Shown piece by piece: positions 1 through 64,000 of a stretch of 64,000 bases of DNA (the stretch's first letter is position 1; the number at the start of each line of letters is the position of its first letter). Origin of the DNA: Epinephelus fuscoguttatus (Eukaryota; Chordata; Actinopteri; Perciformes; Serranidae); assembly GCF_011397635.1 (NCBI RefSeq), contig NC_064761.1, positions 29,863,643 to 29,927,642 on the forward strand, written 5' to 3'. The translations under genes were made by a program, and so were the position numbers. The notes under the pieces are model-generated. The model saw nothing but the letters and a program-made list of their open reading frames with translations. It was not told the DNA's origin and did not search any database.

Positions 1-397
1 TGTATTTTCAGTCAAGAATGATTTTCTTTAGGGGCCATAAAATATGAAAAGTTGCTACCTCATGTCAGAGCATCTCTACTGAGAGCATTTTAGATTTAAC
101 AATTGCTCACAGCCGAGTAACAGCAGACATAAAGCTGCACACTGAACCGTTTTTGACCAGATGCTGCATACAGAAGTAGGTTTGAAGTGGATGTAAAAGA
201 TACCCACACTGAGGAATATGGTTTCCTTGATTTATTTGCATCATTTCAACCGCAACGTATTCATCAGGCATACGGTTTTCATCAGCCTTGTGGTCAAAAT
301 GTTGCAAATAAAGCAAATTTGTGGGTATCTTTCTCATTTATTCCCAGGCTTGTACGTAAGCCAGAGCTGCGTGTGTGGTCTGAGGTAAGAGGCTCAC

Positions 398-3300
398 TGC
401 GCAGACGAAGCACTCTGGATGCCAGGTGCCATTGGCTGCAGTCAGGTAGTTCGCTCTGACTGATTCCCCACAGCCTGAGCACTTGGGAGAGAAGAGGTTG
501 TAGAAGTCCTTGCAACAATATGGCTTCCCATCCTTTTCTAGGAAACCTGGGACAGGTACAAGATACACATCCTGAGTGATAATACATAAAATGATTTCCA
601 ACTTTTCTGCTCAAGTTGTCATTTCCAGTGAAGAGAAGTGAATGCACAAGCTTCTCACCGTCAGCTCCAAACAGGCCTCCGCAGTGTGTACAGAAGAAGT
701 GGTCGGGGTGCCAGGTCTGGTCCAGAGCTGTCAGGATGTTCTGGTAAACCAGCCAGACGTAGAAATATTACATCATGCTTTTACTTCCTTTAAGGATTTG
801 TAAGGTTTGTCTCATCTCATATGTTCAGATGTGAGGAAGCACAGCAATGTGGATCATGAACCACATAAAGTGAATCATTGGAGAGGTTGCATTAGTTTTC
901 TGATTAATGACTTTGGTCTGCTGCATAAGCCCAGACTGCAAAATCCCAATATGGTTTTGTGTCTTATTTATTAGAATGACATGTGGGATATGTCTAGAAA
1001 AATTAACTACATGCTACTGTATGTCATCATCCAGTCTTCATAAAAATATTGTTTAAATAAATGGAACTAAGGGACTGTGCCTTATTTATTAGCAGATTGG
1101 GGTGGCTGGGGTGTGACTTTTTTTTTCTGTTTTCATCACGACCCTCCTTAGAGCTGTAAGTGTTTATCCTTGAGCCTCTCTCAGTAACTGGGGGGAAATG
1201 CATGACCTTCCCTCCACCATAAATAACCATATTTTTGTGCAGTCTCACCAAGTGAAGCTCTGGCGAATGTTTAGTAAGGAAGACAATACTGTTCATGCTC
1301 AGACAGTAAGTTTCTTTCTCACCCTGCCATTCACTCCTTGCGCACGTGCTCACTCATTATCTCAAGGAGTCATTGTCTGTCTGTTGAGTCATCAGCTGAA
1401 TATGGTTCTTTCTCTGCAGTAGTTCTTTCTTGCTGCAGTCGTGCACGCCCTCCACCTCCCCATCACCACCTAGTCTTTACAGATTCATCAGTCTCATCTG
1501 CCTCAGCAGCCTCAGAGTCATCAGCCACCACCTCCACGAGTGTCTGAACTCCATGGTAGGATTTATCTTGCTGCCACTCAGATGTCCCTCGACCACAAAA
1601 TATCTCCCTCTGGTGTCCAAACCCCAAAATTTAATCAGCAAAAATTATCTGTAAATCTGTACACTCATACTCTACGTTAAATATTATCTTTACTTCATTC
1701 TTCTGTCTCTCCTGATTGAAATGCTCCTGATTGGAGTCAGTGCAATGAGCTAAAAACTTAACCTCTGATGATCATAGGTTAAAACTTTTAAAACAAAATC
1801 TTGAAGTTGAAGGGTGTCAGGGTGTTTGAAATAAATGCAAAATTCGATCATTTAATGCTGAATGATTGTCCAATAAGCTAGATTAAAGAACACAACTTCC
1901 TCCCCAGTGCTTAAAGAATTATTTAAAGTGCCTCCCCCGTTTTGCACCACCTCTATAAATAACAAACAGTCCCTAATATAAAACAAATCAGAGGATAGAT
2001 CAGAAAACAAAGGCAAATGTGACATTTAAGAACATGATAGGTGTTCTCAATAGTTAGAAATATTTCGTTTTACATCGTCAACATGTAATTAACAAAAAAA
2101 AAATGAAAACAAAAATATATATATATATTTAGTTTTCTCACCTTTGTAATGGGCCCCTTACAGTAGGCACAGCGAGGAGAGAAGAGCTCTTGGTAGTCTT
2201 TATCACAGTACGGCTGTCCGTCCCTTTCAAAGAAACCTGTGGTGCTCAGCTCCATCTTACACACCATACACACAAAGTGCTCAGGGTGCCACACTTCACC
2301 CAGCGCCGTGATCATCTACACAAGAAAAACAATAGACATTTTTTGTCCTGTGTGTCCGTCTTTATGCAGATTTCTAATTCTAAAAATATATAGATTTAAA
2401 CGCTGTGACTTATTGTACCTTTCCCACAATGCACTTGTTGCAGGAAGCACAGTGGCCCTTCGCTGTGGTGCGTACGCCAATCTTCTCCAAGTCAGAGCTC
2501 AGCCCTCCTAGCAGGTCATCTATAGTATCTGTTTTCCTGCTTGTGGTCGAGGCCTTTGCATCTGAGCCTGCTGTGCTGCTGCTGCTGCTGCTGTCCTCGC
2601 TCTCCTGTTTCCCGCCTTCTGTTTGCCTCTTCACAGACTTCTTCTGCGTGAGTGGTGGTGGGGTCGGTGAAGACGCTGAGTCCTAAATGATGGAGCACAA
2701 ATATCTGTTGTATTTAGGTATATATTTTATAAATGTATTTCTTAAGTCAGTGCTTGGTAATACTTGTATTCTGCTACTTGAAGCTGTGCAGTTTTGACAT
2801 TAGTATGATGCTGCCCTCTGCTGTTCAACCTGATTAACTTCACTCATGTTTGGAAAATTCCTCACTGCACATCCATTATGCACTCTTACCATATTCATCA
2901 CTACTTCATATGGACTAGAAAGAAAACTTTGCTGTGAAGGATCTTTTAATACACCAAAATACACTCGCTTGCCACTTTATTAGGTACACCTGTTCAACAG
3001 CTCATCAGCACAAATAACCAATCAGCCAATCACATGGCAGCAACTCAATGCATTTAGGCATGTAGACATGGTGAAGACAACCTGCTGAAGTTCAAACTGA
3101 GCATCAGAATGTGGAAGAAAGGGGATTTAAGTGACTTTGAACGTGGCATGGTTGTTGGTCTGAGTATTTCAGAACCTGCTGGTCTACTGGGATTTTCACA
3201 CACAACCATCTCTAGGGTTTACAGAGGATGGTCCGACAAAGAGAAAATATCCAGTGAGCAGCAGTTCTCTGGGTGAAAATGCCTTGTTGATGCCAGAGGT

Positions 3301-5900
3301 CAGAGGTCAGAGGAGAATGGTCAGACTGGTTCAAGATGATAGAAAGGCAACAGTAGCTCAAATAACCACTGGTTCCAACCAAGGTCTGCAGAAGACCATC
3401 TCTGAACCAACAACACGTTGAACCTTGAAGCAGATGGGCTACAGCAGCAGAAGACCACACCAGGTGCCACTCCTGTCAGCTAACAACAGGAAACTGAGGC
3501 TACAGTTCACACAGGCTCACCAAAACTGGACAATAGAAGACTGGAAAAACGTTGCCTGGTCTGATGAGTCTTGATTTCTGCTGCCACATTCAGATGGTAG
3601 GGTCAGAATTTCTTCTGATGGCTACTTCCAGCAGGATAACACACCATGTCACAAAGCTCAGATCATCTCAAACCGGTTTCTTGAACACGTCAATGAGTTC
3701 ACTGTACTCCAATGGCCTCCACAGCCATCAGATCTCAGTCCAATAGAGCACCTTTGGGATGTGGCGGAACGGAAGATTCACATCATGGATGTGCAGCTGA
3801 CAAATCAGCAGCAACTGTGTGATGCTATCATGTCAATATGGACCAAAATCGCTGAGGAATGTTTCCAGCACCTTGTTGAATCCATGTCACAAAGAATTAA
3901 AAAGGGGATCCAACCCAGTACTAGTAAGGTGTACATAATGAAGTGGCCGGTGAGTGTATATCAATAATGACAAAATTCAGTTATTCTGAGACATGCACTT
4001 GCAGACACAGTACTGACCCCCTGTCCCAGACCCATCATATCCTGCAAGATAGCGTCCAGCTCCTTAGTGGGTGAGTCAGGGCTTGGGGAAGCTGCCACAG
4101 GAGCTGGCAGATCACTAAACCCAGAGAGAGAGAGGAGGAAATTAGAGAGTGTAACATCTCAAATTCTTATTTAATTTAATTGAATCAATCTCCAAGAACA
4201 TTAACTACCCTATGATTACTGTACAGATTCCTATTGAGGAAAAAGTATGTCTCTGAACATAATCGGAGGTCCTCTGTTTTGTTTTACAAGAGCATAATGT
4301 GGTGCCATGAGCTTTAGGAAAACTCAGAAAACAGTACTAATAATACAAATCTACACAGAGGCCATACAGAGATCGAGAAATACTAGTGATCTAATATGAT
4401 TTGCAATATTTCTGGGGTGAGATCTGTCAAAAAGTCTGGTAGAAAATTAAGCTCAAAGTGTACACTACAATTGCTGCGTACACTAAGATGACCTTATAAT
4501 TACAACATACTGTATAGTGTGCAACACATTTTAAGTAATTCTCTGTTTTCCTTTACATAGTTTACACAATGATAATGTGAATCGGGTCAACAAGAGCTTC
4601 AAGCATGTGCTTCACCTGTACACATTTGAGCAGACTGGGCCTTTTTCTTTCTTGTTGACTCCTGCATAAACTGGAGCTGTACCCTGCGGACACACAACCA
4701 GAATATACTGGAGCTCTTGTGATTGAAGTATCAAGATTACAACTTTATCAATCATACGAAGTTCCTAATTGCAGATTTTAACTTGGTTAGTCGACAATAT
4801 ATCTCAAGTGTGACTACAACCGAAAAAGACATAGTTGAGATAGTTATGGTGCAGTGTAAGTTTGTATTTTTTGGGTTTGTCTTCACCTCCCCAGCAGCTG
4901 GATCAGCGCTCTTGTTCTCACTGACACTCTCTGAACCTCCTGTGTTCAGGGCCAGCTCCTCCAACAGCAAATCTGTAGCAGCATATGTGTTAATAAATCT
5001 TCTAACCACACGTATAAACATAAATACATATGCGGACATATATTTACACAACACAGCCACTAAAACACATCGATTGCACTTTCCGGGTGTTAAATGTTAA
5101 ACCAGAGGATGTGTATAATATGTTTGGTGTTAAATGTTTCCTGTTGAGTGACACAGAGTGCATCTCGATGTGCAGATAAAAAGGTGCTAGCAGATTAGTT
5201 TGAGGTTGCTTCATGCAAGTCAGCTTCCTCAGGAAGTGATGATGACGTTGCAGAAGTGAAACTTGTAATAATGTTGCAAGAATCAACTCTCTCCTTCACA
5301 CAATGTCAGCCCACACATCTAAGAAAATGGGAAGATATGAGTATGAATAATGTCTTTCTGTTGAAGTAGACAACACAGCGGTTAGACAAGAATAAGTGTG
5401 TAGCTTTTAGCACCGTTGTGTTCGACAAGTGATCGTTATGTCTTCCCATGTCTCTACACCTCAGAAAAATCTGCACATCCTATAATTTATTTTCAGAGAT
5501 GCAAAATTAAATCAAACTGTTTTATCTTGCAAGATAGGAGTTGTATGGTGTGATGATCAGTGAAGCACATTTTTGTCTTAAATTAACTAAGCTAAAGCAA
5601 CACTTATTAACAACACAATGTAAAAAAAAAAGAATTATTCAAATAATATCACACTGAATTACATTTAAACATACAGTATATCCTACAGGCTGCTTGTACT
5701 GTACTTAGTGTGAGTCACAGAATACATACTGAGAAGCACTGTCATCTTTTTATACGATCAATTTGAAATCATAGCACCTTACACTTTAAGTTTTAGAATT
5801 ACAATAGTCACTCTACATCTAACAATCCGTCCACTGATCCCTCTGAGGATGATCAGCAGCGTTAAACATGACAGACAGTTGTCTTACCGAGCTCGTCCAT
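398..5900 (-). CDS. lpxn: Leupaxin (LIM/LD focal-adhesion adaptor), 5' part
   Basis: Leupaxin is a cytoplasmic paxillin-family adaptor at focal adhesions and podosomes. LD motifs bind FAK/Pyk2-type partners and LIM domains bind partners such as PTP-PEST; this role is family knowledge. Coding exons read on the minus strand: 5900-5888, 4972-4887, 4683-4616, 4114-4018, 2682-2419, 2315-2142, 740-659 and 546-398 (933 nt, 311 codons, phases consistent). The start gives [13 protein letters not shown], an LD1 motif. Further LD-like stretches are [12 protein letters not shown] and [19 protein letters not shown]1 begins GHCASCNKC and continues WHPEHFVC and CAYC. LIM2 and the first half of LIM3 ([14 protein letters not shown]) follow with intact Cys/His ligands. 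The rest of LIM3 and LIM4 must lie beyond the left edge. The 4018 donor (GTCAGT) is weak. Paxillin or Hic-5 is possible, but the short N-terminus and LD pattern favour leupaxin. Confidence 0.88.
741..2141. other. lpxn intron, no gene seen
   Basis: This intron separates the LIM1 and LIM2 exons. It is AT-rich, with a short TA run at about 2114-2129. The small open frames inside have no recognisable domain or splice context. Confidence 0.6.
2962..3957 (+). mobile_element. Internally deleted Tc1-like transposon in lpxn intron
   Basis: Ends are TA-flanked with inverted termini: ACTCGCTTGCCACTTTATTAG at the left and its counterpart at the right, ending in GGCCGGTGAGTG. Plus-strand frames resemble a Tc1 transposase: the helix-turn-helix region at about 3100-3400, then a WSDES-like segment (TGGTCTGATGAGTC) at about 3558. 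The sequence jumps at about 3618 to the QQDN-like region (about 3630) and on to [16 protein letters not shown] (about 3717). The middle of the catalytic domain is therefore deleted and several frameshifts occur. It is a dead copy. Confidence 0.8.
4115..4615. other. lpxn intron between exons 3 and 4
   Basis: AT-rich intron sequence without recognisable genes or repeat ends. Confidence 0.5.
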
Positions 5901-6998
5901 GTTGTCTTCTGCTCTCACCACTTCAGAGTGAGTGTGTGTGTTTTTTTGCTGCAGGTTAGTTACTAATGTAACAGCCCAATATCACATCTGGTCAAAACCA
6001 TCACTTCCTCTGACAAAGATCTGTTTTCGTTTGTAACTGAAGCCAAACCTCTCATGGTTAGTATGAGATGTTGCCGTTTCCTTGTAAAGAGGAAACAAAA
6101 AACTGTCTCTGAAACAGAGATAACGACTGATTTTTGTGCTCAGTTAAGTGTGTTTAAATCTGTTGCCACCATATCATGAGTTGATTGTGCTTCTGTGCAC
6201 AGAATAAGTGCAGCTATGTATATATGATAGTATATAAACTCACAATATTGGAAATGTGATCTGCACTGCAGATTACCAAAAGTGTTTGTAAGGCAAGGTG
6301 TTTATTTGTATATTTCCGAACAGAGGAAATTCATCATGCTTTGCATAGGCCCACATGATGCATTTAGAAACATAAGTGGAAAGCAAAAACAATTTAAGCA
6401 GAATAGAAATAAAATATAGTAAAATAAAAACAGACTAGTGCTCTCACATTGTCGCCTCACTACTGTCTTACACACATCTGATTATCACTTTATCAGCATT
6501 TATTTGGCTCGTAACATTTTTATAACTTTATCAATACACACATAAAACAAACAAAATATATAGTATAGAGATATGTTGAGGTATATCATTTCCAAGTAGC
6601 TTCAACTGTGATATGTGTGTGTACAGCAATTTAATTATATGATCGAAAGAAGTACATTTTAACATGATGCACATCCCCATTTACAGCAGTAGTCAAATCA
6701 TGCTTAACCCCTTGAACTCTGCAATAGAAATGGTATTAACATTGTGCCATTAAAAAAAAACACAGAAATTGGGCATTTTTTCATCACATTTTGAATAATT
6801 ACACCCCCCAAAAATACTGATGCATAATATTTTTAAATGTAGAAACATAAACAATAGAAAATCCCATCAGATAATTATTGTTCTTAATTTGAGTAAGCCA
6901 GATACATTTAGAACAATGCTCCAAATGATTATGCAAATGGTGCGCAATTATAGGAACTGCCTGTTTAATAGGTTTATATGAAGTTCAGGATCTTGCCA
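5901..6998. other. lpxn 5' flank, start of divergent lpxn/scyl3 intergenic region
   Basis: lpxn and scyl3 are head to head, with start codons at 5900 (minus) and 8955 (plus). This AT-rich half shows no coding region. A short GT run lies at about 5931-5942. Confidence 0.5.
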
Positions 6999-8095
6999 TA
7001 TCCTCCTGAGACCCTGTGTCCTCATATGAGGACATTACATTTTGGGTTCATTCTGCTTAAGTGAGGCCTGTTGTCCTCTTCCGTGGACACGTCTTGTGCC
7101 ATCTAGTGGTAGTAAGACGACAAAACAATAATCCATGTAAAAACAAGATGGCAGCCACAGTCATCATAATCAGGCAGCGATGTCAAGGATTCAATATGAT
7201 TTAAGAGAGGTCGTCAAGTCTTTTCAAATGAGTTTAGGGAAAATCTGAGCTTTCAAGTCTAATGGACAGTAACAGCTCTTTCACCCACCTGTTGTGAGAT
7301 GGAGGTTGAATGTGACTCACCTGGCCAACAGGGTGGTAAAGGCGAGAACAGTCTGCATGACTTTAGAGGTAATAGGCTGCAAGGGGGCACCAAACAAGGC
7401 CAAGACAGGTGCAGGAGTGATAGTAGTATTATATGCTGTGCTAAGAGTTCTGAAGATTTCGGACCAGGAGGTGGCAAGCATGGGACAGAACCAGAACATG
7501 GTCGGCTGGAGACTGTTTGCACCTATTACATGAGTCAGTTACATTGTGGTAAATCCGAGAAAGCCTCAAATTAGTGTAGTGAGCTTTGCGCACAGGAGGA
7601 GTGAAACAACCAAGCAAGGTTCCCAGCTCTTGCTCCCAAGAATCGGAAGAAGTGGAATTGATAAGGCTGTAAATGCAAGAAATTAGACGCTTTTGTTCAG
7701 GATCAAGAGCCAATAGAGAGTCTACCAGAGTTGGAGGGGTTCCACAAGGGAACTTGGGGTTCTGATTCGGAATAAAATCAAATTTACTAGTTTAAATTTA
7801 TTTATTTTTGATTAATAATATTTCCAGTTTGATACGCCATACAAGTTGGACCAATTTTAGCGACAGTATCAAACCAAGATGCTGTTAATTAGAAAGTATT
7901 TGTTTGAAGTCATTGGGAATTTATCAACTCGTTGAAGGACATTGGGACTTTATTGTTGTCATCTTGTTTGAGGATCAGGACTTAATTATCGTTGACGATG
8001 TTTAGTTTTTCATACAAAATGGGTCCTACTAATCCCAAATAGCTAGTAGAAAACAAACATGCATATCAAACAAAAGTTTGGGTCTCAGGAGGATA
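6999..8095. mobile_element. TIR DNA element hosting an L1-type fragment
   Basis: Terminal inverted repeats read TATCCTCCTGAGACCC (6999-7014) and its complement (8080-8095). No transposase of its own is visible. The centre is occupied by an L1-type ORF2 tail on the minus strand. It is a non-autonomous element or MITE; I cannot assign a superfamily. Confidence 0.6.
7290..7780 (-). pseudogene. LINE-1-type (fish L1/Tx1) ORF2 C-terminal fragment
   Basis: The minus strand encodes the region downstream of the reverse transcriptase: TPPVRKAHYTNLRLSRIYHN, then CNRC...DHV, then WFCPMLATSW in a different frame. This matches the L1 pattern in which a P-V-R-x-H motif precedes a CWRC...H..W.C cysteine cluster. 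A frameshift near 7500 splits it. It is a 5'-truncated dead copy inside the surrounding TIR element. Confidence 0.65.
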
Positions 8096-8529
8096 TAGCT
8101 ACTTGTACTTTTATTCCAGGGTCCTACATTGCATCCTTACTGTGTTATACTGGTGAGCCCAATACAGACACATGCTGGACCACAGACCCTCATCTTCCAG
8201 GACCAAAGATAGTTCTAAGATAGATTGTGACAGTTCTCATTTGCATTGTAGTCACCATATGGCGCTCAGTCACCTCTCCGCGCACATACCTGCGTTATCT
8301 CACACCACTTTGGTCGCAACCATTGGCTTGTAGAGCCGGGGTATGCGGGGCTTTGTATGTTTTTAAAAACTTAATAAATAATCAATTAATCTAATATGTA
8401 ATGCCAACGTGATGTGTGTCAATTATACAATGCATACAAATTCTAAAACCCCGAGCAAAGAAGCTTTAATGAGTAATTTCTATCATTTTCTACATAACAC
8501 CACCCCTTGCTTTGTGGTTTCGTCTTTTA

Positions 8530-8954
8530 CCGGAAGAGTCCGTGTTTACAGCACAGCTTTTGCTCCACGTTAGCATCGTTGATTTGTCGAGAAGTGGACA
8601 GGGATTTATATTCCGCTTTTGTACCTAACAGTTTAATGATTTTGTAAAATAATTTTTATTTCACGCCACGATTAGCATGTTTGTTTGGAGGCGGAAGTGC
8701 CGCCGACACGCATAGCAATGACGAGCTGGCTAACGTAGCGCCGAGGTTAGCCAGCTAGGAACCTAGCAGCACAAGCTAACTTCTCACACAGCAGCGGTAC
8801 ATCCAACACGGTGACACAGGTAACAGGGCGTCAGCTTAACTCTGCCACGGGCGACTATGTGTGCATGCTCGACGAGTGACAACCTCGCACTGACACATAT
8901 CACATCCCTCTGCTCCCCCCACATTGCCCTACAGGTCCAGGAACCAGAGCAGCC
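8530..8954 (+). promoter_or_regulatory. scyl3: scyl3 promoter and 5' UTR region
   Basis: This interval is richer in CpG than its surroundings and has no TATA box near the start codon, as expected of a housekeeping gene. The TSS cannot be placed. The ATG at 8955 has a good context (GCAGCCATGG). Confidence 0.45.
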
Positions 8955-17541
<8,587 letters not shown>

Positions 17542-18467
17542 TGACGTTTGATCCCTCTGCTTCATCTTGAGCAAAAGACTCGACTACTGGAAAACTCAAA
17601 TGCTCAAAATGCACCGTTCAGAGACAGTCAAAGAGCTGAAAGTTGCTCCAGTTCTCATTTAACAGCATGATGCAGTAAGAATGACAATGATGGACTTTTT
17701 ATAACCTGGACATTTATTATCAGTCTGTTCATTAAGATAACTTGCTTTTAAATGGGAAGGACTGGAAGCTTATCAGAAGATGCTGGACTTGGATAAATGA
17801 AGCCATTGTATTTTTGTTTGCCAGCTAACACTAGTCACCTCTAGACAAATGAGGATCTTAATCAGAGGTGAAGGTCATCTTGTTTTCATCTGCTTCTCTC
17901 TCTCTCTCTTTTTTTTTAATGTGCCAACTTCACAACTGGCATGAAGATCAAGATTTACTTTTTGGCAAGACACAACTTGTCCAAAATGTGTCGGGTTTGA
18001 TTTACAGAAGGCTTGCACTTTGAATGAATGTGAAATAGAAATTACGTAATTTATTAGCTTTTTGGTTGCTGGTGAAGTAAAGATTTTACTGTATCAAATA
18101 TGACCCTGTTTTGTTTTGTAAGACATTTGTTAGATTTTGCCTCCACAGAAGATGGTAAACACTGATTTATTGGGGACCGTGTTAAAACCAGTACAACTAC
18201 TCAAAACATCCATGCTCTATTCAAAGTCAGACGCCAATACTAAGATCTTTTAGCAAGGATGCATGTCTTAGGGAAGCAAATGGTCATTTTGTGGATGAAG
18301 TGTTTAAGTCTTTAACTTGGACTCTCATAAAACAGGCCAACAGAAAAATCCTCTAGCTATTATGAGCACTCTACAGGAATTTGTTATAGCACAATTTTGA
18401 TAACTAAGGTAGTATTAAATTAAAAAAAGAAAAGAAAAATGCTGTGTATTCAAACAAGTTTAATAAA
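17542..18467 (+). other. scyl3: scyl3 3' UTR
   Basis: The 3' UTR runs from the TGA at 17541 to an AATAAA signal at 18462-18467. No coding potential is seen, and an alternative nearer signal was not identified with confidence. Confidence 0.55.
18459..18467. terminator. Overlapping poly(A) signals for convergent scyl3 and firrm
   Basis: The plus strand reads AATAAA at 18462-18467. The minus strand reads ATTAAA across 18464-18459. The signals overlap between two convergent genes, giving scyl3 a UTR of about 0.9 kb and firrm one of about 0.16 kb. Use of either signal is inferred. Confidence 0.5.
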
Positions 18468-18621
18468 CAATAACATCAATCAAAACTGACCACAGACAGG
18501 TATAAAAACTGAAGAGAGACTGTTTGGCAGTAGCGAAGGGTACACAGACGTCCACAGGCCCAGACTGTGGTTGAATAGTTTTTCTGTACATGGAGTAAAT
18601 GAATCTGGGCCTAGAAAGCGG

Positions 18622-21600
18622 CTATGTTGTGTGTCTGGCTGTACTGATGTGGCTTATGAGGGTCTGGAGCTCCTGTAGTCTGGATTCCAGCCACTGTGGA
18701 GGTGGTGCAGTTGTGTTGGCTTTACCTTCAGTGAGAGCCTGAAGGGCTTTTAAAGCACTCTCAGCTGTCTGGATGTAGCGGCTGTACTCCTCCTCTGCAC
18801 TGGTCTCCTGCCGAGCTCTCTTTGGACAGGGCTGAGAGGGAGGAATAGTTACAGGGAAATTATACGTCTTTCCGTGAATGAAATTCTCACTCGCAACACG
18901 ATTAAATTTTACATCAAAAGAGGTAGAAATCTTGCCTGTACAAATGAAATTTTGACCTGCTGAGCAGGACAATATGTAAAGATTTTATTGAGATTCTTTT
19001 TTTGCAAAATAAATGAACTACTTTACCATGCTTGTGTTATTGCTAGGGAAAATTTGGACACAGTTACTAGAAATGTATCAAATATTACAGGGTTCCCTCA
19101 GATCAATAAAAAGTCTTAAAAGGCACTGAATCCATTAATCTAAAACTTGGTATTAAAAGGTCTAACTTTTAAAAGTCTAAATGTCTTAAATCTAACTTGC
19201 TTTAAGCTATAAGAAACATATCTCAAAAAATTATACATTTATAAAAACTACATATTTATGTCTGGGCAGTGAAAACCACCAGAAGTGGGGCTTTAATCAA
19301 AAGGTCAGTGCAAATTGCACCCTCACTGAAAAGTGAGGACTCCATTCACATATCCATCTCTCTTTTCCAGTATTTCCGGTCAGATATAAAAATAAATAAT
19401 ATAAAAATAAGTATGTCATGTGAAATCATGAAAAAACATCAGTGTAGTATGTCTAAAAAATCCTGAAAAAAGTCAGATAATAGTATGTCGTCCAAAATCA
19501 TAAAAAACATCATAGTAGTATGTCGCCAAAAATCATGGAAAAAAGTCATAGTATAGCATGTCATCCAAATCAACATTAAAACGTCATAGTATAGTTATGT
19601 TGTCCAAAATCACAAAAAAATGTCTGTAGTATGTCTTCCAAAATAATGATAAAAGGTTAGAGTATAGTATATTGCCAAAAATCCTGAAAAAATGTCATAG
19701 TATCGTATATCGTTCAAAATCATGAAAAAATGTCATAGTATAGTATGATGTCCGAAACAACGTTAAAATGTCCGAGTACAGTATGTCGTCCAAAATCATG
19801 AAAAAATATCATAGTATAGTATGTTGCCAAAAATCCTGAAAAAATGTCATAGTATAGTATGTCCTTCAAAATTGATTTTTGCCTCAAATGAGGCAAAAAT
19901 TTTGCTTGTACAAATGAAATTTTGAGGACAGGACATTATGTAATTATTTTACTAAGATTCTTTCTATAGACATACACATCATACATACATACATATCCAT
20001 CTCTCATTTCAAGTATTTCCAGTCAGATATCAAAATAAATGATATAAAAATAATCATTGATAATAGCTTGGTCCATATTATACTGCTACCACCTACTGTG
20101 CATGTACAGGAGGAGGTAGTGTTGCACTAGCCAGCTGCCACTCAGTGACTTGGACAGTTTAAATATGAAGAAACGCCGTGCATGGTCATGCATATTCAGG
20201 AAGCCTGTGAATGGAGTCTTATTTAACTTGGTGACAACACTAACCTCTGAATTTGCAACAGCTTCAGCAGCCAGTTTGTTCAAAGAATTTTCTTTGTTGT
20301 TCTCCAGCCTCTCATTGTGTTGCTCAATAGCTGCCGTCTCCAGCTTGAGCCTCTGTAGCCGTGACTCCACATCTTCCTGTCCGTTAACAGTCTGAAACAA
20401 AACATAGACCTGTTTGCACTTATGTGTTTTATTTAAGGTTAATCTTCATCGCAATATGTTGTCATCTCCTTACCTTGCTGAGATAGTTCACCACTTTGGT
20501 CTTGGTCTCTTCTATAGTCAGACTCTGGGAAATGACCTCTTCATGGTTTGTAATCTTAAGTACCAACATGACACATTAAGTTTATAACAAGGTATAAACA
20601 GGATGAAGGATGACATCTGAAACATTAGTAGCAGCTACTGAGTTCCTGCTGTACCTCTGCAAACTGAGAGAAGGCCTCCAGGGCGTGCTGATGCAGCAGC
20701 CAGGATCTGTCAGCCAGCAGGACTCCAAACAGGCTGCTCAGCCTCGGCAGAATTTGATTCTGTGACAATAAAAGTTGGTGTAAAGGAGAAAATATAAGAT
20801 CATATTAATATTGCAGGATTTCAGAATTAAACACATTTATATTTTTTATCTACAGTTTCATTTAGGGATATTTTTGCATATATGAGATTCTTTCAGTCTA
20901 TATGATGTCAAAAATATAGCAAATGCACATCTTCAGATGCAAGAACCTAAAGAGATATTTTAAACTGCATACTTGACAATACAAAAGTATTATCAGTAAC
21001 TAAATTGGTAAACAGTAAATAATTGGTATCAGGGTTTGTACTAACAGGGGCAAGTCAAATTCAAAGACTCTTAAGTACTTTTTTAACCACTCCTTTTTAT
21101 TTTAAAGGATATTAGTGCTTCCTGTACAACCATCTATTTGACTGTTAAAAGGCTGAAAAACAAAAATCACTGACGCTGCTCTGGTGTGTGTGTGTTTTGA
21201 AGGTGAGCGAAACATCCTGGTACCGATAATTTACTGGCATTTACTACCCTGTTAGTCCCCTGTAGAGTCATTCAAATAAAACATTACATTTAAGGCAAAC
21301 TGGGAGAACTTGTTGGGACGTGTGTTCTGGGCAATAACAATAAACCAATGTCTAACTTGTCAGGTTTCTTTGAGTGTGTTGAGCCATTTATTTTAACACA
21401 TGCTAACCTTCACACAGGTAAAACATTGTATGTCCATACCTCATCTCAGGTAAGTTTCCACTTAACAGTTTCAGAGTCCATCACCATTCAGTGTCCATCA
21501 AAGGTAAAAGTTTCCATCCATCAATTTCAGTTACAACACACTACAAACTGCTGCCACACTTTACGGTCAAAAAACTGTTCACGCCCCCCCCATCACACAC

Positions 21601-24600
21601 CTGCTGCTCATCACCTGCACCTTACCTATATTACCCAAGTTTTCCAGTTCTATTGCGCCACCTGGTGTACGAACAAAAAACTACATCTATTTACATGTAG
21701 TCACAACTAATTAAACATGAATCAAAACTAATACAAAGAATGTTACTGTGGCTCTAGTCTCTATATACAGACTCTACATTCCGTGAATGTAGAGTCTGTA
21801 GGCAAACCCCGGAGATCTTGCCTCCGGAAGAAGAGTGGAAGAGCCCTGGTTTCCAGTTGTAGGCTGTTTGTAGTCCGCTTCATCACGTTTGAGCCGGCTG
21901 CAGTTATTGCCAGGTTAAATGGTCCGTGCGGTGAACTAACGAGGCGGAACATAATTGGCATCACTGCAAACTCTGAATCCATCACAATGTTTCAGCATAT
22001 TTACTTATATATAAACGGAAGTCAGAGACGGAAATTCGCCTCCTCCGCCCAAATCAAACCGGAATGCCAAAAAATCGGGGGTCTGCCTCCAGAGGCTGTA
22101 TCGCCGTCTGCTGGAAGTCAGACGCCGAATACAGCAGATGGGTTCAGAGAATGCTGTGGCTCCAATGCATTTTTATTCTAAAGGATATTAGTGTTTCTTC
22201 CACAACCATCTATTTGACTGTCAAGAAGCAGAAAAATCACTGATGCTGCTCCAGTGTTTTGATGGCAAGCGAATCATCCAACAATGGCAGCAACAATTTA
22301 CTGGTGTTTACTATCCTGTAGTGTATTTTTTTCAAGGTTTAGGTTAAAAAAAAAAAAAAAAAAAAACTAAAATATTTGAGTGCTACATTCAAGTATTTCA
22401 AGCACCTGCTGAAGCACCTTGTACGAACCCTGTGGTGTTATTTGGGGGAAAAAATAAATAAATAAATAAATCAAAATTTCAAAATGCCCTTTTCTACCCA
22501 TTTTTCCACCTTATGAAGTGCATTGACCTAAACGGCAATATCCTTATTTGCATTTGCATTTAGTGTGGTCTCGTTACCTGGCTGTCAGGTGGGACAAAGA
22601 CCTTCCCGAGAGAGGAGAGGAACTCCAGAGCAGCCAGCAGCAGCTGATCTGCACACTTCTGAGACACAACAGTTTCCAAGCACAACAAAGCCTGGGACAA
22701 ACACAAACAAATGTCAGCAGAAGTTTTCTCCATTAAACAGATGTTTAGTGTGAACTGACAGCTTACCTGACAAATGACTTGAGGCTCGATGTTTTTCACT
22801 AAAATGGCTGATATTGACAAGAGCAGCTGCAGGGTACACTGGAGCACAGGGTGGGTCTGCACCTGGAGGATGACAGGTGATAGGTATAACAGCCATGCAT
22901 TTAATCCACACCTCTGTGTGTGTGGGTATGTGTGTGTATTTCGGTCTCACCTGGTCTGCACTCATTCGTAACCAGAGCTGTGTGACTATCCTCATTGCAG
23001 ACAACGTGCACTGCTCCTCAGGAGATGATTGCACCCGAACCACCGCTAGGAGGGATAACAGCACCCTGTTCTGGAAACAGCAGGGACTTTGTAAAATCCA
23101 ACACTTGTGCCTATTTTCCATTCCAATTTTCCCCACCCTGCTTCCTTGCATTGTTTCCTTTGCCGCATTTAATCATTCTGGCAAGAATTTTACTGATAGC
23201 AGCTGAACAACGTGACTGTAAAATACACTGCAACACCCTGACACACAAGATTGTTTATAGCAATTAATGAAGCTGGAAGAAAGGACGTCAGTGATGTATC
23301 AAAAATAAATACAACTCAAGGACATACTTGAAAGTGTCATTTTCTAAAAGCAACACAAGTAACAAATGATCAGATAACCAGCTGCACATGACGTTTTCTG
23401 ATCTAAATCATCTCTAGACACTGCAAAGGCCATGTTCTCATTACATCTGAGCTGTAATGCTTTCGACAAAATGTTTTTCATTCTGCGTTAAGTATCAGAT
23501 AGACTGTATTCTTTCAGACGCTATCTAGGCTTGCAGATTGATAAATCATAAAAAGGTAAGGAGAAATACACAATATGAAAAAAAGAAAGAATAAAAACAA
23601 TAAACTTATGTTTCAGGGCAAAAAACATCCATGTAACATCAAAAGGATGAGAGTTTTCTCACCTGCAATACTACTACATGAGAAAGTTTTGGCTGTCAGC
23701 ACTGAGATTTCACAGGCCAACAAAGGAGCAAGGTCATTAATAATCTTATCTGTGCCATCTGTTTCAACCATGAGAACAGGCTTGTCTTACTCTTGATATC
23801 ACTTGTGTTTATTTGTCTTTGACCCACTCTCTCTCGAGTGCACAAGGGCAGAAATTATGCGTCGGCCTTGCTCTGATGTTTGTATTGTCCCTTTTATCTC
23901 CATAAACAGTCACTACATTTTCCTTGTTGTCTTCAGGGTAAAATGGAGGGTAAATGCACATTAACACTGTTTGCGCTGATCTCACAATTCCAGTTATATA
24001 AGTAATTATGAGATCTTTTCCACTTCATCACTTGGAAATTTTGGGATTGCTTACCGTGTCTTAACTTAAACACAAAGCAGACGTTAACCCACCACTCATT
24101 CATAATGGGTGAAGGTAGAAATAATTACTCAACTAATGGTTTCTTTAATTCAGTGTAGGAGGAAACTTTTCTTGCGTGCCTCCAGTGAATGAAGATCCCA
24201 AAAACAATTCTTGATAAATTACATCAAAACAGATGATTTGATACAGTTTTGCTGTTAACTGCAGACCCCTATGACTTCAATTCATAAAGAATTTTCTCAG
24301 TTTTATGATTCTTTGTTTACCGAGAACAGTTTTCTTCACGAATTCAAGGTAACACAAGGTGAGCAGCTGATATACAAATGGTCATTTTGTGGGTGAAGTA
24401 TTTCTTTAAGATTACACCCACGCTACACCCCATATCTAAGATTGTCCTCACCACTTTGTCCACTTGACCCAGTTTGTACCCTCCATTCTGCCAGTCGGTC
24501 AGAGCTTTCTGAGTAAGGCTGATAATTTCTGTCTCTACACCATGACGGGCATCATGTGACAGAGCTCTGAGGAGAACATGTCGCCACACTGCAAGGTTTT

Positions 24601-27600
24601 CCACATCAGAGGGGGGGAAACGTGCCACCAGCTCCATCTGGAAAAACAAAACAATGATATCAATGTTAGGATCTTGCAAATGTCAATGTGATTTTGTTTT
24701 TTTTTTCTTTTTTAAATATACAGAGACAATCAACAAGCGTCACCCAAAACCTGGGCTGAACTGCACTCTAGACCGGTGGTTTTCAAGGAAACTATGTTTT
24801 TATAAGTCTATAATAACCTGAAAATAAGAATTCCTTATGTTTTTGCTACCTTAGAATGAGCTGTCTACATCTACATTCAAAGTGGATCCTCTTCCATGGA
24901 GTCTACCATGTTGCTCTACAGTAGCCAAGAAGAGACAAACTAAAACACTGGCTCTAGATAGGGCCATTCGCATTTTCACTTTGGCCACCATAGTTCTCCT
25001 ACACACTTGGCACACAGGAGAAGTCGCAGTTCTGCAACCTCACCGCTAGATGCCACTAAATCCTTCACACTAGGCTTTTAGAGGAGTAAACCTGAGTAAA
25101 CGTGGGGAAACTACACAATGCAGGTAATGGTGTGCAGGGCGTGAGGGGTCACTAAATGGTTTGATGAGCATAAAAATGATCAATCGTATGATCTGGCCTT
25201 GCTGTCAGTAGATGTCAATCCGGCTATCTACTTTGTTGATTCCTCATGTTACCTACATGTATATGAAATATAAAAAATCTCTGTATTTATATCAAATATA
25301 ATGTCCTATTTTAAAATTGTGTGATGAATACTCTGCCTCTAAATGTTTAAGGCCACAACAGGACAAAGCAACTTTTTAAACCGCTTTAATTTTGGAACTT
25401 GTGAAATGAAAGGTTAAAGAAACGATGTACCCCACACTGATGCTTTCACAAGTCAATTATGAGTCTCTCTGTATTAAAGGACAGCCAACTTTTATGGCAA
25501 ACAGAGTGATATTCAGAATATGCACTTTTTCTCACCTGCACTTTATGTATGTTATGTTATGAAGGTTCATTAGTACGGTTTTGTATTTCTCTGTAATGTA
25601 GCACAGTGTTAAAGGACAACTTCAGTATTTTTCAACCTGGGCTCTATTTCCCCATGTGTATGTGTGCGTATGATTCATGGGTACAACTCATTCTAAAATT
25701 GGTTCAGCCGGGAGCCGCGAAAAAAGCTAAAATGGTAACGGGGGCAAATGCGTCCCATATAAGTTTGCGCATTAAAAGTGCTTTTTTTCGCCACTGACCG
25801 GTTCAAATTGCCAGTGTTATCTCTGTAAATAGCAGTGACCCCAGGGCAGTGGTGAGTGTGGTATGAGTGGAGTCAGCTGTCAGTCAGTGTTGGAGCAGAA
25901 AGGGGGAGGGCTGCCCCGCTGGGTACTGTAAGTGATATGTGTGTATGAAGTGTGTGTGTTACACTAGAAGAGTCACAGTCAGAGGACAGAGTCTTTTACG
26001 TGCTACCCCCTGAAGTGTTACCGGAGCTTTTGAAGCACTCAAATAAACGGGCCCTTTTCCCGAACGCAAGAACAGGATGTCGTGCAACACCCCGTACAGC
26101 TTTCACAGGCTGCCTTTGTCAGATGGCGAGATGCTGAAGTTGTGGCTAGTTGTGCTACAAATGGATGCTAACACTCCTCTCCAGACACTGCGCCTTGCAG
26201 ACCATCGGGTCTGCAGTGCTCACTTCTCCCAAGAAGACTACTGCCAGCCGAAGAAGAGAAGACATCCAATCCCGAAACACCTCTTCCTCAAGAAAACAGC
26301 TGTCCCATGAGTAGAGAGAGCTACAGACACAGTGGAACAAAGCTTGTGACATCACACAGCCCAGAGGTAAGGGAAAGGCTAGTATGCTAATTACAGAGAT
26401 AAAAATGGCGATCTGAACCGGTCAGTGGCGAAAAAAAAAAGCACTTTTAATGTGCAAACTTATACGGGACGCATTTGCCCCCGTTACCGTTTTAGCTCGT
26501 TTTGCGGCTCCCGGCTGCATCCGCCTCCCTCAATACTGAACCAATTTCAGAACAAGTTGTACCTATGAATCAAACACACACATACACATGGGGAAATAGA
26601 GCCCAGGTTGAAAAATACCGAAGTTGTCCTTTAACAATGTTACTGATACTATTCTTTCTCAGGCCTTGAACTCAAACCACTGTGTTGCCCCGCCCAAAAT
26701 ATAATTTAATAATTAAATTAATATTGTAAACATGCAGTCAACTAATGGCCCTAAATGACAACTATTGGTCAACTGAGAAAGACAGCCCTAACTTAATAAC
26801 TATTAGATGTTAGTCAAAAACTTGGAATACAAAGTTTATATATTTTCCATTGTTTAAGTCACTCTTCCAATGTTCTCCATCTTTTATCTTATTTGGCCTT
26901 TCCATGTTCACATACATTTACTGTACTGTCAATATGGTGGTATTAACAGTGTGTACTCTGTTTTGCAGTGAATTTCAATTGCAAAACTGATAATGATTAT
27001 TAACAATAATTAACAAACAAATAGATGTGACTTGACACTCTAAATTAATTTGTGAGTTCATAAAAATCTAATTTCAGTTCCCAGCATTACTGACCTGGTG
27101 GTTTGGCGTCATGAGGAAAACCATGCGTCTGAGCAGCAGGCCCAGGTGGACCAACTGGTAACACTCAGTGGTGCAGGCTTTCACCTGGGGGTGAAACGGG
27201 AGAAGCAGAGAGGAGGTGAGGAACGGCGTGAGTGTCAGTGTGAAGGCTCAGGAGGAGTCAAAATCACCAGGGCATCAGGGCAGAGGAAAGGTCAAGAACT
27301 GAAGGAGGGGGACGTGTATGGAAACGAGCGGGATCCAGCTTAATCTGATGACGTAATGACGTATGGTTATGAAAAAGTGTCCCCGAGGTCCAACAACACC
27401 AATTGTCACCTCTGCTAGGGTGCCACAGAAAACAGGAAAGACTCCATGCTAATCCATAACCCTACAGAGAGATTAAGGGGATTTAGAGTTATTTCAGAAA
27501 GTGTTGAGGAAGAGGTCGCAGACATGGAAAAACATCCGTGACCTTGTGGTGTCAAGATGGTGAGAGCCAAGATTCTAGGGAGCCTGTAGACTGTCTGGAA

Positions 27601-30600
27601 AATATAGCAGGTCAACAATATAAAGGTCTCCAGAGCATCTTTATAATTCTTGTCTGAAAAGCGCGATATTGTTTTTTTTGTCGCTATCTGATATGCCGAC
27701 ACGTAACAGCTCATTTGACTGATACCGATATCGATATAGCCACTTTTTTCCCCACCAAATTTTAGTGATTATGAAGTCTCTCCTGTAGTGGAATTAACAT
27801 CTTAATATGCATGCACACTCTTATCGTGATGGCCAACCAGCAGATGGAGACATGAAATACAATGGTTTTCAATGTATGTAATATTTATTAATGTGCAACT
27901 TAAGAAAGAGCATGCTGGCAGATTCTGACAGTTCATTTTAAAGCCAATATTGGCCGATACTGATGACATGCATCACGACTGTATTGTGCGTTTTCCTGGT
28001 CTCTACCTACCAGTTGAGCAACGAGGAGGACATGATGTAGACAAAGTTCTGCCGTCCCATACCTGTCAGCAGAGAAGATGAAATCAGCACCAGATTTAAT
28101 ACAGTGCAGAAAAAAACATGTTAAAAATGCTTACAAGACTTGGGTGAAACAGTTGCTGTAACAAGTCTAAAGGTGAAATGTAGGGTTTGTTATATACTGT
28201 AGCATGACACAGTGTGCCCAAGAGTATGCCCCGATCAAAATACAGCTACCCAGTGGACACTTTTCATTTATTGCTACTGATACACGTGAACACTCTCACC
28301 GTGCTGTAAAGCACCACACATCTGTTGCCAGTAGAGCGGTCTGAGTATCAGCCTGCAGCACAGCATCGACCAAACAACGCTCCTGGGAAAGAGAAAGGAG
28401 AGGGGAATTCACAAAGACAGCAGGAGGGTGTGAATGAAAGACAATGCAGGACACAGAAAAAAATAAGGTATCACAAACTTCAACACAAATAGTAAAAACG
28501 AAAGTGAAAGAATAACTTGCGTTGAATGACAGGAAATCCTTTTACTAACACACAGCACAGCTAGAAAACAATGTGAATAGATGTGCAAATTAAACAAATG
28601 ACTCAAAAAGTTTAAATAATACTTAATTTTTGATAAAGACGTTTACTTCAACATTTGAGAGCTAAAAATAACAAAATCAAATAATGGACAGAATTTATTT
28701 TTAATATGACCACATAACAAATGTGCTAGACACACATCTCTAAAACTAGTTTAGAATTTGGTGGATTATTTCATGGTTCAACTTTTTTTTTATTAACATT
28801 TACCCTAATAGTAAATAAAAACAAACATACCATAACATACTTAAGGTCAAGCCCATCAAATAATGATAAAATGCAGCCTATGAATGCTAATTACGGTTGG
28901 GTAATATGACAGAAGATATTGTGCAATGATACCAGTACAGATTTGGCAATACTGTTCCTAAAGCAGAGACTATTTGGAGCAGGTTATATAGTGAATCAAG
29001 GCTGGACTCTTGCAAGATTTTGTGATTCTTGCAAATCCAGCTGCCTTGTAAGTTGATTTGGGCAGACACGGAGGAAGAGAATGAAGTTGGAAATACAGAA
29101 ACCTGTAACACTCGAAATTATTATTCTTAGGAATCCCAAAGCTTCCATTTTTAAAAGAATTTTTCTGTTTTCAGCCCTTTGCAAATTTCCCCACGGTGGG
29201 CCGATTAAAGGATTATCAATATTGGCCAACAATACCTTCCAACATATCAGTAGGGCTGTACTTAAAACACCTTTTATATTAGTAAAGTAACCCAAAGTGA
29301 TAAAGTCAAACTCATGGCAAGCATCCATTTACAGATGGGTTTAAGGTCAGGTCAGGTCTAAGTGAGACTCAGGACAAAATGGATGAAGACAAATCCTGGC
29401 AACCTATCATATCCCTGCTGTGAGAAAGTCCACCCCAACTGTTGCCAAGCACCACAACCGCAAGAAATCCTGTTCATATCACATCAAACATTCTTGATTA
29501 TCTGCAAGAAAGCTTGCCAATCCTCTGGCCAATTAAATTTCTGCAGGTTCTGCCAACAACACATGTACTGGAAAAAAATTAGAGTAGCTGGGTCGTATCT
29601 ACTACTACCACCACTACTATTACTACAACTACTACCACTACCACTACTACTATGAAAAATGCACAGAGTTTTCTCCTGAGGTTTGATAATAAGACACAAT
29701 GGCCGCGAAAAAACTGTTTTGACTTTGAATTTCCTTTTTTCTTTGGCTGGGATCTTTGAGGAAATTTATTCTCTGCACAACAGAGATCCAAAAGCAAGCA
29801 GTGTGCGTGTTGCTTTCTACTTTCTACTACTAAAACAAACTGTCAGGACAGAAGATGTCGTGACATAAAAAACAACTTTTGTTTTCAGTTTAAGGATAGT
29901 TTATTTTCTCGATCACTCCCTTATACTGATTCTGTTATTTCAAACTAAATCTACATTCCTTATCTCTACTGTAAAATACTTATTTTTTTGGAGGGGCAGA
30001 CATGTTGCCTGAATCAAAACATACATAATGAAACAAACTTATAAGCCCCTCTGTCTATACATGTTTGTCAATAAACGTCATTAACACAACAGTGTCAAAT
30101 GACTTCCACAAATGTTGCTTATGATACAATGTATGTAGTCATGTGTGTAGACCTCACCAGCACAGGGAAGTACACTGCGGGAAGCGCAGCCACACTGGCA
30201 CAGAGCTGCACGCAGATGTGGTTGTGTAGAGTGACCTGGACCTGTGCCTGACCCTTCATCATCACCCCTGGCAACAGCACTGGCGTCCGACGCTCGGTAC
30301 AGCATTGCCTGAAACTAGTGAACAAGGCCTGGTAGAGAGGAAGTCTGGAAACAGAAGGGATGGGGAAAAAACATGAGCATTTTAGACATACATTTGTCAA
30401 CAAATTAGCTTAAATACACAACTGAATGGTATAATCTCTTCCAGGAGTGCTGAGTGATACTTCAAAGTCTATTTCATGCATGTCAATATTTAACTCTTTA
30501 AGTCCTTAAAGTCTAATGTGCTTTTTATTTATTTATTACCTGGGTGTGTCCTCCGAAAACTGGCTGCTTGTGTACCAAAGTTGCAGCACCTCCTCTGGTT

Positions 30601-33187
30601 GGGAGGTCAGCTGTCCCAGGACGCTCATCAGCAGAAGACACTGAGGAAGCTCATATTCAGGACTTAACCCTGCACACAAACAAGACAAGGGTCATTCCAG
30701 GATTTTATGTTGTATTTTTTGTGGAACAAATGTCAGTCAGCAACTAGAAACATGATGCCAACAGTCTTTTGAGTAAACGCATTAGGTCAACATTTCCCAA
30801 AGATGCAAAAAGTCCTAAATATACTAGTTGTCCGAGGAAGTACAGGATTAGCGAGTCAGCAACCACATGTCCTGAGGGTTCCTTTACATTGCATATGCTA
30901 ATACATGAGACTCCTGTGTCCAACTGCATACTATACATTATATAAGTGATGGACTGGTATCGGCGCATATGCTGATTTCACTCACTGCGTCGGACAGGAG
31001 AAGTGGGATTGATGCAATACTTCAATATACAGTACCAGCGTTGATGAGTTTTAAGTGACTAGTATGCTAACAATGGGAAAGACATGACAACATGAATTAT
31101 AGATTACACTGTCAGCATTAAAAGTGTATCCAACATGTCTCTACTAAAAAGGAAAACAGAAAAGCATTTATCAACCTTGCAATAGTCAGTACGTTTACAT
31201 GCACGCAGTAGTCGACCTAAGCTCATAGCTCTGCTAATCAGTCAAGTCGGACTTCTCGTCTTGTTTGAGTATACATGCAGAAGAGAAAATCGAATTTCTG
31301 ACCAAGTACGTCTGACTCCGCCTCGAAAGGCGGCGCTGTGTCCTTTTAAATATAGTGCGCATTGAACTAGTTCCTGTTGATGCGAAGAGGAAGCTAACGA
31401 CAAATGAAGATGGTGGAGCATGAATGTAGTTTCCTCGTCCATCCAGAAGTGCGTCTTCTGCTTCTTGGTCGCCATGGTATTTGTTTGTCTGTTTTTCTGG
31501 GGGTTACTGCACTGCTGTATACTGAACTGCTGCTACGTCATCTCCTTCTTCTTCCGGTGAAAGCCCGCGAAAGAAAAAGTGGTGCATGCGCAGAACGCAG
31601 AGTCCGACTCCACTAAGCGAATACATCCAGCAATAGTTCATTTTCAATCGAATTATCTAGGTGTGTTTGTCGAGCTACGGATAGTCCAATTTTAGTCGGA
31701 CTAATCTGTTTACATGCATTTAAAAGTCCAGTTTCAGTCGGACCAAGCCAATAATTCGATTTTCTCAAGCTGCATGTAAACGTACTGAGTATCTAGGAGA
31801 AAGAGGAAAGTGAGGACAAGCTTTAACTTACGCAGGTCCTGCTGGAGAACAACTTCAGCAAAGGCTCTTAAAGGCAACAGCTGTAGCAGAAGGGCATCCA
31901 TGGGAACCAGAGCTGCTGCATTCAGCTCCTCAGACAGAGCCGAGGGCAGTGTCGGAGCACACAAGCTGGGAGGGAACTTACTGAAAGACATCAAAATGTA
32001 CATTTACGCACGACTCAATGACTGACAACTCAAAGGATAAATTGTAGTCTGCCCATACCTGACGACTTGGAGGTAGAGTTTGTGAAAGCAGCTACAGTAC
32101 TTTGTCAGAAAACATCTGAATTCCTGTTCAAAGGATAAAGAATATTGGGATATGAGTTTAGCTGCTTTGTATTCTATGGTAGAGAAAAATTCAACAGACA
32201 TAGAGATGGCACAATTTTTTATAGAGTAAAGACAGGGTCAAAGAGATCCACATTTCTCAGTACCTTTATGTAATGAACCAAAGTGTTGGCAAAAAATCTG
32301 CACATCTTTGCAGTTTTCTGGAACAGCTTGTATTCTGGGCTTTGTGTTGCCTCCTTTAAAAAAGGGACAACATAGCATTAACAAAAAAGGGGCCAAAGAT
32401 CAGGTCTACTCTGATAAACCTTGTGTCACTTTCTTTCCTGAGAACACAGGGGTATAGTGCAAGACAAAATCCAAACACAGATATACACCAATGTGCTGAC
32501 TCTCGTTGATAATAGGACTGTACTATATTCGGGCTACCCCATTTACATTTTTTACGCTGAGCTTACACTGATTCTCTAGTAAACACAAATTACAGCTAAG
32601 GAGCAATGAGTTCATACTTTTAAATCTAAATTGTTTATAAACTTTGAAGAAAGTCAAGAGGAACAATAAATAGTCATTCAATAGTCAATTCAATATAAAA
32701 AGCTGCTAAAAAGGTATAAATAATATTTGTTCTTTATTTGACTAACAATCAGTTTTCTTACCTGCAGACCAGCATTTTTAATCTGTTCAGCCAGCTCCAC
32801 ACAGTTGTGGAAGGAGGTCAACAAGTTGTCACACAGGCTGTTGCTGATGTCACCGTGATGTAGATGTTCCTCCACCAGCGCATGGTACTTCAAACTCTGT
32901 CTGAACATAAGTAGCCAAATTAAATATTAAATTTATCCAACTCCTTTAACAAAATGATTCATCTAATATGACAAAAAATGTGAAATTAATTAAAAACATA
33001 AATGTCAACATGAGTGTCTGCTGTACTGACTTGATGAGGAATTTCCATGTGTTAGCATGCAGCGCTATGTCCAGGTTGGAGATAATAGAGCAGATATCCA
33101 GCAGGTTGTGAATCACTGAGGAAGATGAAAAACTACTTGCATTGAAGGTATACAAATACAATAATAATAATAATAATAATAATGATG

Positions 33188-33219
<32 letters not shown>

Positions 33220-36200
33220 CTTTATCTATATAGCACCTTTCATATAAGAAATGCAGCACAAAGTGCTTTACAATAAGGGCAGGATACGCACTGAGTGCTC
33301 CACATGAAAATAGACACAGTGAACATAAAACAGAACTGATTCATAAAATCATAGAACTGTGAAACTATAAATCATAAAGTAAAGTTTTTAAAGCGTTGCA
33401 GCAGCGTGAAGTGTAAAAAGAAAGTAAAAGCCTAAAAAGAAAGCATTTTAGGCCTCTAACAGGAAGTCAGAGCTGGTTAAAGTCTAAAGTGAACAGATAT
33501 GTTTTTTAACTTTCTTTTAAATCCTTCTTTCTTCTTTGGCTGTTGCTGGGAACCTCCAATAAACCAGCAGCAGAAGATCGCAGTGTTCTTGGAGGAAAGT
33601 AATTAACAAGGGAGTTAGCACTGCTTGGTCCCAGCCCATGTAGGGCTTTGTAAACAAGGAGGAGGACCATAAAATCAATTCTAAATGTAACAGGAAGTCA
33701 GTGCAGAGCAGCTAGGACTGGCCTGATGTGCTCTCTCCTCTTGGTTCTGGTTAGTAGCCGAGCTGCAGAGTTTTGAATGAGCTGATGTCTCTCAGTGGTG
33801 AATGACAGAAGGGCTTAATTACAAAGGGCGTGGCAGTGGCAAGCAGACAGAAACACACAGAAATATACACACCTGTTACGATGTCAGAGACCTCTTCCTC
33901 TGAGGCACTGCTGTCCAGGGAGATCCTGTCCAGCAGCTCCAACAGACCCTTCTGAAGGGAGTAGGCCTCCTTGAAGAGTCCCTGCAGCAGATCAGCCACC
34001 AGGGACAATCGGCCACAGTAAACTACTTCACTCTCCTGAAGACAAAATGCAGAATACAATTAAACTTACTATTTTCATCTCTCCTTGGGTAATGGATTTT
34101 TTGTTCCCTTGCATCCAGGGCAGGAATTAATTTGGCCTTGTGCCCTTGAAAAAAATATCTGCCCTAAAGCCACAGTGGCCTTGATGCCCCGCCCGCACTG
34201 CCCCAGGTGATTTTGCAGTTTTCTCCTCTGCCTCTTTCCTGTCAACACGGCTTTGACACCTGCGCCTTTTGAGGAAAAAATGCGTCTTTTGATGACATTC
34301 TGGATTCTTATTGGGCAACATCAAATGAGACGATGCGTACATCACCAGTGGTGGGTTTGACTCGAGCCTGGCATGAACCGCTCAGACGGGCTATAACGGC
34401 AGTTTGACACCAATCTATCACCAGCCAACCAAGAAACTTCATCAAACGCCCGGGCAGGGATCGGTACCGAGACCCAGTAATAAACGACCCAAGGCAAATT
34501 TAATCAAGACCGTAATAACAGTAAGCTCCGCCATTATTGGCATTACTTTTTAAAGTTTCGGTTTCGGTTTCGGGCTGACCTCCTCCTCACAGCGCACACG
34601 CTCACACACACGCTCACACACACACACACACACAAGACTGGAGTCAGACATCAGCAGAGAGGCCGCGGTGCAGATGAGAGGAATATAACTTCAAGATCAC
34701 TCTAGTTAACAACAGCTACACTTGTTACTGTAAGTAAGTGCAATAAAACCTCTGCCAGCCAAGCCAATACTTTATCAATACATGTGATCAGCATGTAGAA
34801 AGCCATATTTCAACCCGCTCTGTCGTTGAAATAGGATTCTCTCATTCACCGCTATTATGATTTACAATCGCGGTCGACACAAGCATATCGCGCTTGCAGT
34901 GCTAACAGCAAAGTGTTAAAGACAAACTAAAATGAAAGCTGTCTGTATGTTGGCTAACACTATCTGAAGATGCACCTGAGGCAGGCGACCTGCAGACAGT
35001 GAGTGTTCTCAGTAGAGCAGGGACAGAGAGCAGGATGAATGACTGATACTGATGTTTGTCTTCATGCTGAGATAACGTGACTTTCTTCACTCAGTATTGT
35101 GATGTCAGGAGGAATATTTATATTCCAGTGAGATATTATTGGGTTTTAAATAGTGACTTTGTTGTTGTAAACATGACTGTTGCTGCCATGGACTTTAGAA
35201 AACTATATCCTGTGTAACTGACCTATAAGGAAAACGCCAGGAGGTGAGGTGTGTGCATGTGTGTGTGTGTGTGTGGAGGAGAGGAGAGAGGGAGATGCTG
35301 GTAGAGAGATAGTGTATGTTATTAGATACTGTTAATGTCACTTATTATGCTTCTGTGCATTAATAGCTCTTTTTTAGTCTGTTTCTGCATCATGTTGAGG
35401 AGGACCATGCCTGTATATATATAAATATATACAGTACAGGCCAAAAGTTTGGACACACCTTCTCATTCAATGTGTTTCTTTATTTTCATGACTATTTACA
35501 TTGTAGATTCTCACTGAAGGCATCAAAACTATGAATGAACACATGTGGAGTTATGTACTTAACAAAAAAAGGTGAAATAACTGAAAACATGTTTTATATT
35601 CTAGTTTCTTCAAAATAGCCACCCTTTGCTCTGATTACTGCTTTGCACACTCTTGGCATTCTCTCCATGAGCTTCAAGAGGTAGTCACCTGAAATGGTTT
35701 CCACTTCACAGGTGTGCCTTATCAGGGTTAACTAGTGGAATTTCTTGCTTTATCAATGGGGTTGGGACCATCAGTTGTGTTGTGCAGAAGTCAGGTTAAT
35801 ACACAGCCGACAGCCCTATTGGACAACTGTTAAAATTCATATTATGGCAAGAACCAATCAGCTAACTAAAGAAAACGAGTGGCCATCATTACTTTAAGAA
35901 ATGAAGGTCAGTCAGTCCGAAAATTGCAAAAACTTTAAATGTGTCCCCAAGTGGAGTCGCAAAAACCATCAAGCGCTACAACGAAACTGGCACACATGAG
36001 GACCGACCCAGGAAAGGAAGACCAAGAGTCACCTCTGCTTCTGAGGATAAGTTCATCCGAGTCACCAGCCTCAGAAATCGCAAGTTAACAGCAGCTCAGA
36101 TCAAAGACCAGATGAATGCCACACAGAGTTCTAGCAGCAGACCCATCTCTAGAACAACTGTTAAGAGGAGACTGCGCAAATCAGGCCTTCATGGTCAAAT

Positions 36201-39200
36201 AGCTGCTAGGAAACCACTGCTAAGGAGAGGCAACAAGCAGAAGAGATTTGTTTGGGCCAAGAAACACAAGGAATGGACATCAGACCAGTGGAAGTCTGTG
36301 CTTTGGTCTGATGAGTCCAAATTTGAGATCTTTGGTTCCAACCGCCGTGTCTTTGTGAGACGCAGAAAAGGTGAACGGATGGATTCCACATGCCTGGTTC
36401 CCACTGTGAAGCATGGAGGAGGAGGTGTGATGGTGTGGGGGTGTTTTGCTGGTGACACTGTTGGGGATTTATTCAAATTGAAGGCACACTGAACCAGCAT
36501 GGCTACCACAGCATCCTGCAGCGACATGCCATCCCATCCGGTTTGCGTTTAGTTGGACGATCATTTATTTTTCAACAGGACAATGACCCCAAACACACCT
36601 CCAGGCTGTGTAAGGGCTATTTGACCAAGAAGAAGAGTGATGGAGTGCTGCGGCAGATGACCTGGCCTCCACAGTCACCGGACCTGAAACCAATCGAGAT
36701 GGTTTAGGGTGAGCTGGACCGCAGAGTGAAGGCAAAGGGGCCAACAAGTGCTAAACACCTCTGGGAACTCCTTCAAGACTGTTGGAAAACCATTTCAGGT
36801 GACTACCTCTTGAAGCTCATGGAGAGAATGCCAAGAGTGTGCAAAGCAGTAATCAGAGCAAAGGGTGGCTATTTTGAAGAAACTAGAATATAAAACATGT
36901 TTTCAGTTATTTCACCTTTTTTTGTTAAGTACATAACTCCACATGTGTTCATTCATAGTTTTGATGCCTTCAGTGAGAATCTACGATGTAAATAGTCATG
37001 AAAATAAAGAAAACGCATTGAATGAGAAGGTGTGTCCAAACTTTTGGCCTGTACTGTATATGTATGCAAAAACAAAAAAAAGTTGCTCGCTGCTAAAAAT
37101 GTGGCCCATCAACGTTATCTGGTTTTGAAATGCGGCCCAGTTTAAAGTAATTGAATAGCCCTGCTGTAGTTTGTTTGTTTGTTAGCTATCTAACAACACA
37201 TCAAAAATAATTGTAAGCGAGTCTTGTTCAGAGAATCAGTTTATCATGTACACTCAAAAATATTTAGGCCTAATATTTAAGATTGTTTGCTTATAAATAC
37301 ATAAACCTGGTTGTTCTATATTCAAAACACATTGGGTTTATTAGTGCTATTAAATAAATCACATTATTACTTATTATACTCATTACTTGAGTTTGTTTCA
37401 TTTATTCATTTCACAGATAGTTATACATTCTTAGTCCTTAAATTAAATTAATTATGGACGTGGAAATCATTGTTTTATTTTATGGCCTTGCTGCCCTGGC
37501 CTCACTCAAAGGCCAAGTGCCCCTAAAATGACGAAATTCCAGGCCTGCTTGCATCCCTATGTATTCATGTTTCATACAGCGAAAATATGCTTATCACTGC
37601 AGCCACTCATTTTAGGCATTTTCTGTGCATAATGATAGCGTAGTTATCTTATGAATCTTTACAATTCCATCTTAGTAACAATAACATGATTATTTTATAA
37701 ATAACAATGTGAAAAATACTTTCACTTTAGATTTCACAGTCATTGCTGAAGTAAACAGACTAACCCTGCAGTGCTGAAAGGTTTCCCTCAGGACTTTCAG
37801 GATACAAGTTGGTAATGAACGGATGGCATCTAAGTCGGGGGCTTCCTCAAATTTGCCAATGTGACGCACGCAAGTGGACAATGCATCAATTATCTGCATC
37901 ATTGCCTGAAACAGAAAGAAAGATCTTGTGAAAATGTAGGTCAGGAATGAAACGAGAACGATGTTTTGTAGAAAATACATATCAGGTTGTGAGGTACTAA
38001 CTGAACCATTTTTAAATACACAGCTTTGTGATGTAACAACTAAATCAGTAAAGACAACAGTACCTGCAGAATGTTCCTTAGTAAGGCACACAGTTCAGTG
38101 TTTTGACTGGACAGCCCTCCAACCTGGTCCAAGATTTCTTTCATCATGCTGTCAAACATTGTCACCGCCTGCAGACATTTGTGACACACAAGGACAGAAA
38201 TTTTCACACAGACAAATCAATACATGTTTAGGGGAAGATATGAATAAACCAGTAATTCACAAAAATTCTGTCAACAAATAATACAGTCATAAGAGATGCT
38301 TCACAAGGCAAAGACTAGGTGTGACTAATTTTGCAGAAATCCCACTGTCTAATCTACAGATTCAGGGTCTAGAAGAAGAAGAAGATACACTTCATTAATC
38401 CTCGAGGGGAATTTAAATTTCTTTCTCTCTGTTGTCATACACACACAGGCCCATGCACAAACAAGACCAATACACACATTAAATGGAGAGATGTCAGAGC
38501 AAGGGGCTGCCTTGGACAGGCGCCCCAAGCAGTTGAGGGTTCAGCACCTTGCCTAAGGGTACAGTGGCAGTGCCCAGGGGGCAAACTGGCACCTCTCCAG
38601 CTACCAGTCTACGCTGGGACATGTGATCCTCTGGTTCCCAAGCCAAGTCCCTATGGACTGAGCTACACCTTCAGAAAAAGTGAAATCTAAAATTGACCTT
38701 GCAATGTCACATGAGCTGTTTAGATCCTAAAGAGATCATGCCTACATTATTATTATTTTTTTTTTTTTTACCTTTGGTAAGATCTTGGAGAAGCACTCAT
38801 CTTCCAGTTCAGACAAACCAATATGAGGGAGGAACATGTCTGTAATGATCTTCAGTATACCTGGAGATCACAAGGGATGTTATGTTTTAAAGACAGTTCA
38901 TACAAAGTGAGCAGTCTGTAGTTACAAATGGAGTAATGAAGAAACTTACGTATATGATCATCCCAGCTCTCAGAGTTATTATGCAAAGAGTGCAAACAGT
39001 CAAGGAAAAGCACAACATCCCATTAAATTCATTTCCAATGTATAATTATGCCAAATATCAAGATTGCAAACGAAAATGATGACATAAAAGCGTCAGCAAA
39101 ACACAAACTTGTGCCCAGCATCACCCAGAAAATACTTAACATTTACCAAATATTATCATCTTGAAAGGGCTTTATGATTTTGGTGTTCAGTATAAATCAT

Positions 39201-39493
39201 AAGAACAGGCATACTGTCTCCACCACATTAAAAAGTTAATAAATAACATGCATTTTAAACCATAGACCTAATCCCAAATATTGTATTTTCCCCCACGCTT
39301 TGTGCTTTCCTGTATAACACTGGACCCTCCTTACAGAAATTATTTGCGTGATGCTATGAATCATGTCACAAGAATAAACCTGAGTTTGAGAGGATATGGT
39401 GAGTTTGGGCAGGACAGACTTGAGCTTCTGGCGGCAGGTTTCCTGACTCCACTGCACCACCTCGTCCAGGAGAGAAGTGTTGGTCTGGGACAT
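18622..39493 (-). CDS. firrm: FIGNL1-interacting regulator of recombination and mitosis (C1orf112)
   Basis: FIRRM works with the AAA-ATPase FIGNL1 to control RAD51 filaments in recombination and crosslink repair (known from human and mouse). Minus-strand exons: 39493-39380, 38968-38950, 38860-38772, 38168-38064, 37905-37765, 34035-33873, 33115-33031, 32900-32762, 32353-32264, 32123-32059, 31980-31832, 30669-30540, 30344-30158, 28382-28300, 28062-28011, 27184-27095, 24637-24452, 23070-22951, 22862-22767, 22691-22578, 20759-20655, 20554-20474, 20391-20245 and 18831-18622. They total 2760 nt and 919 aa (human 853), with all phases consistent. Matches to the human protein include ILKIITDMFLPHIG, GLSSQNTELCALLRNILQ, LLQGLFKEAYSLQKGLLELLD, ANTWKFLIKQSLK, ALLADRSWLL-type and PKRARQETSAEEEYS. 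The protein is mostly helical with no catalytic motif. The 19-nt second exon is the least certain. Confidence 0.93.
19060..19210. repeat. Possible hAT-like MITE fragment in firrm intron
   Basis: A terminus-like CAGGGTTCCCTCAGATCA is followed by AAAAAGTCTTAAAAGGCA, a pattern seen in fish hAT-derived MITEs. No right end was located. Confidence 0.35.
19415..19875 (+). repeat. 38-bp minisatellite in firrm intron (second array)
   Basis: About 11 diverged units in the same orientation as the scyl3 array, with cores such as TATGTCGTCCAAAATCATGA and TGTTGCCAAAAATCCTGAAA plus a CATAGTATAGT half. The spacer between the arrays contains the 3' ends of both genes. Confidence 0.85.
21098..22325. repeat. 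Direct repeats of about 150 bp flanking a 0.9-kb insertion
   Basis: The stretch from AAAGGATATTAGTGCTTCCT (about 21105) to TACTACCCTG recurs, diverged, at about 22180-22322 (AAAGGATATTAGTGTTTCTT onward). The interior includes a repeat-like unit at 21750-22165 with a short hairpin (CTCTACATTCCGTGAATGTAGAG, about 21771-21793). A poly-A run follows at 22346-22366 and an AAAT run at about 22453-22470. Confidence 0.55.
23071..24451. other. firrm intron, nothing recognised
   Basis: AT-rich intron sequence. Small open frames lack recognisable domains. Confidence 0.5.
24780..25085. mobile_element. MITE copy in firrm intron
   Basis: The central blocks ACCTGAAAATAAGAATTCCT, CTACAGTAGCCAAGAAGAGA and CACTGGCTCTAGATAGGGCC and the end block TGCCACTAAATCCTTCACAC also occur in the element at 51861-53360. 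This copy is short and internally complete; the left terminus is diverged. Confidence 0.65.
25613..26630 (+). mobile_element. TTAA-flanked element with THAP-domain fragment (Kolobok-like)
   Basis: TTAA lies on both sides (25609-25612 and 26631-26634). Inverted repeats start AGGACAACTTCAGTATTTTT and extend, interrupted, for about 200 bp to the GACCGGTTCAAATTGCCAGT region and its counterpart near 26410. Within it, plus-strand frame 26077-26310 reads YSFHRLPL, then W, DANTPLQTLRLADHRVCSAHFSQEDY and KKRRHPIPKHLF. This is the body of a THAP zinc finger with its C-x2-H pair (CSAH). Kolobok elements combine TTAA targets with THAP transposases. The catalytic region is absent, so this copy is non-autonomous. 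Confidence 0.7.
27720..27985. repeat. Repeat-like block bounded by inverted ATCGATATCGG-type ends
   Basis: The left edge reads GATACCGATATCGATATAGCC and the right edge ATTGGCCGATACTGATGACA; the ends are weakly inverted. It is probably a MITE fragment in a firrm intron. Confidence 0.35.
28383..30157. other. Large firrm intron
   Basis: No coding region was recognised. A TAC/ACC trinucleotide repeat lies at about 29595-29652. Confidence 0.5.
31187..31787 (-). mobile_element. PIF/Harbinger-like MITE with Myb-like fragment
   Basis: Terminal repeats CAGTACGTTTACATGC and its complement are flanked by 3-bp AGT on both sides (31184-31186, 31788-31790). Three-bp duplications are a Harbinger property. 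The minus strand at 31475-31242 reads MATKKQKTHFWMDEETTFML, resembling the start of the SANT/Myb-like protein (usually WTDEET) of fish Harbinger elements, and then loses similarity. It lies in a firrm intron. Confidence 0.65.
33158..33218 (+). repeat. (AAT)n microsatellite
   Basis: ATAATAATAATAAT with a few ATG interruptions, probably grown from the 3' tail of the adjoining L2-type LINE. Confidence 0.9.
33158..33830 (-). mobile_element. L2-type LINE 3' end
   Basis: The minus strand reads SPLRDISSFKTLQLGY in one frame. Other frames give LLTRTKRREHIRPVLAAL, LPVTFRIDFMVLLLVYKALH and a LRSSAAGLL-type segment. This is the conserved C-terminal block of L2/CR1-clade reverse transcriptases. It ends in CTATATAGATAAAGTTTATT and an (ATT)n tail (33158-33218). 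It abuts the firrm exon at 33873 and is 5' truncated. Confidence 0.8.
34116..37547. mobile_element. hAT-type element in firrm intron (hosts a Tc1 copy)
   Basis: An 8-bp direct repeat CTTGCATC flanks it (34108-34115 and 37548-37555). Termini are CAGGGCAGGAATT on the left and the complement of CAGGCCTGGAATT on the right. Inner blocks TTGGCCTTGTGCCC and GGCCAAGTGCCCC are also inverted. Eight-bp duplications with CAGGG-type ends are typical of hAT. No transposase remains. The interior has a CA repeat (about 34598-34633), a GT repeat (about 35254-35273) and a nested Tc1 element. Confidence 0.7.
35432..37056 (+). mobile_element. DD38E Tc1/mariner element, broken copy
   Basis: TA-flanked inverted termini CAGTACAGGCCAAAAGTTTG. 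The plus-strand transposase starts at the ATG near 35844 (MARTNQLTKE). It is disrupted by a 1-base loss near 35878, another near 36476 and a TAG at 36705-36707 in place of the Trp of MVWGEL. The other copy (42174-43802) is nearly identical, so the divergence is recent. It is nested inside the hAT element. Confidence 0.9.
38350..38690. repeat. Retroposon-like repeat in firrm intron
   Basis: It begins CACTTCATTAATCCTCGAGG and contains TGGCACCTCTCCAGCTACCA and CCCTATGGACTGAGCTACA. This has the style of common fish non-LTR retroposon 3' ends. Family not assigned. Confidence 0.5.
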
Positions 39494-39839
39494 GATGACA
39501 ACAGTCACCGGGGGAGCTCAGGACCACTGTCCGAATAACACAAGGTTACACAACAATCTCACCGAGTGAGTCACAAGTGACTCAATTTAGTACGATAGCT
39601 TTATCTGTATTTTCGTACATAAGCCGATGTTATTATGGAATTCGCTTCCTGTTTAGACTGGAGAGAACACAGACTAACGTTAGCTTGTGTGTTTGCTAGG
39701 GTATGTTATGCTAACGGTAACATTTAACGTTAGCATGACGGCTGACGTTAACTTGTAAACACGTAAAACTTCTTACCATAAATCATAAACTGTATCTTCT
39801 GACCAGAAACATTAAGTCACAACGACGTGTTTGTTTCTC

Positions 39840-40015
39840 TCGACGTCGCCATTACATTTTGTTAACAGCTAAATTGCGTAACCCACACAGTGAGGAAAAC
39901 GAAGACAGACCGCGCGCCGTTGTTTGAATCGGATGTGACGTAGTAAGCAAACGGCTCATCTACCCTCACTCTGATTGGTTGAAATGTTACACTGCAAAGT
40001 TTACAACCAATAGGA
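39840..40015 (-). promoter_or_regulatory. firrm: firrm promoter with paired CCAAT boxes
   Basis: Upstream of the firrm start are an ATTGG (39974-39978, CCAAT on the firrm strand), an opposite CCAAT (40007-40011), a TTTGAA (39923-39928) and a TGACGTAG near 39936. CCAAT plus a TTTGAA (CHR-like) element is the layout of many G2/M genes bound by NF-Y and DREAM/MuvB. No TATA box is seen. The TSS is not placed. Confidence 0.4.
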
Positions 40016-40409
40016 GAACTCAATAACTGCAAAGCGCTGAAAATAGCAACGGTCACTGTAAAGCGACGGGGGAGCAAATTAAAGGTGAAATACAAATAAA
40101 TACATATTTTCTGTATGAAGTAAAGACTTAAATAGACATCTGTGAATAAATACAAAGTCATTCATATGTTTCAGACATTTTTCATTTACCTGTGGAAATG
40201 ATTATTTTATTGTCACATGTGCCCCATTTAATAAATGTATTGTATGATTCAAATTTAACAGAGTTTGAAAATATTTGTGCTTAATTAATAATCATATGAA
40301 TAGGGGCATCAACAATGAGACCTTCATGAGGATTAACTAATCAAAGCAAGAAAGATAGGTATATAATACTAATATTGTGGTTATTTATTGTAATCCAAAT
40401 AATGATTTC

Positions 40410-40706
40410 CGGGCTGGAGTCTATCTGACGCTGGGCAGGAGGCGGGGTACACCCTGGACAGGTCACCCGACTATCACAGGGCTGACACATAGAGACAGAC
40501 CACCAGTCATGTCACAATCACACCTACGGCCAATTTAGAGTCACCAACTGACCTGCACATCTTTAGACTGTGGGAGGAAGTACCCTGAGTAAATTTAAGC
40601 TGACACGGGGACAACCTCCACACAGAAGGGCCCCATCCTGGGTTCAAACCAGTGACCCTCTGGCTGTGAGGTGACACTGCTAACCACTGCACCACCATGC
40701 CGCCCA
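40410..40706 (+). repeat. Teleost dispersed repeat (copy 2)
   Basis: It shares GGGCTGACACATAGAGACA, a CCTGGACAGGTC block, TCCACACAGAAGGGC and the GTTCAAACCAGTGA tail with the copy at 13885-14200, in the same orientation. The fragment is 5' truncated. Confidence 0.7.
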
Positions 40707-41486
40707 TAATGATGACAGATGATTTGGTTTTTACATATTAAGCTTACATAGTCAACTATGGCAGCTGAGTTGTCTTTAGGATACATGAAGTCCTGTATCT
40801 TTACAGGTTTTGGTTCTGTCTCTTCAACAAGCAGTTTATATCCTCCCAAAGTGTACAAAATTCATCTTTGACAAAATGAATAACTTAAGTTGACGCCTAC
40901 AAGGGCCATGCAGGTGGGTGGGTAAAAATGTTTTTCTTTAGATTGTATATAAAAAAGTTCCGGGACTGATGATACCCTCAGGGATCTGGAATTTCTGCTG
41001 GCTCGCATCTAACTACTCCTTTAAATCAGTGTCTGGTCAGCTATTGTTTCACTGATAAGATCTTGAGCATTGAAGCAAATCAGCACGCTTTGGGCTGCAC
41101 CTTTGTTTCCCGACAACCTTAGGTGTTAGCAGCCGCCACTGCAGGAAGAGGTTGACTTCTTGTTTAGGAAATGGGACTTCACATTAATGCTTATCTCTGT
41201 TCACGTACAGTTTATTGGGAAACTGCCTGCTGTGTACTTACACAAAGACATACCAGAATGTACATTTTCCCCACTGAATTAGGTTAAACAAGGCAGCTTG
41301 ATCAACCAGATTCTGAAGTTTATGTTGAGACTTATAAATTACTATAGTGTCAACATTAAAAAAAAATCCTATATCACTTAAATTCCCTTAAAATACAAGA
41401 TGATGGAAAGCATTTTTCGGATTTTTTATTGCTCCCCTACAAATCAAGTTTCACTTACCATGTCCACTTCAACACTGACACAGTCT
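40707..41486. other. Intergenic stretch between firrm and the palindromic element
   Basis: The only notable open frame is on the minus strand at 40855-40738: LYTLGGYKLLVEETEPKPVK, then QDFMYPKDNSAAIVDY, ending at a good donor (GTAAGC). A stop lies just upstream and no acceptor fits, so I do not call an exon. Confidence 0.3.
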
Positions 41487-42173
41487 ATGGGGTGCTGTTT
41501 GTAAAGTGGCTCACGCTGAAAATAACATCAACATTTTGCCACATTTAGCTTCAAACAATGTTTAAAAAAGTGTTGTGAATGTTTTAACATCACCTTTTAC
41601 CACATTTACAGCAATATTTGTTAACTTAGAAATATATTAAATAGTTAAATCTAAGTATTAAATGTGGCACCTAAATGTTAAATGTTTAATCTAAATATTA
41701 AATCTAAATCTAAATCTAAATATTAAATCTAAATCTAAATCTAAAACTAAATGCTAAATCTAAATCTAAATCTAAATATTAAATCTAAATCTAAATCGAA
41801 ATGTTCAATCTAAATATTAAATTTAAATCTAAATCTAAATGCTAAATCTAAATCTAAATGTTAAATGTTAAATCTAAATGTTCTGGGTGAAACTAACTAT
41901 TTAGCTAATATGCAAATTCACACTGCTGGTCACTGGAAGTACCAAAATAAAAGCTCGAGATGGTCAGACTGTGTTTATAGAATCAAATAACAAATTAAAA
42001 CCAACTTATCGGGGGAATGAACACTTGAACATACATTAGCGTGATAATAACTACCTAAAATAACAAAAAACAGCTGTTAGTGTCCCTTTGGAGGGAATCG
42101 CCTTGTTGTTAACAAATACTTCAGGGTAGAAAACCAGCAGACTTAAGCTATATAGATATACTATATATATATA

Positions 42174-43802
42174 CAGTACAGGCCAAAAGTTTGGACACAC
42201 TTTCTCATTCAATGCGTTTTCTTTATTTTCATGACTATTTACATTGTAGATTCTCACTGAAGGCATCAAAACTATGAATGAACACATGTGGAGTTATGTA
42301 CTTAACAAAAAAAGGTGAAATAACTGAAAACATGTTTTATATTCTAGTTTCTTCAAAATAGCCACCCTTTGCTCTGATTACTGCTTTGCACACTCTTGGC
42401 ATTCTCTCAATGAGCTTCAAGAGGTAGTCACCTGAAATGGTTTTCCAACAGTCTTGAAGGAGTTCCCAGAGGTGTTTAGCACTTGTTGGCCCCTTTGCCT
42501 TCACTCTGCGGTCCAGCTCACCCCAAACCATCTCGATTGGGTTCAGGTCCGGTGACTGTGGAGGCCAGGTCATCTGCCGCAGCACTCCATCACTCTCCTT
42601 CTTGGTCAAATAGCCCTTACACAGCCTGGAGGTGTGTTTGGGGTCATTGTCCTGTTGAAAAATAAATGATCGTCCAACTAAACGCAAACCGGATGGGATG
42701 GCGTGTCGCTGCAGGATGCTGTGGTAGCCATGCTGGTTCAGTGTGCCTTCAATTTTGAATAAATCCCCAACAGTGTCACCAGCAAAACACCCCCACACCA
42801 TCACACCTCCTCCTCCATGCTTCACAGTGGGAACCAGGCATGTGGAATCCATCCGCTCACCTTTTCTGCGTCTCACAAAGACACGGCGGTTGGAACCAAA
42901 GATCTCAAATTTGGACTCATCAGACCAAAGCACAGATTTCCACTGGTCTAATGTCCATTCCTTGTGTTTCTTGGCCCAAACAAATCTCTTCTGCTTGTTG
43001 CCTCTCCTTAGCAGTGGTTTCCTAGCAGCTATTTGACCATGAAGGCCTGATTCGCACAGTCTCCTCTTAACAGTTGTTCTAGAGATGGGTCTGCTGCTAG
43101 AACTCTGTGTGGCATTCATCTGGTCTCTGATCTGAGCTGCTGTTAACTTGCGATTTCTGAGGCTGGTGACTCGGATGAACTTATCCTCAGAAGCAGAGGT
43201 GACTCTTGGTCTTCCTTTCCTGGGTCGGTCCTCATGTGTGCCACTTTCGTTGTAGCGCTTGATGGTTTTTGCGACTCCACTTGGGGACACATTTAAAGTT
43301 TTTGCAATTTTCCGGACTGACTGACCTTCATTTCTTAAAGTAATGATGGCCACTCGTTTTTCTTTAGTTAGCTGATTGGTTCTTGCCATAATATGAATTT
43401 TAACAGTTGTCCAATAGGGCTGTCGGCTGTGTATTAACCTGACTTCTGCACAACACAACTGATGGTCCCAACCCCATTGATAAAGCAAGAAATTCCACTA
43501 ATTAACCCTGATAAGGCACACCTGTGAAGTGGAAACCATTTCAGGTGACTACCTCTTGAAGCTCATGGAGAGAATGCCAAGAGTGTGCAAAGCAGTAATC
43601 AGAGCAAAGGGTGGCTATTTTGAAGAAACTAGAATATAAAACATGTTTTCAGTTATTTCACCTTTTTTTGTTAAGTACATAACTCCACATGTGTTCATTC
43701 ATAGTTTTGATGGCTTCAGTGAGAATCTACAATGTAAATAGTCATGAAAATAAAGAAAACGCATTGAATGAGAAGGTGTGTCCAAACTTTTGGCCTGTAC
43801 TG
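42174..43802 (-). mobile_element. DD38E Tc1/mariner element, apparently intact
   Basis: 1629 bp with terminal inverted repeats CAGTACAGGCCAAAAGTTTG, TA on both sides (the target is a TA run), and one full-length transposase frame. It is inserted in the left arm of the long-TIR element. The right end carries a longer terminal inverted block matching the left for about 250 bp (43545-43802 against 42174-42435). Confidence 0.92.
42337..43389 (-). CDS. Tc1/mariner transposase (DD38E, Intruder-like)
   Basis: This transposase would cut and paste its element at TA sites. Starting at MARTNQLTKE gives 350 aa; the frame stays open upstream to 43488, but this Met matches the family start. The N-terminal paired-like helix-turn-helix pair spans about residues 5-110 (ITLRNEGQSVRKIAKTLNVS, with GRPR hinge). 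The catalytic triad is D in VLWSDES, D in FIFQQDN and E in LNPIEMVW. There are 38 residues between the second D and the E, which differs from the DD34E of Sleeping Beauty/Tc1 and matches the published Intruder (DD38E) family. No stop or frameshift is seen. Activity is untested. Confidence 0.92.
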   Translation of the reverse strand: MARTNQLTKEKRVAIITLRNEGQSVRKIAKTLNVSPSGVAKTIKRYNESGTHEDRPRKGRPRVTSASEDKFIRVTSLRNRKLTAAQIRDQMNATQSSSSRPISRTTVKRRLCESGLHGQIAARKPLLRRGNKQKRFVWAKKHKEWTLDQWKSVLWSDESKFEIFGSNRRVFVRRRKGERMDSTCLVPTVKHGGGGVMVWGCFAGDTVGDLFKIEGTLNQHGYHSILQRHAIPSGLRLVGRSFIFQQDNDPKHTSRLCKGYLTKKESDGVLRQMTWPPQSPDLNPIEMVWGELDRRVKAKGPTSAKHLWELLQDCWKTISGDYLLKLIERMPRVCKAVIRAKGGYFEETRI

Positions 43803-44500
43803 TATATATATATATGAATATCTCACATTTGTCATGTCACTATATCACCGTTTAGACTAATCTGTTTGTAAAGTCTATAAACACAATGATTGAACAAACA
43901 TTACTATTTCTGTGTGCACGTTTTGTAATTAATAACATGGTTATCGTAGATTAGTGGGGCTAACCGTTAGCTGTTAGCCCCGTTAGCGGTGTCTGTAATG
44001 ACTCATTAACTCTAAACAGTCTGTGAAAAAAATATTTTTTTCCAGCGGATGTCTTAGTTACAACATGATTGAGCTAACTGGAGTATTTTCATGTCGTATC
44101 CGACAATGGGAGTCTTTTAACAGATGACGTCCTGATGTTAGCGTTGCTGCTGCTGTTAGCTGACGCTGTCAGCTGCGACCACTATGCTTTCTAGACATCG
44201 TGATTTCCCAAAACTGAATAAATACCTCACATAGCAACACAAAACTGCTTTGCTAGTTCAATCATCTTGTAACTAAGACGTATTTTTTTCACGGACCGTT
44301 TAGAGTTAACGAGTCATTACAGACACCGCTAACGGGGCTAACAGCTAACAGCTAGCCCAGCTAATCTACGATAACCATGTTATATATTTACAAAACGTGC
44401 ACACAGAAATAATAATGTTTGTTCAATCATTGTGTTTATAGACTTTACCAACATCAGATTAGTCTAAACGGTGATATAGTGATGTGAAAAATGTGAGATA

Positions 44501-44501
<1 letters not shown>

Positions 44502-44541
<40 letters not shown>
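44502..44541 (+). repeat. (TA)n microsatellite at palindrome right arm
   Basis: This TA run is the right-arm partner of the TA run that was the Tc1 insertion target in the left arm (about 42160-42173 / 43803-43814). Confidence 0.85.
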
Positions 44542-44542
<1 letters not shown>

Positions 44543-44977
44543 GCTTAAGTCTGCTGGTTTTCTACCCGGAAGTATTTGTAAACAACAAGGCGATATATTG
44601 GCTAAATATTTAGTTTCACCCAGAACATTTAGATTTAACATTTAACATTTAGATTTAGATTTAGATTTAGCATTTAGATTTAGATTTAATATTTAGATTT
44701 AACATTTAGATTTAGATTTAGCATTTAGATTTATATTTAGATTTAATATTTAGATTTAGATTTAGCATTTAGATTTAACATTTAGATTTAGATTTAATAT
44801 TTAGATTTAACTATTTAATATATTTCTAAGTTAACAAATATTGCTGTAAATGTGGTAAAAGATGACATTAAAAAATTCAAAACACTTTTTTAAACATTGT
44901 TTGAAGCTAAATGTGGTAAAATGTTGATGTTATTTTCAGCGTGAGCCACTTTACAAACGGCACCCCATACACAATCT

Positions 44978-45181
44978 GCAGGTGTATGTCTTCTCCAGTT
45001 GTACATGTAATTCAATCATAAGAAGCTATGGATGTATTTGTTGTAAGACAGAGTTGAAAGAAACTCAAGGGTAAAGTTAATCTATCACCCCAAAAGCTCC
45101 TCAATAAATTGGACAGATTTACATTTTACAATGTGTACAGAGTACATATATGTAAATACTTCAAAAGCAATTTCCAGAGCA

Positions 45182-45231
<50 letters not shown>

Positions 45232-46527
45232 GAGCATGTTATTCTGTGGATTATTTTCTGTAAAATGGTAAAGGCTATGACAAAGGCCTCCGGATAAATG
45301 ACAGAATTTGACCCTTTAACCATTACATATCTAAACAGACTGATTACAGTTTCGTCATAAGTCTAATGATTCGTGTGAAATCTCATTAAGGTCTTACTGT
45401 AACTTGCATTTTCCAAGAAGAGGGTTGTGTCTAACAGAATTACCTCCTGTGCTGACCTCCCTGTGTGTAGATAATGGAAAGGTTATCAGTTTATAGGAAA
45501 CTGGCTCCAGACTCAGGATGGAAACAGGACGAAGGTGCCTTTTTGTTTTTCTCTTTTTGAGTTCACAGGAGCAGAAGGTATTGAGAATCGGTGTCTAAGT
45601 TAAGTCTCCTGATGAGGGTCAATGTGAGTGGAGCTCTCCTTTGGGGAGTCAAAAGCAGCTAATTGTGTTCATATAGTCAGCAGAGGTACATGCCACTCTT
45701 CCTCTGAATGTTCCCATTACAACCCACCGGATTCATGGTGAGTCACAGGCAAAAAAAGAAAGCAATGGTAAGAATGTGCTTCACTGCTGGAATACAGTAT
45801 GTACCTTTACAGACCCACTCACCTCCTGTGGGAAAACCCCAGAGGAAAGGTTGAAGACTCTTCTTCATATGGAAGTGAAATCCATGGGAATACAGATATG
45901 TTGTGGTTAATACCTATCACATAGGTTTACAACATCAAATAAAAGACAACAGTATCAAAACAGAAAATCAGTCTCCCCTTTTTAAAGCCATCTGAACAGT
46001 AGGCATCAACAACACAGATTAGAACTTTGCCTTTTTAATTTCTGTCTTAGGATGGATCACAGAGAGTGATCAAAGTGTCAAACATTTCAGGAATACCCAT
46101 GAACAGATGTTCAATCAGTCCACCACAGACTAAAATACTTACTATACAATTTTGTACAACATCATGGTCCCCAGAGGATGAATCCTTTGGTGATTCCCTG
46201 ACTTTTCTCTGATACTAACAAGGAGTCACTTATCCTGTGAAATACCTCAACACTAGCCTACCTCCACATGAATAATGATTTTTAGGAACCGCACAACTTC
46301 GCCTTGGCATCACCGTGGGGTTTACTTTTGTGCTTTTCACTGAAAAGTCTAAAGACCAGTTAGATGGATTGCCATGAATTTTGGTTCAGAAATTCATCCC
46401 CCCAAGTCCTGAGGAGGAACGATTCTTTTCATGATATAAATGTATTTAACCTTTTGGGTTTTGTTCTGCAAAATATGTTGTCAGTTTCTCCATGACTCCA
46501 TTACAGCACATGCACATTTGACAGCTA
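44978..46527. other. Intergenic AT-rich DNA
   Basis: It holds a TA microsatellite at about 45185-45225. No gene or element ends were recognised. Confidence 0.5.
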
Positions 46528-46944
46528 GTGAAGCCCGCCCCACAAAACGTCCAACAACTTAAAGCCTATAAACCAAAATCAACTTTTTCACTGGCATCGT
46601 CTCATTTACAGAACTATTCATGGCCTACTTACAGCATACTTATGTGTGTACATCAAGCCAAAATAATGAAAATGGCTACGCTCTCAGAACATGTTTTTCC
46701 TGTTGGTGCCGAGGGTATGTATAGAGTTTGGCAAAAGAGTATTTATATATGCAGCTCCTTATATGTGGAATCTCCTGCAGAAGGACTTAAGTTGCATTCT
46801 TTTGTCCCTCTCGGCTGTTTCAAAGCACTGCTGCAGGATTTTTGTACACAATCCTCTATATGCCAATGTCACAGTGTCTTAGCTGGTCTTTGTAATCGTG
46901 TGTAGTTGCTCTTTTTGCATTTTTATTTTTCACTGCTAGTATAT

Positions 46945-48664
46945 GGGGCATTCTACCGAATATGTGCAAAGTTAGGCTGGAAATATTTTGAAATTTTGTA
47001 TGTTTTATTTCCAAAACTTTGTCCCTATATATATTGTACCATATGTAAAGGTCACATATCTAGTAAAATGACTGTAGTTTTTTATATTGTATTTTCAGAC
47101 TGTTTTCGAATGTTTTTCCTCTCCCAAAATTTGTCACTACCGAAACATATAGTATTATATTACACAAAAAAATATATATCAACCTGTTATGCTTGTTCCT
47201 TCCCTTGTTTAAAGATTTAAATTTTTACAAATTTTGACTGAAGATTTTCACAATTAAATCGATAAAAAATAATATTTTAACAAATTTCAAAGTTCAAATT
47301 ATAGAATCCTTCAAAATCTAAATGCAATCTTTCTTTGTAAAATGCATAACGCTGATCAGATTGATTTCAGAGTTAATAATTGATGAAACAGAACATAAAT
47401 GTAACCGATTAGCATCATAATACTTTAGTTGATAACTCAATATACTTTATTTTTTACAAAACACCCAGTGTTTTGGTAGTGACTGCACTGTTTCGGTAGT
47501 GACTGTCCTGTTTCGGTAGTGACCATTATACTGTTTTTAAGGTTGCATCGTATTTCCTCAAATGTATGCCTTATGGTGGGAATTACAAATTCAAAGACAA
47601 ATGTTTTGTGGTCAATAAAACAATTTAATTTTTGAGAGGGCAGAGCAGAGTAGAACAGAACAGAGCAGAGTATAGTAGAGTAGAGCAAAGTAGAGCAGAG
47701 TAGGACAGAGCAGAGCAGAGTAGAGTAGAGCAGAGCAGAGTAGAGTAGAGAAGAGTAGAGTATAGAGTAAAGCAGAGTAGAGTAGACCAGGGTAGAGTAG
47801 AGCAGAGCAGAGCAGAGAAGAGCAAGACTTTGGAGCACAAAATTATGGGGTTTAACTCCTGACCATCCCATTTTGTCACTACCGAAATGATCATGTCACT
47901 ACCGAAACTTTACCATAGGTTTCGGTAGTGACTGTTTTGGTAGTGACATTCCTAGCTATTTTTCAGGATAACTAAAGAATGCTAACAGTCACATGGCTAA
48001 CAAGCACATGTTTGAAGAGTTGTTCGCACAGAAAAACAATATTTTGCATAAACCCCCCAAATTTTTACATAATTGAAGAGAACTTGTGTTCGGTAGTGAC
48101 AGTTTTAAAAGTTACACTGATTTTCAGACTTTGGAAGGCATTTATTTAAAAAATGATGGGAGTCAGCGACTTACCATGCAGCCATGTGGGATGGGGGTGC
48201 AGTACTACCCCCCTTCTCAGAAATTCAGGGGTGTGGCTAAAATCCAGACTCAAACAGAGCATTAAAACTCTTGTGTTTCAGTAGGGACACTATTTTTTTA
48301 GCATAGTTTCTTAATTTAAAAATTAATCCCACAATACATCTAAATCTTTCAACTTCTGTTCAAACTTTATCACAAAGATGTTTTAAATTAGACTTTTGAA
48401 AAAAATATGAAAAATGTTTTAAGTGTTATTTACATGAATTGAATTTTAGAGGTCAGGGATGGGGACAGCTACTTCCCAATAGAAAGTACCCTATAAATGG
48501 AGATTTTGTATATATTTAGCTTATCACTTTCTCATTTAATGTCCTGGGTTTAAATAGGCCATAACATAATCTTTGTAAATATCTATGTCTGATTACTCAG
48601 TTTTATTATTTTTGTCGTTTTTTGGTAAGGGACAGCACTTTGCACATAATCGGTAGAATGCCCC
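46945..48664. mobile_element. Unassigned TIR element with repeated CGGTAGTGAC motif
   Basis: The ends pair as GGGGCATTCTACCGAATATGTGCAAA (left, 46945-46970) and the complement of the same with one change (right). Both sides have ATAT next to them (46941-46944, 48665-48668), a possible 4-bp duplication. Inside, TTTCGGTAGTGAC or its complement occurs repeatedly (about 47130, 47470, 47490, 47510, 47875, 47895, 47925, 47935, 48090). A (GAGTA/GCAGA)n minisatellite fills 47640-47825. No transposase frame exists. Superfamily unknown. Confidence 0.7.
47640..47825 (+). repeat. GAGCAGAGTA-type minisatellite
   Basis: Tandem AGAGTAGAGC/AGAGCAGAGT pentamer repeats. They lie inside the TIR element and are responsible for long Ser/Leu/Tyr open frames on the minus strand. 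Confidence 0.9.
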
Positions 48665-48786
48665 ATATATTGACAGACTTTTTGGCTTTTCTTTGTAGTA
48701 ATCTTATTTTGTGTTTTATATTGCTTGTTTTAGAGCTATACATTATTATTCTGTTTTTTTGTTCTACGTTGTCTGTCTGTAACCTA

Positions 48787-50404
48787 CAGTGGTGGAAAAA
48801 AGTTTTCGGACACCCTTAAAATCTCAAATATTATCATGAAATATTTGTGGAAAAATCTTTTTTGTGTTTCAAAAGGTGTGGCTGCATTAGACAGATACAA
48901 ACAAATACAAATTATATTTTTTGTTTATTGTTTACAAGAAAAACTAACAAAACTAAATTCTTGACAGTTTCAATATGTCAGTTCTCAACATTGTCGGTAT
49001 CAAAGTCAACAAATAACAGAGAATGTGTTCAAAACTGAACAAAAAATAAATAAACCATCACATCATCAAATTAATATTTAGTAGTCCTGCCACTGGCACG
49101 TAGTAGAGCTCTAATCCTGGCTGGCATGTTCCCCACGAGCCTTTCACACTGTTGAATGGCTAATCTTGTCCCATTCTTCTTGAATTACTGCTTTTAATTC
49201 TTCTAAATTCTTTGGTTTATGCTTTGAAACAGACCTTTTGATAATCCACCACAGATTTTCAATGGGGCTCATGTCCGGGAGGATTGAGCTAGCCACTCTG
49301 AACCTGGATACTGTGCTCCTGCAGCCAAGTTCTACTGGCCTTGGATGTGTGGCAAAGGGCATTATCTTGTTGAAACATCCAGTTTTACCTCAACGGAACA
49401 GTGCACGCAGAAGGGAGCATGTGGGTTTCGAGAATGGTACAATACTTGGTAGAGTTCAATGTGCCATCACAGACAGTGAGATGACCAACACCAGCAGCAC
49501 TCATGCATCCCCAAACCATGATACTGCCTCCACCATGCTTGACAGTAGGTACTGTACATGTTGGAGATAATGCTTTGCCTGGCCTTCTGCGTACCCTCAC
49601 ATTAGTAGGAGGAAGATAAAGCTGGAAACTGGACTCATCTGACCACAAAATCTTCTTCCAATTCCTGGCTGTCCAGTTCTTGTGTGCCTGGGCCCAACGA
49701 CGCCGGGCTAACCTCTGTCTCTCATTGATCAGGGGCTTCTTGATAGCCTTGTAGGACCTTAAGCCATGATCTAAAAGTCGGCCACGCACAGTGCGGGTGG
49801 AACACTGGACACCAGTTTGGTTTGACCACTGCTTCTGAAGCTCCTGTGATGTCATTCGGCGGTTTTGCCTGCACATGCGGATCAGGATGCAGTCATTTCT
49901 TGCTGAAGAAACCCTTGGACGCCCAGATCTTGGTTTGTCTTCCAAGCTGTTGGTTCGTCTGTATTTCTGCAGAGTGTATCCAACTGCTGAAGGACTGCAT
50001 CTGCACTTCCTGGCTATCTGGCGGCAGCTGTACCCTTCCTGGTTGAGAATCTTTATCTTCAGGCGTGTTTCCTGCGTTAGGTTCCTTGTTTTAGCCATTT
50101 TTTGTGTCTGAAGAACTTTCAAATGTGCTGGCTTTATGTAGACACGAAGCTTGGCAACAAGAATTGTGTCTTTTAATAAAAAGAACGACCTTCATCACTG
50201 GTACCAAAATGACCCAATACTCAAAATTTCTTATGTATTTTTATGGAACCAATCAATTTTAAGTTTTTAATGGCTTTTTTAGGATTTATTTAGTATTTTG
50301 GCTGTGACTGTACTAAAAGAAATTGCACTTGAAGACCTAAGAGTGATTCTTAATGCAATATTTCACAAATGCATGGGGTGTCCGAAAACTTTTTTCCACC
50401 ACTG
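48787..50404 (-). mobile_element. Tc1-like (DD34E) transposon
   Basis: 1618 bp, TA on both sides, with inverted termini CAGTGGTGGAAAAAAGTTTT and its complement. It is inserted into the 3' UTR of the LINE fragment. It belongs to a different Tc1 lineage from the DD38E copies: different termini and transposase. Confidence 0.92.
49144..50097 (-). pseudogene. Broken Tc1-like transposase
   Basis: The frame starts MAKTRNLTQETRLKIKILNQ and is open through WSDESSFQLY and VKHGGGSIMVWGC to about 49385. It then breaks: FQQDN (about 49370) and SPIENLWWIIK (about 49240) lie in other frames, with a TAG near 49289. Correcting by eye, the second D and the E are about 34 residues apart. The frame disruptions make it inactive. 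Confidence 0.85.
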
Positions 50405-50500
50405 TATATTGCTGCCTGTCATGGCTAGGACACTCTTGAAAAATATTTTTAATCTCAAGAGGTTTTTCTGGTTAAATAAAGATCAAAGAAATAAAAATCG

Positions 50501-51700
50501 GAAGAATGACCATTTAAGGAGCATATAAATACATCATTAGCCTTGGCTGGCAGAGGTCTTGACTCAAGGCTTATTTAACTTTGCCTTTCTCGGTTGTCAT
50601 CGCTGCAGTACACTGATAAGAGCAAGTGGGAGAGAGGGAAAAGTTGGTCACTCATGAGCACCTGGATGTTTGACAGGCTGACTCAGAACATGCTGCAAAC
50701 TAAATTGCACACTAATCATTCAATTACCACTAGTCATCAGGTCAAAATTGCAAATTGTCCATATATTGGTTCATGACCAAATACCTGCATAGCTAATGAC
50801 ATTCCCATGAGCCTCAGCTGTGCTCTGTGTTTACTACTGAGTAAATGTTAGCATGCTAACACGCTAAACTAAGATGGGGACCATGGTTAACATTCTACCT
50901 GCGGTGCCTTTAGACTCTTAAGCTGTGTACCAAATCCATACTACACACTAGCCATCATAATATATTGTTTTAGCTGTTAGTGTAAAAAACAATTTAATAT
51001 ATACAATATGTGGAATGTTGGTTGTCGTATTTAGTCAGCATGTGTTTGCTTTGAGTGTACTTTATACACGCTGTTAGTTGAACAGTTCTTCTCTAAAATG
51101 TGTGTGTTTGTTAAAGTATCACTTGGCTCAACCTATTTTATCCCTGTGTGAACTTTTTTTTGTTATGCTTGTGTCAGATTTTTCTTTCCATCTGACTCTC
51201 ATTTAGTATTGTCTATGAAAGGCTGTGGAATTCAGTTTATCATTACTTTGCATTTCACAAAAATAAAGCGTATTACAATAACAAGTGAAAGACCCTCTTA
51301 TCTGTGTCTGGCATTTTAAACAAGAAACTTTCCCTCAGCGTAACAGGATGTGTTAGTGATTACAGTTGGTCATCCCTTCCTGTATGGACTTCACGCTTGG
51401 CACCCAGCCTTTAATTCTAATGAAGTCAATCAGACACCAAGCAAAAGTAAAACACAAAACAAAAAAACCCCCCTAGTTTATTTATAATGGGAAGAGTGAG
51501 AGAGCAGAGTGTATACCTTATCATGAGAATTAAAAACCTGCAGTCAAAAAACACTTTTTTGAGTCAGAAGCAAACACTTAAATGCAGAGTGGTGTATTTG
51601 AATTAAGTGGTGGTTGCACAGAAGGGTCAATTATTACATGGTTTTGTAGTGGAACTGATAAATAAAGGCCAACATTTGAAATGAGATGCAAGTCCACACT
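50501..51700. other. phpt1 downstream region and 3' UTR
   Basis: A minus-strand AATAAA at 51482-51477 would give phpt1 a 3' UTR of about 0.2 kb. The rest has no recognisable gene. Confidence 0.45.
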
Positions 51701-53960
51701 CTATTTTTTGTCGTCAGACCAGGTGATCTCATAATCACCGAAGGTACTCTTCAGCTTCTCTGCAGATACAGAATGGTCTGCTTTACCATACGCCTGCAAA
51801 TGAATGAGAGAGCATGCACATTATTACATTCAAAGACTACTGAATATTTTTGTAGTATACTAAAGGTCCAGTGTGTAGGATTTAGGGGGATATATTGGCA
51901 GAAAATAAATATAATATTTTCTTTAGTGTATAATCACCTGAAAATAAGAATTGTTGTGTTTTTGTTAGCTTAGAATGGGCAGTTTATATCTATATAGGGA
52001 GCAGGTCCTGGTCTATGGAGTCCGCCATGCTGCACCACCGCGTTTCTACAGTAGCTTAGCAGAGACAAACCAAACACTGGCTCTGGATAGGGCAATTTGT
52101 GTTAATATAATGGCCCCTGTAATAAGCAACACATCTGTCACTAGCCAAACAGCTTCGGAAAAACTATTCTTTTTTAACATTAAACTGCTTTATTCAGTTT
52201 TTTACCCATTAAAATCCCCACCCCAGATTCATTGGTTTTGGAGAGAAGGAGACCTCTAAGGATAATTCAACTCCTGGTGAAAAAAACAACAACTCCTTAA
52301 CAATGAACACTGACGAAATCGTAGTCTTTTACTGGTCCTGTCTCAAGCCCATTTCCACAGCAAAGTACGGTGCAGTTCAGCTCGGTTTGCTTTTATTCTG
52401 TTTCCACTGTAAAAAGTTGTGGATGGTACCAATGGAACCGTCCCGTACCATTACCATGTTTGGTCCCCCCTCTGTTGGGGTACCTAGCACACAGATCTGG
52501 TACTAAAAGGTGGAGCTGTGAACACTGCAGTCTGTTGATTGGTCAATAGAGGACGGTCACTCTGCTCAGGGCTGAGCTGTGGCTGGTTTTGAGGCGCATG
52601 TAACCACTGTTCATACACTGTTTTATTAGTAAACTGTAACTATAAAATGAAAGGATGTTTTGCTGCCTCTTGCAGCAGCTGGAGTCTGAGAAAAATAACT
52701 TAATTCACTGAGACTTTTAAGGTGGACAGTTAATTTGTAATGTTACTCAATGCATGAGGTGACGACATGAATCAATCAACACAGCTCAAATTTCACTGTG
52801 ACCACTCTGACCATCACTTTAGTTTTTATATGACACAGACTTTTAGTAATGAGTGGATCTTCAAGTGTCTATATATATTAATTTTGACCAGGTAATGTGA
52901 GCTGCATATATTCTAATCCTCACTAGGAGAAAAAAACAAGCGTTGTGAAGCGTCATTCCTGTGGACTCCGGCAACACTAAACCCCTGAGCTTGCCTTTGA
53001 AGGACTATATGCACAAAACTAATTTTATAATACCCCACGGAGAGAGACTCTCACTGCAGCCTGTTATATCTTGTTCTGAAAACATCAGCATGCAGACTCG
53101 TTCTGTGGAAGATAAATGAGGTACAGACATCTGTGTCAGCGGTGATGAGGAAATACAGTGAGTGCTTGACAGAGCAGTGAGTGACAACAAACCCGCCCAC
53201 ATTTAAGGGTGCTGTGGAAACGCTAGAGTCTAGGTACCATGTCTGAAGGGTTACTTTTGGTTCCAAAGGTACCATACTGAAAGTGTTTGGTGGAAACGGG
53301 GCTTTAACGCAATCTGCAGTCCTCACTGCTGGGTGCCACTAAATCCCACACACTGCTCCTTTAATGCTTTTCCAATAAAATTAACTTACAGTTGATTCTC
53401 CAAACACCCTCAGTTTTTTCTCTTGGCTGTTGTGCTCTATCTTCCCTCCACCAAGGCATTTGCACTCCATCCCCAAGGCCTCCATAGCAGGATTGACCTT
53501 GTCAAATATATGATCTGCAAATAATTGAAATCATTCCATCAGTGAAAAAATACAGTCTGGTTTAATTACATTAAAATAAAATAAGCAGCAGTTTAAAGCA
53601 TGTTATTGTTGACTTCTATATTTGTTAGCAAGCATTGCATCTGCAGGTCTGTGCAGCTTTTATGTACACTGCACGTTTACAGTGTGCAAAGCAGGAACAT
53701 TGGTCAAGTAGGTCAGCTCAATCTGCAGCACTAATACAGGTCTTGGTTTGCATGTTGTCTCGAGTTTAACTTGGCACATTTGACGCTTCTCTGCAGCAAA
53801 CTACAGTCAACAACTTACTGTGATACTCTGCGCTTTTTGTGCCACGGATTATGTCTGTATGCGCATCGCCATCTTTTACTTTCACTCTGACCAGTATGTA
53901 TTTGAATGTTCCCTCTGGATCAATCTCCACAACGGGAATTTTCGCCAGAGCGTCTGCCAT
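51701..53960 (-). CDS. phpt1: 14-kDa phosphohistidine phosphatase
   Basis: PHPT1 removes phosphate from protein phosphohistidines, for example on ion channels, G-beta and ATP-citrate lyase (family knowledge); it is cytosolic and metal-free. Minus-strand exons are 53960-53819, 53514-53390 and 51793-51701 (360 nt, 119 aa against about 125 in human), with consistent phases. The protein starts [20 protein letters not shown]. Catalytic His47 (human His53) lies in [15 protein letters not shown], split across exons 1 and 2. The glycine-rich [20 protein letters not shown] phosphate-binding segment and the [15 protein letters not shown]...DYEITWSDD end are conserved. The frame stays open upstream to an ATG at 54032 (MLSVVGRPLCSLRV), a possible longer form; the 53960 ATG has the better context and matches family length. 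Intron 2 holds nested MITEs. Confidence 0.94.
51861..53360. mobile_element. MITE in phpt1 intron 2 with nested element
   Basis: Ends are TAAAGGTCCAGTGTGTAGGA on the left and the near complement CACACACTGCTCCTTTA on the right. Internal blocks match the copy at 24780-25085. The centre is displaced by a second element (52345-53308). Confidence 0.7.
52345..53308. mobile_element. Nested TIR element (AAGCCC...GGGGCTT ends)
   Basis: The left end reads AAGCCCATTTCCACAGCAAA and the right end GTTTGGTGGAAACGGGGCTT, which are inverted. Subterminal GGTACC-rich blocks (GGTACCAATGGAACC; CCAAAGGTACCATACTG) also pair. No open transposase. It is inserted inside the MITE of phpt1 intron 2. Confidence 0.6.
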
Positions 53961-56370
53961 TGCGACTGTAGCCTTAGTCAGAGCACCGGAGACTCTCAGA
54001 CTGCACAGAGGTCTACCGACGACAGACAACATGGTGCGCTCACACAAATGTCTTTATTTAGAGTGGGACTATTTCCTGTCTTAAAGAGACAGACAACCTG
54101 CAACCTGTCAGTACTGTACAGGATTACGCACGCTGGAGACCCCATATGGCGATAAGGGGGAACTGTTTCAGTTAACAGCTCTCAAAACCCAACAATCATG
54201 CAGCCAATTTACTATAAAATGGTATCAGTCCACTGCAGCTTATATTTACCAACCCAGTTTATATCAAAGGGAAGAGATGAGCAATGTGTCTAACGTTGGC
54301 AAGCTCATTTTTCCACTCTTTTTCTTTTATCTGTGTCGTTGATTTGTTATTTCCTGTAACCAGAGAAGATTTTCCACTGGTGTCTATCAGAAGTCAGAGT
54401 TGAAGCTGGTAGTGATGTAGCTGTTGGTTCAGGACCAGTCCCGCAGAAAGAAGGACGGATGCTTCTGCCACAATTGCTTGAACTTCTGGTTGCCAGTCGG
54501 CCTCTTTCATCAGTAATCCGTCCTGCAGCCTTTCATTGGGGCCAAAAAACTGAGAAGTTCATGAGATACACACAAACCTCTCCTTTCCTGCTCTATCAGG
54601 CCAAATTAGGCAGAGTTGACAGTTGATTTTCTATGTGTTATATGATGAATGCAGTAGGTGTATCATCATTTCGTAGCAGTCTTTAACAGTAATGTCACAG
54701 CTGTGGTAATACTTATATTGTGTATGTTTTTATTGCATGATTATTTGCAAGAATAGAGCTGTGGTGAGATCCTAATCATGATCCGAGCACAAATCTGTAT
54801 CAGCATCTGTTTAGGATATTCTTATCAAAGCTGAAACTGAGTCTCTCCCTTGGGTCTTATTCTGTACAAGTTAATTAAGAAGTTTATATTATCTTTCAAG
54901 GGAGAGGGTGGAGGTCTAGAGGTGTCAAGCAACAGTGGCTACTATCCACAGCCGTGGGTCAGAGAGGAAGGATATGAACTGTCACTTCTGGAAACACAGC
55001 CAGCCTGCAGGCGCCTCTGCTGCTGCTCCACACACTTCCCGTCTCTGGACACTCATTAAAAATGTTTGTTTGCCGCCATTGCATTTGATTTGTTTTCCGC
55101 TTTCTTCTTCTTCTTTGATGAGCAAATCTTTGGACATCCTTTTAGCTATTCCAGTCAATGTATTGTCTGTGGGCACATTCTGGGCTACTGCCAACAGGAC
55201 TCCACCGGATTGAATCATCATGCACACTCACGAAACTTACGCTTTTCTTTGCTTTCATTTGGTGGCAAAGATTCAAATGATTGATACTGAAATAAAAGAA
55301 AACAGTGGGAATTTCTTTGGCACTCTCAGACACTCTAATTAGCTCACAGGATTTTACAGCTTCCAAGACTGCAGTTTCCTTTGCAGTCGCCTTTCACTTT
55401 AGCATGAGTGCTGTGTTATCGGGCCTTTCCCAGGAAACTTATCACTTTCTTCATGCTTTTTATTTTGTCGTCACTTCTGTACATGTTTGTTAGAGTGTCA
55501 CATTCTCAGGCACGTTAGTAGGCTACATTACAATACAATAGTGTTTTTTATCCTCACATCTAACTGGGCAACCAGAGTTATTGATTTTAGAGCAGTGGAA
55601 CAACAAACCAAGATGTTTTTCTAAGTTTTATTTTTCTTTTTATCGATTTTGAGAAAGTTTGTTTTGTGATAATAAACTTACTGTTTATTTAAATGGAGTC
55701 TGGTGGGTTTGGTGATAGCAGTATCAACTGTTTCTGGTTGAACAAAGTGGGATCTCACTCTTTCATAAAAAGGTCAACCTCTGTATTGATATTTTCCATA
55801 ATGTTGTCAGACAACAATCTGAGTCTGTCAGTGGCAAAAACAAGCACTTTTAGTGGACGTATATTGACAGTGCGTATTGGTCCCAGTGGGTGTATTGCAG
55901 CCTGTTTTGCAGCTTCCTGCTGCAGCTGTCATACTTAATACTGGGCAATGTTGAAACATGTTGTTCCCATTAGTCACTTAGACACAGAACAGGGGACAAT
56001 AGGACACAGGCTGAAAAATGCTGAAGTCACCCTTTAAGTAAAAGTGTTTAATACTCCATAACAAGTGCAAATACTGCTTTAGGAATTGTAATCAAGTCAA
56101 AATGCATCATGTGCTTAGGATGAACATTTAAATCTTAAGAATATCAAACAACTGTAGAAGTCAAATAAATGTAGTATAAAAAGTAAAAAAGTTTAAAAAA
56201 ACAAAACAATAATTTTCCTCTGAAATGTAGTGGAGTAGAAATATAAAGTAGAATAAAATACTCAAGTAAAGTAGAAATGAAACCCTGTTATTAAATGGAA
56301 CACCACTTTTCTGTGACAATAATATTGATTTTCGCTCCTAAAACAAAGGAGAGAGGAAAAGAGTCAGAAG
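53961..56370. other. phpt1-selectin divergent intergenic region
   Basis: phpt1 (minus) and the selectin (plus) are head to head. No gene is recognised. The part around 56040-56290 looks like a dispersed repeat (TACTCAAGTAAAGTAGAAAT), and 55950-56035 ends in GCTGAAGTCACCCTTTAAG, a terminus-like sequence. Confidence 0.45.
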
Positions 56371-56375
56371 CAGAG

Positions 56376-56525
56376 AGGGGAAGTTTCCAAGGATTCTGAT
56401 GGGATGGGGGCCATAGGTGGGGTGAGGGGGATTTCCACTGAAAAAGCCCACTTGTGATATGAGTTTCCTGGAAATGCAGACTGGCCTGTACAGCATATAA
56501 ACGCCGGCTCCTCAGCACATCAAGC
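56376..56525 (+). promoter_or_regulatory. Selectin promoter: kappaB site, GAS-like site and TATA box
   Basis: TATAAA lies at 56496-56501, placing the start near 56525. GGGGATTTCC at 56427-56436 fits the NF-kappaB consensus and lies about 95 bp upstream of that start. A second Rel-like site, GGGGAAGTTTCC, is at 56377-56388. TTCCTGGAA at about 56465-56473 fits a STAT/GAS half-site pair. This arrangement suggests cytokine-inducible endothelial expression; function is inferred. Confidence 0.6.
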
Positions 56526-56607
56526 TCAGAGTGATCTCCTCCTCAGAAGAGTTGAGACCAAAGACATACTAAGAGTCCACTGCAGGTTATTACACATACC
56601 AGTTAAA

Positions 56608-59600
56608 ATGGTAAGTGTAGAGGTAATAATTTAAACACAGTTCTCTTAATCAGTGATGCATTTATGATATAACTAATTGATCTCTTTTTTACTTTACTTT
56701 ACAGGAGTTGTTTTTAGGATTACTTCAGACCCGTGGATCTAAGACCTCATGGATCAGCTTGACCTTTCTATGCTCAAGTATGTAAATCTAATGCAGACTG
56801 AATCTTTAGCGTCCCATTTTTGACTTCACTTTTCTTCTGTGTATTACTTTTTCAAATGAATCCACATTACCTTATAACCTAATGTGTTGTCTCTGCCCTC
56901 CATCCTCAGTGGTGTGCATGTGGACGACAGTAGATGGCTGGTCCTACTTCTACTCTGACAACTACATGAACTGGCAGCAAGCTAGAGACTGGTGCCGGGA
57001 GCACTACACAGACATGGTGGCCATCCAGAACCAGGAGGAGATCAAGCATCTCGATAGCTGGCTGCCCAAGAAATCCACCTACTACTGGATTGGGATCCGC
57101 AAGATCAATGATGTCTGGACCTGGGTAGGAACAAACAAGGCTCTGACAGCAGAAGCAACCAACTGGGCAATTGGTGAACCAAACAATGGCAAGAGTGGAC
57201 ACAATACAGGGTTGAATGAGGACTGCGTGGAGATGTACATTAAAAGGAGTGCACAAGCCGGCAAATGGAATGATGAGCGGTGCGGGAAGCTGAAGACCGC
57301 TCTGTGCTACGCAGGTGAGCAAGAGTTAGGATGCAAGAGCTGCTCATTTTAACTGCCTTGGTTTAGTTCATTATTAGGGAATCTATTGATTTAGCTGTTT
57401 TAAATTATTAAATGATCATGATTTAAAATTAAAAGCTCAGATAAATAGTTCTATTTTATGCAAGCTATATAAAAATACTTCTTCTTCCTCCAGCTGCCTG
57501 TAAGAACGACTCATGCCTTTACGGAGAGTGTGTGGAAACCATCAACAGCCACAAGTGTGAGTGCTTTGAAGGCTTTTATGGAGAGCAGTGTGAGCAAGGT
57601 AAGAAAACACTACTTTAAAAGTTTTAAAGTTTAAGTCACTTTCAGCCAGGATCTCATATCTGATTATGTTTTGCTTTCTTTGTTGGCAGTTGTTAAGTGT
57701 AACGAAGATGAAGTGACCGTTCCGAATAAAGGAAGTGTAGAATGCACTCACAAGTACGGAGACTTCTCCTACGACTCCTCGTGCCAGTACGCCTGTGAGG
57801 AAGGATACCAGCTGAGTATGTCAAGACCTCTGATATGCACTGCCTCCAAACAGTGGTCAGAGCAGCCTCCTACATGTGAATGTGAGTATCACAAAGCTAC
57901 CAAAAAAAGTAAATGAAGTAGTGTGATACTGACCAATGTTATTGTGATCTCAAGTAATCATATTCGAAGCAACAGAGTTTTATTATCACAGTGATGGAGC
58001 CTGTTGTAATGTGTTGTTGATGGTCCTGTCGTCCACAGTGGTCCAGTGTCCGGAGCTGTCCAGCCCAGCAAGAGGATCCATGAAGTGCTCCGATCCTCTG
58101 GGTCCCTCCAGCTTCCAGTCCACCTGTGTGTTTACCTGTGATGAAGGCTACGTACTGGCTGGTTCTCCATCTAACACTCTGCAATGTGAAGCGTCAGGAT
58201 TTTGGAACGCCTCACAGCCATCATGTGTTGGTACGCCCGAATTTTTATGTTCTTACCTGGCTGGATTTTATACTTCACATTATATCGATGATATTTTGTA
58301 TTTAAGTCTATTATTACGAGGAAGAAGCTGTATGATGTTTTTGAAAAAGCTCCTGTTGACCTGTTTGGTTCCCCCTCTATTTTGCAGCTGTGCAGTGCCC
58401 TGATCTCCAGGAGCTGGACAATGGTGTTGTCAGGTGTGGAGATGATGTAGATAGGATGTTCAGCTACGAAAACACCTGCAGCTTCAGCTGCAACCCCGGC
58501 TACCACCTGGTGGGACCGAGCGAGGTGACCTGCACGTCAGCAGCTGAGTGGAGTCAGAGGATGCCTCGTTGTGAAGGTGAGGGCACACTTAATATTTAAT
58601 CCAAACCACCTTCAGATGATTAAGATTAGCTTTCTTGTTTGTGCCTTTGTTACAAACATACTAATTATACCTTCTTTTTTTTTTTGCTTTTCCTGTGTAG
58701 CCATCACTTGCCAGAATCCAGAGGGAGAAGCTCACCTCATCACCCTTTGCAGCCAACCTTTGTCTGACCTGCGGCCAGACTCCACCTGCAGGTTCAGCTG
58801 TGAAGAAGGCTTCGAACTGCGGGGAGCACACACCACTCAGTGCTCTGAGGATGGACAGTGGAGTGAAGCCATACCTACCTGCAAAGGTATGGTAGCTTAC
58901 GTTCACATAAATCTCTGCTCTAGTTTGCTACAGTTTTTACAGTTTTTGTTTTCTAATTTTGTTCTATGCCATGACATGTCATCATCTTGATTTTTCCTTT
59001 TTAGCAACTGGATGTCCTGTTCCTGAGATCCCCACAAATGTCCAGATCAGCTGCAGCCCCTCTCCGTCTTCACCTGTTTCTTCTGTGACTCAACATCCAC
59101 TTGGTATGGTGTGCACTTTCAGCTGCGACGAAGGTCATGAGCTGCAAGGTGCACTCAGCATGGACTGTGCAAATCCTGGCCAGTGGACCTCCACACCACC
59201 GAACTGCACAGGTATACACATGTACCCATTTTGCCTGCGCTATTTGTAATGCCTGCTAAAAGTGCATACATAAGCTACAGTGAGATCTCCTTTATGAATA
59301 TGTGAAGGTTACCATCTAAATTTTTGCTGTCTTCTCCCACACAGCGGTGAGATGCCCACTGCTCGAGGCGCCTGAAAACGGTCATATCAACTGCTCAAAC
59401 AGTGAATCAGTGTACAACTCACAGTGCTCCTTCGCATGCAATCAAGATTACTCATTAATCGGACATGAGCTGCTGACCTGTGATCGCCATGGCAATTGGA
59501 CTGGAGAGATACCCACCTGCAAAGGTAAAAGAGAGAGGCAACAAATGTTAGAAGAAATTTTAACATAAGAACCATATAAGAATACCAGAATAAGAGTTAA

Positions 59601-59952
59601 AGAGATCAAATATTAAATTGGTCATTTTTCCACAGCTCTCTCAACTCAGACTGCTGCCATCGCTTCTGTTGGGGTAGCTGGAGGCGCTCTGCTATCTGGT
59701 CTGTCTGTGGCTATGTGGATCCTGAAACGACTGAAGAAGAAAGCCACCAAGTTTGAGCTGAACAGGTGAGATAAACATTCACCTCTATCAAAGCATACAC
59801 TCTTTTTTCTTTTCTTTTCTTTTTTTTTTTTTAAAAAAAGCAAGTTTGTTGAATTGCAGTGCTCATTTCCTTCTTCTGTGTTTTCTAACAGCACCTCTGA
59901 GATAGAAGACCCTCCACAGTCCTACAAAAACAGCGTTGACAGCCTCATATAA
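56608..59952 (+). CDS. sele: Selectin with six sushi domains (E-selectin-like)
   Basis: Selectins are type I membrane lectins on activated endothelium, platelets or leukocytes that bind sialyl-Lewis-type glycans and mediate rolling. Exons: 56608-56610, 56705-56777, 56910-57314, 57494-57598, 57690-57881, 58039-58230, 58388-58576, 58701-58886, 59005-59211, 59345-59524, 59636-59765 and 59892-59952 (640 aa; human E-selectin 610). Signal peptide at about 1-35, then [19 protein letters not shown]. The C-type lectin (to 160) has the EPNN calcium/sugar motif, NEDCVE and WNDERC. One EGF domain (161-195) is followed by six sushi repeats (196-577). The TM segment is [20 protein letters not shown], followed by basic KRLKKK and a short tail. 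Six sushi repeats favour E- over P- (nine) or L-selectin (two), but teleost orthology is uncertain. Confidence 0.92.
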
Positions 59953-60425
59953 AACACATATTCAACATCAAAGGACAATTGTATATATCTGTAAAATACT
60001 TGGATGTGTGTCAGTCATATTAATGTGAACTGTAAGAATAATTTACATTGATATAATACATGTTAAATATGTCAGAGCTATGTATGGTGATAGAAAAGGT
60101 TTCCCCACCTTTGCATTTGTTGTATTATGTTTCCTTTAATGTCGTGATTTGCTCTGCCATGGTCAGACATGTATTTCCTCCCAAGGGGAGTTTTCTATTG
60201 AACATGTTGTTCTACAGCTTCATGAACATTCTGGAAATGTGGCTCTCTTCATGTTACTGTAAATGTTACATTGTGGGTGGATCGCCATGTCACTGCAGAA
60301 CTGTGAATAATTTCACAATATTAAAGTATTTATGTACTATTTATTTACCAGACGGTCGTTGTATTTGAAAAGCTCATTTATATTTCTGTATGTTTAAAGC
60401 AGTGCTATTTTTTATTCACAATAAA
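59953..60425 (+). other. Selectin 3' UTR
   Basis: The UTR runs from the TAA to an AATAAA at 60420-60425. No features are seen inside beyond AT-rich stretches. Confidence 0.6.
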
Positions 60426-60429
60426 AGGT

Positions 60430-61136
60430 CAAACTTATCATTTGCTTTTGGGCTTTTTTAATGCATCTTTCAATATCATGACCAGCTGTCAGTTTCAAAA
60501 AAAAAAAAAATAAAATAAAATATGTCGGCCATGTCATTACATTGATAGATGTTCCGAAGGTCAAGCCATCAACTCCATACACAACACCAACATTTTCCCA
60601 CACTTTGAACAGTGACATTTATCCTGACATTGCAGGACATTGTGTGTTTTTACAGAGTTCCAGGAAGAACTTTTTCCAAACAACCCAGACCTCTTGTCTC
60701 TTTCTGTCACCTCCTTTACAATGGACGGGGCAGAGATGAATAGTTGAATAACATGAGAGGTAAGCACGGCAGGAAGAGCTATATTGCTGTGGTAATCTGT
60801 TTTACACATCATCACCATTGTTTGTTCTACCAAATTCAGTCCTCTATATGTCAGCACTTCGGCAGAACCAGAAATAGATCTGATAGCTTCCATCAGACTG
60901 AGGGAGCGTCTGACAGTGTGGGCACTCTGTTTCTCTGTAATGTGCTTATTTTAAAACTTGGATTTTCAACATGTCAGGGTGCAGAGAAGCAGTGTCACTA
61001 AAACCTGTCTTCTAGGATACTGAAAAACACATTCTAGTGACAAGGCTTCCCTCCATGGTGCTATGTACAGTAGGCAAGAGTTTGTAGTCAGGAATATATC
61101 ACAGAAGCAAAACAGCCAAAGTGTCCAAGAACATAT
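60430..61136. other. Intergenic region downstream of the selectin
   Basis: No gene, repeat end or tandem array recognised. Confidence 0.45.
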
Positions 61137-61481
61137 AATTAAAGCTGTAGTAGGTAAGCTTTATAAAACCCACCTTTAAGAGACTCATCCACTCAATAAA
61201 CAAAAAACAGTTTTTCAGGTGAGAAACCAAACTTTTTCATCTCAGTTGTTTTTTGCATAGTTTCCATTGTGTTGTACGTACAATTGCTTCATTTAGATAG
61301 GTTCAAGTAGTAGTTTCTCTAGTTTAATTTGATGTGTTTCATTAGTGCTAGCTTTGAAGCTAAATGCTAAAAAGTTAGCTCTTTCATGGCTGCTAGGCAT
61401 GGGGAGGGTTGTAACTCTTCGAAAGTGTTTATTGTTCAACTGTTAAAATGCTGTTCAAATGTCAACCTCATTCAGGCTACA

Positions 61482-61485
<4 letters not shown>

Positions 61486-61542
<57 letters not shown>
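61486..61542 (+). repeat. (CA)n microsatellite
   Basis: Uninterrupted ACACAC run of about 50 bp preceded by GCGCGC. Confidence 0.95.
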
Positions 61543-61544
<2 letters not shown>

Positions 61545-61829
61545 CTAATACTTTATTATTCTTGATTTTATTTATTTTATCGTACTTATTTTTGTATTTA
61601 TGTTATATATTTCTATTTATTTTAATATTATAATTATTGTATTCTTACAAGTTTATTGTTCCTTCTTTATTGTTCATTAAAGTGTTTGAATACATTTAGC
61701 CTACTGTGAATCTTTTTTAAGCACAATAATTTAATTGTTACATCCATCCCCAGCTAGTGTTACAACTCACCCCGGTACTGGGGTACATTGTAACAATATA
61801 CCTCTTTGTATTTGACATTAATTTCCATA

Positions 61830-62345
61830 ATCTGTGATGGTGTAGTAGAGGTCAAAGTGTGTGTTATTTATAGCAGACAAATATGGGTACCTTGTATCAA
61901 AATTTAAGAGCTCTAACAAAAAACCCCACTGAGTTACACCAAATTGTCCCAAATGTAAAAGTCGTGCAGGCACTAGGTTGCATTGCCTGTGGGAATGCAA
62001 TACAGTTCAGGTATTCTGGAGGGCAATATGTGCAAACATTAGTATTGCAATAGGACAACAGGTGTCAGCAAATCGCACTTTTATGTTTTCTTGGAAATGT
62101 CCCCAGTTTTCTTTAACAACATGAGGAAGTGATTCAATCACTCTTAATGCTGGCAAGGAAAGCAATCATGGTGAAGTGGGTAGGAGATGACCCTCTCTCT
62201 GTTCTTACGTGGAAATCTCTGATACCCGAGGTCGTGACTCTTGAAAAATTGCGACATTACATAAATGGGAGGATTCATAATTTTCAGCAGAAATGGAAGA
62301 GACCATTGGAAAATCTCGGAGTTAAATACAATTTGGAACTGAACT
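61830..62345 (+). pseudogene. LINE-1-type ORF2 C-terminal fragment
   Basis: The plus strand at 62129-62347 reads QSLLMLARKAIMVKWVGDDP, then LTWKSLIPEV and TLEKLRHYINGRIHNFQQKW. This matches the last segment of L1 ORF2 (ARKAI...W, then TLEK). Just upstream another frame gives a GTLLHCLWECN-like Cys/His/Trp block. It is 5' truncated and frame-broken, in the opposite orientation to the copy at 7290-7780. Confidence 0.7.
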
Positions 62346-63436
62346 AACTGGACATATGCCTGAAATGGGACATTACGGGAATCTGACCCGTGTATGTGTT
62401 TCACTAGATTGACTTTCATGTTGTTTAAGTGCCGTGCTTCTCTCTTTTCACTTATTGACCAGTCTTGTAAACCTGTGAAAATTGTAAGAAAAACCTACCT
62501 TTGTGTCATATTTGCTGGAACTGTCACTATATCCACACAGCAGTACATGATACATCAACCTGGTCAAAAAAAGCTGTCCTTGAATGTCGGCATAATGCGC
62601 AGCTGGTTGCTGTTATAGTTTAATGACGCACGGCACCGTCAAGGGGCAAATGTGGCGGAACAAGAACCAAAGTTAAGACAGCGAAAGTCTGAGTTTGCTG
62701 GTTGGGTGGTGGATGGGTCGAGCAAACACCGACTTTCATCCGGGACAGCGGTGTTCGCGTCCTGTAAGATTCTAAAGCCAAACTCTGTTCTTTTTAACTA
62801 AACCTAACTATGTGTTTATGCTGCCTAAACCCAACCACGTGCGTTAGTTGCTGGAGTTAAAAAATGTCAGTTCGCATTGTTGTACCGACGTAGTGTGTTT
62901 ATTTTGAAAGAGACTGTATGTAAATGGTAAATTTCCTGTGAAAACTGAAGAGCAACAGGCAGAACTTGACATGGCATCTCAGAACGTCGACCATTAACAC
63001 ACCCAGGGTACCTTTCACATCGTATCTGGACGTGGAAAGTCAATGACCAAATGTTGAGGTCGAGGATGACAATGTGTTAGATACAGATGATCTGTGAAAA
63101 AAAGAAATCATATTACTCTGCCTCCTTGTATTGCTTAAAATGGCATAGAGAGCTGCAGGTATGAGTTTGAAAACCCACAGAAGAATTAGCGTTTTAGAAT
63201 CTTAATTCGTATTTGATCAGCACTTGCTGCTTTGACAATTTGACCGCAGTTCAGGAACAGCGCTTGATATGATTGACAGCTGCATCAGACACCCCTCAGC
63301 TCTGATAGGCTCTGATTATTTGTTCACAGTAGCAAATTCGTAGGGCTGCTGTGAAACCGCGCTTACTTAGGGCAACAAAACGTGCGTCAGTACAGTAGAC
63401 AACCAAGAAAGGATGGCAGAGAAGATTCCCACACAC

Positions 63437-63695
63437 CAGTGCAACTAAGCTGGACAGCCACTAAAAAGGTTCACAGGCTGAGATCAGTGCAAAAAATTCT
63501 GAAATTTAGGACATCCTTGCACAAAAAAAGTCAAGGACTGAAATTGCTTTTTATTTACTTTTTATTATTATTTTTTGCACTTTGTGCACCATTCTTTTTG
63601 TGCAAGGATGTTCTAAATAAATTGACTTTTTTTTGCATTGATTTCAGCCTGTGAACCTTTTTTTGTGTCTGTCCAGCCCAGTTGCACTGGTTTGA
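63437..63695. repeat. Inverted repeat (about 95-bp arms)
   Basis: CAGTGCAACTAAGCTGGACA and AAAGGTTCACAGGCTGA on the left pair with their complements at 63640-63695. GGACATCCTTGCACAAAAA pairs with TTTTTGTGCAAGGATGTTC. The loop is about 60 bp. It is a hairpin or snap-back repeat. Confidence 0.75.
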
Positions 63696-64000
63696 GAGTA
63701 TCTCTTTCAGTAGCAAATGCCATTAGAGGCAATAGGAGGAGGAGGGACATGATATTTTTTTCTCTCATAAAACACTTTGTTAATGTAGTGGCAGTTTCAG
63801 CAGATATGACATAAAGTTATTTTCATGATGTATTTTTCATGACCAACTGTAGCTTTAATTGCACGAATTGGCAAGATTCTGCATTTTAAAATCTCCTTTT
63901 ATGAGGGAAATATTACTGTGTGTTGGCACCAAGATTCAGTGGTGATCTGCACTGGGCTTTACTTTCATGTGAAACATTTTTGCATTGTTTGCGTTTCCTC

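Follow-up and report, generated by a model that had tools for sequence, protein, structure and literature searches.

Complete families of IS3EU DNA transposons always begin and end with TA (TA..TA) and are usually flanked by 6-bp duplications of the target, and the HHCC motif is absent from IS3EU as it is from IS3, IS481 and IS1202, according to the available sections of one survey (PMC10045372). For fungal IS3EU members, the accessible portion of another report gives ends of the form TAYGG..CCRTA (PMC12730594). IS3EU is already known in fish, and a table of four teleosts contains a single IS3EU entry of 17,838 copies; judging by the order of the columns, it belongs to zebrafish (PMC4746887).

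The locus described here lies in a window of 64,000 nucleotides of Epinephelus fuscoguttatus DNA (C10:29863643-29927642), and the genome searched for related copies is one assembly of 1.047 Gb in 26 contigs. The window harbours a palindromic element that is very probably a non-autonomous IS3EU DNA transposon, the larger coding copies of which share its ends. Its parts and insertions are as follows.

41479..41485, + strand: left target-site duplication CACAGTC, 7 bp, 6/7 alike
41486..44969, no strand: outer non-autonomous IS3EU-type element, ends TATGGGGTGC..GCACCCCATA
41486..42072, + strand: left IS3EU arm, matching the terminal inverted repeat (TIR) of the 12.6-kb coding copy on C9 (84.7% over 667 columns)
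41679..41879, + strand: TAAATC-type hexamer array of the left arm
42073..44594, no strand: inner palindromic module, split by Tc1; outside any outer arm in 4/5 fetched copies
42174..43802, - strand: nested Tc1-type transposon, 1,629 bp, CAGTACAGGCC..GGCCTGTACTG, TA-flanked in a (TA)n tract
42337..43488, - strand: Tc1 transposase open frame, 383 codons from the first TTG
44077..44253, no strand: unpaired palindrome centre, about 177 bp
44595..44969, - strand: right IS3EU arm, shortened, the counterpart of 41912-42097 being gone
44626..44809, - strand: mirror-image hexamer array of the right arm
44970..44976, + strand: right target-site duplication CACAATC, partner of the left CACAGTC

The outer element measures 3,484 bp including the nested Tc1 and 1,853 bp excluding it, and extends one base further on each side than the 41487..44968 given in a first-pass annotation of the same DNA. 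An inverted-repeat search finds the outermost arms (41483-41663/44792-44972) to be 95% complementary and the array-bearing arm pair 87%, while the inner arms, 87% complementary over 277 columns, enclose a centre close to the 170 bp estimated in that annotation. The inverted-repeat architecture it described is confirmed, as are its TAAATC arrays in the arms; it did not report that the longest and strongest arm pair of the region (42162-42443/43533-43814, 99% over 282 bp) belongs to the TIRs of the nested Tc1. The segment 41912-42097, correctly recognized as lost from one arm, is absent from the right arm of the window copy; as both arms of 16/20 two-ended copies retain at least part of it, and only 4/20, the window copy among them, have it in a single arm, the loss looks like a local event. 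Elsewhere in the window there are a further inverted-repeat pair (25603-26640, 256 columns, 83%), two arrays built on a related 38-bp minisatellite unit and separated by about 2.4 kb (16581-17069 and 19423-19872), a GCAGA-type pentamer array (47640-47824) and a C-type lectin domain frame (56882-57352, PF00059 2e-24), which, judged by eye, we take to be selectin-like.

For the analysis of ends and flanks, 30 loci fetched from a genome search together with the window gave 31 loci, 20 of them with both ends and 11 with a single end; the query for the first loci included one Tc1 arm, which biased the set towards Tc1-bearing copies. Among 12 further loci (L039-L050) were six new two-ended copies, one already sampled (L043 is L020) and five with one end in the stretch examined. 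With the ends projected from the inner TIR and the motif left out of the procedure, TATGGG..CCCATA, and with it the TA..TA termini of IS3EU, was found in 20/20 two-ended copies; TA..TA was also present in 20/20 and 6/6 when duplications were scored, where the motif itself placed the ends. The usual 6-bp duplication of IS3EU is equally found, being perfect in 16/26 two-ended copies and 5/6 or better in 21/26. The first 20 copies contribute 13 perfect duplications and 16 of at least 5/6, and the six later ones three perfect, two of 5/6 and one of 3/6 (L047). The flanks of different copies are unrelated to one another, and among 380 mismatched flank pairings of the first 20 copies three are perfect at 4 bp and none at 5 bp or more. 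Three of the 26 copies show no clear duplication (L013 4/6, L029 1/6, L047 3/6), while a perfect 7-bp duplication is found once (L025), the window copy being 6/7 at this length.

The 9-bp flanking repeats of the first-pass annotation, ACACAGTCT/ACACAATCT, are made up of CACAGTC/CACAATC plus the first T of the element on the left and its last A on the right, so that what appeared to be 9 bp is an imperfect 7-bp duplication extended by terminal element bases. A 7-bp duplication beside fixed terminal bases mimics 9 bp, hence the temptation to read such a locus as Mutator. The long TIRs with tandem arrays would be accounted for by a long-TIR or foldback element of the Mutator-like (MULE) kind, flanked by 9-bp duplications, and in the register of that annotation 8/9 bases are indeed alike in the window and in L025. 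In the same register, however, at least 7 matching bases are reached in none of the other copies of the 26-copy set, a perfect 9-bp duplication is found in 0/26 copies in either this or the TA register, and the modal length is 6 bp and not the 8-10 bp anticipated for further copies; together with the coding copy discussed below, this makes a MULE highly improbable. The same low probability attaches to another superfamily with 6-7 bp duplications, for example Dada, the duplication length of which overlaps with that found here. Dada elements, as characterized in the available part of the source (PMC3706591), have no terminal inverted repeats and insert in small RNA genes, snRNA or tRNA, whereas the copies here possess 0.4-0.8 kb TIRs and lie in unrelated surroundings, and an Rfam search of the whole window gave no match.

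The terminal sequence TATGGGGTGCCGTTTGTAAAGTGGCTCAC.., from which the left end of the window element differs by one mismatch, is also carried by larger coding copies. Besides shorter ones, the 100 perfect TIR matches listed include two convergent pairs 12.6 and 18.2 kb apart, and a genome search with PF24764 (rva_4, integrase core) gave at least 146 matches, some of them inside exactly these two pairs; a link of PF24764 to IS3EU by name was not found in the literature searched. The copy on C9 (L061+L062) comprises 12,627 bp between a perfect 6-bp duplication, GTGTTA. Its TIRs of 813/825 bp are 95.4% identical and contain the same hexamer arrays, and its first and last 40 bp are exact mirror images. 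A second copy, on C11, is decayed, with stops in the transposase matches, the pieces of which include one of 91% amino acid identity over 173 residues, and with flanks that, read by eye, agree at 3/6 and give no clear duplication.

The C9 transposase frame, on the + strand and 370 codons long, matches PF24764 (2e-69) and rve (2e-9) and, among NCBIfam models, IS481 (3e-19), IS3 (3e-12) and ISNCY (5e-4), all below the NCBI curated cut-offs, as would be expected of a distant relative. Its presumed catalytic triad is D132, D189 and E222, counted from the start of the open frame, and its only three Cys all follow the first D, so that the region preceding the core contains no HHCC pattern. It is the C9 partner, and not the window element, that displays the IS3EU hallmark of an IS3/IS481-like DDE frame without HHCC and with the first D 100-300 positions from the N-terminus. 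The solved structures matching this frame are retroviral integrase cores only, and weakly so (4e-5). No MULE family is among the Pfam matches of 13 C9 queries, which represent 10 distinct frames and part of the ORFs. A coding relative with the same ends, of the sort that the first-pass annotation proposed to look for, exists with an IS3/IS481-like integrase core (PF24764/rve) in place of a MULE transposase. Because of the ends, the 6-bp duplications and the IS481/IS3-like coding partner, the window element is assigned to non-autonomous IS3EU and not to MULEs; this putative membership relies on ends, duplication length and kind of transposase. The earlier proposal of a non-autonomous long-TIR DNA transposon family is accordingly retained and its Mutator-like affiliation given up.

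The family is large, as a 28-bp terminal pattern with at most 3 mismatches detects 620 + 653 = 1,273 TIR ends genome-wide and the reversed control pattern none under the same conditions. Palindromes can be mis-assembled and a single assembly was examined, yet a reading of the palindrome as an assembly error, which the first-pass annotation had itself raised, or as a local inverted duplication that is not mobile, is barely conceivable: the same structure, ends and short duplications are dispersed over many chromosomes. As the structure recurs in this way, the palindrome is neither due to chance nor an assembly artefact of the locus. In size, 15 of the 26 two-ended copies fall at 1.7-2.1 kb and four, with Tc1, at 3.1-3.5 kb; six of 0.3-1.3 kb are without the centre, and L029 measures 1.6 kb. 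The terminal 150 bp differ from the consensus by a mean of 3.4% (40 ends), or 2.7% minus one misaligned end. Homogenisation of the arms by gene conversion was considered and found no clear support, the mean identity of the 150-bp ends being 0.946 within versus 0.941 between copies (20 copies), and 0.960 versus 0.954 for the 19 copies remaining when L032, the second end of which is misaligned, is left out; between left and right arm, array length shows only a weak correlation (Spearman 0.48, p 0.05, 17 copies). Two loci with about 260 bp matched, L042 and L046, were rejected as coding relatives, as their frames are LINE-like by eye, with Pfam neutral. These frames (L042:2027-2866 and L046:2-789), judged by eye only, adjoin single TIR ends and are probably nested or truncating insertions.

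The inner module of the element (42073-44594 minus Tc1) is abundant by itself, with 2,622 first-look candidates in the genome, 40 of which were scored. Among the five fetched copies, L065, L067, L068 and L069 have no outer-arm match within the 2.9-3.0 kb examined and L066 has one. The C9 copy is without this module, except for matches of 88 and 41 columns, and the centre is seen in two structural forms, one of them with a truncated inner arm. The inner-module end GAGGGAATCGCC occurs 1,190 times at up to 3 mismatches, and no convergent pair of it within 10 kb was found among the first 100 of the 1,190 places. These observations suggest an origin of the non-autonomous family by capture of the inner palindromic repeat between a pair of IS3EU ends.

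The Tc1 insertion in this module has TIRs of 270 bp, 98.9% identical, and its open frame combines Tc1-type HTH and DDE domains (PF01498 + PF13358) and matches the structure of the Sleeping Beauty catalytic domain (5cr4) at 4e-55; MARTNQL is the likely start of the transposase, which would give about 349 codons. TIRs, HTH, DDE and TA, by which Tc1/mariner elements are recognized, are all present in the insert, the TA duplication being inseparable from the (TA)n tract. A second copy of the family is located at 35432-37056 of the window, with a BLAST identity of 98.7% to the insert, and an open frame at 49385-50122 encodes a different Tc1-type transposase (PF01498 6e-20).

Four outer copies, the window copy, L009, L010 and L047, have a Tc1 of the nested family at one and the same (TA)n tract, L047 having been chosen for its 3.5-kb end spacing. 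This shared position is what would be seen if the outer element and Tc1 moved as one unit with Tc1 as cargo, and the inserts of the window copy and L047, which agree in orientation and resemble each other most among the nested ones (99.1%), possibly have a shared origin. In L009 and L010, on the other hand, Tc1 is reversed relative to the outer element and these inserts are for this reason read as independent, and the nested copies are 94.1-99.1% alike, with no clear excess over the 99.0% between the window insert and the separate copy at 35432-37056. Joint movement is therefore improbable, and the Tc1 is best regarded as a later insertion into an IS3EU-type element.

The coding copies carry more than a transposase. 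On C9, an exon-like frame on the strand opposite to the transposase matches HECT (PF00632 5e-9), and two neighbouring frames, without a Pfam match, were taken for HECT exons. All three have C11 counterparts at 89-93% amino acid identity, and the first also has one next to a more distantly related integrase (L057, 54% over 50 columns). Genome-wide, 68 HECT loci were listed from at least 139 matches (129 of 183 candidates scored) and 107 integrase loci from at least 146 matches (150 of 284 candidates scored). As the HECT frames of the C11 copy are missing from the former list, it is incomplete. Within 10 kb of a listed integrase locus lie 31/68 listed HECT loci, compared with 0.14 expected under uniform placement, an assumption that need not hold for transposons or at chromosome ends; the PF24764 loci in this count are integrase matches, of which only a part can be attributed to IS3EU. 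Conversely, only 30/107 listed integrase loci are accompanied by a HECT match from the list, and the two genes are on opposite strands in 27/32 pairs and on the same strand in 5/32. A literature search at the level of titles and listings found no description of a HECT-type gene in IS3EU. Cumulatively, these data point to a HECT-type companion near many IS3EU-like integrases, and slightly favour the view that IS3EU here is often a two-gene element, an IS481/IS3-like transposase plus a HECT ubiquitin-ligase gene usually on the opposite strand, kept across diverged families and perhaps acting on host proteins, with the palindromic non-autonomous forms as its satellites.

What is observed, namely the ends and duplications, the common TIRs and arrays, the coding partner and the nested Tc1, is consistent with the following course of events. 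A C9-like transposase would most likely bind the element ends in trans and cut the element out in a cut-and-paste manner, and the element would be inserted at a target site opened by staggered cuts 6 bp apart, to leave duplications of 6 and rarely 7 bp. The long array-bearing arms are common to the non-autonomous element and to the 0.8-kb inverted repeats of the coding element itself, and the hexamer arrays might serve as binding sites. An unrelated palindromic repeat, abundant in the genome, forms the centre, where the order of events is putative; in a later step, the (TA)n tract of the window copy would have received the Tc1. Three layers are nested at this locus, IS3EU, inner palindrome and Tc1, the last of which occupies one (TA)n tract shared by four copies. 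Since this genome also contains a coding partner of the palindrome, trans-mobilisation becomes testable.

Compared with described systems, the family resembles IS3EU/GingerRoot in TA..TA, in TAYGG..CCRTA, described for fungal members, and in 6-bp duplications, as far as the available texts go (PMC10045372, PMC12730594), and in the IS3/IS481-like DDE frame without upstream HHCC in the partner copy. It differs in its 0.8-kb TIRs with hexamer arrays, in having a non-autonomous form that is palindromic and encloses a foreign palindrome, and in HECT-type exons opposite the transposase where fungal TET+ members have alpha-kinase and TET/JBP genes. Likened by description, the Tetris foldback element of Drosophila virilis is also non-autonomous, with long TIRs bearing tandem arrays and a variable middle, but has duplications of 8-10 bp and, in the portion of the source available, no coding partner found (PMC4079207). 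With Tc1/mariner (Sleeping Beauty-like) elements the nested insert shares the TA target and the Tc1-type HTH and DDE domains, although here it is merely an insert, distinct from the palindrome proper. MULEs have long TIRs in common with the element and are set apart from it by duplication length and by the transposase of its partner.
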